From Akkermansia muciniphila (GTDB lineage Bacteria > Verrucomicrobiota > Verrucomicrobiia > Verrucomicrobiales > Akkermansiaceae): DNA of 64,000 nt. Under the pieces are notes generated by a model. That model worked only from the letters and a program-made list of their open reading frames with translations. It was not told where the DNA came from and did not search any database. The stretch spans positions 1-64,000 of the forward strand of contig CAMDAD010000002.1 of the NCBI GenBank assembly GCA_945888515.1, written 5' to 3'. The stretch's first letter is position 1, and every line of letters starts with the position of its first letter. Positions 1-64,000 of the stretch are shown one piece after another. Both the position numbers and the translations under genes were made by a program.

Positions 1-1599
<1,599 letters not shown>

Positions 1600-1625
1600 T
1601 TCTAACGGATCTGTCTCAAGATACA

Positions 1626-1656
1626 AAGGCCACACGATTGCGTGTGGCCTTTTTTC
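1626..1656 (+). terminator. intrinsic terminator of eno
   Basis: The hairpin AAGGCCACACG / CGTGTGGCCTT has an ATTG loop and is followed directly by a run of T. It lies 27 bases after the enolase stop. Confidence 0.93.
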
Positions 1657-1699
1657 TTCTGTAGAATGAGCGAGTAGCGCTCAGTTTTCCGTCACGACT

Positions 1700-2602
1700 T
1701 CACTTGCCGTCGATCGACTTGGTTTTTTTCTCTTTGAGCGAATTTTCCAAAAACTGGATGATAGCATCCGCGCAGTTTTTGTTAGTAGCGTTCTCGATCC
1801 CTTCCAAGCCCGGCGAGGAATTGACTTCTATGACCAGAGGTCCGCGTGCGGAGCGCAGAAGATCCACTCCCGCGAGATTCAGGCCCATGATTTTTGCGGC
1901 TTTGATCGCGGTCTTCCGTTCCTCGGGCGTGATGGAGATTTTTTTCGCCTTGCCGCCGCGGTGCAGGTTCGAGCGGAATTCCCCATCGATGCCCTGACGC
2001 TCCATGGCGGCGATGACTTTTTTTCCTAACACAATGCAGCGGATGTCCGCTCCTTTTGATTCGGCAATGTATTCCTGCACCAATATATCCGCGCGCACTT
2101 CCTTGAAGGCTTCGATCACCGATTCGGCAGCTTTTTTGGTTTCGGCCAGAACGACGCCCATACCTTGTGTGCCTTGCAGCAGTTTGACGACGAGAGGCGC
2201 GCCGCCGCACATGGAGATCAGTTCGTTGGTGGCATCGATGGAGTGCGCGAAGCCGGTGACGGGCAGCCCTACACCTTTTTTTGCCAAAAGTTGCAAACTG
2301 CGCAGTTTATCCCGCGAGCGTGAAATGGCGACGCTGTCATTGAGTGTGAGAACGCCCATCATTTCAAATTGTCGCACCACCGCATTGCCATACGAGGTGT
2401 GTTGGACAGCGATCCGAGGAATGATGGCATCAGCCCTGAGTTCCTCGCCCTCCAAATAGATACGAGGCTTGCTTGAGGTGATATTCATGTAGCAGCGCAG
2501 GTAGTCTACCACGCGGACGGAGTGCCCGCGCGCGATCGCGGCTTGGACCAGGGCATCGGTGCTGTAAAGAGCGCTATTGCGAGAGAGGATGAGGAGATTC
2601 AC
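1700..2602 (-). CDS. rimK: RimK-family ATP-grasp ligase
   Basis: ATP-grasp ligase of the RimK family. E. coli RimK adds glutamate residues to the C-terminus of ribosomal protein S6; relatives make other glutamate or peptide links. The 300 aa have the RimK N-terminal domain (residues 1 to about 95) followed by the ATP-grasp fold. That fold shows the nucleotide-binding segment [14 protein letters not shown], the VQEYI strand and the metal-binding end [14 protein letters not shown]. The start is GTG at 2602 and overlaps the stop of the upstream gene as GTGA, so the two genes are translationally coupled. The partner is a RimB-like zinc-protease-family protein, the usual RimK companion. The true substrate here is inferred, not shown. 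Confidence 0.9.
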
Positions 2603-3156
2603 GAGATTGGGGTAGGCGAAGTGTTGAGAAAATCATTGTGGTCGCCGAGCAAGTAGTCCGACTGCGGATCGACAAGAAAATAGCCAGCCATGGCGCGACG
2701 GCCAAGCAGAACGGGGCATTTCATGTGGCTGCGGTCGGCGAGTGTCAATTCTATCGGAAATGATAAGCCCCCGGCAAAAACAGCATTGGTTCGGATGATG
2801 ACGCGATGCTGCGCGCTGCCGGTCGAGTTGCGGATGCTTTTGTAGCGAGAGAGTGGAGCCTGGCAATCGATAGTGCCACCTTGACTGTCGATGGTGCGGA
2901 AATGGACCACTGCGACCGAAGCGTCGACATGGATCTCAGTAGCATGAAGGGTGGAAGTGCGCGCGCCGGTATCTGTTTTGGCAATCCACGGCAATGATCC
3001 CAGCAGGGGTAGTCCGATCCATTCGTGACGGCCTACCAGCAAGCGAGTGCTGGCCTTGTGCGAAGTGGGCAGTTCATGCTGCTGCGCGAGTGCCGCTGCC
3101 GATTTTTTGACAAATACTCGCTGTGCTTTCCAAGCTCCTTGTAGGCGATGTTCCAT
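2599..3156 (-). CDS. RimB-like ATP-dependent zinc protease family protein
   Basis: Belongs to the small family annotated as putative ATP-dependent zinc protease (RimB in the RimA-RimB-RimK system). From the ATG at 3156 it has 185 aa. The family core is [10 protein letters not shown], then [15 protein letters not shown] with an aspartyl-protease-like DTGA at about residues 62-65, then a second conserved part, [15 protein letters not shown]. In Pseudomonas, RimB removes the glutamate tail that RimK adds to S6, so the pair could set and erase a modification. The frame runs upstream to a TTG at 3282, but that would reach into the divergent permease gene; ATGs at 3180 and 3156 are more likely. It is coupled to rimK by a 4-base overlap. 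Confidence 0.8.
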
Positions 3157-3228
3157 CGGTTCGTTCCCGCATGATAGCATGAGAGCATGGGGAAAGAAAC
3201 GTGAAATTTTGTGACGGCTTGGTCGCGA

Positions 3229-4644
3229 ATGATGCATTGCTCTGAATGCGGAGTTGCCAGAAAGGGCATTTCTGTTTATCAAGATCCCGCGTTGCTTAAG
3301 GGTGTATCAACAAGTGGTCGAGCGTTGCTAGTGGTTTTTACACTGCTGGTCGGCTTGGGGTTGTGTTGGTGGCTCGTGCCGAGGGAGCAGGCCGAGGTGA
3401 GAGATCATCTGCGAGGGTTTCCTGACACCGATCATTTCATGCATGGTCTTCGCCCTTATGTCATGGCAATGGTATTTTTTCTGCCGTTTTTTGGTGCCTT
3501 GCTATATGCCTTCGCAGGAATCATGGCGCGCTGGTTAACGCGTGAATTTCTGCAGGCGATGCTCGTGTGCTACGGTGGTATTTTGCTGATTTATTTTCTT
3601 ATCGATTTCTCAGGCAACGCCGCGCGCCTTGGGGAAGGTGGTAATCTCGGAGTCGGCACTTGGATGTATTATTCGCGACTGGCTCCTGCCATCGTGACCT
3701 TGCTGTTACCGTTTGGGATCCTGTTTTCCGTGATGTATTGCGCAGTCCGGGTATCGCGCTCCCGCGAAGTGGTGGCGGCATTGCAAAGTGGACGCAGCCT
3801 ATTGCGTATCATGGCTCCCTTATATGTCTGCGGCTTATTGGGATCGCTTTTTTATCTGGGCTGTAATTTTCATTGGGCGCCGATGGCGGAGGGAACGAAG
3901 TCTGCTAACATGGATGAGGCGCGTGGTAAGACCGGAAAATTGATGAATCACACGGTGTTTTATTATTCGAAAGGACGGCGCATGTGGATGGTCACGGAAT
4001 TTCCTCGTGCCTACGACCGGGGTGTCCCCCTGCGGGGAGTCGAGGTGACTTCGTTAAACGAGGATGGTTCCCTCGCGTCGCGTCTGTATGCGAAGGAGGC
4101 AACGTGGGTAGAGGCGGATCGCTCTTGGCATTTCGTTGATGTGGAACTGACAGATCATCACAAAAATCAGGCTCCGGTCTTCGTCAGTCCGCCCGATCCC
4201 TATGTGAAAACTTCTTGGACAGAGACTCCAGCGCAAATCGTCCAGCAGGGCCTGGATGTGAGGCATCTCGGGATGCCGGATATCAGCGGCATGATGCGTG
4301 CGGAGGTAAATGCGGAGTGGTTGAGACAGGATAGTTCTCGCTATGCGACGCAGTGGTATTACCGCATGGCTTTGCCCACGACTTGTTTGGTGTATGTGAT
4401 GTTCGCGGTGCCGCTCTCGTTGTTTGTCACGCGTCGGGCTCATGGTGGAACGATGGCCCTGACGATCGTATTGGCGATTCATTTGGTGCTGTTCACCTCC
4501 GTTGCTCTGGCATTGGGTGAATCTGGCAATATGTCCCCGTTCCTTGCCGCATCGTTGCCTGTGGTGGTTTTCGCCTCGCTCGGCGGCTGGTTGATGAAAC
4601 GCAGAATGTCGGGGCGAGCGCTTTGGCCTCTGTTTGGCGGATGA
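3229..4644 (+). CDS. LptF/LptG-family permease
   Basis: Inner-membrane permease of the YjgP/YjgQ (LptF/LptG) family. These proteins form the transmembrane part of the ABC machine that extracts lipopolysaccharide and passes it to LptC and LptA. The protein has an extra hydrophobic helix near the N-terminus (GRALLVVFTLLVGLGLCWWL). The canonical start of the fold follows (LTREFLQAMLVCYGGILLIYFLID), then transmembrane helices, a periplasmic beta-rich domain (about residues 240-370) and three C-terminal helices. The start is uncertain: GTG 3211, ATG 3229 and ATG 3232 are all possible. No lptB or lptC lies nearby and the neighbours are on the other strand. I cannot say whether it is LptF or LptG. 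Confidence 0.85.
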   Translation: MMHCSECGVARKGISVYQDPALLKGVSTSGRALLVVFTLLVGLGLCWWLVPREQAEVRDHLRGFPDTDHFMHGLRPYVMAMVFFLPFFGALLYAFAGIMARWLTREFLQAMLVCYGGILLIYFLIDFSGNAARLGEGGNLGVGTWMYYSRLAPAIVTLLLPFGILFSVMYCAVRVSRSREVVAALQSGRSLLRIMAPLYVCGLLGSLFYLGCNFHWAPMAEGTKSANMDEARGKTGKLMNHTVFYYSKGRRMWMVTEFPRAYDRGVPLRGVEVTSLNEDGSLASRLYAKEATWVEADRSWHFVDVELTDHHKNQAPVFVSPPDPYVKTSWTETPAQIVQQGLDVRHLGMPDISGMMRAEVNAEWLRQDSSRYATQWYYRMALPTTCLVYVMFAVPLSLFVTRRAHGGTMALTIVLAIHLVLFTSVALALGESGNMSPFLAASLPVVVFASLGGWLMKRRMSGRALWPLFGG

Positions 4645-4646
4645 TT

Positions 4647-5999
4647 TCAACCCTTGCGTGAGCGCTGCAGATCCGCAAGCGCCTGTTCCGCAAAATGAAT
4701 GGTGCCGTCTTCGACATTACAGATAGCCACTAAAGTAAATCCACAGGCCATAGCCTGATCGATCATTTCCTCCGCTGGAATGCAGGCTCGCCCCGACGTT
4801 TGAATCAGTTGAAAGCTGACCTGAGCAAAGCCGTGATAGGCCCGATAGATCACCTCGGTGCAGGCCAATCGATCAGCAGTACGGAAGTCGAAAAGAAAAT
4901 CATAAAGTTTGCCCTCATGGGTCAGCGCGCGTGCAAGTGATTCTCCCAGGGAGCCCTCAGCCAGAGGTGGGCGCAAGATGAGACAGGCATCGACTGCCAG
5001 CGTTTCCTCCCCATCCCGCAAGCGCACACCGTCTTTTTTTGCCTCGAGAAATCGAGTGGTATCGCGGTAACGGACTCGCAGCGATGCGGGTAAGGTGCCC
5101 ATCACTGCTTCCAGTTGCTCTTTTGATCCCGTATACAGCGCCGCATGAGGCCAGAAACCTGGCAGGAACAAGTTCGACATGGCATCGTCGTGTCGGGTGA
5201 TAAATACATCGCCCGGCCTTGCCAACTGCATCAATTCGGCGCGCTGCCGCGAGGTGATGCGCTTCGCTGAGCCTGAGGGTTTGATACCAGGTTGCCGTAG
5301 TTCTGCGATCGCGGAGCCGGACCAGCGGAAGAGATGAAACATCACTCTCCGGTATCCTGCGCGGTGGCTACTTAAAAAAGAAAACCACCGATACCACATG
5401 CGTCCACGCCAGATGCGCTGCTCCGCTCTGGACAAATGCATTTCTTCTTCCCGCAGAATCTTGATCAACCCAACAAAGATCTCTTGGTGCGCGAGTGCTA
5501 GAATTTCCGCGCGATGAGCGCGGTAGAAGGCTACGGCATCTTGAAATTGATGTCGCCGCTTGCGGTCGGTGGCGGCCTTGTGCAGAGAGGAAAAGGTGTA
5601 TCGTGGTAAGCCGAAGCGCTGCTCTGGTTCATCGAGTTTTTTCCACACCACTGGTCTGGTGCGGGCGAGATCGATGATGAACGAGGATCCGCGGACCATC
5701 AGGCAGGCGGCGGCAAAGGCGGTGGCAAAATACGGTAGGTTCTCCGACCACTCACGCTTCATCCCTTTGAGCATGGTCTCGATCTGTTGCAGCGTAGCCA
5801 AGAGCGCCATGCGCGCGCTGAGATATTGGGCGTAGTGTAGGCGAACGCGCTCATCTTCGTCAGGAGTAAACCAGCCACGCTCCTGAGCCTTGTTCACGAT
5901 CATGAGCTCCTCGCTTAGGCTGGCACGCGAGGGAATGCCGAGCGCAGCAGATTCCACGCTGCGCAGCGCACGCGATAGGGTAATGTCCGTCTGTGGCAT
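4647..5999 (-). CDS. YiiX/YebB-like permuted papain-fold protein with helical N-terminal domain
   Basis: The C-terminal half resembles the YiiX/YebB group of circularly permuted NlpC/P60-like cysteine hydrolases. It has RPGDVFIT followed by the histidine motif FWPHAALYTG (His285 from the ATG at 5999), and later the cysteine motif RLACTEVIYRAY (Cys380). In permuted papains the His precedes the Cys, as here. The first 240 residues are helical, charged and of no family I recognise, with a hydrophobic patch around YFATAFAAACLMV. Substrates of the family are lipids or peptidoglycan peptides; none can be assigned here. The frame extends to a TTG at 6038. It converges on the LptF/G gene with a 2-base gap, so both end together without a visible terminator. 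Confidence 0.75.
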   Translation of the reverse strand: MPQTDITLSRALRSVESAALGIPSRASLSEELMIVNKAQERGWFTPDEDERVRLHYAQYLSARMALLATLQQIETMLKGMKREWSENLPYFATAFAAACLMVRGSSFIIDLARTRPVVWKKLDEPEQRFGLPRYTFSSLHKAATDRKRRHQFQDAVAFYRAHRAEILALAHQEIFVGLIKILREEEMHLSRAEQRIWRGRMWYRWFSFLSSHRAGYRRVMFHLFRWSGSAIAELRQPGIKPSGSAKRITSRQRAELMQLARPGDVFITRHDDAMSNLFLPGFWPHAALYTGSKEQLEAVMGTLPASLRVRYRDTTRFLEAKKDGVRLRDGEETLAVDACLILRPPLAEGSLGESLARALTHEGKLYDFLFDFRTADRLACTEVIYRAYHGFAQVSFQLIQTSGRACIPAEEMIDQAMACGFTLVAICNVEDGTIHFAEQALADLQRSRKG

Positions 6000-6225
6000 G
6001 TCGACAATTGATGCTGCTTGGATTCGATCGGATGGCAAGCTTATGTTTTTTGTTAGATAAATTCCTCAGAGGTTCGTGCTTTGTCCCGAGTCTGTCAGGC
6101 TCTGGAACAGAAGAACCACTCGGAAATTGTCAAGAATATGTTGAGTTTATGGGAAAAAATATTTCCGCACTCCGTTGATTTTATCTTGCATACACAGGGG
6201 TCTTTTCGTCAAAACGGTCGCCGCC

Positions 6226-6504
6226 ATGAATAAAGCCGAACTAATTGAAGCAGTGCAAAAAGCTATGGGCAAAGAAGCGACCAAACGTGCCGCCGAAGAT
6301 GCCGTGAACAACGTTCTCGAAGCGATTGCCGTCGGGATCAAGAAGACAAGTAAAGTGCAACTTATCGGATTCGGTACGTTCACTGTGAAGAAGCGCGCCT
6401 CTCGCATGGGCCGCAATCCTAAGACCGGAGAGTCGATGAAAATCGCCGCTTCTAAGTCTGTCGGATTCAAAGCTTCCAGCAGCCTCAAAGGTGGTCTCAA
6501 GTAA
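6226..6504 (+). CDS. hup: HU-family DNA-binding protein
   Basis: Small nucleoid protein that binds and bends DNA as a dimer. The 92 aa match HU in length and motif order: MNKAELIEAVQKAMG helix pair, the turn IGFGTFTVKKRASRMGRNPKTGE with the DNA-binding arm (proline in RNPKTG), and the C-terminal helix. A longer frame begins at 6175, but the family N-terminus fixes the start at ATG 6226. It stands alone and is followed by a strong terminator and two more hairpins. HU proteins of the alpha/beta type cannot be told apart from IHF-like forms by reading alone, but IHF-specific features are absent. Confidence 0.96.
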   Translation: MNKAELIEAVQKAMGKEATKRAAEDAVNNVLEAIAVGIKKTSKVQLIGFGTFTVKKRASRMGRNPKTGESMKIAASKSVGFKASSSLKGGLK

Positions 6505-6534
6505 TCAGATAGCCATCATTCATCACTAACCCAT

Positions 6535-6564
6535 CAGCCCTGGTTCGCCAGGGCTGTTTTTTTT
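6535..6564 (+). terminator. intrinsic terminator of the HU gene
   Basis: CAGCCCTGG / CCAGGGCTG with a UUCG-type TTCG tetraloop (6535-6556), then eight T. It lies 30 bases after the stop. Confidence 0.95.
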
Positions 6565-6568
6565 GTAT

Positions 6569-6700
6569 AGATCGGTTCTCAAATGTTCGTTGGTGATCAA
6601 AGAGTTTTTGGTGTGCAAACCGATCTGATTTTTTCCGCATCACACATCATGTCCCTCAGGGAATCGAAGAGTCTCTGGCATGACTCTTCGCCTTTTCTTG
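6569..6700 (+). other. two further hairpin elements behind hup; rest of 6505-6889 empty
   Basis: Right behind the HU terminator lies a perfect 9-base inverted repeat, AGATCGGTT (6569-6577) and AACCGATCT (6618-6626), with a 40-base loop and followed by GATTTTTT. A second perfect stem follows, CGAAGAGTC (6665-6673) and GACTCTTCG (6682-6690), with an 8-base loop and then CCTTTTCTT. Both look like transcript ends. They could belong to a small RNA or be stacked terminators. No gene is visible in the remainder up to 6889. Confidence 0.5.
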
Positions 6701-6889
6701 TGAGTCAGACTGCCAGGTCAATGGGGCGGATATGATGCCAGTTGCCCATTATCAGGATTGACAGCACCCATCACGTTTTGGCGAATGTGCCCACGTAATC
6801 AGCTTTAGGATAGTAGATCCAATGCGAAAATGATTTTGAGAAACGGTCTCATAAGGCTTCCACCACTCGCATGACGGTGCCTGCGGGCG

Positions 6890-7705
6890 TCAGCAGCCGA
6901 AAAAACGACGCAAGTTTTCCCGAGAGTCGCGCGCGATTGCCTCGGGAGATGGGGAGTAATCAAATACTTCAACGCTCACCCAACCCCGATAGTTGGTTTG
7001 GCGCAGAGCTGCGACGATCGGTTCGTAGTCGACTTGGCCCATGCCGGGACCTCGCAGGTTCGGATCGTTTGCGTGAAAATGCACGGTATAGTCCTGGCTG
7101 TTGCGGATCACTTCTGCGATGGGACTGCTTTCGTAGCTCATTGCTTTGACATCGAGGTGCAGTCGACAATGTGGATGTCCGACTTGCTCAATGACCTGGA
7201 TTGTCTCCGCTGCACTGGTGAGAAAATTGGTTTCTACAGCGCCGAGGGGTTCCAGTGCCAGCGTGACGCCCAAGGGAGCACAGTGTTCTGCCACACTGCG
7301 GAAAAGGTCTACGGCGCGATGCGTTGCATCAGCCCGATCCCACTCTGTCTCGATATTCCGCTGTTTTGGTGAGCCCCAGACCATGATGGTGCCGCCCAGA
7401 GCGTGGCACACATCCGCTAGGTGTCTGCTGAAGTCGAGAGTCTTTTGTCGGACGGCCGCATCTGGCGTGGTCAAATGCAAGCCAGAGGGTTTGACCAACA
7501 GCCAGTGCAGACCCACTACCTCAATGCCTTCATTGCGTATATCCTTGCCCCACTGCTTGGCTTGTTCGAGCGAAATATGCTCCGGGGCCTCGGCAAGGGT
7601 GAAGGGCGCGATTTCCAGACCTGAGTAACCATACTCACGCGCCATCCGCGCGGCCTCAACGAGTGGAATCGCCCCGAAAGTTTCATTGCAAATGGCAAAT
7701 TTCAT
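6890..7705 (-). CDS. sugar phosphate isomerase/epimerase (xylose isomerase-like TIM barrel)
   Basis: TIM-barrel protein of the AP-endonuclease-2/xylose-isomerase-like superfamily. Members isomerise or epimerise keto-sugars or inositol derivatives with a divalent metal. The 271 aa carry likely metal ligands on barrel strands: Glu in LALEPLG, Asp and His in [17 protein letters not shown] and the final Glu in [10 protein letters not shown]. The start is taken at ATG 7705, where the barrel begins ([11 protein letters not shown]); the frame also extends 22 codons upstream with no similarity. No sugar operon surrounds it, so the substrate is unknown. The sequence contains no signal peptide, so it is cytoplasmic. 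Confidence 0.82.
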
Positions 7706-7789
7706 GCCCGGACTATGAGAGAAATCAGCCGGAAAGACACGGATAATTTGCGGGAAATTGTCAGCAGGCATTCCGCGCTTGGCAGGACT

Positions 7790-9073
7790 TTAGTTGCTGC
7801 GCTCTTGTTGGCTTTTCAAATTCCGGTTGAGGCGCTCCACGACTTTGGGAGGCAGTGTGTTGTTGTTGGCCCAATTGATCGCAGCTTGTTGGTCGCGCTC
7901 CATCCACCATTCGAGAGTGCGGCTATACATCCTCTCTTGCTCTTCGTTATTGGTCAGTCGGGAGATGCTGGAGACGGCTGTTTGTGGATCTTGCCGAAAA
8001 GAGTGCCAAACAAATTGCTCTACCACACGATTGGTTACATCACTGCTATGGGCGTCCATGAGAGCTACGGCTTGTTGTGGATTTTCTGATGCTGTGGCGT
8101 TGATGATCCCGCGCAGTGCATTCGAGCGAACTTCGCCTGCGGGCAATTTGCTGAAATAGGCGAGCGCTGTCGTCTGGTCTTTGCTGGCCATGGCGAAGAG
8201 GGCGTCATCGATCAGTCGACCTGAATTTTCCGTGGGATTTGCAATGAGCCAATCAGCTGTTCCTTCTGGGTCTTGTTTGAGAGTGCGCTCGGCGATTCGG
8301 GTGATCGATCCGTCTCTGAGCGAAGGGTCGGTGAGTGAATTCACCCAATCACGAGCCCCAGCAAGACCTTTTTGCTGAAGTAGTGAGGGCAAAAGGTTGT
8401 CGAGTGCTTCACCACGTTCCGTAGAGCGTGGCATTTCTTGAAGCAACGAGGAGGCCAGTTCTGGATTTTGAAAAGCGAGGCCTTTGATCACGCCTACCAT
8501 AAATGGATTGGCACCCTCTCCTTTGTGATTCGCTTTCGCCCAAGAGATGGCTGAATCTGGATCGTAGCCGGCCCATGCGGCGAGGATGGTTTGGCGCGCG
8601 AAGGGATTGTTTGTGTTTTTCGAAGCGTAGTCGAGGGCCGCTTGCGGGTTGGTTTTCGCCCATGCGGTGAGTAACATGGCGTAATCTCCCATACGCTCTG
8701 GAGGGATGCCCTCAGCGCGGTAAGCGGCGACAAATTCTTCAAATTGTTCCGGAGAGAGAGATTCGACGAGTTGCAGCCAAAGTCGTGCATGCTCCAGTGG
8801 ATCGGCGATATTTTTGATTTCCTGCAAGCGCGCCATGGGGTCGGAGTTACTACCGCTTGCGTTAGGCTTTTCCATTCCCTGCCGTGGCGTGGCACTGGTC
8901 CGTCTCAGGTCGCTAACGGCACCACTTTCCATGTTACTACCGCGGAAGGAAGAAAGGCGTTCAGGATTGGTTTCCGTGTTGTTGCTGACAGAGGAAGGAG
9001 AGCTGCGTCCAATCATAAATCCGATCGTGCCAACGATCACGGTTAGGGCGGCAGGTAGGATTTTAGCTTTCAT
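7790..9073 (-). CDS. membrane-anchored helical-repeat protein
   Basis: I recognise no named family, but the architecture is clear. From ATG 9073 the 427 aa begin with an N-terminal membrane anchor or signal (MKAKILPAALTVIVGTIGFMIG), then a Ser/Asn-rich linker. After this come at least eight degenerate repeats of about 33-40 residues, each with a pattern like xxxxDPxxAxxWA: TNPQAALDYA, YDPDSAISWA, QNPELASSLL, QDPEGTADWL, ENPQQAVALM, QDPQTAVSSI and others. The pattern suggests an alpha-solenoid scaffold facing the periplasm. Similar solenoids are frequent in Verrucomicrobia. A role in protein interaction is inference only. It faces a divergent small membrane protein gene. Confidence 0.65.
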   Translation of the reverse strand: MKAKILPAALTVIVGTIGFMIGRSSPSSVSNNTETNPERLSSFRGSNMESGAVSDLRRTSATPRQGMEKPNASGSNSDPMARLQEIKNIADPLEHARLWLQLVESLSPEQFEEFVAAYRAEGIPPERMGDYAMLLTAWAKTNPQAALDYASKNTNNPFARQTILAAWAGYDPDSAISWAKANHKGEGANPFMVGVIKGLAFQNPELASSLLQEMPRSTERGEALDNLLPSLLQQKGLAGARDWVNSLTDPSLRDGSITRIAERTLKQDPEGTADWLIANPTENSGRLIDDALFAMASKDQTTALAYFSKLPAGEVRSNALRGIINATASENPQQAVALMDAHSSDVTNRVVEQFVWHSFRQDPQTAVSSISRLTNNEEQERMYSRTLEWWMERDQQAAINWANNNTLPPKVVERLNRNLKSQQERSN

Positions 9074-9244
9074 ACGGGTGTGGTGCGATTCATTTACGCT
9101 GCAAAGTTTGAGTCCAGTGCCGCTGTGAAATCGAGATGTCAGTTTGATGTAATAAACGATGCGATGACGGGGTTTTGTTCGAAAAAAATGGGCGAAAACC
9201 GTTTTGCCATTGAAAAGGAGCGACTCCTCGTCTTGATTGATCAC

Positions 9245-9577
9245 ATGCCTGACAACGATTCATCGATCTCGATTCTACTGACGATTCTGCTACCCGTGCT
9301 GTTGTTGCTCGTATTCGTCGTGTTTCTGATCGTCATTCGCATCGCCTCGCGCTTGCGCCGTATCGAGCAACTTCTGCGGGAAAACCACAGCGGTGCGACA
9401 GAGTCAGTGCCGAGTAACTATGAGGTCGGTAAAAGGAAAAAGTCCGAATATGAGGAATTTTTGCGCGAGGATGGTGGACGCAGAATGCTTAGCAAACGCG
9501 AGCAGTCGGCAGCGTTTCGGGACTGGCGGCGGCAGCGTGGAAAAACGTGGAGCCCTCCCGATGTGGCGCATGATTAA
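9245..9577 (+). CDS. small membrane protein, unknown function
   Basis: A 110-aa protein from ATG 9245: a short N-terminal tail, one strong transmembrane helix (ILLTILLPVLLLLVFVVFLIVIRIA) and a charged cytoplasmic tail with RRIEQLLREN and a basic end. The frame is open back to 9080, and ATG 9188 is another possible start. Its last bases overlap the end of the convergent helicase gene. No family recognised. Confidence 0.5.
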   Translation: MPDNDSSISILLTILLPVLLLLVFVVFLIVIRIASRLRRIEQLLRENHSGATESVPSNYEVGKRKKSEYEEFLREDGGRRMLSKREQSAAFRDWRRQRGKTWSPPDVAHD

Positions 9578-10686
9578 CGGTGCTCGCGAAACTCAATGGA
9601 GAGCTCCTGCTCCATTTCGCGAATCTTGTGACGCTCCCGGGGGTCGATCAGCACCAGTGACAATCCTGTTTTCCCTGCTCGTGCGGTCCGACCGCTACGA
9701 TGAGTGTAGTAGTCGAACTGGTCAGGTAGCTGATGGTGAATGACAAAAGCTAGGTCTGGCACATCAATGCCGCGCGCGGAAACATCGGTGGTGACGAGTA
9801 CGCGCACACGCAGCTTTTTGAAGCCACGCATCACCTTGTCGCGCTCGGTCTGCATCAGGTCGCCGTGGAGGACATCGACAGCGTGACCCCGACTGCGGAG
9901 TTGTTGCGCGACTTTGATGGCGATCTCGCGTGTGCGGCAAAAGATTAGGCCGCGATCTTCGCTGTGGGTTTCGAGAAATTCACAAATGCGCTCTAGCTTT
10001 TCATCGCGTGTGACCACGATGCACTCGTGTTCGATCTGCCGGTTGACAATGTGGCGTCGATCGATCTTCAAGACAGGGGCGTTGGCTGCCATGTGCTCGC
10101 GGATCAGTTGCGCGATGCCTTCGGGAATGGTAGCGGAGAATAACCAAGTGGTGCGACGCTGTGGAAGTTGGCGCAGGATCTCTTGTAATTCTTTGCGGAA
10201 GCCCATGCTAAGCATTTCGTCGGCTTCATCCAGAATCAGATGCCGCACGTGCTCCAAAGTGAGGGCGCGGCGTTTCAGAAGATCGATGAGACGCCCGGGC
10301 GTGACCACGATGATATGAGTGGGGCGTTGGAGCGCCGTGACTTGGCGGTCGATCTTATCGCCTCCCGCAAGAACCTCTACAAATACCTTTGCGCTGTATT
10401 TTGTGTAGCGGAAGAGTTGTTTGCCGATTTGTTTGGCGAGCTCGCGCGTGGGGGCGATGACTAGGCCCTGGATGCGTGGTTGGCTAGGGTCGATTTTTGC
10501 GAGCAAAGGCAAGCCGAAAGCGGCCGTCTTGCCTGTTCCCGTTTGCGCTTGCGCGACCAGATCCGTGTTTTTTTCGATCAACAGAGGAATGGTCTGTGTT
10601 TGGATGGGAGTCGGGGAAACGATGCCCATTTCAGTAAGAGCCTGACAATAGTCGTCGCGAATGCCGAGTGCGGAGAATGTGTTCAA
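9574..10686 (-). CDS. DEAD-box RNA helicase
   Basis: ATP-dependent RNA helicase, acting in ribosome assembly or RNA decay. All core motifs are present in order: the Q motif (SPTPIQTQTIPLL), I (AQTGTGKT), Ia (PTREL), Ib (TPGR), II (DEAD), III (SAT), IV (LIFCRT), V (TDVSARGID) and VI (HRSGRTARAG). The 370 aa end soon after motif VI, so it lacks the basic C-terminal tail that gives RhlE, DeaD or DbpA their RNA specificity; I therefore give no gene symbol. The start is TTG at 10686, which sits exactly at the usual N-terminal NTFSALGI block. It converges on a small membrane protein gene with a 4-base overlap. Confidence 0.93.
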   Translation of the reverse strand: MNTFSALGIRDDYCQALTEMGIVSPTPIQTQTIPLLIEKNTDLVAQAQTGTGKTAAFGLPLLAKIDPSQPRIQGLVIAPTRELAKQIGKQLFRYTKYSAKVFVEVLAGGDKIDRQVTALQRPTHIIVVTPGRLIDLLKRRALTLEHVRHLILDEADEMLSMGFRKELQEILRQLPQRRTTWLFSATIPEGIAQLIREHMAANAPVLKIDRRHIVNRQIEHECIVVTRDEKLERICEFLETHSEDRGLIFCRTREIAIKVAQQLRSRGHAVDVLHGDLMQTERDKVMRGFKKLRVRVLVTTDVSARGIDVPDLAFVIHHQLPDQFDYYTHRSGRTARAGKTGLSLVLIDPRERHKIREMEQELSIEFREHR

Positions 10687-10729
10687 AAGTCGTTAGTAGG
10701 TTGTGTGGGGTAGAGTAGGGGATGCGCGA

Positions 10730-11953
10730 ATGAATGACAAGCCACGATGTTTGCAATGGCAAGCGCATAGCGAATTTGGTTTGCAAATTTGCTATCCCGC
10801 GCAAGGATGGGGTGTGTTTTTGTCTTACTGCACCAACATCCATCCTGCGGAATCGTGGCAGGAGACATTCGCCGCATTGCAAACATACGCCATGCGGTTG
10901 AAGGAAATTGTCCAGGGAGAATCGAAGCTGTTAGACCCCTTTCCTCTGGCACCGCGACTTTCCGCCCGTGCGGCCGCCGAGTTGCTGGAAGCGGATCACC
11001 TCGCTGCGTTTGTCACGTGGGTGAAGGAAAATGGATGCTGCGTATTCACCATCAATGGCTTCCCTTTCGGAGCCTTTCACGGTACGCGGGTGAAAGAAAA
11101 TGTGTATCGGCCTGACTGGTCCGAGCGCATTCGTCTGGACTATACGATGCAGTTATTTCAGATCCTGCTGCCCTTTTTGCAGGTGGGGGAAGAAGGTTCG
11201 GTCTCGACCTTGCCCGGCTCGTTCAAAGAATTTCAGGCTGACGAAAATAAGATATTCGATCACCTGATGGAATGCGCCACACGTCTCGAGGAAATGTCAG
11301 TCGCCAGCGGTTGCGATCTGCATTTGGGACTGGAGCCAGAGCCTCTTGGCCACTTTGAGAACACGCGCGAAACGCTGGCGTTTTTCCAGCGACTCTGGGA
11401 CTACGCACCGGAGACGGAGATCCTGCGTCGACGCATCGGCGTCAATTACGACACCTGCCACTTTGCCTTAGAATATGAGGACTGCGTCAATTCACTGGAG
11501 GCATTTCGGCAAGCGGGTATTCGCATATCGAAAGTGCACTTGTCTGCCGCACTGGCACTAGATCCACGCGATCCTGAGGCTCTTCAATCGTTGCGGAATT
11601 TCAATGAGCCGACTTACCTTCACCAGGTATTGTTGCGCTACTCTGATCAATCCATTACCCGCTTCAGAGATCTTCCCGAATTTTTTGCTGCCGACCCCGC
11701 TCTGGCCGCTCAAGCGGATGAGGCGCGGGTGCATTTTCACATCCCTCTTGATGCGGATCCGATGCCGCCACTCAAGTCTACACGCGCGCATGCGGCGGAA
11801 TTGTTAGCCTACTGGAACTTGCATCCGGACTTTTGTCGACACTTCGAGATAGAAACGTACACGTGGGGCGTGCTACCTAGCGATTTGCAGCGTCCCATGG
11901 AAGAACACCTCGCGGCGGAATACCGTTGGGTATTGGAAAGGCTGCATACATGA
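10730..11953 (+). CDS. eboE: EboE-like metabolite traffic protein (TIM barrel)
   Basis: Matches the EboE family, xylose-isomerase-like TIM-barrel proteins first seen in the ebo gene cluster of algae-associated bacteria and cyanobacteria. There Ebo proteins are needed to move scytonemin precursors to the periplasm. Family blocks visible are LSYCTNIHPAESW near the N-terminus, VFTINGFPFGAFHGTRVKE and VYRPDW. Further on come STLPGSFKEF, GLEPEPLG and GVNYDTCHFAL. ATG 10730 is preceded by AGTAGGGGA at a good distance and is preferred to GTG 10703, giving 407 aa. The other ebo genes are not adjacent; the next gene is a lipoprotein coupled by an ATGA overlap. Identification of family is fairly sure, function here is not. 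Confidence 0.8.
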   Translation: MNDKPRCLQWQAHSEFGLQICYPAQGWGVFLSYCTNIHPAESWQETFAALQTYAMRLKEIVQGESKLLDPFPLAPRLSARAAAELLEADHLAAFVTWVKENGCCVFTINGFPFGAFHGTRVKENVYRPDWSERIRLDYTMQLFQILLPFLQVGEEGSVSTLPGSFKEFQADENKIFDHLMECATRLEEMSVASGCDLHLGLEPEPLGHFENTRETLAFFQRLWDYAPETEILRRRIGVNYDTCHFALEYEDCVNSLEAFRQAGIRISKVHLSAALALDPRDPEALQSLRNFNEPTYLHQVLLRYSDQSITRFRDLPEFFAADPALAAQADEARVHFHIPLDADPMPPLKSTRAHAAELLAYWNLHPDFCRHFEIETYTWGVLPSDLQRPMEEHLAAEYRWVLERLHT

Positions 11954-12687
11954 AACAATGTTACCTACGCATTTGCGCCGCAATCACGTTGCTACTGCTC
12001 GGTTCTTGTCTCGGCGGGCGAGAGGAGTTTTGGTTCGAGCGAAATGGCAGTGGCCGGCTGCAGGCTGAGTATCAATTGCCCATGTTTGCCATCACCTCGC
12101 TGGGAGGTGAGGAGAAATTGCGTGAAATCGTGACGAATTATTTCACCAAAGAACCTGGCGTGAGCCTAGACAAGTTTTCGCTCGAACGCCGCGGGTCACA
12201 AGCGATCCTCTCCCTCAGTGCGGGCTTCGAATCCGTGCTACAATTAGCCAAGCTATTAGAAAAGCCTGCTCCTGGCTCGAACGAGCCGGCATTGCCAGAG
12301 CCTATGGTGAAATTGTTAGGTGAGATAGCTGTCAAGCGCGTCGGCTTGACAGTAGATTTCCAACGTCGGATCGACCCACGGCAGGTCTTTGCCGATGGTT
12401 TCATCAGTCCCTCGCAGTCGCAGATGAAAGGCTATCAATTGCAATACATTATGCACTTGCCCACCGTTGTGGAATATTCCAATGCGCATGAAACACTCAA
12501 TCAAGGACGAACGCTGGTGTGGAGGTATGAGCTGGCCGATGCCATGAAGCAGCCCGTGGAGACGAATTTTATCGCACCGATTCCCATTCCCTCTTGGGCT
12601 TGGCCTGCAATCGCGAGCTTAATCGTCATATCGGCATGGTGGCTTGTACGGAGGAGAAAGCGCGCACGAAAAAATCATTGCTCCTGA
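11950..12687 (+). CDS. lipoprotein with C-terminal transmembrane helix, unknown function
   Basis: 245 aa from ATG 11950, whose ATGA overlaps the stop of the eboE-like gene, so the two are co-translated. A lipoprotein signal peptide is visible (ICAAITLLLLGSC, lipobox LGSC). The body has no motif that I recognise. Near the end, a single transmembrane helix (WAWPAIASLIVISAWWLV) is followed by a strongly basic tail (RRRKRARK), placing the C-terminus in the cytoplasm. The combination of lipid anchor and C-terminal helix would hold the middle domain close to the outer face of the inner membrane. The 3' end overlaps the convergent coaD by 13 bases. Confidence 0.65.
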   Translation: MKQCYLRICAAITLLLLGSCLGGREEFWFERNGSGRLQAEYQLPMFAITSLGGEEKLREIVTNYFTKEPGVSLDKFSLERRGSQAILSLSAGFESVLQLAKLLEKPAPGSNEPALPEPMVKLLGEIAVKRVGLTVDFQRRIDPRQVFADGFISPSQSQMKGYQLQYIMHLPTVVEYSNAHETLNQGRTLVWRYELADAMKQPVETNFIAPIPIPSWAWPAIASLIVISAWWLVRRRKRARKNHCS

Positions 12688-13160
12688 GACAACGCATCAA
12701 ACACTGGCGCAGGCACATAACGCCGCACTATGTCCTCCCAACCTGCGGGACCGATGAGGCTTTTGATCATGGAAGAGGAAAGCTCGGCGATATCGCGAGG
12801 CGGCATTAGGAAGACCGTATCAATTTCTGGTGCCATGTCTGAATTGATGTGCCGCATCACACGCTCGTATTCGTAGTCGTGAGGTGAACGAATTCCGCGC
12901 AGGATGTAGGTGGCATTCATACGCTTGGCATAATCGACCAGATAACGGTTATCGAAATGCGCGATTGTTAGACGCTCGCACGAGTGGGTGGAGGCCCGCA
13001 GGAAATCCATGCGCTGCTCGACACTGTAGCTGTAGGACTTTTGCGGATTGTTGCCAATTGCCACGATGAGACGATCGAACAATTCCAAGCCTCGCTGGAT
13101 CATCCAAATGTGACCATTGGTGGGTGGATCGAATGATCCCGCATAAACTGCCGTGCGCAT
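12675..13160 (-). CDS. coaD: phosphopantetheine adenylyltransferase
   Basis: Transfers AMP from ATP to 4'-phosphopantetheine, the fourth step from pantothenate to coenzyme A. 161 aa, the normal length. The nucleotidyltransferase signature GSFDPPTNGH is at the N-terminus, RGIRSPHDYEYE lies in the middle and ELSSSMIKSL corresponds to the ISSTxVR motif. The first 20 residues (AVYAGSFDPPTNGHIWMIQR) fix the ATG at 13160. It is a single gene, converging on the lipoprotein gene with a short overlap. I see no regulation signal. Confidence 0.97.
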   Translation of the reverse strand: MRTAVYAGSFDPPTNGHIWMIQRGLELFDRLIVAIGNNPQKSYSYSVEQRMDFLRASTHSCERLTIAHFDNRYLVDYAKRMNATYILRGIRSPHDYEYERVMRHINSDMAPEIDTVFLMPPRDIAELSSSMIKSLIGPAGWEDIVRRYVPAPVFDALSQEQ

Positions 13161-13240
13161 GAAACCATCATAATGGCGGAAACACGCGGGTCAATCCACA
13201 AGTATCCCGCTTTACGTAACCATAGGAATAGGCGTTCGGT

Positions 13241-14095
13241 TCACTTCGATCTGATTTGCACGCGCTCCAGCCATTCCGCACAGCGCTCCGGCCATACTTT
13301 GGCTTCACCTTTCGAATGCAATCCATAGCCGTGACCACCTGTCGGATAGAGTGTGAATTCATGCTTCACTCCGGCATTCTCAAGTGCTTGAGCGAAAAAC
13401 TTGCTGCCAGATATATAGTTTTTGTCATCTTCTGTGTGTACTATATACGTAGTAGGAATCTGCTTGCTTACTGGTAATTCAGCGGCGAGACGGTTGTTTT
13501 TATCAAGATAGGCAGGATAGACCAATACGGCGAAGTCCGGACGATCGGAGAGTTTGTCGGTATCGTCGATAGACTGATAAAAACTAGTCCCGTGATTGGT
13601 GGCAAGGCGCGCACACAGATGGCCTCCTGCTGAGAACCCCATGACACCGATGCGTGTAGTATCAATATTCCAATCGATGTGTTTTGCACGCGCCAGCCGC
13701 ACGGCACGCTGTAGGTCCTGCAAGGCACCCTCGCGATTCTGGGGCACGCGGTATTTCAGCACGATGCCTGTGATACCAAGAGTGTTCAGCCAAGCGGCAA
13801 CATCGCTGCCTTCTTTATGAATCGCTAAAATCTGATAGCCACCACCGGGACAGATGATCACGGCGGGTGCGTGCTTTTGTGCTGAGGGTGCGGGATAAAC
13901 CGTCATGGTGGGCTCGCTGACATTGGTCAAACGAACGACCCCATCGCCCTTGCTGGGAGCTTCCTTCTCCGCTTCCTTCGCACCATTTCCCGGCATCTTG
14001 CCGCTGGGCCAAACCGAAACGACCTCAGGAGCAGCAAACGTCAGCGTGGCAGAGGCAAGAGCAAGCATGATGATCCCTGTAGTTTGTTTTTTCAT
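13241..14095 (-). CDS. secreted alpha/beta hydrolase, acetyl-esterase type
   Basis: Exported esterase of the BD-FAE/acetyl-xylan-esterase-like group of alpha/beta hydrolases. From ATG 14095 the 284 aa begin with a signal peptide (KKQTTGIIMLALASATLTFA). The mature part has the oxyanion-hole segment VIICPGGGY and the nucleophile elbow GFSAGGH. The acid is in VHTEDDKN and the histidine in PTGGHGYG. Such enzymes usually remove acetyl or feruloyl groups from plant or algal polysaccharides, which fits the sulfatases in this window; the true substrate is not shown. The frame is open further upstream to 14299 but that part does not look like a signal peptide. Confidence 0.85.
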   Translation of the reverse strand: MKKQTTGIIMLALASATLTFAAPEVVSVWPSGKMPGNGAKEAEKEAPSKGDGVVRLTNVSEPTMTVYPAPSAQKHAPAVIICPGGGYQILAIHKEGSDVAAWLNTLGITGIVLKYRVPQNREGALQDLQRAVRLARAKHIDWNIDTTRIGVMGFSAGGHLCARLATNHGTSFYQSIDDTDKLSDRPDFAVLVYPAYLDKNNRLAAELPVSKQIPTTYIVHTEDDKNYISGSKFFAQALENAGVKHEFTLYPTGGHGYGLHSKGEAKVWPERCAEWLERVQIRSK

Positions 14096-14481
14096 AAGCA
14101 CGATGCTCGCTAATGACCCACACCGTGTCGAGTTTGATTTTGCGCTCGTGCCTGTGAATCTAGGGTTGCCAGAGCTATGCCTGAAAGGATTTGGTATTGC
14201 GCTCATCCAGCGCTTGCCCGGGATGCATCCTACGAACCCATGGAGCATCTGTGGGTCATTTGCCGTGGAAAAACATTCCGTCCGAGAGGGGCATCTCATC
14301 GGATCACTCAGGGCCTTTGCCGGAAAATGCTGGAATCAATGTCGAATATCGCTCTATGGGACATCATGATGCGTCTCTCTGGGGCGAGAGGTAAAAGAGT
14401 TCTTTCGCGGATTCAAGATCCATTGGAGACAAAAATTTCATTCTTTCATCATCGCAAAGCGCTTGCGGAAGTAGGGCAAAT
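14096..14481. other. gap between divergent genes, no convincing gene
   Basis: Spacer between the esterase and the AEC transporter starts. A 123-codon frame from 14177 runs through it and overlaps the transporter start, but its composition is random-looking and it matches no family I know. No terminator, RNA or repeat was seen. Confidence 0.45.
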
Positions 14482-15435
14482 GTGGATGCTGGGCGGGTGC
14501 TTCCAGCGAATGAAATCATCAGTGCCGTACTGCCGGCTTATTTGCTGATTGTGCTGGGTGTGGTATTGCGCAAGTCGCGAATTTTACGCAAGGAGCATGA
14601 TGAACCGCTGATGCATGCGGTGTATAGTATCATGTATCCGTGTTTCATCCTCGATAAAATTCTTGGCAGTGATGCGCTGAAGCAGGGCTCGGTGGTAGGA
14701 TGGAGTCTGGGCATCGGATTCAGCGAACTGTTGGTCGGGATGGCCGTGGGCATCGTGGCGGGCCGCTGGATTCAGTTGCAAAAGGGGGCGGGCCTGAGGA
14801 CTTTTGCGTTTTCTGTGGGGATTCAGAATTTCGGCTTCACTGCGATTCCTATCGTGCATGCGCTCTACGGCGCGGCGGCGGTTTCGGTGCTGATGGTGCA
14901 TAACCTCGGCGTGGAGCTTTCGATCTGGACCTTTGGCGTGATGGTGATGTCCAACGACAAACAGATTCCATGGAAAAAGTTGATCAACGGTCCAGCGATA
15001 TCGGTGGTGGCCGGGCTTCTGTTAGTGGCTTTTAGGCTGGATGTGTATTTTACCGGACCAGTGCGAGAAATGATGCGTTGGCTGGGCAGCGGTGCTTTTC
15101 CTTTAGCCTTGTTGGTTACGGGAGCTATCATGATCGACATGGTGCGCGCGGAAAAGCCCTCTCTGCGCATTGCGGTCGTCGGTTCCATTTTACGGCTCGG
15201 CGTGATCCCTATGATCATACTGGCGGTGGCGAAGTATTTCCCGCTCTCGCTTGAATTAAAGCAGGTGCTGATCGTGCAGGCGGCCATGCCCGCAGCGATG
15301 TCTCCTTTACTGATTGCCAAGTTGTATGGGGGGCGTCCGGGAATCGCGGCACAGATCATCGTGGTGACGACACTGCTTAGCCTACTGACTCTGCCTTGGA
15401 TTATCGCTTTTGGCGCGTTTTGGGTGCTAGGCTAA
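14482..15435 (+). CDS. AEC-family (auxin efflux carrier type) transporter
   Basis: Inner-membrane secondary transporter of the AEC family; bacterial members carry malate, other organic acids or unknown substrates. The 317 aa contain about ten hydrophobic helices in the usual two sets of five. The N-terminal AYLLIVLGVVLRK comes first, followed by the IQNFGFTAIPI segment in the middle and QAAMPAAMSPLLIAKLYGG near the end, which are characteristic AEC half-repeat features. The start is a GTG at 14482; a GTG at 14497 would also leave the first helix intact. No transport operon or regulator is adjacent, so the substrate is open. Confidence 0.85.
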   Translation: MDAGRVLPANEIISAVLPAYLLIVLGVVLRKSRILRKEHDEPLMHAVYSIMYPCFILDKILGSDALKQGSVVGWSLGIGFSELLVGMAVGIVAGRWIQLQKGAGLRTFAFSVGIQNFGFTAIPIVHALYGAAAVSVLMVHNLGVELSIWTFGVMVMSNDKQIPWKKLINGPAISVVAGLLLVAFRLDVYFTGPVREMMRWLGSGAFPLALLVTGAIMIDMVRAEKPSLRIAVVGSILRLGVIPMIILAVAKYFPLSLELKQVLIVQAAMPAAMSPLLIAKLYGGRPGIAAQIIVVTTLLSLLTLPWIIAFGAFWVLG

Positions 15436-15484
15436 GACACAGCGTGCAAACGACCCCGCTGCAGACCCCATTGATGAAAAACAA

Positions 15485-18400
15485 TCAGTCGCGCTTCCGC
15501 AGTGCAATTGCGATGCAAGAAAGTATCCACAGTGCGAACAATCCCACGGCCCAGAGCGGCAGACCGATGCGTGCGCTGAGAGGTAACGATACGCCATCTC
15601 CTTCGAGCAATTCACCAGCATCCACGGGTGCGACTGCAGCGGGTAGGGGAGGCGGGATCAGTTCGCTCGCATTCAACATCGGCTTGCCCACTTCGCTGCG
15701 CATAGCGGCTACTTGTGAGGCTGTCACTGGGCTGGCTTGATTGCCAAAACTGTTACGGATGAAAGTCAGAACTCCAGCGATTTGTTCATCGTTTTGATGC
15801 GCTTGCGGAGGCATCACGAGGTTGTATTCCGTGCCCTTGACCTTGACCGGTCCCATCAGACCACGCAGTTGGATGCGGATCAAATTTTCTACGGGTCCTA
15901 ACACCCACTCGGATCCTGCAAGCGGCGGCCCGATGCCAGCTGCACCGCCACCATCCGCACCATGACAGGCCTGGCACACGGCATACTGGGTCTTACCCAT
16001 GGCCATTGCTTCCTCCGATGGTCCGGCTGACTCTGTGGCTGGCTCGGCAGATTCTGCGGTGGAAATCAGCATCAGCGACGAGGTATCAGTGCTGGGAATG
16101 GCACGATGGAAACTTACTTCCACGGGCACAACTTTTTTCTGATTCTTCGGCGCAGGTGCGTTCTTTTTCAAAGTGACTAACCATTCGACCAAGTCGCGTG
16201 CCTCGCGCGGTTTGAGCAGACCCATCATCGGCGGCATGGCGGATAAAGGCGGCGACATTTCCTTGATATCTTTGCGTTTTACGCGGGAGACGGTTTCTCC
16301 GGCATCGATGTCGATGAAGTCTTTGTCTTCTTTCACCATGATTCCGCCAATGACTTTGTCGTTGCGCAAGGTTACCGAGACCACTCCGTAGCCAGCTGCG
16401 ACTTTGCTCATGGGAGACATCATGGATTCCATCATGAAGTGCCTGTCACCGCGCGTGCCCACTCCTGCGAGATTCGGACCGGCTTCACCGCCCGCTTCAT
16501 GCCCTTGTCCGGCGCGGTGGCAGCGCATGCATTCTGCTGGATGCGAGAGATAAATTTGCTCGCCTCGTTTGGCATCGCCGCCTTCCAGCGCGACCATCCA
16601 CGAAGCTAAAGGATCACTCGTTGACAAGGATGCTTTCCAGTCCACCAGTGCTTTCTTCACTGATGCCTCTTCGCGCGCTTCCGCTGTTTCTAACAACTCG
16701 ATAGCATAAGGCAGCACGCCCTTGGCCTGGATGAGGGAGCGCAGCCCCTTAGCAATCTCTGCCGCCGCAGCCTCGCCAGGCACTTTCGCCATCAGCGTCC
16801 AAGCGCCTTGGGCGAGAAACTTATCTTGGTGTAACAGGAGTTGTTGCAAGGGCACGAGGGCGGCTTGTGGCTGACGCTTTACCATTTCACGCAGAGCAGC
16901 CAGAGCCAATACGGCATCGGTATCGCCGGCCCAACGTGTCAGTGATTGATCGAGATCGTTCGTTTTCGCCTGAGCGAAAAGTTCGAGAGCTTTGGCACGC
17001 GCTGCGCCGGCGAGCCCTGCGTCATCGACAATGTTCTGCAAATCCTTAGGTGTTAGCCCGGCGAGTGTGAGTTGATATTGGTCGACCAAGCCAAGCGCCT
17101 TGGCGAGAACAGGACCACCGCTGCGAATTAGGGCGGGCAGGCCAGCGCTGAGAACGGGCTTGATTTCATCGGCATTGCGTTCGGGTAAGGGAGCCCAGAA
17201 ACCGATCGATTGCTCCACAGGAAATGGCTTGGGCCACTGCGACAGTAGTCTGATTGCCTCTTCGCGCACGGGCTTCGCCAGTTCCGGATCACTCGCGGCA
17301 TGGAGCAGGCGCTTGGCATTGTCGGCCCCGCCAATGCGGAAAGCGCTGTGCAGCAGTCGACGCCACATCATTTCTGTGCGCTTCACTCCGGGGGATTGAT
17401 CTAAAAGCGCCACCACCGAAGGTCGGCTTTCTTCCAGCATCTGATCGTGGATCGCGCGTATCGCTTCATCGGCTACGCGGGGATTTTCATCGGCGACAAA
17501 GTCTCGCAGCAACGGGCTTTTGAGGCGTCGCAGGGCTACTACCACCGCCAGACGAACGGATGGATCTTTCTCCGCACGCAGGGAACTCAATTGTGGCTCG
17601 GGCAGAATTTTCGAGAGCGCGAAGGAGCCAGCGTGACGCAGGTAGGGGTCTTTGTCTTGGTTGTTTTTGATCATTTCCACAATTTGCGGAACCAACATTT
17701 TTCCTCCTTGTTTGGCAACCACGATCGCTGCGTGAAATGCCACACGCTTGGATTCATCTTTCAACAATTCCGCCAGTGGCAAGGAGGGCAGTGGCAGGTC
17801 TTTGACATCAGCCAACATTTTTAGCGCTTGCGTGCGGATTTCGGCATCGGAGTCTTGCAACAATGCGGTGAGATGAGCCGTCGCGGGTTTCATCTTGCTC
17901 GTATCAGAAATAGGCGTCGCGCCAGCGACTCCCGGTGCGGCGACAATGCCGCGGCGTGCGATGATTCCCATGCCCCAGAGGGAGTGCAGTCGTGCGAAGT
18001 CATTTTTCGATTGCAAGCCCGTTTCAAGCGCCGCATAGCCATCGGCGCGGCGAGTCAGCTCGATTTGCGCACGCAGTCGCACACGCATGTCTGGATGAGA
18101 AAGCATGCCGCCTAACTCGACGCTGCTCCGTTTGGCGAAACCCTCCGAAAACCATTGTGTTACTTGTTTGACAGCATCAGCACGATACATCGTTTTTCCC
18201 GCATCAAGCGAATAAATGCGACCATCATTATGCGAGGTCCAGCCGCCTTTGTAATCGGCCACGATGAGTTTTCCATCGTATGAATATTCGACATCGGTGG
18301 CAGCCACTCCCCAGTTGAATTCGCGCGCATCCACAAGTTTCATGCCAGCGCCCTCAGGAGCCACTGCAAACGAATAAATGCCTGATGCGGCGGAGGCGCC

Positions 18401-20020
18401 ACGGTAATCGCAGATCAGGAATCGCCCTGCTTCCGACTCCAGAAATCCGGCACCTGGGTGATAAGTAAGGCCAGATGGTCCGCTGGTGAGATTGGCCATG
18501 GGCGGCACGATGAATGCAGGTTGATCGGCGTTCTGCGGTTCCCACATGCGCTCGACCATCCATCGGCCCACGGGGTGAGAGTCCAAGCCGATTTGTTTAT
18601 AGAACGTATGCATCGCCTGATGCTCCATCTGCCACCCGCTATCGCCACCTGGCACGATGTAAACAACGCGTGCTTTATCTCCTTGGTCAGAATTGTTGTC
18701 CACACTGATCGCATTGCCCTGCGCATCGAAGGCGATCTCCTTTGGATTGCGCAGGCCGGTGTGGATGAGTTCGAAGTGCGAGCCGTCAGGCTCAAAGCGG
18801 AAAGCCGCGCCCTCGTTGGGATAGTGGTAGGTTTTTCCCTCTTTGGTGGTGAGGCTTAGTGCGCGGTCGCCCACGGTGCCGTAGATCATGCCATCGGGCC
18901 CTAACGCAAATCCGTTGAGGTCGTGACCACTGAGTGAAATGCGGACGCCGAAGCCGCCTTGCAGAATTTTCTTTTCATCAGAAACCCCATCGCCGTTGGT
19001 ATCGCGGAGCGTCCAGATGTTGGGAATGCTGGCGAGATATATCGTGCCTTCTAGCGCAAAAACCCCAGCTGCCGTGCCGTCGAGAACATCATTGAAACCA
19101 TCGGCAAACACCTTGCTGGTCTCGCAGACACCATCTCCATCTTGGTCCACCAGTAATCTAACGATTTCTGACTTTTCTGTCAGCTTGGCAATGGATTTTT
19201 TGTCTTTCCACTTCTCATGAAGCTTGCGGCGGTCCTCGACTTTTTGCGCGGCGAGGTCATCGAGATACCAGTAGAGATTATCTCGATCATCTTCGATGCC
19301 GAAACGGAAACGATGGGTCTCGGAAACGTAGATGTTGCCCTTTTCATCGAAACACAGTGCTGTCGGTGAGGTGACTTTCTGTGTTTTGTGATCCGCCATG
19401 ACCTTCGCGGTCACGCCTTCTGGAATGGTTATGCCGGGCAGCACCGGTGTGGCCACCAGACCCTTGGTGTAGGGCTTGTTGCCTTTCGTTACTGGGGGGA
19501 ATTTCTGGTTGGCGTAGTCGGTAAAGATAAAGTGGTCCGCTGCGATGAATCCCCACTTTCCACGTTCGTCATCGATCACGCGGATGCTCGCAGTTTTGCC
19601 TTTGAATGCTGCGACGTCCCACGTCACGCTATCAAGGCGCAGGGAATTTTTGCCCGTGGCTTCTTTTTCCACCTTGCCATCGATGAGCAACTGCACGCAG
19701 GTCTTGCCTGGATGTTCGCCACCTGCGATGAGAAAAACGATGTAAGGTTCCTGAATGATAAAATCGCTCGACGTGAGTGAGCCAGTGGCGGCATCTCCCT
19801 CATGCGCGGAGCAAGCCAAGCTCTCGCCAGAATACGCAGTCAATTCAGCCGTCAGGCCTCGGGTGATGCCGGGTATGGGAGCTTTGCCAAAGGCGCTTCC
19901 TTCCTCTTTCCACGATCCGAATCCATCGCCCTCGAAGGCTTCGAAGACTTTGGTGGCCGCCGTTGCCGAGGTGGCAGATAATGCGCTTAGCAGCGCAAGG
20001 GTACGGGATACAGGTTTCAT
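15485..20020 (-). CDS. PVC-type HEAT-repeat cytochrome / membrane-bound dehydrogenase-like protein
   Basis: Very large exported protein (1511 aa from ATG 20020) of a kind that is highly expanded in Planctomycetes and Verrucomicrobia. Order of parts: a signal peptide (SRTLALLSALSATSATA), then a galactose-binding-like beta domain (about 25-170). A six-bladed propeller of the membrane-bound dehydrogenase/glucose-dehydrogenase type follows (about 200-620; LCFDEKGNIYVSETHRFRFG, GLRNPKEIAFDAQGN). Next come HEAT repeats (about 630-1100), a first c-type haem site CMRCH at 1164-1168 and a second, CQACH at 1349-1353. A C-terminal transmembrane helix (LPLWAVGLFALWILSCIAIALR) ends the protein. It probably oxidises a sugar or polymer breakdown product and passes electrons to a membrane carrier, but this is inferred. 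Two haem domains plus a membrane anchor on one chain is a long version of the family. Confidence 0.85.
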   Translation of the reverse strand: MKPVSRTLALLSALSATSATAATKVFEAFEGDGFGSWKEEGSAFGKAPIPGITRGLTAELTAYSGESLACSAHEGDAATGSLTSSDFIIQEPYIVFLIAGGEHPGKTCVQLLIDGKVEKEATGKNSLRLDSVTWDVAAFKGKTASIRVIDDERGKWGFIAADHFIFTDYANQKFPPVTKGNKPYTKGLVATPVLPGITIPEGVTAKVMADHKTQKVTSPTALCFDEKGNIYVSETHRFRFGIEDDRDNLYWYLDDLAAQKVEDRRKLHEKWKDKKSIAKLTEKSEIVRLLVDQDGDGVCETSKVFADGFNDVLDGTAAGVFALEGTIYLASIPNIWTLRDTNGDGVSDEKKILQGGFGVRISLSGHDLNGFALGPDGMIYGTVGDRALSLTTKEGKTYHYPNEGAAFRFEPDGSHFELIHTGLRNPKEIAFDAQGNAISVDNNSDQGDKARVVYIVPGGDSGWQMEHQAMHTFYKQIGLDSHPVGRWMVERMWEPQNADQPAFIVPPMANLTSGPSGLTYHPGAGFLESEAGRFLICDYRGASAASGIYSFAVAPEGAGMKLVDAREFNWGVAATDVEYSYDGKLIVADYKGGWTSHNDGRIYSLDAGKTMYRADAVKQVTQWFSEGFAKRSSVELGGMLSHPDMRVRLRAQIELTRRADGYAALETGLQSKNDFARLHSLWGMGIIARRGIVAAPGVAGATPISDTSKMKPATAHLTALLQDSDAEIRTQALKMLADVKDLPLPSLPLAELLKDESKRVAFHAAIVVAKQGGKMLVPQIVEMIKNNQDKDPYLRHAGSFALSKILPEPQLSSLRAEKDPSVRLAVVVALRRLKSPLLRDFVADENPRVADEAIRAIHDQMLEESRPSVVALLDQSPGVKRTEMMWRRLLHSAFRIGGADNAKRLLHAASDPELAKPVREEAIRLLSQWPKPFPVEQSIGFWAPLPERNADEIKPVLSAGLPALIRSGGPVLAKALGLVDQYQLTLAGLTPKDLQNIVDDAGLAGAARAKALELFAQAKTNDLDQSLTRWAGDTDAVLALAALREMVKRQPQAALVPLQQLLLHQDKFLAQGAWTLMAKVPGEAAAAEIAKGLRSLIQAKGVLPYAIELLETAEAREEASVKKALVDWKASLSTSDPLASWMVALEGGDAKRGEQIYLSHPAECMRCHRAGQGHEAGGEAGPNLAGVGTRGDRHFMMESMMSPMSKVAAGYGVVSVTLRNDKVIGGIMVKEDKDFIDIDAGETVSRVKRKDIKEMSPPLSAMPPMMGLLKPREARDLVEWLVTLKKNAPAPKNQKKVVPVEVSFHRAIPSTDTSSLMLISTAESAEPATESAGPSEEAMAMGKTQYAVCQACHGADGGGAAGIGPPLAGSEWVLGPVENLIRIQLRGLMGPVKVKGTEYNLVMPPQAHQNDEQIAGVLTFIRNSFGNQASPVTASQVAAMRSEVGKPMLNASELIPPPLPAAVAPVDAGELLEGDGVSLPLSARIGLPLWAVGLFALWILSCIAIALRKRD

Positions 20021-20068
20021 CGGACACAACCTATGCGCCGACACCATTTGCGCAAGGGTAGAATTGAC

Positions 20069-20863
20069 TCATGTCAGCGATTTTTGTGTTTGCCAGTGCT
20101 TGGGGCTCTCGACCTGCCCTGACTGGGCAGGCGCGCTTTTCCTGTTTGTGCGCCGTGCGATTGAACGCACAAAGCCGCGCAGACCACGATGCGACTGTGC
20201 GATGAAATCACCATCACGCATGCCGATCGCACGAAGCGCCCGCCCGTGTCCCAGCCACAACACGGCCGCACAAGCATAGCCGAGGAAATAAAACCATGCG
20301 CGCTGCACGACATTCCATCCATGCGGATGATCATGGCACAAGCGATCGCGGTGATAGGAAACATGACCCGATTCATCACGCAGAATCAACCCGCACATAT
20401 CCGCAATCGGTTTATCACCGCAGTTTTTGCGAATGATCCGATAGTATACCGTGCTGATGATTTCCACTTGCAAAAGCACCAGCATCTCAAACTGCGCACC
20501 CATGAAACGACGCACCCGCTGAAACTGGCGAAACGCAAACGTATCGGTGACAAAAGTTCCGTTCAATCGCTTCACCGCTCCACTCAACAAGCGCGAGTGT
20601 TCCGCCTCCTCGCGAAACCACATATCCGTGACGCGTTGTGTGTTCTCTGAGCTCGCGCGGTAGGTGGCGGCATCGCGCGCGATCAAGCAGCAGGGTCCAC
20701 CGCCATCGCCGAGTTGGTATTCTGCCAAGGACCACGCCAGAGCTCGGCGTTTTTTCTCCTCCATAGCAAAAGGCATATCCCAATCCGGCTCTTTGCGATT
20801 GAGACGGTTTTTTTCAAAATGCCGGATCCATTTTTCCTGATGTGAGTTACGATTTGTTTTCAT
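20069..20863 (-). CDS. ferritin-like di-iron protein
   Basis: 264 aa from ATG 20863. The helical core carries a full carboxylate-bridged di-iron ligand set: Glu49, Glu86xxHis89 (EEAEH), Glu134 and Glu164xxHis167 (RDESGH), spaced as in ferritin-like oxygenases and oxidases. A hydrophobic stretch follows (WFYFLGYACAAVLWLG), then a basic tail. It could be an N-oxygenase, fatty-acid-type desaturase relative or other di-iron oxidase; I cannot say which. It lies just upstream of the large PVC cytochrome gene on the same strand with a 48-base spacer and may be co-transcribed with it. The start was moved from 20923 to the ATG that begins MKTNRNSHQEKW. Confidence 0.72.
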   Translation of the reverse strand: MKTNRNSHQEKWIRHFEKNRLNRKEPDWDMPFAMEEKKRRALAWSLAEYQLGDGGGPCCLIARDAATYRASSENTQRVTDMWFREEAEHSRLLSGAVKRLNGTFVTDTFAFRQFQRVRRFMGAQFEMLVLLQVEIISTVYYRIIRKNCGDKPIADMCGLILRDESGHVSYHRDRLCHDHPHGWNVVQRAWFYFLGYACAAVLWLGHGRALRAIGMRDGDFIAQSHRGLRGFVRSIARRTNRKSAPAQSGQVESPKHWQTQKSLT

Positions 20864-21018
20864 AAGGGTGCGCCCGAAGGCACACGAAATCTCACATCCC
20901 TTGATGAATGCCTGATGCAGCAACGATGAAAATTCTATGAATTGTCAGTCCACACCTCGATGGTGCGCAAAAAATGCGTCACCGATGATTACTGTGGTTG
21001 GTTGCCTATCTCAGTGAC

Positions 21019-21723
21019 TCAGCCAATCAAAATCAGACGCGGTGGATCTCCCACGGTCGGATCCGGCGCGCGATGAATGCAGGGTGGCACCGGATTTCCT
21101 GGATAGTCGATGGCGATGCGCCACAGGTGCCCCACGCCGAAGCAGAACGTTCTAGCGCCGGGTAGTGCTTCATAGTGGAGGTCATAAAAATTCTCGCTCA
21201 AATACTCGAGAAAGTTCTCATCATCCTCGCCGCCGAAATCAGCGAGCAAGACTTTGCGAAGGGCGGGAATCTGCGCGCGCGGGATGACATCGTGATGGCA
21301 CACGCCTAGGCTCGATGCTCCTGAATACGTGCAAAGATAGGTATCTGCTGCATCGGTGGCGCGATCTGCGTGAAAGGAACAGACATCCGTGCGCATGAGC
21401 GATGGCTGATCATGGCCGATGTATCCATTGACGCAATCAATCTCTGGATCAAGGCCATATGATTGCAATTGTTCTTGGTCACGGAGCATGAAGTCGATGG
21501 CTACTTTACCTGCTGCGCTCACAGGAAGGGAGAGCAATCGGGCGCGTTCAAGGGTGGTGATGCCGCGCTCTGCTTTGAGGTGACGAATCACTTCCGAAAA
21601 ATCTCCTTCGATCGTGCGTCTCAGGCACAGTGCATTGAATTCATCGCACATCGGTGTGGAAATAAGTTCTTCAAAGCTATGCACATAGCGCACATAGGGT
21701 GGATCAGTTGGAGTAGAATGCAT
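21019..21723 (-). CDS. hypothetical protein, possible DUF1826-like
   Basis: 234 aa from ATG 21723 (a TTG lies six codons upstream). No secure family. The C-terminal half has a conserved-looking metal-site pattern: SFHADRA (HxD) followed about 95 residues later by CIHRAP and a PRLILI end. This resembles the layout of DUF1826 and of some 2-oxoglutarate/Fe(II) oxygenases with HxD...H. The segment FGVGHLWRIAIDYPGNPVPPC between them looks structured. No signal peptide or membrane helix. It stands alone between dnaG and the ferritin-like gene on the same strand. The oxygenase idea is inference only. Confidence 0.5.
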   Translation of the reverse strand: MHSTPTDPPYVRYVHSFEELISTPMCDEFNALCLRRTIEGDFSEVIRHLKAERGITTLERARLLSLPVSAAGKVAIDFMLRDQEQLQSYGLDPEIDCVNGYIGHDQPSLMRTDVCSFHADRATDAADTYLCTYSGASSLGVCHHDVIPRAQIPALRKVLLADFGGEDDENFLEYLSENFYDLHYEALPGARTFCFGVGHLWRIAIDYPGNPVPPCIHRAPDPTVGDPPRLILIG

Positions 21724-21883
21724 GCAGGAATTTCTATGCAAGGGTTGAGGGATATACCAATCTTTTGCGATGATCCGCTGCTGTTTTCGATCGCGCTTCT
21801 GGTATTCTTGATCCGCTGAATCCCCCCGAAAATTCCCGCCATCGCATCTGCAAGTTCACTCTGAATGGGCTGCTCTTGCGGCA

Positions 21884-23776
21884 CTAATCCTGTTTTGGTC
21901 GCGGAGTCCAAGGTTTTTTGAACGCTGGTTTTTTGCGTGCGGTTTCTCCGAGACTGGCGCGATCATCGGCAACGGTTCGCCTGCCGAGCGCAGCCATTAG
22001 TTGATTGATCTCCGTGGCTTCTTGCAGCAAAGGCATCAGTGCCTCAGCACTCAGTCCTGTTTGGTTGAGCGCGGATTGATTGATAGCGTATCGCTTATTG
22101 AGGGCTTTTTCGGAAAGCTTGGCCAAGGCTTCTTCGGCGTCGCGCAAAGGCTGCGCAGAGATGGACTGGTGAAAGGTGGGATCGAATTGTAGCGCGCGCC
22201 GATCACCCTCTGATAAAGACGATAGAAACGTATTAATCGCCGCAGCATTCCCTGACTCCATTTCAGCACTGAGGATGGTTTCTAACAGGGGAACTCCTTC
22301 AACGTAGCGCGCGGCATCGTGAAGGCACTCGTATTGCTCTCCGAGATACTGCCGGGCCTCGGCGGAGTGGAGGGCGAGATTGCAGAGGAAGGCGATGAGG
22401 GAATCGATGGCGCTGATTTCCACGGTGTTCGGCTGCGTTTCTTCTTTCGGATTGCGTTGCTCACGTTGTTGTTTTTTGCGTGCCAGCGAGGTGGCGGCGC
22501 GGAGGTCCGGAGCGCTCATTTGCAGACGCGTCGCGCAATGGTTCAGCAGGGAATCGCGCGATACCGGATCGGCGATGTATGCGAGCAATGCGGCGACTTC
22601 GCGCGCAGTATTGCCTCGCGCCTGGGCATTGGCGAGTCCGCCCTCGACTTGGGCGCGGTCGATTTTGAAATCAAAAAACGGCCGAGCATCGGCGAGCAGT
22701 TGGCGGAATGCATCGGGCCCCTCGCGTTTTAAAAAGGAATCTGGATCATCCCCTGCGGGCATGGAAACAACGCGAACGTGGATGCTTTCGCTGGATAGCT
22801 CGCGGAAGGCCCTTGCGCAAGCGGAGTAACCGGCATTGTCAGCATCGAAACAGAGGATGGCCGTATCGGTGTAGCGCTTGAGAATTTTCGCGTGTTGCGG
22901 CGTGCAGGCGGTGCCAAGCGTGGCGATGGCTTGATCGATGCCGTGCTCGTGGCAGGCCAACGCGTCGAGTTGCCCTTCGCAGATCAATACGGCTTTTTCC
23001 TTCATGATGGGCTTCCGCGCGCGGTCGAAGGCGAACAGTGTTTTTGATTTGAGAAATAGCGCGGTCTCGGGCGAGTTGATGTATTTTCCGGAATTCGGAT
23101 CGTTGATGATTTGTCGTCCGGAAAACGCGATGATGTCACCTTGGTCGTTAGCGATCGGAAACATCAGTCGGTCGCGAAAGCGGATGTAGAGACCGCCTTG
23201 CTCGCGCTGCACGGCGATGCCGGAATCGACGAGTTCGCGACCGGTGAATTTTTTTTCGCGAGCCCAATCCAGAAACGTTTTGCCGTCCGCGGGCATCCAG
23301 CCGACCATCCATCGCTCTGCCATTTCCTTGCCGTAGCCACGTGATTTCAGATAGGCGCGGGCATGTTTGGCACGCGGGTCGGTGAGCAGCAGTGCGTGCA
23401 TAAAGCGTGTGGCCTCGCGATGCAGGTCCAACAATCGCCCGCGTTTGCGCTTATTGCGCTCGCCTTCGGCATCGAAGACGTCTTCCACGATGGGAATATT
23501 CGCCTTGGCTGCGAGTTTGCGCACGGCATCCACGAACGAAAGCCCCTCGTGTTTCATGACGAAGGAAAAGGCGTCACCGCCTTCTCCGCACCCGTAGCAT
23601 TTGAATGATTGGCGTTGCGGATTGATGTGGAACGACGGCGTTTTTTCGTTGTGAAATGGGCAGTTTGCTTTGTACGAAGAGCCTGCCCGCTTGACTGGTA
23701 TATAGGAGGAAATGAGGTCCACGATATCGGTGGCCTCTAATACTTTGATGCGGGTCTCTTGGGAAATTTGTGCCAA
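21884..23776 (-). CDS. dnaG: DNA primase
   Basis: Makes RNA primers for chromosome replication with DnaB helicase. The N-terminal CHC2 zinc domain is intact (CPFHNEKTPSFHINP, CYGCGEGGDAF). The catalytic core and the TOPRIM domain (VLICEGQLDALACHEHG, then CFDADNAGYSA) follow. The C-terminal helical region that should bind DnaB is present but weakly conserved. The frame is open to an ATG at 23899. The 41 extra residues are unlike primases, and the family N-terminus (AQISQETRIKVLEATDIVDLI) fits a TTG start at 23776, giving 630 aa. That start lies 171 bases from the divergent adaptor gene. Confidence 0.95.
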   Translation of the reverse strand: MAQISQETRIKVLEATDIVDLISSYIPVKRAGSSYKANCPFHNEKTPSFHINPQRQSFKCYGCGEGGDAFSFVMKHEGLSFVDAVRKLAAKANIPIVEDVFDAEGERNKRKRGRLLDLHREATRFMHALLLTDPRAKHARAYLKSRGYGKEMAERWMVGWMPADGKTFLDWAREKKFTGRELVDSGIAVQREQGGLYIRFRDRLMFPIANDQGDIIAFSGRQIINDPNSGKYINSPETALFLKSKTLFAFDRARKPIMKEKAVLICEGQLDALACHEHGIDQAIATLGTACTPQHAKILKRYTDTAILCFDADNAGYSACARAFRELSSESIHVRVVSMPAGDDPDSFLKREGPDAFRQLLADARPFFDFKIDRAQVEGGLANAQARGNTAREVAALLAYIADPVSRDSLLNHCATRLQMSAPDLRAATSLARKKQQREQRNPKEETQPNTVEISAIDSLIAFLCNLALHSAEARQYLGEQYECLHDAARYVEGVPLLETILSAEMESGNAAAINTFLSSLSEGDRRALQFDPTFHQSISAQPLRDAEEALAKLSEKALNKRYAINQSALNQTGLSAEALMPLLQEATEINQLMAALGRRTVADDRASLGETARKKPAFKKPWTPRPKQD

Positions 23777-23947
23777 TGGATGAGCTGTGTGCGTGGTGCA
23801 ATGTGGTAGCAGAGCATCGACACCTTCACCACGCAAAAAATTTCTTTTGTGGGTGGATCGCTGTCGTATTCTGTCATTACTTGGAGAAAAAGCATGCATT
23901 TGCCGAATTTTACGCTAGCTTCGTCCACGCTGCAGCGTAGTCATCTT

Positions 23948-25147
23948 ATGTTTTTCAGTCGAGTCATCGTTCCCTTGTCCATCCTCGCCCTCGGTGGTGG
24001 GGCATGGTATTATTTGGGCCGTCCGGTCGAGAAGCCGAAACCGATTTCTCTGCCTGAGCAGCTGATCAAGACGGAGATACAGGAGATGACGCCGAGTGAT
24101 TACCAAGTGCAGATCGAGAGCCAAGGTTCTGTGCGCCCCCACTATGTGACGACGATCACGTCTCTCGTACCGGGCTCGGTTACGGTATTGCATCCCTGTT
24201 TTGAAGATGGTGCGTTTTTTGAAAAAGACCAGGTGCTTGCGGAGCTGGATCCCGCCGACTTCGAAGCAGCTCAGGCGTCGGCTGAAGCTCGTCTCGCCCG
24301 CGCGGAAGCGGCTCTGCAGCAGGAAAAAGCCAGAGCAAAACAGGCGCGCTTGAACTGGGAGGACATCGGCTACGACGAAGAGCCATCGGACCTCGTCCTA
24401 CGCATTCCTCAGCTCAAGGAAGCGGAGGCCTCGGTCAAGTCCGCTACCGCCGATCTCGATCAAGCTCGCCGCAATCTGGAACGGACGAAAATCAAAGCGC
24501 CTTTTGCCGGTCGCGTCAAAATACGCAATGTCGGTCTTGGTCAGGCCGTGGGCGCCAGTTCACCACTCGGGGAGGTCTTTGCATCGGACTACGCAGAGAT
24601 CCGCCTACCCATCTCGCCTTCGCAGTTGAATTTTGTTAAGCTACCAGCGGAAGAAGCGGATGCTCCCGTGCCTGTGCGACTTACCGATGCGAGTGGCGTG
24701 ATCAATGATCATTCTTGGCTCGCTCACATCGTCCGGACGGAAGGCACGCTGGATGAGGCGACGCGCGAGCTTTTTGCCATCGCACGCATCGATGATCCTT
24801 TCGGTCGGGAAAAAAAATCGCCACCACTTCGGATCGGCCAACCCTTGCGCGCACAGATCGAGGGCGTCAATCTCCCTAAAGTATATGTATTGCCGCGCAA
24901 AGCGCTGCGCGGGGTCAATCGCGTGTATATGGTGGAACAGAATCCGCCCGTGTTGATGCGCCGCACCATCGTTCCCATCTGGTCCACCGCTACCGAGATC
25001 ATCGTGCAAGAAGGCTTTACACCCGGTGAGAAACTCTCGACGTCATCACTCACGTATGCAGTGGAGGGTGCGAAAGTGGAAATCATCTCCACACCAGTGG
25101 ATGCCGTATCGGAAGGCAACGCTGCCGACACGAGCCCGAAATCATGA
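23948..25147 (+). CDS. membrane fusion protein (HlyD/RND adaptor), orphan
   Basis: Periplasmic adaptor of RND or ABC efflux pumps. From ATG 23948 (399 aa) there is an N-terminal membrane anchor (VIVPLSILALGGGAWYYLG), a lipoyl-like half (VPGSVTVLHPCFEDGAFFEKDQVLAELDP), a helical hairpin (EARLARAEAALQQEKARAK ... ATADLDQARRNLERTKI), the second lipoyl half (APFAGRVKIRNVGLGQAVGASSPLGEVF) and a beta-barrel/membrane-proximal part. Normally an inner-membrane permease gene follows, but here the next gene codes for a LysM protein. The pump partner must be elsewhere or absent. The frame is open to 23849, but earlier starts do not improve the signal. Confidence 0.88.
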   Translation: MFFSRVIVPLSILALGGGAWYYLGRPVEKPKPISLPEQLIKTEIQEMTPSDYQVQIESQGSVRPHYVTTITSLVPGSVTVLHPCFEDGAFFEKDQVLAELDPADFEAAQASAEARLARAEAALQQEKARAKQARLNWEDIGYDEEPSDLVLRIPQLKEAEASVKSATADLDQARRNLERTKIKAPFAGRVKIRNVGLGQAVGASSPLGEVFASDYAEIRLPISPSQLNFVKLPAEEADAPVPVRLTDASGVINDHSWLAHIVRTEGTLDEATRELFAIARIDDPFGREKKSPPLRIGQPLRAQIEGVNLPKVYVLPRKALRGVNRVYMVEQNPPVLMRRTIVPIWSTATEIIVQEGFTPGEKLSTSSLTYAVEGAKVEIISTPVDAVSEGNAADTSPKS

Positions 25148-25242
25148 AGATCGACCATAGCTCGATGTTGGGAAAACCAAAAATATCAAGTAAAGTTAAA
25201 TTTTTTCTTGAAGCGTCATAAAAATTTGTTACCTTGGTCGTT

Positions 25243-26079
25243 GTGAAGACCAAAACCTTACTCTTCGTCCTCGTCATGTTGTCCTCCGCATTCTTTGCTG
25301 GAGCTACTACGCACGTAGTAAAATCGGGAGATAACTTGTATCGCATCGCACGGAACTACGGCGTTTCCTTGAAGCAGCTGCAGAGCGCCAACCCCGGAGC
25401 GAGTGTGCAATCGCTGCGCATCGGCCAAAAGCTGACAATTCCGACGAGCCGTGCTGCTGCCCCGCTCGCTACGACGGAGGCGCCCGTTGCTCAATCTTCC
25501 TCCACTGCCGCATCGGGCACATACGAGGTGAAAGCGGGTGACAACCTCTCCAAGATCGCGCAACAACAAGGCACGACACTTGCCGAGCTCCAAGCAGCGA
25601 ACCCGAATCTCAATCCGCATCGTCTCGCGATTGGTCAGAAAATCCAGTTGCCAGAATCGGCTGCTGCAGCGAGCGAATCCTCGGCTACCTTGGCGAGCTC
25701 CTACAGCACGTCAACGGCTCCTGCTGCCATCGAGCGCGCGGAGTCTGCTGAGCAGTCCGTGCCGCCGGTAGTGAAAGAGGAACCCGCTCCCGCCCCACAG
25801 CCTGCAACTGTTGCGGAGATGCAGGAACCCGTGAAGGAAGTCACTCCTGAGCCGGTGGCGACATCGCAAACGGTTAACAATCCGACACCGGAACCGGCTG
25901 CCCAACCAGCGGCAAGCACCTATCGACTCATCAAAACTACCCGCGAGCTCACTCTGGCTGAGGTAGCGAAGGAGAACAACACGACCACGGATAAAATCAA
26001 TGCGTTGAATGGCTGGAGCTTCAGCCCGCAGACCCTTCTCGCCGTGGACTCCGAACTCTACATTCCCGCTCAGCCATAA
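25243..26079 (+). CDS. secreted LysM-domain protein
   Basis: Exported peptidoglycan-binding protein of 278 aa. GTG 25243 gives a clean signal peptide (MKTKTLLFVLVMLSSAFFAGA); the frame begins with a TTG three codons earlier. There are two good LysM domains. The first runs from HVVKSGDNLYRIARNYGVSL to IGQKLTIP and the second from YEVKAGDNLSKIAQQQGTT to IGQKIQLP. A Pro/Ala/Glu-rich linker leads to a third, degenerate LysM-like segment (LTLAEVAKENNTTTDKINALNG). No catalytic domain is attached, so it probably marks or organises the cell wall. A strong terminator follows. Confidence 0.88.
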   Translation: MKTKTLLFVLVMLSSAFFAGATTHVVKSGDNLYRIARNYGVSLKQLQSANPGASVQSLRIGQKLTIPTSRAAAPLATTEAPVAQSSSTAASGTYEVKAGDNLSKIAQQQGTTLAELQAANPNLNPHRLAIGQKIQLPESAAAASESSATLASSYSTSTAPAAIERAESAEQSVPPVVKEEPAPAPQPATVAEMQEPVKEVTPEPVATSQTVNNPTPEPAAQPAASTYRLIKTTRELTLAEVAKENNTTTDKINALNGWSFSPQTLLAVDSELYIPAQP

Positions 26080-26109
26080 GTAGAGCGCTCCGTCCCCACG
26101 GCACCCTTA

Positions 26110-26148
26110 CCCGCCTGGAGTGATCCTCTCCAGGCGGGATTTTTTTTT
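26110..26148 (+). terminator. intrinsic terminator of the LysM gene
   Basis: Perfect 11-base stem CCCGCCTGGAG / CTCCAGGCGGG (26110-26120 and 26128-26138) followed by A and nine T. Confidence 0.96.
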
Positions 26149-26290
26149 CGTGAGAGTCTGCTACTAGCGAGAGTCGTCCTTACTGACAGCTTCATCAACT
26201 CACCGATTTTCTTTGACATGAGGGAAACTAGGGGTTGCGCGCAGGCCAGCTTTCCCTTATGGCAATGCCGTCTCCATCACACTTATCATC

Positions 26291-27709
26291 ATGAGCAAAA
26301 GCGACTTCGGACTTATCGGACTGGCCGTCATGGGCCAAAATCTCGTTCTCAATGTGGAATCTCGTGGCTTCCAAGTCAGCGTCTACAACCGCACCACCGC
26401 CACCACCGATGAATTCATCGCGGCTCATCCCGGCAAAAAACTCGTCGGATCCAAGACTCTCGAGGAGTTCGTGCAGTCCCTCGCCACCCCGCGCAAAATC
26501 CAAATCATGGTCAAAGCAGGCGGCCCTGTTGACGCGGTGATCGAGCAACTCATCCCGCTTCTCGACCAAGGCGATATCATCATCGATGGCGGCAACTCCC
26601 TCTACACCGATACCGAGCGCCGCGATGCCTATCTCACGGAAAAAGGTCTACGTTTCATCGGCGCAGGCGTTTCCGGCGGTGAAGAAGGCGCGCGCAAAGG
26701 CCCTTCCATCATGCCCGGCGGCCCGCTGTCCACTTGGGATGTGATGAAGCCGATCTTCGAATCCATCTCTGCTAAAGTCGATGGCGAGCCCTGCGTCACT
26801 CACATCGGCCCCGGCGGCGCTGGTCATTACGTGAAAATGATCCACAACGGTATTGAATACGGCGACATGCAGCTCATCTGCGAGGCCTACAACATCTTCA
26901 AAGCCGCTGGTTTCACCGCGGCCGAGCTCGGCCAGGTTTTCACCGATTGGAACAATGGCGACCTCGAAAGCTATCTCATCCAGATCACGGCGGAAATCTT
27001 CAAACAAAACGACCCCGAATCGGGTAAGGCCCTCGTCGATGTCATCCTCGACACCGCCGGCCAAAAAGGCACGGGCAAGTGGACCATCATGAACGCTGTG
27101 GAAAATGCTGTTGTCATCTCCACCATCAACGCCGCCGTGGAAGCCCGCATTCTTTCCTCGATGAAGGAAAAACGCGTGGCCGCCAGCGCGGAGTTGCAAG
27201 GCCCGGTTGCGAACATCACCGGCGACAAAGCCGAGCTAGTAAAAAAAGTGCACGATGCCCTCTTTGCCTCGAAGATCATTTCCTACGCCCAAGGACTCGA
27301 CCTCATTAAGTCCATGGGCGCCGAGAAACAGTGGAACCTCGACCTCGGAAAAATCGCCGCCATCTGGCGCGGTGGTTGCATCATCCGCGCTCGTTTCCTC
27401 AACGACATCACGGATGCGTATCGCAGCAATCCCGAACTGAGCAACCTGATGCTGGCTCCATTCTTCAAGAATCTGCTCAATGAGTTCCAGCAAAACTGGC
27501 GCGAAATCGTGGCCCTAGCCACCATCAATGGCATCCCCGTGCCAGCCTTTAGTGCGTCGCTCGGCTACTACGATAGTTATCGTAGTTCCGTCCTTCCCGC
27601 GAACCTACTGCAAGCCCAGCGCGATTTCTTCGGCGCTCACACCTACGAGCGCACGGACAAACCGCGCGGCGAGTTCTTCCACACCCATTGGCCCGACGTG
27701 ATCGGATAA
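26291..27709 (+). CDS. gnd: 6-phosphogluconate dehydrogenase (decarboxylating)
   Basis: Oxidises 6-phosphogluconate to ribulose 5-phosphate and CO2 in the pentose phosphate pathway, giving NADPH. The 472 aa match the long bacterial form. Visible are the Rossmann start GLIGLAVMGQNLVLN, the substrate segment GVSGGEEGARKGPSIMPGG, the catalytic lysine/asparagine block HYVKMIHNGIEYGDMQLI, and the C-terminal family block SAQRDYFGAHTYER in the form LQAQRDFFGAHTYER. NRTT at the end of the second strand fits NADP preference. Start ATG 26291; the next genes are unrelated and a terminator follows. Confidence 0.98.
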   Translation: MSKSDFGLIGLAVMGQNLVLNVESRGFQVSVYNRTTATTDEFIAAHPGKKLVGSKTLEEFVQSLATPRKIQIMVKAGGPVDAVIEQLIPLLDQGDIIIDGGNSLYTDTERRDAYLTEKGLRFIGAGVSGGEEGARKGPSIMPGGPLSTWDVMKPIFESISAKVDGEPCVTHIGPGGAGHYVKMIHNGIEYGDMQLICEAYNIFKAAGFTAAELGQVFTDWNNGDLESYLIQITAEIFKQNDPESGKALVDVILDTAGQKGTGKWTIMNAVENAVVISTINAAVEARILSSMKEKRVAASAELQGPVANITGDKAELVKKVHDALFASKIISYAQGLDLIKSMGAEKQWNLDLGKIAAIWRGGCIIRARFLNDITDAYRSNPELSNLMLAPFFKNLLNEFQQNWREIVALATINGIPVPAFSASLGYYDSYRSSVLPANLLQAQRDFFGAHTYERTDKPRGEFFHTHWPDVIG

Positions 27710-27743
27710 GGAGCGGCTCTCTCCTGAGAGCCATACCCACTCT

Positions 27744-27771
27744 AAAGGCGGCTTTTGAGCCGCCTTTTTTT
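27744..27771 (+). terminator. intrinsic terminator of gnd
   Basis: AAAGGCGGCT / AGCCGCCTTT stem with a TTTG loop and a run of seven or more T starting in the stem end. Confidence 0.93.
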
Positions 27772-28080
27772 GTGCATACTCTCCCCATCCGACAACGTCG
27801 TTTCCTCCTACAGCCCGGGGCCGGACGCGCAGCGGCCTAACCAGGGAAACGCGCGCCAAAAACATTCTTTAACCTCCTGCAGATTAAAGAATGCCGTGCG
27901 CACATCGATGCAGAGGCAATAGGCAATCCACTGCGGGGTTGGGAAATTCACAACGGCTTTCCCCAAGGGGGGCTCGCTCCGCGTGCAACCTTGGTCTGTA
28001 TTAGGAAACGGCGTTGCCGTAAAGCAGATCGGTACAAATCAAATTGAAAGTTTGGAGGAGGCTTCTAAAATAATCCCATC
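27772..28080. other. spacer with one perfect inverted repeat
   Basis: No gene found. The only structure is a perfect 10-base inverted repeat, CATTCTTTAA (27863-27872) and TTAAAGAATG (27884-27893), around an 11-base loop CCTCCTGCAGA. No T run follows, so it may be an operator or an mRNA hairpin rather than a terminator. An AGGAGG-like sequence near 28052 is too far from the ATG at 28081 to be its ribosome site. Confidence 0.5.
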
Positions 28081-28635
28081 ATGACAACTCGCAAAAAATT
28101 TTGGACCATCACGGCATTGATAACGATCTTTTTGATCGTGGGGTTGTTCTGCTTGGCGTTATTCCAAAAACACCAACACCTTCAGGCGCGGCGTGACTGG
28201 AAGGAGGAGGCGATTGCTGTGATCCATCATTTTGCAAACGATCACGACTGGGTGCAAAAAGAAAAAGAGCATATCGCCAGCGCGGATGCATCCCGTGATA
28301 CCGCAATCCTTGCCGAGGAATGGTTGTCGAATCGCATGATTCTCATGACCAATGGCGAGTGGCTGATCTATCGCAATCACTGTCCGAAGGAAAAACCCAA
28401 ACCCGGCGCCAAACCGCGTCGGCTGGTGAATGACATCTTTCTCTCGAAAGGATCGAATGGAAAATGGTATTACAGCACCTGCCATTTTTGCGTGGGGATG
28501 ATGGTGATTGTAGGCGAAGATCCGCCACCCAGCATCGAGGCTTTTGCGCGACGCTATCATCTGCGCGAATTCGACGGTCAGTCCGATGAATGCCTGCAAC
28601 AAACGGAGTTCATGCCAGGGAGAAGCTGGGATTGA
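28081..28635 (+). CDS. membrane-anchored protein, unknown function
   Basis: 184 aa starting at ATG 28081. One N-terminal transmembrane helix (FWTITALITIFLIVGLFCLALF) anchors a periplasmic domain of about 150 residues. That domain contains NGEWLIYRNHCPKEKPK and YYSTCHFCVGMMVI; the close cysteines of TCHFC could form a disulfide or bind a metal. I do not recognise the family. It stands alone between gnd and the aldolase gene. Confidence 0.6.
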   Translation: MTTRKKFWTITALITIFLIVGLFCLALFQKHQHLQARRDWKEEAIAVIHHFANDHDWVQKEKEHIASADASRDTAILAEEWLSNRMILMTNGEWLIYRNHCPKEKPKPGAKPRRLVNDIFLSKGSNGKWYYSTCHFCVGMMVIVGEDPPPSIEAFARRYHLREFDGQSDECLQQTEFMPGRSWD

Positions 28636-28768
28636 ATGGGCTGCGTTGGTTCGCTGTATCAGCTTTGGAGTGCTGTGACATGTCGACCCGCCAGCATCTC
28701 CACCTGACGACCGCGCCAGCACTTTTTGTGATTGTCATCGCCAGTCTGCTCGTTTAGAAAGTGCCGTC

Positions 28769-29800
28769 ATGCCTATCGCCACACCAGCTCAATACCGTGC
28801 CATGCTCGATGCCGCTCAAAAGGGCGGTTACGCCTACCCCGCGATCAACGTCACCAGTATCACCACCATCAACGGGGCGCTGCGTGCGTTCGCGGAATCC
28901 AAGTCGGATGGCATCATCCAGGTTTCTACCGGCGGTGGCAAGTTCGCCTCCGGCACCAGTGTTGGCAACGAAGCCTTCGGTGCGATCGTTCTCGCCGAGG
29001 CCGCGCATCGCCTCGCGGAAAAATACGATGTTCTCATCGCTCTCCACACCGACCACTGCCATCCCGCTGCCGTGGACACCTTCCTCAAGCCCCTGCTGCA
29101 AGCCTCTCGCGAACGCATCGCCGAGGGCAAGGGACCACTGTTCCAGAGCCACATGTTCGATGGTTCGGTCGTTTCGTTAGAAGAAAACCTAGCCATTTCG
29201 AAAGTGCTTCTGAAAGAGTGCGCGGAACTGGACATCATCCTAGAAGTCGAAGCAGGCTGCGTTGGTGGTGAGGAAGATGGCCACGATACCTCGGGCCTGC
29301 CTGCGGAAAAACTCTACACCACTCCTGAGGATATGGTGGATGTCTACGAGGCGCTCAGTCCCATCGGACGCTTCCTTTTCGCTGCTACCTTCGGCAATGT
29401 TCACGGTGCCTATAAGCCAGGCGCGGTAAAATTGAAGCCCACCATCCTGCGCGATGGCCAAAAAGCAGTGACCGACAAACACGGCGCTGCTGCCGAAATG
29501 GATCTCGTGTTCCACGGCGGCTCCGGCTCGGATCTGGAAGACATTCGCGAGACGCTGGGCTACGGCGTGGTGAAAATGAACATCGATACCGATACCCAAT
29601 ACGCTTTCACCCGTCCCATCGTCACCCACATTTGCCAGAACATCGAGGGCGTGCTCAAGATCGATGGGGAAGTGGGCGACAAGAAACTCTACGATCCGCG
29701 TTCCTATCTGAAAAAAGCCGAGATTGGTCTCGCCAACCGCCTCAAGGTGGCTTGCGATGACTTGCTCTCCACGGGCAAGACCATTTACGGCACCGTCTAA
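28769..29800 (+). CDS. fbaA: class II fructose-bisphosphate aldolase
   Basis: Cleaves fructose 1,6-bisphosphate to dihydroxyacetone phosphate and glyceraldehyde 3-phosphate; zinc enzyme of glycolysis and gluconeogenesis. The 343 aa are of the longer class IIA type, as in E. coli and actinobacteria. Seen are the catalytic aspartate and zinc histidine in LHTDHCHP and the LEVEAGCVGGEEDG block. The zinc histidines lie in GNVHGAYKPG and VFHGGSGS, and the phosphate-binding NIDTDTQYAF block follows. ATG 28769 fits the family start. A terminator follows directly and the next gene is a membrane protein. Confidence 0.97.
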   Translation: MPIATPAQYRAMLDAAQKGGYAYPAINVTSITTINGALRAFAESKSDGIIQVSTGGGKFASGTSVGNEAFGAIVLAEAAHRLAEKYDVLIALHTDHCHPAAVDTFLKPLLQASRERIAEGKGPLFQSHMFDGSVVSLEENLAISKVLLKECAELDIILEVEAGCVGGEEDGHDTSGLPAEKLYTTPEDMVDVYEALSPIGRFLFAATFGNVHGAYKPGAVKLKPTILRDGQKAVTDKHGAAAEMDLVFHGGSGSDLEDIRETLGYGVVKMNIDTDTQYAFTRPIVTHICQNIEGVLKIDGEVGDKKLYDPRSYLKKAEIGLANRLKVACDDLLSTGKTIYGTV

Positions 29801-29811
29801 CACATTTCACC

Positions 29812-29838
29812 AAAAGGCGGGCCTCGGTCCGCCTTTTT
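29812..29838 (+). terminator. intrinsic terminator of the aldolase gene
   Basis: AAGGCGG / CCGCCTT stem with a GCCTCGGT loop, T run immediately after, just before the start of the next gene at 29849. Confidence 0.9.
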
Positions 29839-29848
29839 TGTCTCTCCT

Positions 29849-30598
29849 ATGACCACCAAAAAAGAGCAGGAAAATCCCCTGCACAACATCTTGATCAACG
29901 TTCTGATTCCCGTCTTCGCGCTCAGTTTCATGAGCAAGGAGGGAGGAGACAAGATCTGGCACATCGGTGCCGCCAAGGCGATGTGTGTCGCGCTGATTCC
30001 GCCACTCGCCTACGGCATCTGGTTTTTTGTCAAAACGAAGAAGACGAATTTTTTCTCTCTGCTAGGTTTGATTTCTGTAGCGCTCACGGGTGGTCTGACC
30101 ATCTATCTGTGGAATGAGGATGGCACTGTGAAGCCGAATGCCGCGTTGCTTTTCGGGATCAAGGAAGCATGCATTCCGTTTGTGTTAGGCTTTGCCGTGC
30201 TATTCTCGCACCGCACGAGTTCACCCTTGTTGCAGGCATTTCTCTACAATGACTCGATTTTCAACATCCCGCTGATCGAGCAGACGGTAGCGGAGAAGTC
30301 TGCTCAGGTGGCATACGACAAGCTCTTGTGGCGCAGTACGATTTTGTTCGCTTGTTCGTTTGCCATCAGCACGGCGCTGAATCTTTATTTGGCATTACAT
30401 TTCCTCGGTAGTCTCGATCACACCTCTGCTGATGCGCGTGAGATTTACAACGGTCAAGTGGCAAAAATCACCGGCTGGGGATTTTTGGTGATCGGACTGC
30501 CGCTATTGATTTTCCTTGGCTTTACTCTGTGGAGGCTGCTACACGGACTGCGTACGATCACTGGGCTGGATCAGGAAAAACTGATGCTGCCCCGCTAA
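29849..30598 (+). CDS. VC0807-family integral membrane protein
   Basis: 249-aa membrane protein with about six helices. The pattern NPLHNILINVLIPVFALSFMSK followed by TNFFSLLGLISVALTGGLTIY and IKEACIPFVLGFAVLFS matches the VC0807 family, whose function is unknown (sometimes called septation-related or intracellular-septation-like). The start ATG 29849 lies only 11 bases behind the aldolase terminator. The sulfatase gene follows after 12 bases on the same strand, so the two may share a message. There is no clue to a substrate. Confidence 0.75.
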   Translation: MTTKKEQENPLHNILINVLIPVFALSFMSKEGGDKIWHIGAAKAMCVALIPPLAYGIWFFVKTKKTNFFSLLGLISVALTGGLTIYLWNEDGTVKPNAALLFGIKEACIPFVLGFAVLFSHRTSSPLLQAFLYNDSIFNIPLIEQTVAEKSAQVAYDKLLWRSTILFACSFAISTALNLYLALHFLGSLDHTSADAREIYNGQVAKITGWGFLVIGLPLLIFLGFTLWRLLHGLRTITGLDQEKLMLPR

Positions 30599-30610
30599 CG
30601 GAGTATTCTC

Positions 30611-32002
30611 ATGAAATCTTGGATCGGATTGCTGTTTTTGTTAGGGGGAATGGCATCGGCGCGTGAGGCGACGGACCGACCGAACGTGATTCTGATCTAT
30701 TTGGATGACAGTGGCTACGGCGACTATTCGTATCATGGCAATCCGGTGATCGAAACGCCGTGCATCGATCGATTGGCCGCGGGTGGTGTGGATTTCACTC
30801 AATTTTACGTGACCTCGCCCGCTTGCAGTGCTTCGCGCTACTCTTTACTCACCGGGCGCTATCCCGCTCGTTCGGGACTTGGCTCCTGGGTGATTGGGCC
30901 GGATAGTAAAATGCATCTGCGCTCGGAGGAGGTGACGATTGCCGAGGGCTTGAAAAAAGCGGGCTATGCCACGGGGATGTTCGGGAAATGGCATCTCGGT
31001 CATCCGAATCAGAAAAACCAGATGTCCACTGATACACTGCCGCTCGCGCATGGATTCGATGAATGGCTGGGCACAAATGTTTCGCACGATTATGCCGATG
31101 CTCAGCTTCTCCAGTCCGATCCCGCCGGCAAAGAACCGATCGACGGTTATCGCATGATTGCCCAAAATCTGCCCTCGGATGCTGCGGCATCAACCTCTCT
31201 CACAAAACGCTACACCGATGCCGCCGTGGACTTCATCGGTCGTCACAAGGAGAAACCATTTTTCACCTACATCGCCTACAATCAACCGCATCTCGGGCTG
31301 TATGTGGACGAGGCATATCGCGGAAAATCGCGCCGTGGCTTGTTAGGGGATGTGATGGCAGAAGTGGATGACTCGATCGAGCTGATTCTCAAGACCATCG
31401 AGGCGGCTGGACTGCGCGACAATACGCTGGTGATTTTTTCTTCCGACAATGGCCCGTGGATTCGATTTCAAAATAGTGCAAAAGACCCGAAATACGGCGA
31501 GGCGCGCATGCACATTGGCTACGCACAGCCGTTTCGCGATGGCAAAGGCTCGAATTGGGAGGGTGGACATCGAGTGCCGGGGATTTTCTATTGGCCTGGA
31601 GTGATTCCGCCGAAGCGTCAGTTGGAGCCCGCCAGCACTCTCGATGTGATGCCAACTGTTCTGGCTGTGTGCGGAGCATCGGTAGACAGCAAGATGGATG
31701 GTCGTGACATTCGCCCCTTACTTGTGCCGGATCGTTTTACGCATCAGGTGAAAACCTTTGCGCTGCTCTATTCGGCGGCGACAAATCATGCGAACGCCTA
31801 TCGCGAAGGTGCGTGGAAAATCCATACCGCGCTGATCAGCCAGACCGGCGATAGCTACGGCTTCCGTGCGAGTTCTGAAAAACCTCTGCTTTTCCAGGTC
31901 GAACAAGATTTAGGTGAACGCTACGATCGTGCCTCAGAGCAACCCGAACGTGTGCAGGGAATGTTGCAACGCATGCGTGCCCTTGAGGCATCCTTGAAAT
32001 GA
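30611..32002 (+). CDS. secreted sulfatase with CxAxR active site
   Basis: Arylsulfatase-like enzyme of the alkaline phosphatase superfamily; removes sulfate esters, probably from marine or host glycans. The signal peptide is KSWIGLLFLLGGMASA. Calcium aspartates are in LIYLDDSGYGD. The formylglycine site reads C72-S-A-S-R76, the CxAxR variant rather than CxPxR. FGKWHLG, SSDNGP and the C-terminal calcium and substrate loops follow. Length 463 aa. CxAxR sites are known mainly from anaerobic-type (radical SAM) maturation, but aerobic maturases may also accept them; no maturase is adjacent. It follows the VC0807 gene closely. Confidence 0.92.
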   Translation: MKSWIGLLFLLGGMASAREATDRPNVILIYLDDSGYGDYSYHGNPVIETPCIDRLAAGGVDFTQFYVTSPACSASRYSLLTGRYPARSGLGSWVIGPDSKMHLRSEEVTIAEGLKKAGYATGMFGKWHLGHPNQKNQMSTDTLPLAHGFDEWLGTNVSHDYADAQLLQSDPAGKEPIDGYRMIAQNLPSDAAASTSLTKRYTDAAVDFIGRHKEKPFFTYIAYNQPHLGLYVDEAYRGKSRRGLLGDVMAEVDDSIELILKTIEAAGLRDNTLVIFSSDNGPWIRFQNSAKDPKYGEARMHIGYAQPFRDGKGSNWEGGHRVPGIFYWPGVIPPKRQLEPASTLDVMPTVLAVCGASVDSKMDGRDIRPLLVPDRFTHQVKTFALLYSAATNHANAYREGAWKIHTALISQTGDSYGFRASSEKPLLFQVEQDLGERYDRASEQPERVQGMLQRMRALEASLK

Positions 32003-32009
32003 TGCCAAT

Positions 32010-32044
32010 AAAAAAACGGAGCATGCGGATGAGGCATGCTCCGT
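32010..32044 (-). terminator. terminator of the pterin dehydratase gene
   Basis: Perfect stem ACGGAGCATGC (32016-32026) and GCATGCTCCGT (32034-32044). On the minus strand it is followed by a run of seven T, directly behind the stop at 32066, and can also limit the sulfatase message. Confidence 0.88.
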
Positions 32045-32065
32045 GGGAGGTGGATGAATGGTATC

Positions 32066-32350
32066 TCAGTCGATGAGGTTATCGATGCGTTGTGCCAATT
32101 CGATATCGGCATCAGTCACGCCACCGGCATCGCGGGTAGTGAGTTTCAATAATACATGCGTGTGACGGATGTTGATTTCAGGGTGATGCTGAGCTTCCTC
32201 TACGATTTCCGCTACTCCGTTGACAAACTCGATAGCGTCATTGAACTCCTCAAATTCCACCATGCGGATGATGGCTTTTTTTTCGTATTCCCATTCTGGG
32301 CATTTTTTCAGTGCGGATTGCAGTTCGTCTTCTTCTAACAGGTCTGACAT
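32066..32350 (-). CDS. phhB: 4a-hydroxytetrahydrobiopterin dehydratase
   Basis: Pterin-4a-carbinolamine dehydratase, 94 aa. It dehydrates the hydroxylated pterin cofactor left by aromatic amino acid hydroxylases; many bacteria use the fold in folate or molybdopterin pathways instead. The signature EAQHHPEI with the catalytic histidines is present, followed by VLLKLTTRDAGGVTDADIELA. ATG 32350 gives the normal length. No phenylalanine hydroxylase is nearby, so its pathway is not shown. A terminator stands behind it. Confidence 0.93.
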   Translation of the reverse strand: MSDLLEEDELQSALKKCPEWEYEKKAIIRMVEFEEFNDAIEFVNGVAEIVEEAQHHPEINIRHTHVLLKLTTRDAGGVTDADIELAQRIDNLID

Positions 32351-32447
32351 GGTTACTAATGATTGGCTTCGCAGCGAGATTGCTTAGGATGCGAGACAGA
32401 TTGCAAGCGGGAATCGCAATTATTTTTCGATTTTTTTTTAATCACTA

Positions 32448-32469
32448 ATCAGCGACACAGGTCGCTGAT
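32448..32469 (-). other. perfect hairpin behind queE
   Basis: ATCAGCGAC / GTCGCTGAT with a 4-base loop, 14 bases after the queE stop. It likely marks the 3' end of the purB-queC-queE message, but on this strand A residues rather than T follow, so it is not a typical terminator. Confidence 0.5.
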
Positions 32470-32482
32470 CGGCTCTGCAGGT

Positions 32483-33175
32483 TCACGTACCCATCGTATT
32501 GCCATACAGATCGATGTGCAGACGCGGTGTGAAGCGGAAACCATACTGCTTGCACCACTCGGCGACCTGCTGTGCGGCATGTCGCAAAGCGGTCGATTCG
32601 ATTCCCTCGGGCATCAGCAAGATCTGGTGCGCGGGAATCGACAATTGTTCTTTTTCTAACAGATCAATGATTTCCAGAACATCGTTATGCTCACGCACGA
32701 CGAATTTCATTTGGCAGTCGTAGTGATCCAACCAGGCGCGGATCACTTCTGGCTGCCAGCGGTCGCGTTCGTGTCGCGCAGACCAAGCGCCTGCGAGTTC
32801 GGGAGATGGAGTGGAGTGTGCGAGCTTGGGACTGAGAGAGGCGAGATCACAGGCGATGCCATTTGGCGCGATAGTACCCGCAGTTTCGATCGTGATGTGC
32901 TTACCTAACTCCTGCAGCTTGTATGCGAGATCGTGAATACCTTTGGCAACCATGGGTTCGCCCCCGGTGAGCACGACGTGTTTCGTTGGAAATACTGTGA
33001 CCGCTTCGAGGATTTCATCGACCGTCATTTCAGTGCCCGTTGGGTTCCACGAGGCGTAAGGAGTATCGCACCAAACGCAGCGCAAGTTGCAACCCGAAGA
33101 GCGTATAAAAACACTAGGCACACCAGCGAGAGATCCTTCGCCTTGGATCGAGTGAAAAATTTCCGAGATAAGCAT
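32483..33175 (-). CDS. queE: 7-carboxy-7-deazaguanine synthase
   Basis: Radical SAM enzyme that converts 6-carboxy-tetrahydropterin to 7-carboxy-7-deazaguanine in the synthesis of queuosine for tRNA. The short-form cluster motif CNLRCVWC binds the 4Fe-4S cluster; SIQGEG at the N-terminus and VLTGGEPM are also typical. 230 aa. It is the last gene of a minus-strand operon, 36 bases behind queC. QueD, QueF, Tgt and QueA are not in the window. Since QueE uses a pterin, the nearby pterin dehydratase is curious but on a separate transcript. Confidence 0.95.
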   Translation of the reverse strand: MLISEIFHSIQGEGSLAGVPSVFIRSSGCNLRCVWCDTPYASWNPTGTEMTVDEILEAVTVFPTKHVVLTGGEPMVAKGIHDLAYKLQELGKHITIETAGTIAPNGIACDLASLSPKLAHSTPSPELAGAWSARHERDRWQPEVIRAWLDHYDCQMKFVVREHNDVLEIIDLLEKEQLSIPAHQILLMPEGIESTALRHAAQQVAEWCKQYGFRFTPRLHIDLYGNTMGT

Positions 33176-33211
33176 GGGATTCGTGGCAGCGCTTTTCTAG
33201 AGCCTTGCCAT

Positions 33212-33943
33212 TTAAGATATTTTGGTTTGGCTTGGGGCTTGGAATGAGACACCACGCGGCGCCTCTGGCAGGGGAGGGGTTTCGAGGTAATCGGTGGGAT
33301 CGTGCAATCCGGCTAACAAAAACGCTTCGCGCCTTTCCACACATGTTCCGCAGGTGCCGCAGTGAATTTTGCCGCCTTTGTAGCAGGACCAAGTATGTCG
33401 GAAATCAATTCCAAGCTCATGGCCACGCCTAGCGATAGCCGCCTTATCAAGCGCGATGAATGGTCTGTTGATTTCCACTCGCGCGTAGGTTCCTTCATAC
33501 ACGGCCTCTGCCATGCCTCGCATGAACGATTCCCGGCAATCCGGATAGATCGCATGATCTCCCGCGTGTGCTGCGATCACCAAATGCCCCGCGCCTGCAT
33601 TCTCCGCAATACCTGCCGCGATGGCAAGCATGATGCCGTTGCGAAATGGCACGACAGTTTGTTTCATCGTCTCCTCGGCGTAATGGCCATCGGGAATATC
33701 TGCCCCGCCGGAGAGGAGATGGCTCTGAAAGAGTTGCGTAAAAAAATCCAAGCATACGATTTCATGGCGTATGCTTAGTCGCTCACAATGCCACTGAGCC
33801 ATCGGTAGCTCCTTCGCATTGTGCTTCGAGCCATAATCAAAACTCACCGCCACGCTCACCGGACCAGAGGCATGGGCGTGATAGAGCGCGGTGACGGAAT
33901 CCATTCCGCCACTCAGCAATACGATGGATGGCGTCGCGGACAT
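33212..33943 (-). CDS. queC: 7-cyano-7-deazaguanine synthase
   Basis: ATP-dependent ligase that turns 7-carboxy-7-deazaguanine into preQ0, the step after QueE. The N-terminal PP-loop is IVLLSGGMDSVTAL, and the C-terminal zinc site is formed by the cysteines of SCYKGGKIHCGTCGTCVER. ATG 33943 gives 243 aa; the longer frame reaches into purB. The start lies two bases behind the purB stop, so the three genes purB-queC-queE form an operon. The C-terminal tail past the zinc site is about 25 residues longer than in many QueC proteins. Confidence 0.95.
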   Translation of the reverse strand: MSATPSIVLLSGGMDSVTALYHAHASGPVSVAVSFDYGSKHNAKELPMAQWHCERLSIRHEIVCLDFFTQLFQSHLLSGGADIPDGHYAEETMKQTVVPFRNGIMLAIAAGIAENAGAGHLVIAAHAGDHAIYPDCRESFMRGMAEAVYEGTYARVEINRPFIALDKAAIARRGHELGIDFRHTWSCYKGGKIHCGTCGTCVERREAFLLAGLHDPTDYLETPPLPEAPRGVSFQAPSQTKIS

Positions 33944-33945
33944 CA

Positions 33946-35391
33946 CTAGAGAATGGCACCGGGCGTGTAGCTGGCGGCTTGAGGAAAGGCTTCTTCGAGA
34001 GCGATGACCGCTTCCGAGAACCAATCGACTTGCGGGTCAGCAGCCCCCGTTTCCTTTTCGCCCTTTTTCAATATGGCGTCGAGAGTATTACGGCTGAGGC
34101 CTAGACGTATATCGGAGGCGAGGCGTTCGATGAGATTGTTGTGCTCGATTTTGCCCCGTCGCAAATCCTGGACTGTGGCGACGGCGTGCTCCTTGATCAC
34201 CTTGTGCGCGGTTTCGCGACCGACGCCGTTTTTCACGGCCTCCATCATCACCGTGGTAGTCATGAGAAATGGCAGGTAGTGTTGCGTTTCAGCGGCAATC
34301 ATTTCTGGATAGGTTTCCATTTGATCAAGGATCGTGAGCAAGGTTTCCAACAAACCATCGAGCGCAAAAAACGCATCGGGTAGCATCACTCGACGCACCA
34401 CGGAGCAGGAAACATCGCCCTCGTTCCACTGGTCGCCCGCAAGCCCCGCTGCCATCGCTAGGTAGCCTTTGAGGATCACATGAAAGCCGTTCACGCGTTC
34501 ACAGGAGCGCGAATTCATCTTGTGCGGCATCGCGCTGGAGCCAGTTTGTCCGGGTGCGAAACCCTCGCTGGCCGTCTCGTGTCCTGCCATCAAACGCAGC
34601 GTTTTGCAAAACGAGGAGGGAGCGGAAGCGAGATCTGTTAGGCAAGATACAACGCGGAAATCGAGCGATCGCGGGTAGACTTGTCCGACGTTGATCCAAA
34701 CTCCCTTCATGCCGAGATGGGTCGTGATCCGACGCTCCAGATCAGCGACTTTTTGTGCATCGCCATCGAACAGCGAAAGCTGATCCATCTGCGTGCCCAC
34801 TGCGCCCTTCAGACCACGCACGCGGTATTGCTCAATGGTTGATTCCAGTTGTCGCAAGCTTTGCAAAAACTCCTCGCCAAACATCGCCATGCGTTTGCCC
34901 ATAGTCGTGGGCTGTGCGGCTACATTGTGCGTGCGAGCTGTCAGAACCAGATGACGTGTGCTTTCCGCGTGCTTACGGAAACGATGCAGTGTGGCGATGC
35001 ATTTGTCGCGCACGACAAAGAGCGACTTGTAGACTTGCAGCTGCTCCACGTTTTCGGTGAGGTCGCGGGAAGTCATCCCCTTGTGAACGTGTTCCTGCCC
35101 AGCCAGGTCGTTGTATTCCTCAATCCGTGCTTTCACGTCATGTCGGGTCGTGCGTTCCCGTCGCATGATGGAGGCGACATCGATCTGATGCTTGACCTTT
35201 TCGTAGGCAGCGATGGCGTCATCGGGAATATCTAGTCCCAGATCTTTCTGCGCCTTCATCACCGCGATCCAGAATTCGCGCTCTAACAAAATTCGGCCCT
35301 CGGCAGACCATATGGCCTGCATGCTCTCTGAGGCATATCTTTCCGCTAATACATTTGCAATCACGCGTTTTGTTATCGCATTCGCTCTCAT
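33946..35391 (-). CDS. purB: adenylosuccinate lyase
   Basis: Splits fumarate from SAICAR and adenylosuccinate in purine synthesis. 481 aa from ATG 35391, the longer PurB type. Visible are TTRHDVKARIEEYN, the histidine segment LTARTHNVAAQPTTMGKR, and the signature GSSAMPHKMNS with the catalytic serine loop. The frame runs on to 35451 with basic residues that do not look like a PurB start. It leads an operon with queC and queE. The other PurA-side enzyme lies at 38378 on the plus strand. The intergenic region to the tRNA-Val gene holds its promoter. Confidence 0.96.
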   Translation of the reverse strand: MRANAITKRVIANVLAERYASESMQAIWSAEGRILLEREFWIAVMKAQKDLGLDIPDDAIAAYEKVKHQIDVASIMRRERTTRHDVKARIEEYNDLAGQEHVHKGMTSRDLTENVEQLQVYKSLFVVRDKCIATLHRFRKHAESTRHLVLTARTHNVAAQPTTMGKRMAMFGEEFLQSLRQLESTIEQYRVRGLKGAVGTQMDQLSLFDGDAQKVADLERRITTHLGMKGVWINVGQVYPRSLDFRVVSCLTDLASAPSSFCKTLRLMAGHETASEGFAPGQTGSSAMPHKMNSRSCERVNGFHVILKGYLAMAAGLAGDQWNEGDVSCSVVRRVMLPDAFFALDGLLETLLTILDQMETYPEMIAAETQHYLPFLMTTTVMMEAVKNGVGRETAHKVIKEHAVATVQDLRRGKIEHNNLIERLASDIRLGLSRNTLDAILKKGEKETGAADPQVDWFSEAVIALEEAFPQAASYTPGAIL

Positions 35392-35511
35392 TTCGCAATG
35401 CCTTTTCCTGTGTCGCTGCCTCCGACTACGCCCACAAAAATCAAAAAGCACAAAAAAAAGATTGCCACCCGGGGTGACAGAGGTGTAATTTCTCGCCCGC
35501 TACTAATAGCA

Positions 35512-35586
35512 GCGCGGTTAGCTCAGTGGTAGAGCACCACCTCGACACGGTGGGGGTCGCTGGTTCGAAACCAGCACCGCGCACCA
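35512..35586 (+). tRNA. tRNA-Val (anticodon GAC), CCA encoded, unusual C33
   Basis: Complete cloverleaf: acceptor GCGCGGT/ACCGCGC, D arm GCTC/GAGC with a loop containing GG, anticodon arm CCACC/GGTGG, variable GGGTC, T arm GCTGG/CCAGC with TTCGAAA loop, discriminator A and encoded CCA. The anticodon loop reads TCGACAC, so the anticodon is GAC for valine. Position 33, almost always U in elongator tRNAs, is C, and position 38 is also C. The E. coli Val(GAC) loop is TTGACAT in an otherwise nearly identical arm. Confidence 0.95.
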
Positions 35587-35716
35587 TTTTTTTGACTCGA
35601 AAAATGCGTTTGGAAGGTATACCCGTTAAGACCTAGTATTTTTCTGTTCACTGGCTTCTCTGGCAAAAATCAAGCTGGTCTTTTCTTCTTGGCGCTGCCA
35701 AATTTCGTGCTGAGAA

Positions 35717-36973
35717 ATGATTATGAATCGGGATCGGCATGTTTTTATCATCGGTGGTGGTGTTATCGGTTTGTGCTCTGCGTTTTATGCGCTTCAGCAT
35801 GGCATGCGAGTGACTGTTTGGGAGAGAGAAATGGAACTGGGAGACAATTGTTCGCTCGGCAATGCGGGGATGGTGGTGCCCAGTCATTTTATTCCGCTCG
35901 CCGCTCCAGGCATGTTGTCCAAGGGCTTGCGCTGGATGCTCAATCCGCAGAGTCCTTTCTACGTTAAGCCTCGCCTCAGTCCCGCCCTCATGCGATGGGG
36001 ATGGCTGTTCTATCGTCATGCTAATTCGGATCATGTCGATGCCTGCAAGCAGCTTTTGTTAGATCTCAACTTGCGTAGCCGAGCCCTGTTTGCCGAATTG
36101 GCCAAAGAGTCAGATTTTGACTTCCAACAGCGCGGTTTGCTCATGCTTTGCAAAACCCAGCATGGTCTCGAGGAAGAAGCGGAAGTTGCCGCCATGGCTC
36201 ACGCGCTCGGTGCTCGTGCTGAGGTGCTAGATGCCGCTGCCACGGCAAAGATGGATCCTAGCATCACCATGAATGTTGCGGGCTCAGTCTGGTTCCCTGA
36301 TGACTGCCATCTCAATCCTAACGCATTCTCCGCCGTGATGCGGGAGAGGGTGCGTGCGGCGGGAGGTGAAATATTTTATGGAAAATCGTTAGAAAAAATC
36401 GAACACGCCAACGGTAAAGTGACCGCGATCCACAGTCACGGCGAACGACATGCCGTCGATCAAATCGTGATCGCCGGAGGTTCGTGGTCTGCCGAAATCC
36501 TGCGCGATCTTGGCATTGATCTGCCGCTGCAAGCGGGAAAAGGCTACTCGCTTACCTTGACTCGGCCGAAACAACTGCCGCAACTTTGTTCGATCTTCTG
36601 CGAGGCGAAGGTGGCCATCACTCCGATGAATGGCACGCTGCGTTTTGCCGGCACTATGGAGGTCGGCGACCTTTCGCTCAAAATCAACCCGCAGCGAGTG
36701 AAAGGCATCGTGCGTGCGGTGCAACCGTATTTCCCCGCTTTCTCGGAAGAGGACTTTGCCGATGTCACTCCCTGGGCGGGACTGCGTCCGGTTTCACCTG
36801 ATGGCATGCCTTACATGGGCCGCGCGCCGCTCCATGAAAACGTAATGATTGCCACCGGTCACGCGATGATGGGGCTGAGTCTCGCTCCGATTACGGGAAA
36901 AATCATTGCTGATTTGTTGCATCAAGCTGACCCGGGGTTCCCGATGGAGCGCCTTGCGGTGGATCGATTTTGA
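35717..36973 (+). CDS. dadA: D-amino-acid dehydrogenase-like FAD oxidoreductase
   Basis: FAD-dependent oxidoreductase of the DAO/DadA family; members oxidise D-amino acids such as D-alanine from cell-wall turnover to keto acids and pass electrons to quinone. The 418 aa begin with the FAD-binding Rossmann motif IIGGGVIGLCSAFYALQHG. The family block NCSLGNAGMVVPSHFIPLAAPGM follows, and it ends with TPWAGLRPVSPDGMPYMGR and ATGHAMMGLSLAP. ATG 35717 and 35723 are both possible starts. No alanine racemase is adjacent, so the assignment to D-alanine is by family only. Confidence 0.85.
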   Translation: MIMNRDRHVFIIGGGVIGLCSAFYALQHGMRVTVWEREMELGDNCSLGNAGMVVPSHFIPLAAPGMLSKGLRWMLNPQSPFYVKPRLSPALMRWGWLFYRHANSDHVDACKQLLLDLNLRSRALFAELAKESDFDFQQRGLLMLCKTQHGLEEEAEVAAMAHALGARAEVLDAAATAKMDPSITMNVAGSVWFPDDCHLNPNAFSAVMRERVRAAGGEIFYGKSLEKIEHANGKVTAIHSHGERHAVDQIVIAGGSWSAEILRDLGIDLPLQAGKGYSLTLTRPKQLPQLCSIFCEAKVAITPMNGTLRFAGTMEVGDLSLKINPQRVKGIVRAVQPYFPAFSEEDFADVTPWAGLRPVSPDGMPYMGRAPLHENVMIATGHAMMGLSLAPITGKIIADLLHQADPGFPMERLAVDRF

Positions 36974-37212
36974 ACGCGATCGGGAAAATGGATTTTAGCG
37001 GTTGAGTCCCAGAATCTCTCTCTACCGGCTCGCCTTGCTATCACGGAATACTACGAAAAAATCTTCGGTTTCCCTCGGTGAGAGCGTTTTTGCAGTGGGG
37101 AAATCCTGACATTTCTCCTTCTTGGAAAAAGTGCGATCTCAGAAAATGTCATGAATTTCTTTCTTCCCTTGCATCACACGTCGCGAATCACTAGCCTTTC
37201 CCCGCCACGCAC

Positions 37213-38352
37213 ATGAGAGCCATTTTAGCACTTGAAGACGGTCGCACCTTCGAAGGGATTTCCTTCGGTGCCTCCGGAACGACCACAGGAGAGATTTGTT
37301 TTAACACCTCGATGACGGGCTATCAGGAGGTCATCACCGATCCCTCTTACCGCGGGCAAATCGTGACGATGACGTATCCGGAAATCGGAAACTACGGCAT
37401 CAATGAGATCGATGGTGAGTCGGCCTCACCTCACGTGCGAGGTTTCGTCATCGGACAGCTGTGCCAAGCTCCCTCGAACTGGCGCGCCACGAAATCGCTC
37501 GCCGATTATTTTTCAGAACACGGAGTGCTCGGCATCGAGGATATCGACACCCGCGCTCTCACTAAGCACCTGCGTTCGCGAGGTGCTATGCGTTCCTGCT
37601 TGACTACCGAAATGACGGCGGAGGACGCCATCGCGCACGCCCAGCAATCGCCTCCGATGGAGGGCAGCGACTTTGTGAAAGAAGTTTCCACGCCCGAGTC
37701 TTTCCTGTGGACCGCCGAGTCGCGAGAGTGGACCATCCCGAACGCCTGCACTGGTCAGGAAACGCACTACATGCCGCTCGCTCCCGTGCGCCATCGCATT
37801 GTAGCGTTTGACTTCGGCATCAAGTATAACATCCTGCGCCGCCTGCGTCAGGCCGGTTTCGAGGTCGAGCTGCTCAATGCGCGCACCAGCGCCGCCGAGG
37901 TTCTCAAGCGCAATCCCGATGGCATTTTCCTCTCGAACGGTCCCGGTGATCCGGCAGCACTTGGTTACATCCATGAGGAAATGCGACAGCTCATCGGTAA
38001 AAAACCGATTTTCGGCATCTGCCTCGGCAATCAGATTCTCGGTCATGCCTTCGGTGGAAAAACCTTCAAGCTGAAGTTCGGCCATCGCGGTGGAAATCAG
38101 CCCGTAAAGGATCTGCGTAGCGGTCGTATCTCCATCACCTCGCAAAACCACGGCTTTGCGGTTGATGCCGATTCGTTGCCTTCCAACGTCGAAGTCACGC
38201 ACATTAATCTCAATGACGACACGGTGGAGGGTATCCGCCATAAAGAACATCCGGTGTTCAGCGTGCAATACCATCCCGAAGCCGCACCGGGTCCGAATGA
38301 TGCTTCGTATTTCTTCCAAGAATTCGCAGCGATGATTGACACGGTCAAGTAA
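37213..38352 (+). CDS. carA: carbamoyl phosphate synthase small subunit
   Basis: Glutamine amidotransferase subunit that feeds ammonia to CarB for carbamoyl phosphate, used for arginine and pyrimidines. 379 aa. The CarA N-terminal domain (LEDGRTFEGISFGASG, TSMTGYQEVITDPSY) is followed by a class I amidotransferase domain with GICLGNQILGHAFGG (nucleophile cysteine), SQNHGFAVD and the His-Glu pair in QYHPEAAPGP. Start ATG 37213. purA follows after 25 bases on the same strand, so both nucleotide genes are likely co-transcribed. carB is not in the window. Confidence 0.97.
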   Translation: MRAILALEDGRTFEGISFGASGTTTGEICFNTSMTGYQEVITDPSYRGQIVTMTYPEIGNYGINEIDGESASPHVRGFVIGQLCQAPSNWRATKSLADYFSEHGVLGIEDIDTRALTKHLRSRGAMRSCLTTEMTAEDAIAHAQQSPPMEGSDFVKEVSTPESFLWTAESREWTIPNACTGQETHYMPLAPVRHRIVAFDFGIKYNILRRLRQAGFEVELLNARTSAAEVLKRNPDGIFLSNGPGDPAALGYIHEEMRQLIGKKPIFGICLGNQILGHAFGGKTFKLKFGHRGGNQPVKDLRSGRISITSQNHGFAVDADSLPSNVEVTHINLNDDTVEGIRHKEHPVFSVQYHPEAAPGPNDASYFFQEFAAMIDTVK

Positions 38353-38377
38353 CTTTTTTGATCCATAAAAAAATTTG

Positions 38378-39649
38378 ATGAATACCATTATTACTGGTTT
38401 GCAGTGGGGCGATGAAGGCAAAGGAAAAATCGTCGATTATCTCACAGAGGACGCCGATGTGGTCGTACGCTCGCAAGGCGGCAACAACGCCGGTCACACG
38501 GTGATCGCCCACGGTAAAAAATACGTGCTCCATTTACTACCCTCGGGCATCCTCTGGGATGGCAAACTCAATGTGATCGGCAACGGCGTGGTGCTCGATC
38601 CCGTCGGACTGGTCGCTGAAATCGAAAAAGTCGAAGCGAAAGGCGTGAAGGTCACCACTGACAAGTTGTTCATCTCTGATCGCTGTCACATCGTATTACC
38701 CTTTCACAAGGAACTCGATGTCGCCCGCGAAGCCGCGCTGGGCGATCGTAAGATCGGCACCACCAAACGTGGCATCGGTCCGGCTTATGCAGATAAAATC
38801 AACCGATGCGGTTTCCGTGCAGCGGATTTACTACGTCCATCGTACTTCCGTGAGCAGGTGAAACACCGCGTCGCTGATGCCAACCAAGTGCTCGCGCAGT
38901 TCGATCTTCCCCAGTTCAATGCTGAGGCCATGGCTGAGGAAGTGCTCACTGCTTTCGCCCGCCTCGCGCCACACATCACGAATGTGATTCCGCTGCTACA
39001 CAAGGCATGGAAAGAAGAAAAAATCATTTTGTTCGAAGGCGCGCAGGGCAGCTTGCTTGATGTCGATTTTGGCACTTATCCGTTTGTCACATCATCGAAT
39101 ACGACTGCTGGCGGTTCGTGCACAGGCTCTGGTTTGCCACCCACATCGATTCAGCGCGTCATCGGCGTATGCAAGGCTTACACCACTCGCGTCGGCTCGG
39201 GTCCTTTCCCTACGGGCGATGAAGGGCTTTCGCAATACTTGCACGACCTCGGACGCGAGTTCGGTGCCACCACTGGACGCCCCCGCGGCTGCGGTTGGCT
39301 CGATACCGTGTTGCTGCGTTTCGCCTGCATGATCAATGGCGTCACAGGCCTGGCGGTCACTAACCTCGATGGTCTCGATGAATACGCGACACTGAAAATT
39401 TGCACGGCGTATGATGTCGATGGTCAAGTCGTCGACTTACCTCCCGCCGACCGCGATGCATGGGACCGCGCCGTGCCGATTTACGAAGAACTGCCCGGCT
39501 GGCAAGTTGATACCACCGCTTGCCGCGACTACAACGAGCTCCCCGCCAACGCCAAAGCCTACCTCACCCGCTTCGCCGAGCTCTGCGGTGCCCCCGTGGC
39601 CTTCGTCGGCGTCGGTCCAGATCGCGCGCAGACGATTGTGGTGGGATGA
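38378..39649 (+). CDS. purA: adenylosuccinate synthetase
   Basis: Joins IMP and aspartate with GTP to adenylosuccinate, the first step towards AMP. The N-terminal P-loop ITGLQWGDEGKGKIVDYL is typical, as are NNAGHTVI, GTTKRGIGPAYADK, LFEGAQGSLLDVDFGTYPFVTSS and the GTP guanine segment VAFVGVGPDRAQTI near the end. 423 aa from ATG 38378; a TTG one codon earlier also exists. It follows carA closely. The PurB partner is coded at 33946-35391. Confidence 0.97.
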   Translation: MNTIITGLQWGDEGKGKIVDYLTEDADVVVRSQGGNNAGHTVIAHGKKYVLHLLPSGILWDGKLNVIGNGVVLDPVGLVAEIEKVEAKGVKVTTDKLFISDRCHIVLPFHKELDVAREAALGDRKIGTTKRGIGPAYADKINRCGFRAADLLRPSYFREQVKHRVADANQVLAQFDLPQFNAEAMAEEVLTAFARLAPHITNVIPLLHKAWKEEKIILFEGAQGSLLDVDFGTYPFVTSSNTTAGGSCTGSGLPPTSIQRVIGVCKAYTTRVGSGPFPTGDEGLSQYLHDLGREFGATTGRPRGCGWLDTVLLRFACMINGVTGLAVTNLDGLDEYATLKICTAYDVDGQVVDLPPADRDAWDRAVPIYEELPGWQVDTTACRDYNELPANAKAYLTRFAELCGAPVAFVGVGPDRAQTIVVG

Positions 39650-39658
39650 TGCATGGTT

Positions 39659-40096
39659 TTAGACAGGAATCACTTCCAACGCTTCCGTTCCGCCAGATAT
39701 TGCATGCGCTGGGATACGTGTGTCAAATGTCGCGAATGATGCACCGTTCACGACAGCCCGTGCCAATAGGTAAAGATCCCCAACGCGAGAAGGAGTCAAT
39801 TCTTCCGAGCTTACCAAAATTACGTCATCCAAGAGATTTGCCTCTTTTTCGCAGAAAGTGACATCTACACTTTTCACAAAGTGATGCAGCACCTCACGCA
39901 CCCTACTGCAAGTGCCAAGGGGGTTTGAATATCTTGGCTGACTTGCCACTCGGATGACTCCATTCACCACGTGTGAACAAAGTAGAAGTCGTGGCTTTTT
40001 TCTCATGGCATACCATCGGTGCGCGGACTCGTGATGGACATGCATGGGATCAAGCATGGCCAGCAGAGCATTCACATCGAGAAGATAAGTCGTCAT
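39659..40096 (-). CDS. vapC: PIN-domain toxin, VapC type
   Basis: Probable RNase toxin of a VapBC pair; such PIN proteins cut tRNA or rRNA. The 145 aa carry the acidic PIN residues: Asp in YLLDVNALLAM, the subgroup motif VVNGVIRV, Asp in VGDLYLLARA and Asp in FATFDTRI. The start overlaps the stop of the upstream antitoxin gene by four bases, as usual for TA operons. The pair lies between purA and a sulfatase gene. It ends 10 bases from the purA stop, convergent. Confidence 0.9.
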   Translation of the reverse strand: MTTYLLDVNALLAMLDPMHVHHESAHRWYAMRKKPRLLLCSHVVNGVIRVASQPRYSNPLGTCSRVREVLHHFVKSVDVTFCEKEANLLDDVILVSSEELTPSRVGDLYLLARAVVNGASFATFDTRIPAHAISGGTEALEVIPV

Positions 40097-40350
40097 GATT
40101 GCTTCTCAAGCAGTTCGTCTATATCGGATTCCAGCAATTCTTTAATCTGCTGCGGCGTAACTGCCCTAGCATTGACAGAGATGGGAAATAAAGGAATGCC
40201 ATTGCGCGTCTTTTTTCTCGACGAAGGATTCGGCTCCACCGCACGGCGCAGCATCGCGGAGACGACCTCTCCCAATGGTTTCTGGTCACGTGCCGCTACA
40301 GCTTTCACCGCCTCCAGGATGTCATCTTCGATGTTGATGGTTGTTCGCAT
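40093..40350 (-). CDS. vapB: VapB-type antitoxin
   Basis: 85 aa from ATG 40350. The N-terminus MRTTINIEDDILEAVKAVAARDQKPLGEVVSAMLRRAV is a ribbon-helix-helix-type DNA-binding segment. The C-terminal half (ISVNARAVTPQQIKELLESDIDELLEKQ) should wrap the toxin. The frame extends seven codons upstream without RHH similarity. It probably represses its own operon as a complex with VapC; no clear operator palindrome was found in front of it. Confidence 0.87.
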   Translation of the reverse strand: MRTTINIEDDILEAVKAVAARDQKPLGEVVSAMLRRAVEPNPSSRKKTRNGIPLFPISVNARAVTPQQIKELLESDIDELLEKQS

Positions 40351-40495
40351 ACCAGCAACATCACGCATCACGCATCAATTGTCAATCTGATAACATTCCA
40401 CGCACGGACGAGAATTTTGAAAGCGCATCCCCCCTGACCATGCCGCCCTTTCCCGTTGCATTGTAAAATGTTTCGCTCTAGATGGGTGCATCACT

Positions 40496-41881
40496 ATGAA
40501 CCAACCCACGCGTTTCCCATCCCTCCATTCTGCATGGCTTTTGCTGGCGAGCATCATGCTCTTGGCTTCCTTCACCCACGCCACCGAGCGCAAGCCGAAT
40601 TTCATTTTTGTGATCGCTGATGACCAACGCTGGGATGCGATGGGTGTCGTGCAAAAGGAACACGGCGACAAGGCTCGCTACCCATGGTTCGAAACACCCA
40701 ACATGGACCGCCTCGCCGCCGAGGGCGTGCGTTTTCGCAATGCCTTCATCACCCACTCGATCTGCTCGCCGGGTCGTGCAGGATTCCTCACGGGCCAATA
40801 CACTCACAAAAATGGCATCATGGACAATAACACGCCGTTTCCCGTGAATTCCATCACGCACGCCAGTTTGCTGCGCGATGCTGGCTACCAAACCGCCTAT
40901 TTTGGCAAATGGCACATGGGCCCGCAAAAAGGCCAACGCCCAGGCTTTCTCCACTCGGCCAGTTTTGTCGGCCAAGGACAATACATGAACTGCCCCATGG
41001 AAATCAACGGCACTCTCACGCCTACCAAAGGCTGGGTCGATGATGTCTCCACCGAGATGGCCATCCAGTGGCTGAAACAAAACGCGGAAAAACCATTTTC
41101 CTTGGTTCTCGGTTTCAAAAGCCCGCACAACAAACGCGGGGGAGAAAGTTTGCCCGAACGATTGCGCACTCTTTATGCGGGGAAAAAAACGCAGAAAACT
41201 CCCAACTGCGCCATCCCCGCCATCTATCACAAGCCTTTCGCCCATCCCGAAAAACGCCAGGGGCGCGGCCTCGTCGATAACACCATCCACCTCGACTATC
41301 TTCGCCACATCAAGGGAATCGATGAAAATCTCGGACGCCTGTTGGACGCGCTTGCCGAACTGAAACTCACGGATGATACGGTGATTGTTTACACCAGTGA
41401 TAACGGATATTTCCTCGGAGAACGTGGCCTTGGTGATAAACGAGCACTCTACGAAGAAGGGATCCGCATCCCTTTCATTGCCCGCTATCCCAAGCTTTTC
41501 CCGAAAGGCAAGGTCGTGGACCAACTTGTCATCAACCAGGACTTGGCTCCGACCTGGCTCGATCTGGCCGGCCTGCCCGCCCATCCGCAAATGGACGGAC
41601 GCAGTTTCAAAGAACTCGCCCTCGGTCAAACACCCAAGGACTGGCGCACCTCGTTCTTATGCTACTACCGCAAAGAGCTGGGCGATACCCCCACCTGCCG
41701 CGGCATCCGCACGGAAAACGCCAAGCTGGTGATCTATCCAAAACACCCCGAGTGGACCGAAGTCTTCGACCTCAAGGCCGACCCCTACGAATTGAAAAAC
41801 CTCCCCGCCGACGCCCCGCTCGCCAAAGAACTCGCCGCCGAGTTGGAGAAACAAATGAAGGCTGTCGGTTTCACGCAGTGA
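40496..41881 (+). CDS. secreted sulfatase with CxPxR active site
   Basis: Second sulfatase of the window, 461 aa. Signal peptide LLLASIMLLASFTHA; calcium aspartates in FVIADDQRWD; canonical formylglycine site C90-S-P-G-R94; then YFGKWHMG and TSDNGYFLGERG. The C-terminal EWTEVFDLKADPYELKNLP is the usual end of the iduronate/choline-type sulfatase groups. It acts in the periplasm on a sulfated sugar, substrate not known. Unlike the sulfatase at 30611, the site is CxPxR, recognised by oxygen-dependent formylglycine-generating enzyme. It stands just left of the duplicated trpG end. Confidence 0.93.
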   Translation: MNQPTRFPSLHSAWLLLASIMLLASFTHATERKPNFIFVIADDQRWDAMGVVQKEHGDKARYPWFETPNMDRLAAEGVRFRNAFITHSICSPGRAGFLTGQYTHKNGIMDNNTPFPVNSITHASLLRDAGYQTAYFGKWHMGPQKGQRPGFLHSASFVGQGQYMNCPMEINGTLTPTKGWVDDVSTEMAIQWLKQNAEKPFSLVLGFKSPHNKRGGESLPERLRTLYAGKKTQKTPNCAIPAIYHKPFAHPEKRQGRGLVDNTIHLDYLRHIKGIDENLGRLLDALAELKLTDDTVIVYTSDNGYFLGERGLGDKRALYEEGIRIPFIARYPKLFPKGKVVDQLVINQDLAPTWLDLAGLPAHPQMDGRSFKELALGQTPKDWRTSFLCYYRKELGDTPTCRGIRTENAKLVIYPKHPEWTEVFDLKADPYELKNLPADAPLAKELAAELEKQMKAVGFTQ

Positions 41882-41887
41882 GCTCAC

Positions 41888-41914
41888 GTGGCAGAGGCGA
41901 GATGCCTCAGCCAC
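41888..41914. other. hairpin beside the displaced trpG end
   Basis: GTGGCAGAGGC and GCCTCAGCCAC pair with one A/A mismatch around GAGAT. It lies 7 bases after the sulfatase stop and, read on the minus strand, just behind the trpG-derived stop codon, so it may be the old trpG 3' hairpin. Confidence 0.6.
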
Positions 41915-41916
41915 AA

Positions 41917-41967
41917 TCATATCTTCAGGAAATTCTGCAGCAGTTGCTTTCCTTCCTGGGTCAGGAT
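41917..41967 (-). repeat. displaced copy of the trpG 3' end (direct repeat, left)
   Basis: Read on the minus strand this encodes [16 protein letters not shown] and a TGA stop, the last 16 codons of trpG. Bases 41921-41967 match 47734-47780 at 43 of 47 positions, in the same orientation. All four differences are transitions and three of them are silent in the trpG frame; the fourth changes Glu to Lys. Similarity stops sharply at 41968. This is a gene remnant or integration scar, not a working gene. Confidence 0.9.
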
Positions 41968-42075
41968 CCTCTTGGATTTGCACGAAAAATACCCCGGAAT
42001 CTCCTTGCCGGGTCGCGGCATTGCGTATAAAAATACGTGCCATCCTTAACAAGAGCTCTTTTTTCTCGCATCATT

Positions 42076-45000
42076 ATGTCCGCCCTGCCCCTTTTTGAAG
42101 ATCCTTACCTCCGCGCTCAATGGTCGGCGGAATTTGAAGCCTTTGAAGCCAGCCCCGCCTCCGCCGCCTTGCTTGCCCGCCTTCAGGCATGGGCGAGCCG
42201 CGATCTTCTCACGGAACGCGCCTCGGAAACGGCTTTCATCCAGCGCTTTTTCGTGGAAACGTGGGGCTATCACTTGCAGGGGCACGATGCCACCTACAAT
42301 TGCCGCCCGCAGTATGAACTCGCCGGCGCCGGGCAAGGCGGCGGTATGGGCTTTGCCGACCTCGCACTCGGCCACTTCAGTGGCGATGCCGTGCCGCAGG
42401 TGCTCTGCGAGTTCAAGGACATCCGCTCCGGGCTCGATGCCCGCCAAGCCCGCAAGGGCAATACCCGCTCGCCCGTCGAGCAATGCTTCGATTACCTCCA
42501 GTCCGCTTGGCAAGGTCGCGACCGCGATGCCCTCACGGAGCCGTTCTTCGCCCTCGTCACGGACATGAATGAGTTCCGTCTCTACGCACGACGTCTCGGG
42601 CGCGGACAGTTCCAGCGCTTTGTCATTCAGGGAAATGCCAGCCCCACCGAGCCCACGCTCCTCGCCGATACCCCCGCCGCCGCTTTCCGCCGCTTTGTCT
42701 TCTGGCGCATGCTCCAGCCAGACATGCTGCTCGCCGAGCGCGGCGCTCCTTTGCTCGACAAGCTCCTCCGCGATCAGGTCACGCGCGAGAAAGCCATCGA
42801 AAAGGACTTTTACCGCGAATACCACGATTACCGCGAGTTTGTCTATCACACCCTCGTCGAGGCGAATCCCCAGTTTGCTGGCACTCGGGGCCAGCTCGTG
42901 CGGCTCACTCAGCGCTTCCTCGATCGCTGCATTTTCATCCTCTTCTGCGAGGACATGGGGCGCGTCCTCCGCTACCCGCCCGCCTTGCTGCGCGATATCC
43001 TCATCGAGAACAGCCAGAGCAAATTCTACGACCCCGAGGGCTCCGGTCCCTGGGACCAAATGCGCTCGCTCTTCCGTGCCATGCGCGATGGCGGAAACTT
43101 CGGCACTCACGCCATCGATAAATTCAACGGCGGCCTCTTCGAGCAAGACCCACTCCTCGATTCCCTCCACATTCCCGCCAAGGTCTTCTGCTCCCAGAAT
43201 CAGGCCACCAACCTCCTTGCCCACCCGCGCACGCTGCTGTATTTCTCCGCCGCTTACAACTTCGGCCTCAGCTCCGCCGCTGGCGAGCGCGCGATCTCGC
43301 TTTACACCCTCGGCCGCATTTTCGAGCAATCGATCACCGAGCTGGAAATCATGGAGGCGGAAGCCGATGGCCGCATCTCCATTAACAAACTCAGCAAACG
43401 CAAGACCGATGGCGTTTACTACACCCCCGAGTGGACCGTCAGCACTATCGTCGAGCAAACGCTGGGCATGCGCCTGGAGGACATCAAGAACCAACTTGGT
43501 TTCGCCACGCTGCCGCCGCTCGATCAGCCCGCGATTGATGAATACCGCGCCTTCCTCAAGGACAAACGCCGCACCGCTGCCACCGCCGGAAAATGGATCG
43601 CCTTTTTTGAAAAATACCGCTTTCAGCTCGGCCAAATCCGCATTGTCGATCCCGCTTGTGGCTCGGGTGCTTTCTTGATTCAGGCGCTGAATCGACTCGT
43701 CGAGGAATACCGCTGGGTCGTCGCCGAGGAGCAACGCATCACCGGCCATGCTGGACTCTTTGACCAGGACTCCATCATCCGCTCCATCCTCTCCCACAAC
43801 ATCTACGGCGTGGACATCAATCAGGAATCGGTGGAAATCACCAAGCTCGCCCTCTGGCTCCACACCGCCGCCCCCGGCCAACCGCTCTGCTCGCTGGATC
43901 ACAACATCCGCTGCGGCAATAGCCTCGTCGGTCCCGACTTCGCCGCGTTTTATGATCAACGCCATGAGACCCTCTTCGCCGCTGTCGATCCGAATGAACG
44001 CGAACGCATCAATGCCTTTGATTGGCAGGCGGCTTTTCCCGAGGTCTTCTCCCATGGCGGCTTCGATTGCGTCATCGGCAATCCTCCTTACATCAAGCTC
44101 CAGCACTTCCGCCGTGCCCAAGACGACACCGCCGCGTATCTCGTCGAGGCGAAAAACCCCGATGGCAGCCCCGTCTATGCCAGCACCCAGAGCGGCAACT
44201 TCGACATGTATCTGCCCTTCATCGAAAAAGGCATTCGCATTCTCAAGCCCGAGGGCCGCATGGGCTACATCGCGCCCAATGTCTGGATGGTCAATGAATA
44301 CGGCAAACCCTTGCGCCAACTGATCCGCCGCACCCGCAGCCTCGATCGCTGGCTTGATTTCAAAAGCCACCAAATCTTCGACGAGGCCATCACCTACACC
44401 TCGCTGCAATTCTTCCGCGGCTCACCCGTCCCCGCCCTCACCTGCGCCTTCGCCCCCGATGGCAACGCCGCCGCCATCGTCTGGGAAAAAGCTGACCAAA
44501 TCCCGTATGAGGAACTGCCGGAGGAGGAAGCGTGGACACTCGCGCCGAAGGCGGAAATGGCGTTGATTGGTCGTTTGAAGTCATCTTGCAAGACGCTTCA
44601 AAATTGCTCAAAAGGAATAGTCGTAGGCATCCAAACAAGTGCTGATCACATCTATCATCTCAAGCGCGTTGCAGCTAATCGCTACGAAACGAGTAGTGGA
44701 ATAGAGCTTACGTTAGAGGATGGTTTGATGCATCCGCTCGTTTCAGGACCTGAGGCTAAACGTTATCTGAGCCCACAAACTGAAACCTATTTGCTTTTTC
44801 CATACTTGATGGCGAGCGATCAGAAAATGCGGCTTATTTCAGAAAGCGAAATGCAGTCGCGTTACCCGTTTGGATGGGCGTATTTGAAATCCAACGAAAT
44901 CGAATTACGCAGGCGGGAAAAAAATAAGATGAACGATGACAATAATTGGTGGGGTTACAACTACCCCAAAAATCTCGACAAGCAAGAAACCGCGAAACTG

Positions 45001-45894
45001 ATTGTCGCTCAAACAGTTCCATCTCTCAGAGTTTGTAATGATTCCCATGGAGCGTTTTATCTCAATAATGTCCGCGTGAACGGCATTCTAACAGATGGAG
45101 AGGGTGATGGTTGGTTTTTGCTTGGAGTTTTGAACGCTCCTGTTTGTGATTTCGTATTCCGGCGAACAGCGAAATCAAAAGAAGGCGGCTACTACGAAGC
45201 CAACAAACAATTCATCGCCCCGCTCCCTATCCCCGATGCCACACCGGAGCAACGCTTGGAAATCGGCACCCGTGCCCGCGAGTTGCAAGAGCTCCACACC
45301 CAACGCCGTGACACCATCGCCAAGCTCGATCAACGTCTCTTCAGCGCCCAAACCGCCCCGCTCAGCCCCGAGCTCAAGCCCGATTGGCTCTGGTCCGATG
45401 TCGGCACCCCTGCCTCATGGAAACAATCCCTCAACGCCCCCGCCGGTCTCAGTGCCCGCGATCTCACCGCCTGGGCCAAACAACAACACCTCGATGCCCT
45501 CCAGCAAAAGCTCGACACCCTCGATGCCCTCCTCCAACCCGGTGCCACCATCGCCATTACCAACACCGATGACGAGATCGTCCTAACCATCTCCGGCCGC
45601 GAAGCCCTCCACCTCTACGACAAACCCCAAACCGAATGGATCGCCGCCCAATGGCGCCACGCCCTCCGCGACCAAAACGTCACCGAAGCCTTCGACGCCA
45701 AAAAACTCCTAAAACCCCTCCTCACCCAACGCACCACCACCGAAGAGCCCTTGCGTCAACGCATCCTCCACCTAGACCAACAAATCACTCACCTCGACCA
45801 AACCATCGCCCAAAAAGAATCAGAACTAAACGCCATCATCTACAGTCTCTACGCCCTCAGCGCAGAAGAAGTTTCGATGGTCGAGAATGGTTGA
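42076..45894 (+). CDS. type IIG restriction-modification enzyme (nuclease, methyltransferase and specificity in one chain)
   Basis: Single-chain restriction-modification protein of 1272 aa. N-terminal part: PD-(D/E)xK-like nuclease site with Asp95 (FADLALG) and Glu112-Phe-Lys114 (LCEFKDI). The middle is a helical connector. The methyltransferase has the SAM motif DPACGSGAF (525-533), INQESVEITKLALWLH and the catalytic NPPY (669-672), so it is probably an adenine-N6 methylase. The C-terminus holds a TaqI-like target-recognition domain, then coiled coils (TIAKLDQRLFS; LDQQITHLDQTIAQKESELN). It both cuts and protects DNA at a site that cannot be read from the sequence. ATG 42076 was chosen over the frame start at 42037. 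About 44580-45190 is much lower in GC than the rest, as if the recognition part was exchanged. Confidence 0.9.
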   Translation: MSALPLFEDPYLRAQWSAEFEAFEASPASAALLARLQAWASRDLLTERASETAFIQRFFVETWGYHLQGHDATYNCRPQYELAGAGQGGGMGFADLALGHFSGDAVPQVLCEFKDIRSGLDARQARKGNTRSPVEQCFDYLQSAWQGRDRDALTEPFFALVTDMNEFRLYARRLGRGQFQRFVIQGNASPTEPTLLADTPAAAFRRFVFWRMLQPDMLLAERGAPLLDKLLRDQVTREKAIEKDFYREYHDYREFVYHTLVEANPQFAGTRGQLVRLTQRFLDRCIFILFCEDMGRVLRYPPALLRDILIENSQSKFYDPEGSGPWDQMRSLFRAMRDGGNFGTHAIDKFNGGLFEQDPLLDSLHIPAKVFCSQNQATNLLAHPRTLLYFSAAYNFGLSSAAGERAISLYTLGRIFEQSITELEIMEAEADGRISINKLSKRKTDGVYYTPEWTVSTIVEQTLGMRLEDIKNQLGFATLPPLDQPAIDEYRAFLKDKRRTAATAGKWIAFFEKYRFQLGQIRIVDPACGSGAFLIQALNRLVEEYRWVVAEEQRITGHAGLFDQDSIIRSILSHNIYGVDINQESVEITKLALWLHTAAPGQPLCSLDHNIRCGNSLVGPDFAAFYDQRHETLFAAVDPNERERINAFDWQAAFPEVFSHGGFDCVIGNPPYIKLQHFRRAQDDTAAYLVEAKNPDGSPVYASTQSGNFDMYLPFIEKGIRILKPEGRMGYIAPNVWMVNEYGKPLRQLIRRTRSLDRWLDFKSHQIFDEAITYTSLQFFRGSPVPALTCAFAPDGNAAAIVWEKADQIPYEELPEEEAWTLAPKAEMALIGRLKSSCKTLQNCSKGIVVGIQTSADHIYHLKRVAANRYETSSGIELTLEDGLMHPLVSGPEAKRYLSPQTETYLLFPYLMASDQKMRLISESEMQSRYPFGWAYLKSNEIELRRREKNKMNDDNNWWGYNYPKNLDKQETAKLIVAQTVPSLRVCNDSHGAFYLNNVRVNGILTDGEGDGWFLLGVLNAPVCDFVFRRTAKSKEGGYYEANKQFIAPLPIPDATPEQRLEIGTRARELQELHTQRRDTIAKLDQRLFSAQTAPLSPELKPDWLWSDVGTPASWKQSLNAPAGLSARDLTAWAKQQHLDALQQKLDTLDALLQPGATIAITNTDDEIVLTISGREALHLYDKPQTEWIAAQWRHALRDQNVTEAFDAKKLLKPLLTQRTTTEEPLRQRILHLDQQITHLDQTIAQKESELNAIIYSLYALSAEEVSMVENG

Positions 45895-45981
45895 TTAATC
45901 GAAAAAACTATCTCCCCATATTTGGACATACGAAACAGACGCACTAATTCGAAAAGAATTTGGTGATTTACGATTTCAAAG

Positions 45982-46470
45982 TCATATCCCCAGCGTTTTC
46001 TGATCGGGATTCGTCAACTCATCCGGACGGAAGCCGTCCTTGAGAAGAATCGTTGAAATCCCGCAGAGATTTGCGGCGCGGAGTCGTTCAGCCCATTTGG
46101 TGAGTGTGTTCGCATCCTCGGTGAGAATGACCGTGCAATGCTCCAATTGAGCCTGCGCGAGGATTTTGAGGTCGTTGCGCACGACGTTTCGATTTTCCGT
46201 CTTCTCAACCGGATTGCTTTTGAGGAATTTTTGGTATTTAGCGGATTCCATCGCATGCCGAAAATTGAAAGGAACGATGTGGAAGGAAGCAAGCGGAAGA
46301 TCAGTGACCGACTGCCCACATTCGAACTCCGCAACTACCAGAGTCGAGAGGCAAAGCAGATGACCTGCTTCCAGACAGTGGCGATAGTATTCGACGGCGG
46401 TGCGGTGATTCGGGCGAGTAGGATCGGCGAATGTGATCAAAAACGAAGTGTCGACGCAGATAGGAACCAT
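45982..46470 (-). CDS. PIN-domain protein (probable toxin or nuclease)
   Basis: 162 aa with a PIN ribonuclease pattern: Asp7 in ICVDTSFLITF, Glu48 in VVAEFE, Asp100 in VRNDLKILAQAQ and Asp119 in LTEDANTL. The four acidic residues would bind Mg2+ and cut RNA. It is coded 4 bases behind a 260-aa gene of unknown family, so the two are one operon. It is not the usual VapC type, since the partner is far larger than VapB antitoxins. Base composition is lower in GC than the metabolic genes of the window. Toxin role is inferred. Confidence 0.72.
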   Translation of the reverse strand: MVPICVDTSFLITFADPTRPNHRTAVEYYRHCLEAGHLLCLSTLVVAEFECGQSVTDLPLASFHIVPFNFRHAMESAKYQKFLKSNPVEKTENRNVVRNDLKILAQAQLEHCTVILTEDANTLTKWAERLRAANLCGISTILLKDGFRPDELTNPDQKTLGI

Positions 46471-46474
46471 TTGC

Positions 46475-47257
46475 TTACGACTCCCTCAATTGTTCCACCC
46501 ACTCTGTCGGGCTTGCGATTCCTGCCCATGCTTCTCGGCCTCTGTGCCAAAGGTTTTTCAGCTTTTCTTCATCCACTTGGCGCACAGGTTTCAGAACTTC
46601 GATCAGACGCGCGTTCCGGATTTCTCCTGTGTGAATGTGTTCCTGTGCAACAATATAAACGGTCATGGTGCGATAGAGGTAATCCTTGCCCTCGAGCAGA
46701 GATTCCGTCGCGTCCATTTTGAGGGATTCTCCCGAGGATAGCACCAAATGCAAATTCGGCTTCGTTTTGCCGCCCATATCCACAACGCGGCCCGTGAGGT
46801 ATTTTTCGGCGCGCACCCAAAAATCCTGCTGCAAATGACGGTAATGCGTATCAGGAGTAATCTGCAGATAGGCGGATGGATGATCTGCCAATGCAGCCAC
46901 GAGGTCATACCGTCTTTTGGAGCCTTCTTTCGCCGAGCGCGATTGCCAACTTTCAATGACCTCGGCGCGCTTGGGTGAAATGGAGTCCAAATCACCCGAT
47001 TCCCGCAAGGTGTTCACATCCTGATGCAGCGATGCCGCGATGAATGCCGGAACGAGAGAAACCAATTTAACCGAACCAGGCGTAATCGCTACAGAGGGAA
47101 GACCAATCTCGGAGCGGTGATTGTCACCCTGAATGAGCGCAATGACCTCGCCCATGAATTGATGGAGTGTTAGCAAATCCACGTTCGCAGGCGTAAGCGG
47201 TCGCCCCTCCACCTCATCGTGGAGAGAGAATGACAGTGTATGTGCCTTATCGCTCAC
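46475..47257 (-). CDS. unknown 260-aa protein paired with PIN gene
   Basis: Starts with GTG at 47257 and ends 4 bases before the PIN gene. The N-terminal 110 residues look mixed alpha/beta (LSFSLHDEVEGRPLTPANVDLL, SVAITPGSVKLVSLVP). A central segment, KYLTGRVVDMGGKTKPNLHLVL, followed by DYLYRTMTVYIVAQEHI, reads like a small beta-barrel, perhaps an OB-type nucleic-acid-binding fold. A short helical tail follows. No motif for a known antitoxin class is visible. Position in front of a PIN gene makes it a candidate antitoxin or regulator, or the second part of a two-gene defence unit. This is inference from position only. Confidence 0.6.
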   Translation of the reverse strand: MSDKAHTLSFSLHDEVEGRPLTPANVDLLTLHQFMGEVIALIQGDNHRSEIGLPSVAITPGSVKLVSLVPAFIAASLHQDVNTLRESGDLDSISPKRAEVIESWQSRSAKEGSKRRYDLVAALADHPSAYLQITPDTHYRHLQQDFWVRAEKYLTGRVVDMGGKTKPNLHLVLSSGESLKMDATESLLEGKDYLYRTMTVYIVAQEHIHTGEIRNARLIEVLKPVRQVDEEKLKNLWHRGREAWAGIASPTEWVEQLRES

Positions 47258-47388
47258 AGAGACAACATAACGCCAATTTTCCGAAAGTTAAGAAAAATTC
47301 GCAAGGCTCATTGCCCAGAGTTCCTCGAATGGCTTATTATCGCTTGATTTTCTCTCACTCGGCCAAAAACCATCATACGTCAGAATCG

Positions 47389-47643
47389 ATGAAGCAGCCT
47401 GCGAAATGTTGCCATGCTGCGATGCCGAAAAAGCTTCTCAAATCGCTGAGTTTCCGCCTAATTTCGCGCGGCGAAACAAAGAATACGACATACAAAAATG
47501 AAGACGGTGCCATTGACTATCAGTCGTTGGCGCGCGTCACGGAACCCGGAGTATTTCCCTACAAAGAGTTATTCGGCCTGATTCCGGGAGAGGAATCGGA
47601 TGAAGAGTTTCTCAGACAACTGGAAGAAATGGGGCTTTTGTAA
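47389..47643 (+). CDS. small hypothetical protein
   Basis: 84 aa from ATG 47389; the frame is open back to 47230 and another ATG is at 47422. The C-terminal half (DYQSLARVTEPGVFPYKELFGLIPGEESDEEFLRQLEEMGLL) looks like real acidic coding sequence, the N-terminal part less so. No family recognised and no clear ribosome site. It is divergent from the PIN pair and ends just before the trpG 3' region. It could belong to the island. Confidence 0.4.
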   Translation: MKQPAKCCHAAMPKKLLKSLSFRLISRGETKNTTYKNEDGAIDYQSLARVTEPGVFPYKELFGLIPGEESDEEFLRQLEEMGLL

Positions 47644-47705
47644 ATGCATTTCAGCCGTGGCAGCGGATTCCATCCGCCATGCCTATCAAAATAAATCATT
47701 GGCTT

Positions 47706-47722
47706 GGCGCTTGGAAAGCGCC
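47706..47722 (-). other. hairpin behind trpG
   Basis: GGCGCTT / AAGCGCC with a 3-base loop, with four more pairable bases outside (TGGC/GCCA). It lies 7 bases behind the trpG stop on the minus strand. There is no proper T run, so it is a weak terminator at best. A matching-position hairpin lies behind the left copy of the trpG end. Confidence 0.6.
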
Positions 47723-47729
47723 GCCACGC

Positions 47730-48293
47730 TTAAATCTCCAAGAAATTTTGCAGCAGTTGTTTTCCTTCCTGGGTCAGGATGGACTCGGGGTGGAACTGGA
47801 CGCCGTGGACGGGGTGGTGTTTGTGCGCGAGGCCCATGATTTCTCCTTCTTCGGTCCAGGCGGTGATGTCGAGGCAATCGGGCAGGGTCTCGCGTTTGAC
47901 GATGAGACTGTGATAGCGCGTGGCTTCGAAGGGGTTTGACAACCCACGGAAGACACTGGTTCCTTTGTGGTGGATCGGCGAGGTTTTGCCGTGCATGAGG
48001 CGATCGGCGCGGACGACGTCGCCACCATACACTTGGCCAATGCTTTGGTGGCCGAGGCAGACGCCGAGGATGGGCGTGGTGGCACCCAATGCCTCGATGA
48101 CGGCGCAGGAAACGCCCGCTTCGTTGGGCGTGCAGGGACCTGGCGACACGCAAATGCGGCTGGGCTTGAGCGCTTTGATCTCAGCGAGATCCATCGCATC
48201 ATTGCGAATGATTTTCATTTCCGCACCGAGCTCGCCGAAATATTGCACGAGGTTATAGGTGAAGGAGTCGTAGTTATCGATGATCAACAACAT
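47730..48293 (-). CDS. trpG: anthranilate synthase component II (glutamine amidotransferase)
   Basis: Supplies ammonia from glutamine to TrpE; in many bacteria the same protein also serves para-aminobenzoate synthase (PabA). 187 aa from ATG 48293, where the family start [18 protein letters not shown] lies. Motifs: [11 protein letters not shown], nucleophile cysteine in [15 protein letters not shown], and His-Glu in [14 protein letters not shown]. It lies 5 bases behind trpE, so both subunits are made together. Its last 16 codons are duplicated 5.8 kb away at 41917. The 3' end may therefore have been replaced by an inserted element. Confidence 0.95.
47734..47780 (-). repeat. trpG 3' end (direct repeat, right)
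   Basis: Right-hand partner of the repeat at 41921-41967, 43 of 47 bases identical, inside the coding end of trpG. Outside this block the two loci differ completely. The block between the copies is about 5.8 kb and holds the restriction-modification gene, the PIN operon and a small gene. Confidence 0.9.
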
Positions 48294-48298
48294 GGCGC

Positions 48299-49804
48299 TT
48301 AGGATTCGTGGGAAAGGGTGTTGGCGAGGGCGATGGCCTTGAGCATGCCTTGGGCTTTGTTGCAGGTTTCTTGGTATTCGTACGTGGGATCCGAATCGGC
48401 GACGACGCCTGCTCCGGCCTGCACGTAGGCTTTGCCGTTTTTCACCAAACAAGTGCGCAAGGTAATACAGGAATCGTGCGAGCCATCGAAGCCGAAATAG
48501 CCAACGGCTCCGGCGTAGGCGCAGCGTTTGGTGGGCTCCAGCTCGTTGATGATCTGCATCGCGCGGATCTTGGGCGCCCCACTCACGGTTCCGGCGGGAA
48601 AAGTTGCGCGCAGCACATCGTAGGCGCTGTGCGAGGGATCGAGCGTGCCGGTGACGTTGGAAACGATGTGCATGACGTGCGAGTAGCGTTCGATGATCAT
48701 GAAGTCATCGACTTTCACCGAACCATGTTTGGCGATGCGTCCGACGTCATTGCGGGCGAGGTCGATAAGCATGAGGTGCTCGGCTCGTTCTTTCGGATCG
48801 TTGAGGAGATCGGCGGCGAGGGCATCGTCTTCCTCGGGTGTTTTCCCTCTCCAACGTGTGCCAGCGATGGGGCGGATGTCGATGCGGCCCTTGATCGAAC
48901 GCACATGAACTTCCGGCGAACTACCGACGAGGGCGAAGTCGCCCAGCTCTAACAAAAACATGTAGGGCGACGGGTTGACGTGGCGCAGGGCGCGATAGAG
49001 ATCGACAGGTGCTCCGCTGAACGGCGTTTCGAAACGCTGGCTCGGCACAAACTGGAACACGTCACCGGCGGCGATGTATTCTTTTCCTTTGCGCACATTT
49101 TCCTCGAACTGGGCTTGCGTGGTATTGCTTTGCGCCGGGGCACTTTGCGGTGGCGTGAGACCATTCAGCGCTGGCACGTGCAGCGGGCGATTGAGAATTT
49201 CCACCATCGCCGCGACGCGACCACGCGCTTGATGATAGGCTTCTTCAGCAGAACCGGCTTCGTCGGTGAAGGCATTGGCGATGACCAGTAGACGGCGCAG
49301 TCGATGGTCGAACACCAGCATCGTGTCGGCTAACAGAAACAGTGCATCAGGGATTTGCAGGTCATCGTTTGGGGCGGTGCCAATGGTAGGCTCGAACTGT
49401 CGCACCGCATCGTAGGAAAGGTAACCGAGCATTCCACCCGAAAACGGCGGTACTGCGCCGTGACTGACGGGGTGATAGCAGGACATCTGGCGCTCCAATT
49501 CGGCGAGCACATCATCCTCCACCTTGATCTTCTGCACGAGGCTATCGCGCGTGATCGTGATGGTTTTCCCGTGGGCCGTAAAGGTGCTGCGCGGTTTGCT
49601 GCCGACGATGGACCAACGTCCGCCTTTTTCCGTGCTTTCGGCACTCTCTAACAAAAAAGCATGCGCGCCATCGCGGATTTTCAGATAGGCGGACAGAGGT
49701 GTTTCAAAGTCCGCCGCCAGCTGCGTGTAGACAGGGATGACATTTCCCGACTGCGATAGGCGGAGAAATGATTCGAGAGAAGGTTCTACGGGAAGAGAAT
49801 GCAC
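48299..49804 (-). CDS. trpE: anthranilate synthase component I
   Basis: Converts chorismate to anthranilate in the first committed step of tryptophan synthesis, with TrpG. 501 aa from GTG 49804. The length and the N-terminal regulatory part ([25 protein letters not shown], with the LLES element that binds tryptophan in feedback-controlled TrpE) favour TrpE over PabB. The catalytic half shows [45 protein letters not shown] and [15 protein letters not shown]. No tryptophan-codon leader peptide or attenuator was found in 49805-50029. The trpD and trpC genes are not adjacent. Confidence 0.95.
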
Positions 49805-50029
49805 GACACCCCTTTGATAGCCGTGCCCATACTGATGGTAAAGGAGAAATGCGGAGGAATGAGGACCGGAGCATCATTCCTTTTTTGACAAAGTGTTCTG
49901 CTCAGCATTTGGTAACTCGCAAGAGTTTTTGTCCTCCGTAGCCATTGACCTTAGGTGTCGTTGCATCAGGCGATGGACGCGAACGACGGGGCCCATACCC
50001 ACCACTCTGTTTCTTAGTACTTTGATCTG

Positions 50030-51145
50030 TTAGCTTCTTTTCACTGCTTGTTTCGCGAGTGGCAGAAGATCGCTAAAGGATTCGATGAAGTGGGCGGCTT
50101 TTTGTTTCACGGCATCGCGTGCGATGACTCCGCCGAAGCCAATGAAGAGATCGACTTCGCTGGAGGACTCGAGATCGGAAATCCCATCGCCGACCATGAT
50201 GGTAGTTTTGGGAAGCATCGCTTGTTTCCACTCGCGGATGATTTGTGGTTTTCCGCCATTGCGTGTGGTTGGATAATCCGAGCCGTAGCCAGCGTAGTTT
50301 CCTTCCGCATCGTGATGCAGGGGGACGGCTTCGATGAAAGAAATGCCTAAGTCGAGGGCCAAAGGTTCGATCAGGGGAGCAAAGCCGCCACTGAGAATCA
50401 CGATGGTCCAGTCTTCGTCGCGCAAGGCCTGCAAAGTCTCGCGCACGCCGGGGACAATGGTCTCAATGTAGCGCTGTGCTACGGCATCGCAGGTGGCTTT
50501 GTCCGGCCGCAGAATATCCATGCGGCGGGGAAAAACTTCATGAAGTGGGACGGTTCCATTCATGCCGGCATTCGTCAGTGCTACAATTTCTTGAAACACC
50601 TCCTCACCCCGTTCCCGTGCGAGTTCATCAATGCCTTCGATGCTCGACAACGTGGAATCGCAATCGAAAAATGCGATTTTCCCGCGCTTGCGGGTGGGTG
50701 GTTCAATAAAAACTTCGGTATCGAGAGGCGTAAGGTCGAAGAGCTCGACGATATCGATATTCGACAGACGAATGCAGCCATGACTCGCGGGAACGCCAAT
50801 CAGCGCTTCCTGATTGGTGCCATGGATGTAGATACAGCGATCCAAGGTATTTTTGTTTTGCGCGTCCATGCCATCGAGTCGGAGGATGCGTGAAGTGATT
50901 AGATCGTGCGATGAGGTATCGTCTGGGTTCCAGAGTCCTACGGGTTCGCGCTTCTGAAAAATTGTGCCGAGCGGTTGCTCGTAGCCGATTTTTTCACAGA
51001 TGCGAAACTGTCCTGTCGGTGTGCGATAGCTGTCCTTGGTAAAGCCCACGCCCTTCGCTCCAGAGGAAATGGGATACTCGCGAATCACTTCATCTCCATC
51101 AGACAAAGTGAGCCATTGGTCATCGATCGAGATGTGAATGTTCAT
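50030..51145 (-). CDS. fusion: L,D-transpeptidase (YkuD) domain and SerB-like HAD phosphatase
   Basis: 371 aa in two clear domains. Residues 1-150 are a YkuD domain with the active-site set His108 (YIHGTNQ) and SHGC at 121-124 followed by IRLSN. Residues 155-371 are a HAD phosphatase of the phosphoserine phosphatase type: DCDST at 161-165, LSGG at 251-254, the motif III lysine at 299 (GGKPQ) and GDGISD at 319-324. There is no signal peptide, so the YkuD part would stay in the cytoplasm unless exported in another way. It follows a class V aminotransferase gene after 20 bases. That neighbour suggests serine synthesis (SerC-like plus SerB-like). Such a fusion is not one I know as standard. Confidence 0.88.
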   Translation of the reverse strand: MNIHISIDDQWLTLSDGDEVIREYPISSGAKGVGFTKDSYRTPTGQFRICEKIGYEQPLGTIFQKREPVGLWNPDDTSSHDLITSRILRLDGMDAQNKNTLDRCIYIHGTNQEALIGVPASHGCIRLSNIDIVELFDLTPLDTEVFIEPPTRKRGKIAFFDCDSTLSSIEGIDELARERGEEVFQEIVALTNAGMNGTVPLHEVFPRRMDILRPDKATCDAVAQRYIETIVPGVRETLQALRDEDWTIVILSGGFAPLIEPLALDLGISFIEAVPLHHDAEGNYAGYGSDYPTTRNGGKPQIIREWKQAMLPKTTIMVGDGISDLESSSEVDLFIGFGGVIARDAVKQKAAHFIESFSDLLPLAKQAVKRS

Positions 51146-51165
51146 TTGTCAGATCGAAAAATCTG

Positions 51166-52236
51166 TTAGCCTAACACATCATCCATAGCGGCGATCAGTT
51201 CGTTCATGGTGGCAGAGGTTTCGTTGCCCATGTTCGAGATGCGGAAGGTGATGCCTTTGATTTTGCCGTAGCCGCCATTGATGAGGAAGTTGTGCTTGCT
51301 CTTGAGGTTTTTAATGAATGTGGATTGATCAAAGCCCTCGGGTGTATGGAAACAGCTGAGCGACACAGAGCGGAATCCCTCAGGCGCAAAATGTTCAAAG
51401 CCGTGGCGCGCGGCCCAGGCGTGAATGAGTTGGTTGTTTGCGCGATGGCGAGCAAAGCGGTTTTCCATGCCTTCTGCGGCGATGGTTTCTAGGATGTGTT
51501 GCAGGCCGAAAATCAATGAGATCGCTGGAGTGGACGGTGTGTTGTTCGCAGCCGCATTCTTCTCGAACTCGACAAAGTCGAAATAGTAACCGCGATCGCT
51601 GCTGGTCTTCGAGCGTTCCAGTGCAGCCTCAGAAATGGCGAAAATCGTTAGGCCTGGTGGCAGTGCCATGGCTTTTTGTACGCCAGCGAGCAAGACATCG
51701 ATGCCGAGATCATCCATGGCATGGGGCACGGCGGAAAAAGAGGAAACGGTATCGACGATGAGCAACACGTCGGGGAAAGATTTCACCACGGCGGCAATCG
51801 CGGCGAGATCGCTCATCACTCCGGTAGAGGTCTCGTTGTGGATAAACGTGACGGTATCGAATCCTCCCTCGGCAAGTTTCGTGCGCACTTGGGCGGGGTC
51901 GATCGGTTGGCCCCATTCATATTGGAGTTTTTCGACTTCCTTACCGCATTTTTTCGCGACATCGAACCACTTGTCCGAAAAAGCGCCATTGCAGAGTGTG
52001 AGTACTTTTTTATGCGTTAGATTGCGAAGTGCGGCTTCCATGACGCCCCAAGCGGAGGAAGTGGCGAGAAAAACGGGGCGCTTGGTGCCGGCGAGTTGTT
52101 GCAGGCCTGGCTGAGTGGAGGCGTAGAGAGCCTCGAATTCAGAACCGCGGTGGCCGATCATAGGACGCGACATCGCCGCGTAGGTGGCAGGAGAAACATC
52201 GATCGGACCAGGAATGAAAAGTTTGGGAGTAGGCAT
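51166..52236 (-). CDS. class V aminotransferase (alanine-glyoxylate / phosphoserine type)
   Basis: PLP-dependent aminotransferase of 356 aa. The N-terminus KLFIPGPIDVSPATYAAMSRPMIGHRG is that of the serine-pyruvate/alanine-glyoxylate group. The PLP aspartate is in LLIVDTVSSFSAVPHAMDDLGIDVLL and the lysine in AGVQKAMALPPG. In some bacteria and archaea enzymes of this group act as phosphoserine aminotransferase. The next gene in the operon has a SerB-like phosphatase domain, which supports that role here, but serine-glyoxylate exchange is the other possibility. Start ATG 52236. Confidence 0.85.
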   Translation of the reverse strand: MPTPKLFIPGPIDVSPATYAAMSRPMIGHRGSEFEALYASTQPGLQQLAGTKRPVFLATSSAWGVMEAALRNLTHKKVLTLCNGAFSDKWFDVAKKCGKEVEKLQYEWGQPIDPAQVRTKLAEGGFDTVTFIHNETSTGVMSDLAAIAAVVKSFPDVLLIVDTVSSFSAVPHAMDDLGIDVLLAGVQKAMALPPGLTIFAISEAALERSKTSSDRGYYFDFVEFEKNAAANNTPSTPAISLIFGLQHILETIAAEGMENRFARHRANNQLIHAWAARHGFEHFAPEGFRSVSLSCFHTPEGFDQSTFIKNLKSKHNFLINGGYGKIKGITFRISNMGNETSATMNELIAAMDDVLG

Positions 52237-52387
52237 AAGTGTGGTGACCTACTGTGTGAGGGGATGACTCACTTGTCAAAGCGGGAAGCGAGGCATGACG
52301 GGATTTTTCTGATTGTGTGATCCCTTCTCCAACGCCATGCCATGGTCGCCATCTTGATCGCCTGACGACTAGAAAGCGCGGTAATGG

Positions 52388-53494
52388 TTACTCGGAAGCT
52401 CCGGGTGTGGTGTTCCAGTAGCGGTGCATTTCCTCTAGCGTCGGCGTTTTCATGGGGCGAACTACGCGGAAACCAAGGAAGGGGGCATCAGTGAAATACC
52501 AGATCGACTTCGGGATTTGGGGATCGCGCACTTTCCAATCAGGCGTGCTGCCGAGGCGTGCAGCGCTGCGCAGTTGATCGGCATCGGCGTCCCAATGACC
52601 GCCACGCACGGTGGTGGGGTAGCGGTTCGCGGGGTAGGTGAGTGGATTGCTTGCGCCTTCTTTGTATGCTTCGTAGGCGTTGGCGAGGTATTGATCGAGC
52701 ACTAGCTCAGCGGCATTGCCATGCATATCGTGGAGCCCCCAAGGATTGGGTTTTTTCGCCCCGACTTTCTGATACTGGAATTCCGAGTTTTCTGCATACC
52801 AAGCGTAGTCATTGATTTGACTGAGATCATTGCCCCATGAGTAGGCGGTGGTGGTGCCGGCTCGACAAGCGTGTTCCCACTCGGCTTCGGTAGGGAGGCG
52901 GTAGAAATGTCCAGTTTGCACGCTAAGCCATTGGCAAAACTGGTTAGCGGCATGCTGGGTGACGCCTACGGCGGGGTATTCTTTGGAGTATCCATCACCC
53001 ATCGAGAAATGCATGGGCACGTAGGGTGGCGTCGGTTGCGTGACGGTGTCTACCAAAGTTTCGCCCTCTTTGATTTCGGGTGCCTCGGTCGTGGTGAGGT
53101 TCGAATCGCGATTGAGCGTACCGTCTTTGTTGCGGTTCTTGCCGTTTTCCATAAAAGGACGGTAGAGGTTCCAAGTGGTCTCCACCTTTGCCATCCAGAA
53201 CGCATCGACCTTCAGCTTACGCTGTGGGCCTTCATCGGCATCGCGTTTTTCTTCGCTCTCGGGCGAGCCGATGGTGAACTCCCCAGCGGGGATGGGGATG
53301 AGCGAAATTTCACCGTTTTCCGCGAGCGGAACTTGGTCGGTGTAAGGCTTCATCTCCTTCGCGTCGGTGTCTGCCTTTTTGCGAATCAATTCGTAAATCG
53401 CTTTGGTGGTAGGGAGAAGATTCGCGTTCGGGAGAGGTTCCGCTGCGTTGGTGATGAGGCAGGACGTGAACAGGAGTGCAGTGGATCGTAGCAT
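52388..53494 (-). CDS. SUMF1/FGE-domain protein without catalytic cysteines
   Basis: 368 aa from ATG 53494 with an N-terminal signal peptide (RSTALLFTSCLITNAAEP; the Cys could be a poor lipobox). The rest is a formylglycine-generating-enzyme fold: IPIPAGEFTIGSPESEEKRDADEGPQRKLKV, FCQWLSVQTGHFYRLPTEAEWEHACRAGT, then NPWGLHDMHGNAAELVLD, RGGHWDADADQLRSAARLG and FLGFRVVR. True FGE carries two cysteines around the RxxxR segment after RGGSW; here there is none. It is therefore unlikely to mature sulfatases and may be a binding or structural member, as often in PVC bacteria. It stands alone. Confidence 0.85.
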   Translation of the reverse strand: MLRSTALLFTSCLITNAAEPLPNANLLPTTKAIYELIRKKADTDAKEMKPYTDQVPLAENGEISLIPIPAGEFTIGSPESEEKRDADEGPQRKLKVDAFWMAKVETTWNLYRPFMENGKNRNKDGTLNRDSNLTTTEAPEIKEGETLVDTVTQPTPPYVPMHFSMGDGYSKEYPAVGVTQHAANQFCQWLSVQTGHFYRLPTEAEWEHACRAGTTTAYSWGNDLSQINDYAWYAENSEFQYQKVGAKKPNPWGLHDMHGNAAELVLDQYLANAYEAYKEGASNPLTYPANRYPTTVRGGHWDADADQLRSAARLGSTPDWKVRDPQIPKSIWYFTDAPFLGFRVVRPMKTPTLEEMHRYWNTTPGASE

Positions 53495-53548
53495 AGAGAG
53501 CGTGTAGAGTCGAAACAGAAGGGGTGAAAGGGGCAATGCCTCGTTTCG

Positions 53549-54829
53549 TTAGATTAGTTTGTATTTTCCGGGCACGGGGACTTCCTGCGTCGGATTCTTG
53601 TCGCCCATTTGCAGGGAGTCAGGAGCGAAGTCTTGTTTTGCGTTCCACAAATCAGCCCAAGTGACGCGTTGACCGCTATGCGCGGCCTCGCGACCGAGGA
53701 TGGCAAGCATGGTGCTGTTCGCCATGTATTCGCCGGTGTTGAGCGCTTCGCCTTTGCGGATCGCGGCGAACCATTCATTATGGCAAACCTGATACATGTT
53801 AGTGGTATCTCCACGATAGGCCCAGTTGACCTTGCCGCTGGGATCCTTGGTGAGCACGCGGTCGGGTGCTTCCATGCTTCCTTTTTCGCAGAGCACACGG
53901 TCTTTCACCTCGCTGAAGCATTGGGCCATCTGTCGCTGATTGATGTGGCAGAAAACTTCGTTCGGATACTCAAAAGTCACTTCGTAATGATCCCAGACAT
54001 TGCCATCATCCGAGCGTTGGGCACGACCACCACCGCCACGAGCAGCGATCGGAGCTACATCATTCATGGCCCATGCGATTTTATCCACGGTGTGGATCGC
54101 TTGTTCGAGGAGTGGTCCACCGGAGAGCCACTCGTGAGCCATCCAGTTGCGGACTTGCCATTCGACGTCGCCCAGTTTGGGATCGCGGTCTTTGACGGCG
54201 GTCGATGGCTTGGGCACGCCGCCCATGTAGGTGCCGTATACGGAAATGACGCGTCCCATTTCACCACTGTGCACTTTGCCGTAGCCGGCGCGGGTATTGG
54301 GAGAGAAACGCCAGCAAAAGCCATGCTGCAGCGTGAGGTTCTTTTCTTTCGCGATGCGAGCGGACTCCAGCACCGACTTCACGCCGGCGACGTCCACGGC
54401 CATCGGTTTTTCGGCAAACACATGCTTGCCGGCATCCACTGCGGCGCGCAGGTGAAGCGGGCGGAAACCGGGAGGCGTGGCGAGCAAGACTACGTCCACG
54501 CCGCTATCGAGCAGTTTTTGATAGGCATCCAAACCACTGAATTGGCGCGCATCCGGCACCTCGACTTTGGCTCCGAATTTTTTCGACAGATAACCAAGGC
54601 TGTTGGTGATCTGGCCACTGAAGGCATCCGCGACGGACCATAGAACTACATTAGGATCGGCAGAAAGTGCTTGATCGGCGGCACCCGTGCCGCGACCGCC
54701 GCAACCGATGAGTCCGATCTTCAACTTGGCTGTCTGTCCCTGAGCTCGCAGGATGTTAGGAAAGCCAGCCATCAAGCTAGTGGCGGCGGCAGTGCGGAGA
54801 AACAAGCGGCGATTGGTTTGTGGATTCAT
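53549..54829 (-). CDS. Tat-exported Gfo/Idh/MocA oxidoreductase
   Basis: NAD(P)-dependent sugar oxidoreductase family, 426 aa from ATG 54829. A twin-arginine signal is at the N-terminus (NRRLFLRTAAATSLMAGFPNILRAQG), then the Rossmann start KIGLIGCGGRGTGAADQAL. The family motif EKPMAVDVAGVK holds the conserved Glu-Lys-Pro. The C-terminal domain shows the GGPLLEQAIHTVDKIAWAMND block, typical of this group. Tat export of a protein folded with its cofactor is common in Verrucomicrobia and Planctomycetes and points to action on extracellular sugars; the substrate is not known. The upstream spacer to the DUF1552 gene is the divergent promoter region. Confidence 0.9.
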   Translation of the reverse strand: MNPQTNRRLFLRTAAATSLMAGFPNILRAQGQTAKLKIGLIGCGGRGTGAADQALSADPNVVLWSVADAFSGQITNSLGYLSKKFGAKVEVPDARQFSGLDAYQKLLDSGVDVVLLATPPGFRPLHLRAAVDAGKHVFAEKPMAVDVAGVKSVLESARIAKEKNLTLQHGFCWRFSPNTRAGYGKVHSGEMGRVISVYGTYMGGVPKPSTAVKDRDPKLGDVEWQVRNWMAHEWLSGGPLLEQAIHTVDKIAWAMNDVAPIAARGGGGRAQRSDDGNVWDHYEVTFEYPNEVFCHINQRQMAQCFSEVKDRVLCEKGSMEAPDRVLTKDPSGKVNWAYRGDTTNMYQVCHNEWFAAIRKGEALNTGEYMANSTMLAILGREAAHSGQRVTWADLWNAKQDFAPDSLQMGDKNPTQEVPVPGKYKLI

Positions 54830-55102
54830 ACGTTTAAACTCTCTATAAGTAATACGAGCAATGATGCTGCCGTCTTTCAGGCCGAAAGTCATTTATGCGC
54901 TTCAGATGTGAAATAGTCAAACGGATGAATCGTATGTATGTTACCTGTCTATCACTCGGTGCCATTTTCTCCCGTCTTCCGCCATGGCTACTCTCGGGCG
55001 TGGCCACGGCCGAATCCTCGGCAGGGCCGGATGCCAGACATTCCCATTGCGGAAAAATCACGCTGCGTCTAAATTCTGATAACTCTTTTTACAACTCTCA
55101 CT

Positions 55103-56485
55103 ATGAAACCACTGCCGCGCCGATCATTTTTGAAGGGAACCGGAGCCACGCTCGCTCTGCCCTGGCTCGAGGCTATGATGCCGGCCAAGGCCGCCACGGT
55201 AGGCGCCTCCGTGCCTCAGCGCATTGCGTTTCTCTACATGCCCAATGGGGTGCGCCCGGATCGTTGGACTCCGGAGGGTGATGGTGGTCGATTCAAGCTC
55301 TCGCCTATCCTGAGTCCACTGGAAAAACATCGCGATGATTTGTTAGTTTTCACCGGCTTGCAAAACAAGGCTTCGTTCAGCGGTGACGGCCATTACGTGA
55401 AAACGGGGGGGTGGCTCACTGGCACCACGATTACGAAAACCACGGGCTCGGACATCAATGCCGGTGGCACTTCGATGGACCAGATCGCCGCCGCGCAGTT
55501 GGGGCAATTCACCCGTTTGCCCTCCCTGGAACTCGGCACCGAGCGCACCGCTACTGGGGTGGATACGAATGTCAATTACACCCGCCTTTACGCATCGCAC
55601 ATCGCATGGAAAACGCCCACCGTGCCCTTGCCCTGTGAGATCAATCCGCGTGTGGCCTTTGATCGCTTGTTCCGCAATAAAACGGGCGCTGGTCCGAAAA
55701 CGCAGGATGACCAGCAATCGGTCCTAGATCTGGTGCGCGATGATGCGAAACGTCTGCACGCTACACTCGGCTCGGCGGATCGGCAGAAACTCGATCAGTA
55801 TCTCGAATCGATCCGCGAGGTGGAGCGTCGCATCGAGCAGGAAGCGCAGTCGCTCGGCGCGGGGATCAATGTCTCGCCCGAGGTGCTGAAGGAAATGGAT
55901 GCTCTCGACAAACGGATTTCCCAGCTCATGGGCAAGGCCTCGCGCGAGGAGGAGCTGAATGCCATACCGCGTTTCGATTTCAGCGAGCACGTGAAACTCA
56001 TGCTCGATATCATGGTGCTCGCCTTCTGGTCGGACACCACCCGCGTTTCCACTTTCATGTTTGGCAACGACGTCACCAATCGCAATTTTTCCTTCCTTGA
56101 TGGCGTCAATGGCGGGCATCACTCGATTTCCCATCACCAGAACAACAAGGATCAGCTTGATCAGTATGAGGCCATCAACCGCTGGCATGTGCAGCAATAC
56201 GCCTACATGCTCGATCGAATGAAAGGCATTCGCGAAGGAGAGGGGACATTGCTCGATCACTCGATGATCGCCTTTGGCAGCCCCATCCGCGATGGCAATG
56301 CCCATGCGCCGCAGAACGTTCCCATCGTCGTCGCCGGCAAAGCCAGTGGCAAGCTGCGCACGGGTCGGCATCTGGTCTGCGATCCTGGCACTCCGCTGTG
56401 CTCGCTGTGGCTGACCATGCTCGAAGCGGCGGGCGTGAAATCCACGAAACTCGGCGACGCCACCACGGGACTGCGCGGCGTGTGA
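55103..56485 (+). CDS. Tat-exported DUF1552 protein
   Basis: 460 aa. Twin-arginine signal KPLPRRSFLKGTGATLALPWLEAM, then the DUF1552 body with QRIAFLYMPNGVRPDRW, LSPLEKHRDDLLVFTGL, NYTRLYASHIAWKTPTVPLPCEINPR, DATLG-type helix, and HHSISHHQNNKDQLDQYEAINRWH. The family is nearly confined to PVC bacteria and some proteobacteria and is of unknown function. It is usually coded next to a DUF1592/1588 cytochrome-like protein, which is missing here. Histidine-rich segments could bind metal, but that is a guess. It is divergent from a Tat-exported Gfo/Idh gene and ended by a two-way terminator. Confidence 0.92.
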   Translation: MKPLPRRSFLKGTGATLALPWLEAMMPAKAATVGASVPQRIAFLYMPNGVRPDRWTPEGDGGRFKLSPILSPLEKHRDDLLVFTGLQNKASFSGDGHYVKTGGWLTGTTITKTTGSDINAGGTSMDQIAAAQLGQFTRLPSLELGTERTATGVDTNVNYTRLYASHIAWKTPTVPLPCEINPRVAFDRLFRNKTGAGPKTQDDQQSVLDLVRDDAKRLHATLGSADRQKLDQYLESIREVERRIEQEAQSLGAGINVSPEVLKEMDALDKRISQLMGKASREEELNAIPRFDFSEHVKLMLDIMVLAFWSDTTRVSTFMFGNDVTNRNFSFLDGVNGGHHSISHHQNNKDQLDQYEAINRWHVQQYAYMLDRMKGIREGEGTLLDHSMIAFGSPIRDGNAHAPQNVPIVVAGKASGKLRTGRHLVCDPGTPLCSLWLTMLEAAGVKSTKLGDATTGLRGV

Positions 56486-56515
56486 TTATACTATGCCTCG
56501 GCGATGAGCAAAGGA

Positions 56516-56549
56516 AAACACCGCTCGGCGAACCGGGCGGTGTTTTTAG
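56516..56549. terminator. bidirectional terminator between the DUF1552 gene and rplT
   Basis: AAACACCGC (56516-56524) and GCGGTGTTT (56537-56545) with T on one side and A on the other, so it can end both the DUF1552 message and the convergent rplT message. Confidence 0.88.
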
Positions 56550-56587
56550 TTTGAGTGCTATGTTACTCGAAAGAGAGCGTCTGCGGA

Positions 56588-56959
56588 TTAGGCAGCGGCT
56601 TTGTCTTCCAGAGCTTTCTTGACTTGCGCAACGATGGCACTGAAAGCAGCGGCATCGGTGATCGCCAGATCCGAGAGGATCTTGCGGTCGGCTTCGATAC
56701 CGGCAGCCTTGAGTCCCTCGATGAAACGCGAGTAGGTAAGACCTTCGTTGCGGGTGGCGGCGCTGATACGCGCGATCCACAGACGACGGAATTGACCCTT
56801 GCGCTTCTTACGGTCGCGGTATTCGTAAGTTTGTGCCTTACGAACGGCGTCTTTTGCGTAGCGGAAAAGCTTCGAACGGAAACCGCGGAAACCTTTCGCA
56901 CGGAGCAACGTACGCTTGCGGCGTTTGCGGCTGGCCGGGGAATTGGTGGCTCTTGACAT
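56588..56959 (-). CDS. rplT: 50S ribosomal protein L20
   Basis: Large-subunit assembly protein, 123 aa. The N-terminus [24 protein letters not shown] and the middle [23 protein letters not shown] are L20 signatures. In E. coli L20 also represses its own operon through an RNA structure. It follows rpmI after a 139-base spacer with two strong hairpins. infC, which normally heads the infC-rpmI-rplT operon, is not in front of rpmI here. Confidence 0.98.
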
Positions 56960-57024
56960 GTGTGTGTGTTTTCTATCGGCAGGCTGTTTGTTTTCTTAAC
57001 TCCCACAGTCTCGCCTGACGAGTG

Positions 57025-57073
57025 ACCCGTTTGACCGGGTAGGCTATGTGGAGTCCACCCGAACCGCGGGTGG
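57025..57073 (-). promoter_or_regulatory. two hairpins in the rpmI-rplT spacer
   Basis: ACCCG / CGGGT (57025-57029 and 57036-57040) and CCACCCG / CGGGTGG (57055-57061 and 57067-57073) follow each other in the transcribed spacer in front of rplT. They may form the RNA structure through which L20 controls translation, or protect the message. Neither has a T run. The regulatory role is inference from the known L20 autocontrol. Confidence 0.5.
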
Positions 57074-57098
57074 GTGCGCAGATGTCACTGCGATTCAA

Positions 57099-57308
57099 TT
57101 AACCGAAAGGCAGGTTCTCTTTGACATTTTTGATGTCAGCATCGGAAACCAGACCAGCGCGCCCGAGAGCACGCTTGCGCTTCGAACTCTTCTTTTGAAG
57201 AATGTGGCGCTTGCCTTGTTTACGACGTAGAACTTTGCCTGTGCCGGTGATCTTGAATCGTTTGGCGACAGCTTTTCTTGTTTTGGATGTGCCTGAAGGA
57301 CCTGGCAT
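57099..57308 (-). CDS. rpmI: 50S ribosomal protein L35
   Basis: Small basic large-subunit protein of 69 aa. SKTRKAVAKRFKITGTGKVLRRKQGKRHILQKKS is the L35 core. Start ATG 57308. It is the first gene of the rpmI-rplT pair. The region upstream on the same strand has no infC, so the promoter must lie in about 57309-57500. The C-terminus (DIKNVKENLPFG) is normal. Confidence 0.97.
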   Translation of the reverse strand: MPGPSGTSKTRKAVAKRFKITGTGKVLRRKQGKRHILQKKSSKRKRALGRAGLVSDADIKNVKENLPFG

Positions 57309-57500
57309 GGGACGGCGAAACTAAAAGGCTCGCGTGTTTTGACAAGTAAAAAATGAGTCGCGCGACCGATTTTTTTCGATTTTTCCCCACGATCCTCGGA
57401 TTTTCGAGCAATGAGCACAAAATTTGTCTGCAAGCGCTTGGTGGGGAAGTGGGTGGAATCGATGCTGGATCTTGGGAACGTGACGCGCTAGGTTTCTGAT

Positions 57501-57774
57501 GTGCAAGGTTTGCTCAGTCGTGTCGCGCAATTGATGGAAGATCAAAATCTCCCAGGGTTGATGATTGGCGGCCATGCGGTGACAGCCTTGGGACACCCGC
57601 GCGCTACCTTTGATTTGGATTTGATCATCCCACGTGCGGCTGCGGTGGCGTGGCGGGAGGCGCTGATGCGCATCCTTCCAACTATCTCTCGACGATGCGA
57701 CATTTGCTGCTATGGTGGGACGCCATGGAGGAATAGGTGCCATCGAGCGAATCCAAAAAGCCCTCGCTCAGTGA
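57501..57774 (+). pseudogene. decayed nucleotidyltransferase gene
   Basis: From GTG 57501 the frame reads a good nucleotidyltransferase start: LPGLMIGGHAVTALGHPRATFDLDLIIPRAAAVAWREALMR, with the GG and DLD metal site of DUF6036/MNT-type antitoxins and transferases. At about 57690 the sense moves to another frame, which reads LSLDDATFAAMVGRHGGIGAIERIQKALAQ and stops at 57774. DDATFAAM corresponds to the later conserved part of this family, so a deletion and frameshift removed the middle. It is not functional. It lies 67 bases from any complete gene on the right only through a second remnant. Confidence 0.7.
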
Positions 57775-57933
57775 AATTTCTTTCCCGACGGGGGAGCCCC
57801 CGTTACTCATCCCGTGCGCTTTTACGATCCTCGAGACGTAGCGACCCATTTTGCCGACTTACCCGTTCCAATCGAATCAGCCGAACAACGATGGGCGCGC
57901 AAAGCGAATGCGACGCCGTTTCCCGGCGTGTGA
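57775..57933 (+). pseudogene. short protein remnant in the same frame
   Basis: Directly behind the stop of the nucleotidyltransferase remnant the same frame stays open for 52 codons with coding-like sequence (THPVRFYDPRDVATHFADL, then ESAEQRWARKANATPFPGV) ending in TGA. There is no start codon that fits well. It looks like the C-terminal end of another lost gene, source unknown. Confidence 0.4.
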
Positions 57934-58002
57934 GGAATCGAACACAAGGAAGTAATGGAAAGATATGTTACCTTGTGGCATGGTAGGACAGATAGTAACG
58001 AA

Positions 58003-58728
58003 ATGAAGAAAGTTGATTTTAGTTTTTCTGCTCTTAGGCGAGTGATAGCGGGTGTTCTAGGATGCTTGGTGTTCGCTGGGATTGGTTTTGGCGAGGAGCC
58101 AACAATCGTGGAAGGGCCGTTGCTCGCCGAGGCGCAGAGGCAGTTTCGCGAAATGAAGAGCACGGGCTATCAACATAAGACTGAAGTGGATGGAAAGGCG
58201 CAGAGTTATCGCTACGACTGTGTGGGGTTTGTGGCCTATGCGCTCAAGCAGGCGGCACCGCAGGCACGGGCTTCGGCTTTCAATGCCTTAGAGATCGCGC
58301 CGGGGCGGATTCCGAGTCCGCCGAAGTATGTAGCGTTTTTTCAGAGCCTGTCGAAAATACCTCAGCAAGGATGGCAGGCGGTGAATCAAGCGAAGGATCT
58401 GATGCCGGGGGATGTGGTGGCTTGGGAATACAAAACGGCAAGGTCTAGCGGTCATGCCGTGATCATCGCGGACGTCGCAAAAGAGGAGCAAGACGGAATG
58501 TGGGTCGTAAAAGTGTATGATTCTACTTCTTCGCCGCACGGTGATGACTCACGCCTGCAAGATCTGCGCGCCGAAGTGCTCGCCGCGAGCGGTAATCGGA
58601 GCGGGTTAGGGCATGGGAAGATGGCATTTTCGGCCGATCCAACCACGGGAGCGATCATTGGCTATCGATGGTCGCCAACATCGAAAACAAAAATCACTCC
58701 GATCGCGGCGGGGCGCCCTCGTTCATGA
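58003..58728 (+). CDS. secreted NlpC/P60-like protein
   Basis: 241 aa from ATG 58003; the longer frame from 57955 adds 16 residues before the signal peptide. Signal peptide LRRVIAGVLGCLVFAGIGFG. The body has the papain-like cysteine motif RYDCVGFVAYAL (Cys73), MPGDVVAWEY and the histidine motif SSGHAVIIAD (His151), followed by KVYDSTSS. The order Cys then His fits NlpC/P60 and CHAP-like amidases that cut cell-wall peptides. The family match is by pattern, not by strong similarity, and the target is unknown. It stands alone between a gene remnant and a Gfo/Idh gene. Confidence 0.7.
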   Translation: MKKVDFSFSALRRVIAGVLGCLVFAGIGFGEEPTIVEGPLLAEAQRQFREMKSTGYQHKTEVDGKAQSYRYDCVGFVAYALKQAAPQARASAFNALEIAPGRIPSPPKYVAFFQSLSKIPQQGWQAVNQAKDLMPGDVVAWEYKTARSSGHAVIIADVAKEEQDGMWVVKVYDSTSSPHGDDSRLQDLRAEVLAASGNRSGLGHGKMAFSADPTTGAIIGYRWSPTSKTKITPIAAGRPRS

Positions 58729-58783
58729 GGTCCGATAGAATTTGTTGAAACGTCTCATGTGACTGCGCCGTATGTGATCATGT

Positions 58784-60052
58784 ATGACACAAATTACTCG
58801 CAGAAATGCCCTGAAGACCATCGCAGCGTATGCATCGATTCAAATTGTGCCTGGTAGCGTGCTGGGATTGCGTGGACAGACCGCACCCTCGAATCAGCTG
58901 ACGCGCGGCATCATCGGCTGCGGTGGCATTTGCTCGGCGCACCTCGGTATGCCCGGGAAACTGCTGGCGCTCTGCGATGTGGACAAAAAGCACCTCGCGA
59001 ACCGGATGGGGCAGGTCAAGGCCGAGCAAAATGGCATCAAAGGCTATGAAGATTTCCGTGAGATGCTGACGCGTAAGGACATCGATATCATTCACGTCGC
59101 CACGCCGCCGCATTGGCATGCGCTGATGGCGATCGAGGCTGCGAAGGCGGGCAAGGATGTGTGGTGTGAAAAACCGATGAGTCGCACCATCGGCGAAGGC
59201 TTGGCGATGGTGAAGGCCGTGGAAAAATACAATCGCGTCTTCCGTCTGAATACTTGGTTCCGCTTCAAGGACAATTTCTATGGCATGGGCGTACCTGTGA
59301 AGCAGTTGAAAAAAGCCGTGATGAACGACTTGTTAGGCTGGCCGCTCAAGGTGACGGTGTCCGGAGTGACGGGCTTTGACTGGAAATTCGGATGGTCGGG
59401 CAAAACGAACTTGCCGGTGCAGCCGGTCCCACCTGAGCTGAACTATGACATGTGGCTGGGACCTGCGCCGATGAAGCCCTATAACGCGCATCGCACGCAT
59501 GCCACTTTCCGCGGCTACTGGGACTATGATGGCGGTGGTTTGGGTGACATGGGGCAGCATTATTTGGATCCGGTGCAGTATCTGCTAAACAAAGATGCGG
59601 AGGCTCCCATCTCGGTGGAGATCGATGCCGATCCGCAGGACAGCGACGCGATCGGTTCCTGGCGGCGCATTGAGTTCACCTATGCCGATGGCTGCAAAAT
59701 CATCCTCGACGGGCAGAACAAAGACAAGGATGCCGCCTACATCGAAGGACCCAAGGGCAAGATCTTCAAAAACTTCCGCAGCGATATTCCTGATCTCGAC
59801 AAAAAACTCGCGGCCTTGCCGGATCCTCCAGAGCAGATCGTCGATTTCCACGAGTCCGTACGCTCACGCAAAAAATTCGCACTCAACGAGCAAAACGGCT
59901 TTTGGTCTTGCACGATGGTAAACATGGGAGTCATGGCGCATCGCCTGAACAAGAACCTAAAGTTTGACCAGAAATCGATGACCTTTGATCTGCCCGAAGC
60001 AAACGCCCTCATGAATCAGCCAATGCGCGCGCCTTGGAAGATCGAGGTGTGA
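58784..60052 (+). CDS. Tat-exported Gfo/Idh/MocA oxidoreductase
   Basis: 422 aa with a twin-arginine-like N-terminus (TQITRRNALKTIAAYASIQIVPGSVLG). The Rossmann start TRGIIGCGGICSAHLG is followed by LLALCDVD, the family motif CEKPMSRTIGEG, and the C-terminal domain with YWDYDGGGLGDMGQHYLDP. It differs clearly from the other Gfo/Idh protein of the window (53549) and belongs to another subgroup. Probably oxidises or epimerises a sugar in the periplasm. It converges on a DeoR-type regulator gene, which may control sugar genes elsewhere. Confidence 0.9.
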   Translation: MTQITRRNALKTIAAYASIQIVPGSVLGLRGQTAPSNQLTRGIIGCGGICSAHLGMPGKLLALCDVDKKHLANRMGQVKAEQNGIKGYEDFREMLTRKDIDIIHVATPPHWHALMAIEAAKAGKDVWCEKPMSRTIGEGLAMVKAVEKYNRVFRLNTWFRFKDNFYGMGVPVKQLKKAVMNDLLGWPLKVTVSGVTGFDWKFGWSGKTNLPVQPVPPELNYDMWLGPAPMKPYNAHRTHATFRGYWDYDGGGLGDMGQHYLDPVQYLLNKDAEAPISVEIDADPQDSDAIGSWRRIEFTYADGCKIILDGQNKDKDAAYIEGPKGKIFKNFRSDIPDLDKKLAALPDPPEQIVDFHESVRSRKKFALNEQNGFWSCTMVNMGVMAHRLNKNLKFDQKSMTFDLPEANALMNQPMRAPWKIEV

Positions 60053-60067
60053 TGCCGCGCCTATCAT

Positions 60068-60832
60068 TCATTTCTGTGCTTCGATCACCTCAACCCCCGA
60101 TCCCGCCAGATCCGAGAGAATTTTTTTATCGGCTTTGGCATCGGTGATGAGGCAGGTAAGATCGCTTACCTGCGCAAAGAAAAACGCGGCTTTTTGGCCG
60201 AGCTTGGTGTGGTCGGCGAGGAAAACGACGTCCTCCGCGCAGGCGACAACACGTTCTTTGAAAACGGCCTGGCGATTGTTCGTCTCTGAAATGCCACGCG
60301 TGAGGTGCAGTCCGCTGCCGGAAAAAAACATGCGGTGGATGTTGAAGCGTCGCAATGACTGCTCGGCGATCAGGCCGATGTAAGAGCGAGAGCGGGAGTC
60401 GTACAGACCACCAGTGCAGATTAAGTCGAGGTTCGGTCGGCCTTCGAGTGCGGTGAAAACATTGAGCGCGTTGGTCAGAATCGTGAGCGGATAATCCGGC
60501 AGGAATTCCGTTAGCGTGAGTACCGTCGATGACGCATCGAGAAAGATGGTTTCGTTCGGTTGGATGCGTTTTGCGGCCTCACGAGCGATGGCGGTTTTCT
60601 CCTCGCGATTGGTGAGCTGCCGTTCCGTTAGAGAAATTTCCTCACGGATTTTCAGCGGGCGAGTGGCACCGCCGTGCACACGGATCAGGTAGCCGCGCTT
60701 TTCCAATGCCTCAAAATCTTTCCGCACTGTCTCATCGGTCACGTTCAACAATGCGGCTACGTCCATCGTGCGGATGTTGCCGGATTCCTGCAAGTGCAGC
60801 AAAATTTTTTGTTGTCGTTCCAGCGGTAACAC
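60068..60832 (-). CDS. DeoR/GlpR-family transcriptional regulator
   Basis: 254 aa from GTG 60832. N-terminal winged helix (LPLERQQKILLHLQESGNIRTMDVAALLNVTDETVRKDF, residues 1 to about 57) with the family end EKRGYLIRVHGGA. The C-terminal DeoRC sensor domain follows, which binds a phosphorylated sugar (FLDASSTVLTLTEFL, ILTNALNVFTAL, CTGGLYDSRSRSYIG, FFSGSGLH). Such proteins repress catabolic genes until the sugar phosphate appears. The target is unclear; the neighbour Gfo/Idh gene is convergent and not in its promoter range. The divergent gene upstream is a coiled-coil protein 221 bases away. Confidence 0.92.
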   Translation of the reverse strand: MLPLERQQKILLHLQESGNIRTMDVAALLNVTDETVRKDFEALEKRGYLIRVHGGATRPLKIREEISLTERQLTNREEKTAIAREAAKRIQPNETIFLDASSTVLTLTEFLPDYPLTILTNALNVFTALEGRPNLDLICTGGLYDSRSRSYIGLIAEQSLRRFNIHRMFFSGSGLHLTRGISETNNRQAVFKERVVACAEDVVFLADHTKLGQKAAFFFAQVSDLTCLITDAKADKKILSDLAGSGVEVIEAQK

Positions 60833-61053
60833 CCGCGACAGCTAGCAGTTTTGTGCGATGGCGACAAGTCTTCTCGCGCATCATGCAGAATTTCTCTGTC
60901 ACTCGCTGAGGGTTCATTCTCCATAGACGAAAACTTTTTAAAATAACATTTTGTTAACTCGGATTACCATTAATTACGTAAAATCAAGAAAAATTAATTT
61001 TTTTCTGGTAAAGTGGGTCGTTTTTGTTATGAATCGGCTCAAATTTAAACACT

Positions 61054-61692
61054 ATGACTGAAGAAACTCTCTATCGACATCAGATCAAAGTCGGTGCACG
61101 GCAGATGGAAATGTCTCATGACACGAGCGTGGGAGAGTCTGTCTTGTCGGACGACTACGAGCATCAGATCCGAGAATCCCAAGCGCGTTTGCAGCAATTG
61201 CAAGCAGAACAGCAAGAGCTGGAGCGTTTGGCGCGTGAGCTGGAAGAACTGAATGAGCAAAAAAAAGAGTTCTTCTCCAGGCAGGTAGAAATCACCGAGA
61301 AACTAGGGAATGCGGTGACCTTGATCGATCGTGAATTACTGGCGATGCGCACCGAGCTACAAGAACTGGAACAGTGCCGGCACTTGTTTGACAATCGCTT
61401 GAAAAAAATCGCCAAGTATGATCCGGAAGCGTGGACGCGGGAGAATCTGAAGCCGAATTTGGATAAAGCCATCGCTACGATTCATGAGGCTTCCGATGAA
61501 TACGAGGAGGCGGCGCGGCATTTTGCCACGATGCGTTCGGGTGAGATTTTCGGCATGGGCAAACGACGCAAACAAGTCTCTCCGCATGCGGATGACGGTG
61601 AGTTTCTGGCCCAGCTCAAAAGCGGTTTTGCTTTCAATCTTCCGATGATTACGTTGGCATTGCTGGTTATGATTTTGTATCTCATCCGCTGA
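61054..61692 (+). CDS. tail-anchored coiled-coil protein, unknown function
   Basis: 212 aa starting at ATG 61054. Residues about 35-115 form a long coiled coil rich in Glu, Gln and Leu (RESQARLQQLQAEQQELERLARELEELNEQKKEF starts it), followed by a helical segment. The C-terminus ends in a single transmembrane helix (NLPMITLALLVMILYLIR) with nothing after it. It is therefore held to the inner membrane by its tail, with the coil in the cytoplasm. The following gene, 3 bases away, codes for a second tail-anchored protein. The upstream spacer is very AT-rich (60930-61020). No family recognised. Confidence 0.65.
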   Translation: MTEETLYRHQIKVGARQMEMSHDTSVGESVLSDDYEHQIRESQARLQQLQAEQQELERLARELEELNEQKKEFFSRQVEITEKLGNAVTLIDRELLAMRTELQELEQCRHLFDNRLKKIAKYDPEAWTRENLKPNLDKAIATIHEASDEYEEAARHFATMRSGEIFGMGKRRKQVSPHADDGEFLAQLKSGFAFNLPMITLALLVMILYLIR

Positions 61693-61695
61693 GGC

Positions 61696-62025
61696 ATGAA
61701 AAGATCCATCAACCATACGCTCCCTGAGCTGGACGAGGTCCAGAGGAAGAGGGCTGCCGTGGCAGAGGAGATCGCGCTGCAAGAAAGTCTTCCGGATCTG
61801 TTGCGCAAGGAAGAGGAAGAGCGGAGAACTACCTTGCCACCGTTTGACATGTTAGAAGACATGATTCGCAGTAATGAATTCGATAACAAAGTGGCGTTGG
61901 GTCAGGTTAAGAATGCACGTAGGGATTTCGCACGGAGTTCCTGCATGACCCTGCTTTTGCTGATTGCAGCTGCGGTGGTTCTGTGGTGGGCTTATCAGTC
62001 GGTCGAGCGCTACGGTCTGCTCTAA
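61696..62025 (+). CDS. tail-anchored small protein, unknown function
   Basis: 109 aa, coded 3 bases behind the preceding coiled-coil gene. The N-terminal 75 residues are charged and helical (LDEVQRKRAAVAEEIALQ, LRKEEEERRTTLPPFDMLEDMI). A C-terminal transmembrane helix (MTLLLLIAAAVVLWWAYQSV) closes the chain. The similar plan of both proteins suggests that they form a complex at the membrane. No family recognised. The gene ends 11 bases before the convergent lipoprotein gene. Confidence 0.6.
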   Translation: MKRSINHTLPELDEVQRKRAAVAEEIALQESLPDLLRKEEEERRTTLPPFDMLEDMIRSNEFDNKVALGQVKNARRDFARSSCMTLLLLIAAAVVLWWAYQSVERYGLL

Positions 62026-62036
62026 CAGATCATCAC

Positions 62037-62630
62037 CTACTTGTTGAGCCAAGACTTCGTGTCCTTGAGTTGCAGCGAGCGTTGCTCCTGCCAATCGATG
62101 ATATCCGGTTGGGCATAAGCACGTTGTGCTTCGCGCGCGGCATCGGCACCCTGCATGGCGTTGGATCTGTTGCTCTCCAGAGCGCTGGTGCGATTGATGT
62201 TGCGAGTGGTCACAGACTTACTGGAAAAAACGGAGCCAGCACCGGATTCGTTCGCGCTTTTGCCGGCATCAGCGGCGGTGGTTTGGTATTGATTGGCCGA
62301 GGTATTGCCGAGGTAGGATTGCTTCTGGTATTGGGTATTTCCCCACCACGATGGTTTTTCCACGGTGCCGGGCTTGTAGGCCTTACCTGAGTATTGCTGG
62401 TTTTCGAGTGGAGATCGGCCGACGGATTCGAAGGAGCTGCGCTTGTCATCCTTGATTTTCCAATTCCCCTCAGTGTCTTGATAGTAGCCTTCTTTACCGC
62501 GGGCGTTGAAGCGCTCATTCATGCTGCGCGGTTGGGAAGCTTCCGAGGCGGCTTGGCTGCTGTCGGGCTTGTCCGCACAGTGCGAGAGCACTAGGGCGAG
62601 GCAAACAAGCAGGGACAGGCGTGTAATCAT
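62037..62630 (-). CDS. putative lipoprotein, unknown function
   Basis: 197 aa from ATG 62630. N-terminal signal with a possible lipobox (TRLSLLVCLALVLSHC; His before Cys is unusual). The mature protein is polar, low in hydrophobic residues and rich in Ser, Asn, Gln, Lys and Tyr, with YYQDTEGNWKIKDDKRSSF and an end WQEQRSLQLKDTKSWLNK. It looks largely unfolded. It lies 13 bases behind sufT on the same strand and could share its message. No family recognised. Confidence 0.55.
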   Translation of the reverse strand: MITRLSLLVCLALVLSHCADKPDSSQAASEASQPRSMNERFNARGKEGYYQDTEGNWKIKDDKRSSFESVGRSPLENQQYSGKAYKPGTVEKPSWWGNTQYQKQSYLGNTSANQYQTTAADAGKSANESGAGSVFSSKSVTTRNINRTSALESNRSNAMQGADAAREAQRAYAQPDIIDWQEQRSLQLKDTKSWLNK

Positions 62631-62643
62631 GAGGGTGGAAATG

Positions 62644-63189
62644 TTAGACCATGCCAAGAATCATGCGACCTTCCTCCGAGATCATGTCCTGATTCCAGGC
62701 CGGATCCCAGACGAGTTCAACGCGTGCATCGTCAATCTCTGGCAGTGACATGATGCGAGCTTGGGCATCGGCTGCGATCACTGGACCCATGCCGCAGCCC
62801 GGTGCGGTGAGTGTCATTTTCACGAGTGCCACGGTTTTGTCATCTTGTTTTTCCAGTGAGCAGTCATAGACCAATCCGAGATTGACAATGTCCACGGGGA
62901 TTTCTGGATCATAGACTCCCTTGAGCTGGGCCCAAACTTGTTCTTCGAGTGGTGCGTCTTTTAGTCGCTCGATCTCCTCGATTTTTTTCTGCTCAGCCTC
63001 AGGATTGATGCCGAGGGCATCGGCGTCTTTGGAGGAAATCCGCGCGAGGCCTGAAGAGGTGGCTACCGTGTAGGTGCCGCCGAGACGCTGGGTGATGTAA
63101 ACGACGGTGCCGATCGGTAGGGTGAGACTGTCTCCGCTGGGGATCTGGATCGCGTCCACGTCGCGGGTGAGGATGATTTCTTCGTGCAT
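62644..63189 (-). CDS. sufT: SufT-like Fe-S assembly protein (DUF59)
   Basis: 181 aa from ATG 63189. The C-terminal part is a MIP18/PaaD-like DUF59 domain with DPEIPVDIVNLGLVYD and the conserved cysteine in LTAPGCGMGPVIAADA. The N-terminal 70 residues (ILTRDVDAIQIPSGDSLTLPIGTVVYITQRLGGTYTV) are the extra beta domain that marks the SufT group. SufT helps to mature Fe-S proteins, often next to sufBCDSU, which is not present in this window. A HEAT-repeat gene lies upstream. Confidence 0.9.
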   Translation of the reverse strand: MHEEIILTRDVDAIQIPSGDSLTLPIGTVVYITQRLGGTYTVATSSGLARISSKDADALGINPEAEQKKIEEIERLKDAPLEEQVWAQLKGVYDPEIPVDIVNLGLVYDCSLEKQDDKTVALVKMTLTAPGCGMGPVIAADAQARIMSLPEIDDARVELVWDPAWNQDMISEEGRMILGMV

Positions 63190-63231
63190 GTGTGTGAGAG
63201 AGTGTGCTTGTTGGCGTTCTTAAGCAAAAGA

Positions 63232-64000
63232 TTATTTCTGTTTTTTGTCTTCCTCAGTCTCGGTGCGTGACTTCATTCGGTCGAGTGCTTTTGCCGCCAG
63301 GTCGATGACTCGATCGCTTTCCCCTGTTTTTTCTAGCGTGCTGATGATTTCAACGGCCCATTGGGTGGTATTGGTCGAGCTATTAGTGACAAGGGCGCGG
63401 ATGATCGCCTCCTGTTCGGAATCGACTCTCGCAGAGCTGGCGAGGAGTTTCCAGAGTTCTTCGTTTTTCGCATCACTGCGCTTGGAATCGAGGAGGAGAA
63501 ACTCGCGGCAGGAATGGAAAATCCGTGAACGCAACGTTGGCTCTTCCATCGTGCCGAGCGTATCCATCATGGGCTCGAGCAAAGAGTCATCCGGCCAGTT
63601 TTTCGAGGCATCGGCAGCGGCGATTTGCATCGTCTTATCCGAGCCCTTGAGGTTCCGTAAGAGCACTTCCTTTGCCTTGGGTGTGCCGATCGCACCCAAA
63701 ACACGCATAAGGGATTGCTTGATCTCTGGAACCGTCGCTGCCTCGTATGCGGGTTCGACCGTTTCATCGAGGGTGGCGCGGCTGGTGGATTGTTTGACGA
63801 TTGCTACGACAACTTCCTCACAGCGTTTGCGGATATTGGAATCGCCGGAGAATTGCAATAGGCTGAGTAGGGGGGTGAAATGCTCATCGGTGGCCATTCC
63901 TTTGAGTGCATCGATGGCTGCGCCTGCGCTTTCTGGCTTAGGATTGGAATTGATAAATTGAATCAGGGCACTGGATGTTTTGGCATCTTTGTGTCCGGCG
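63232..64000 (-). CDS. HEAT-repeat protein, 5' end outside the window
   Basis: The frame is open from the window edge to the stop at 63232, at least 255 codons; an internal ATG at 63897 is probably not the start, since coding-like sequence (ALIQFINSNPKPESAGAAIDALKG) continues before it. The visible part is made of helical HEAT-like repeats (HFTPLLSLLQFSGDSNIRKRCEEVVVAIV, PEIKQSLMRVLGAIGTPKAKEVLLRNL, and others) and ends in a charged tail. Such repeats are protein-binding scaffolds, often attached to cytochromes or propellers in this phylum. What lies at its N-terminus is not visible. Confidence 0.75.
   Translation of the reverse strand, partial: AGHKDAKTSSALIQFINSNPKPESAGAAIDALKGMATDEHFTPLLSLLQFSGDSNIRKRCEEVVVAIVKQSTSRATLDETVEPAYEAATVPEIKQSLMRVLGAIGTPKAKEVLLRNLKGSDKTMQIAAADASKNWPDDSLLEPMMDTLGTMEEPTLRSRIFHSCREFLLLDSKRSDAKNEELWKLLASSARVDSEQEAIIRALVTNSSTNTTQWAVEIISTLEKTGESDRVIDLAAKALDRMKSRTETEEDKKQK

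Follow-up and report, generated by a model that had tools for sequence, protein, structure and literature searches.

The gene at 50030–51145 on the minus strand of the window (the whole 64,000-nucleotide stretch of an Akkermansia muciniphila contig analysed here) joins a YkuD domain to a SerB-like HAD domain in a single frame of 371 residues with an ATG start. We regard it as a new architecture of known enzymes and not as a new pathway, and it probably carries two independent cytoplasmic enzymes on one chain, a predicted ElsL-like carboxypeptidase and a predicted phosphoserine phosphatase. The YkuD domain, acting through Cys124 and His108, would take the terminal D-alanine off recycled tetrapeptides, and Mpl would reuse the resulting tripeptides. 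The HAD domain, with Asp161 as nucleophile and Mg2+, would be the phosphoserine phosphatase of the cell and would complete the serine route begun by SerA and continued by the SerC-like aminotransferase encoded next door. The chain would have arisen, most likely once, in one family of Verrucomicrobiota, through loss of the stop codon between ykuD and serB genes lying side by side on one strand, and the physical link most likely amounts to shared expression and little more.

The leaderless, ElsL-like YkuD domain spans residues 1–149 (50699–51145, minus strand), with a match to PF03734 over residues 3–147 (71.2 bits against a Pfam cut-off of 23.4) that places it in the superfamily. The HAD-IB domain follows at residues 154–371 (50030–50686, minus strand), with PF12710 matching residues 158–326 (45.8 bits, cut-off 27). 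Between the two lies a short junction of residues 150–153 (50687–50698, minus strand), as set by the domain limits and by the junction sequences of 33 fused proteins. The sequence-only reading had described a complete active site in each half, and all of the motifs are where it put them: HGT from residue 108 and SHGC at 121–124 in the YkuD half, and DCDST at 161–165, LSGG at 251–254, Lys299 within GGK and GDGISD at 319–324 in the HAD half. Its remark that the protein has no signal peptide also holds, since the codons in frame 5′ of the ATG are TGA CAA and no other start codon in this frame could supply a leader.

An AlphaFold2 model of the fusion, made with 16 sequences, has a mean pLDDT of 85.4 and a pTM of 0.75. 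Matches from the structure search with the whole model fell mostly on the HAD half; residues 1–149 match Bacillus subtilis YkuD with a Z score of 17.0 (rmsd 1.5, 109 residues aligned). The comparisons below draw on a sample of 57 genomes, the window's own and 56 relatives. The fusion is present in 13 of these: all ten of the window's genus, and G015, G027 and G033 from the same family.

The HAD half and its probable role in serine synthesis

The HAD half exceeds the cut-off of the HAD-IB model TIGR01488 (64.9 bits against 45), and its best relatives among solved structures are phosphoserine phosphatases. It resembles SerB and human phosphoserine phosphatase (PSPH) in the HAD-IB fold, in the substrate and catalytic residues checked, and in the structural match of model residues 154–362 to PSPH (Z 25.7, rmsd 2.0, 201 aligned). 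It differs from SerB in carrying an N-terminal YkuD domain and in scoring 109.3 bits against the 144.15 demanded by TIGR00338, a cut-off that none of the 57 genomes reaches. The SerB set of catalytic and substrate residues (DxDST, Glu, Met, Arg, Ser, Lys and GDGxxD) is complete in the window protein. Asp161, Asp163, Glu170, Met195, Arg208, Ser252, Lys299, Asp320 and Asp324 align with the PSPH active site. No HAD residue checked is missing from more than one of the 30 fused sequences, apart from Ser164, which is kept in 28.

The window's own genome has no SerB-type match besides the fusion, counting as SerB type any protein with at least 79 bits to TIGR00338. The same is true of 12 of the 13 genomes with the fusion, the other (G008) having a second match that is partial and contains stops; the check put forward earlier had asked for loss of stand-alone serB in such genomes. 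Across the sample, 36 of the 57 genomes have the SerB type and 11 have ThrH above its cut-off, and the two never occur together (Fisher p = 2e-6, uncorrected for kinship). ThrH (phosphoserine phosphatase/homoserine phosphotransferase, NF010109) belongs to a different HAD-IB family from the SerB type of the fusion, and is probably an alternative phosphoserine phosphatase of this order. The ten remaining genomes have neither (G011, G021, G024, G028, G034, G036, G049, G050, G051 and G053), a point against the reading preferred here.

The exception among the 30 fused sequences comes from one further genome, G315: a fused protein (L207, 1387–2613) whose HAD domain is of full length and lacks Asp161, Lys299 and Asp324. 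Its YkuD half keeps His108 and Cys124, with Ser121 replaced by Gly, and ThrH is encoded elsewhere in the genome (300.8 bits, cut-off 133). A dead HAD domain together with ThrH is what would be expected if the HAD half is a phosphoserine phosphatase and the two halves are functionally separable.

The neighbouring genes point the same way. A class V aminotransferase (51166–52236, minus strand; PF00266) is encoded upstream of the fusion, with 20 bp between the end of its gene and the ATG. It reached no NCBIfam equivalog cut-off (62.5 bits to serC_3 against 401.65, and 59.2 to PRK05355 against 253), and matches at or above 57% identity occur in 54 of the 57 genomes of the order. Three of the six other PF00266 matches in the genome were tested and proved to be of cysteine desulfurase type (L040), class I aminotransferase type (L042) and BioF type (L044); L039 was placed with the SufS-type desulfurases on its score alone, and L043 and L045 are the two that remain. 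The neighbouring aminotransferase is probably the SerC of this genome, and of the order too. SerA scores 607.8 bits against an equivalog cut-off of 454. The SerC–SerB serine route suggested earlier is accordingly a likely one, as the genome has SerA, a single SerC candidate among the matches tested and a single SerB-type match.

The aminotransferase adjoins the fusion in eight of the ten genomes of the genus, at distances of no more than about 60 bp (0.73 kb in G007), but lies away from it in G004 and G008 and in the fused genomes of other genera in the sample. In G002 a contig end splits the fusion: its start follows the aminotransferase on one contig, which then ends, so that the first YkuD residues are on a different contig from the rest. 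The trpE gene downstream (anthranilate synthase component I; 48299–49804, minus strand) is outside the conserved unit and was not seen next to the fusion in L010 or L011. In the gap from the aminotransferase to the fusion, a motif scan found no promoter-like or terminator-like site on the minus strand, which is weak evidence, the scan giving 1 promoter-like site against 2.2 expected and 9 terminator-like sites against 5.7.

The HAD domain might instead have a different small-molecule substrate, such as histidinol phosphate or a sugar phosphate from recycling. For four of the ten bacteria covered in PMC5764234, SerB-like proteins are put forward as the histidinol-phosphate phosphatases that had been missing, and the score under the TIGR00338 cut-off would agree with a substrate of this kind. 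Set against it are the standing of the fusion as sole SerB-type match in a genome with SerA, its position behind the only SerC candidate among the matches tested, the mutual exclusion with ThrH, and the identity of the nearest solved structures. We consider a different substrate unlikely; the separation of the SerB type from ThrH, and the presence of SerA and a SerC candidate, make phosphoserine more likely than histidinol phosphate.

Origin of the fusion and a proposed link between its halves

Other genera of this family have ykuD and serB as two genes that lie side by side on the same strand. The unfused pair is preceded by bioB in 10 of 11 loci (L022, L023, L031, L033, L036 and L115–L119; not in L035). 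A β-ketoacyl synthase gene precedes the fusion in all ten fused loci examined outside the genus (L019–L021 and L108–L114), one of which, L109, has the order bioB–ketoacyl synthase–fusion. The synthase of L021 has fabF as its best NCBIfam match, with 77.1 bits where the cut-off is 493.75. Taken over L109, L115–L119, L022, L023, L031, L033 and L036, bioB, the divergent ketoacyl synthase, ykuD and serB form a mixed cluster that occurs in varied combinations.

A joint YkuD and SerB tree of 41 sequences, which is unrooted, has one branch (support 99/99) that separates the 30 fused proteins from the 11 unfused pairs. The fused sequences do not fall on one branch in trees of YkuD only, which call for four changes (141 sequences) or two (169 sequences). 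Most simply, there was one fusion event within one family of Verrucomicrobiota. The direction of the change is taken as fusion, not fission, since unfused genes are widespread among the relatives; the joint tree, being unrooted, is also compatible with a single fission.

In two genomes of family f6 (L222 in G039 and L223 in G042), the C-terminal part of a ketoacyl synthase and a YkuD domain share one reading frame. These YkuD domains fall outside the lipoprotein group described below, and their nearest sequences by path, without strong support, are the leaderless verrucomicrobial YkuD proteins. As YkuD thus has two different fusion partners, fusion seems to follow gene adjacency.

The sequence-only reading had suggested that serine supply and the cell wall might be linked. 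In the strongest form of this idea, recycling and serine supply would be coupled through the one chain, muropeptide state and phosphoserine flux would sense each other, and the fusion would for this reason have been kept in three genera. In favour of such coupling, the fusion is present in those genera with a single change of state in the joint tree, 29 of 30 fused sequences retain the main catalytic residues in both halves, and the MurC of Verrucomicrobium spinosum accepts L-Ser in vitro (PMC4803751). The same paper gives L-Ala at position 1 of V. spinosum peptidoglycan, which for this species speaks against a stem-peptide serine as what connects the two. Further points against coupling are the loss of the HAD active site in G315 with the YkuD His and Cys kept, the many relatives in which ykuD and serB are kept apart, and the mixed make-up of the gene cluster. 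The serine–wall link is not supported, since a leaderless YkuD of another family has a ketoacyl synthase as its partner instead. We rate coupling as improbable, and infer that the two predicted enzymes are functionally independent.

The MurB/MurC fusion of V. spinosum offers a parallel, being likewise a fusion of cytoplasmic wall enzymes confined to lineages of the same phylum; its partners share one pathway (PMC4803751), whereas YkuD and SerB belong to different pathways.

The YkuD half and its probable role in peptidoglycan recycling

The YkuD half very probably has a cytoplasmic task, probably that of an ElsL-like L,D-carboxypeptidase of peptidoglycan recycling, as judged from sequence comparison, and the earlier suggestion of a YkuD domain with a cytoplasmic task therefore seems well founded: the domain is leaderless and ElsL is its best match. 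PMC8649774 describes ElsL as a YkuD protein without a leader, for which a role as cytoplasmic L,D-carboxypeptidase of wall recycling has been shown, and reports orthologs in all orders of Verrucomicrobia. The ortholog survey described there was limited to proteins of 105–200 residues and longer ones were dropped, so the 371-residue fusion would be missing from its list.

The half resembles the ElsL of Acinetobacter baumannii in its leaderless YkuD domain of about 150 residues, in the catalytic Cys and in a genome with no match to the LdcA family. It is unlike ElsL in being joined to a phosphatase and in its score: the best YkuD-type NCBIfam match of the fusion is to ElsL (NF040925), at 99.9 bits against a cut-off of 270. 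None of the 57 genomes reaches this cut-off, and L163, a leaderless relative from Moraxellaceae, also falls under it (220.9 bits). Exported lipoproteins reach scores with NF040925 no lower than those of leaderless YkuD proteins, and the window's own genome has such a lipoprotein paralog (L002). Since NF040925 fails to discriminate, YkuD types were sorted by leader and tree. The lipoprotein YkuD sequences form one group, of 27 sequences with SH-aLRT 94 or of 33 with SH-aLRT 91; the deep branches between the leaderless verrucomicrobial YkuD proteins and proteobacterial ElsL are weak. His108 and Cys124 are invariant in all 30 fused sequences. The histidine of SHGC (His122, codon 50780–50782) is His in 17 of the 30, and C, W, Q or K in the other 13, which counts against the ElsL-like reading.

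The distribution of other recycling enzymes is on the whole consistent with an ElsL-like role. Peptidase family S66 (PF02016), which includes LdcA, had no match in 52 of the 57 genomes, the window's own included, and in four of the five genomes that do have one the YkuD relatives all carry a leader and lipobox, as judged by eye. By a hand tally with inspection of the N-termini, 46 of the 57 genomes (G039 and G042 among them) have a YkuD protein without a lipoprotein leader and 11 have none. S66 is found in one of the 46 (G007, where it accompanies the fusion) against four of the 11 (Fisher p = 0.004, uncorrected for kinship); the other seven of the 11 are also without PF02016 and, like G007, count against the reading. 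Mpl, which reuses the tripeptide, is above its cut-off in 52 of the 57 genomes, including the fusion genome analysed here.

The Pfam name YkuD, and the fact that YkuD domains are mostly found in secreted enzymes, might point to a genuine L,D-transpeptidase with an unusual route to the envelope. We regard this as very improbable, given a frame without a leader, a YkuD domain tethered to a cytoplasmic metabolic enzyme, and eight other YkuD-family matches in the same genome, of which six of the seven frames inspected start with a signal-like stretch by eye.

Conservation and significance of the fusion

Among 384 genomes of the class, 21 contain a full-length match to the fusion without a stop, all in three genera of one family. 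A scan of named genomes, covering 80 of the 220 loci that encode a relative, adds at least the isolates Haloferula sp. BvORR071, H. rosea, H. luteola and Luteolibacter marinus, and several metagenome-assembled genomes of Akkermansiaceae or Verrucomicrobiaceae. The same architecture in other Verrucomicrobiota, which had been proposed as a check, is thus present in Haloferula and Luteolibacter. Over five pairs within the genus, dN/dS ranges from 0.029 to 0.107 for the YkuD half and from 0.036 to 0.109 for the SerB half, values that are rough because dS is partly saturated (up to about 2.3). Relatives with unfused, neighbouring ykuD and serB exist, as a sequencing or assembly error uniting two separate genes would suppose, but such an error is in effect ruled out by the same in-frame fusion in many independent assemblies, isolates included. 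Our searches of open-licence papers gave no publication on a fusion of YkuD and phosphoserine phosphatase, and within them this conserved architecture has gone unremarked.

Thus, a conserved ElsL-like and presumably cytoplasmic YkuD enzyme occurs in an architecture that the survey of PMC8649774 would have dropped, and automated annotation may name the fusion by one half only. The division of genomes between the SerB type and ThrH, together with the dead HAD domain of G315, provides a natural test of function. For several genera of Verrucomicrobiota, the fusion points to the likely L,D-carboxypeptidase of recycling and the likely phosphoserine phosphatase.
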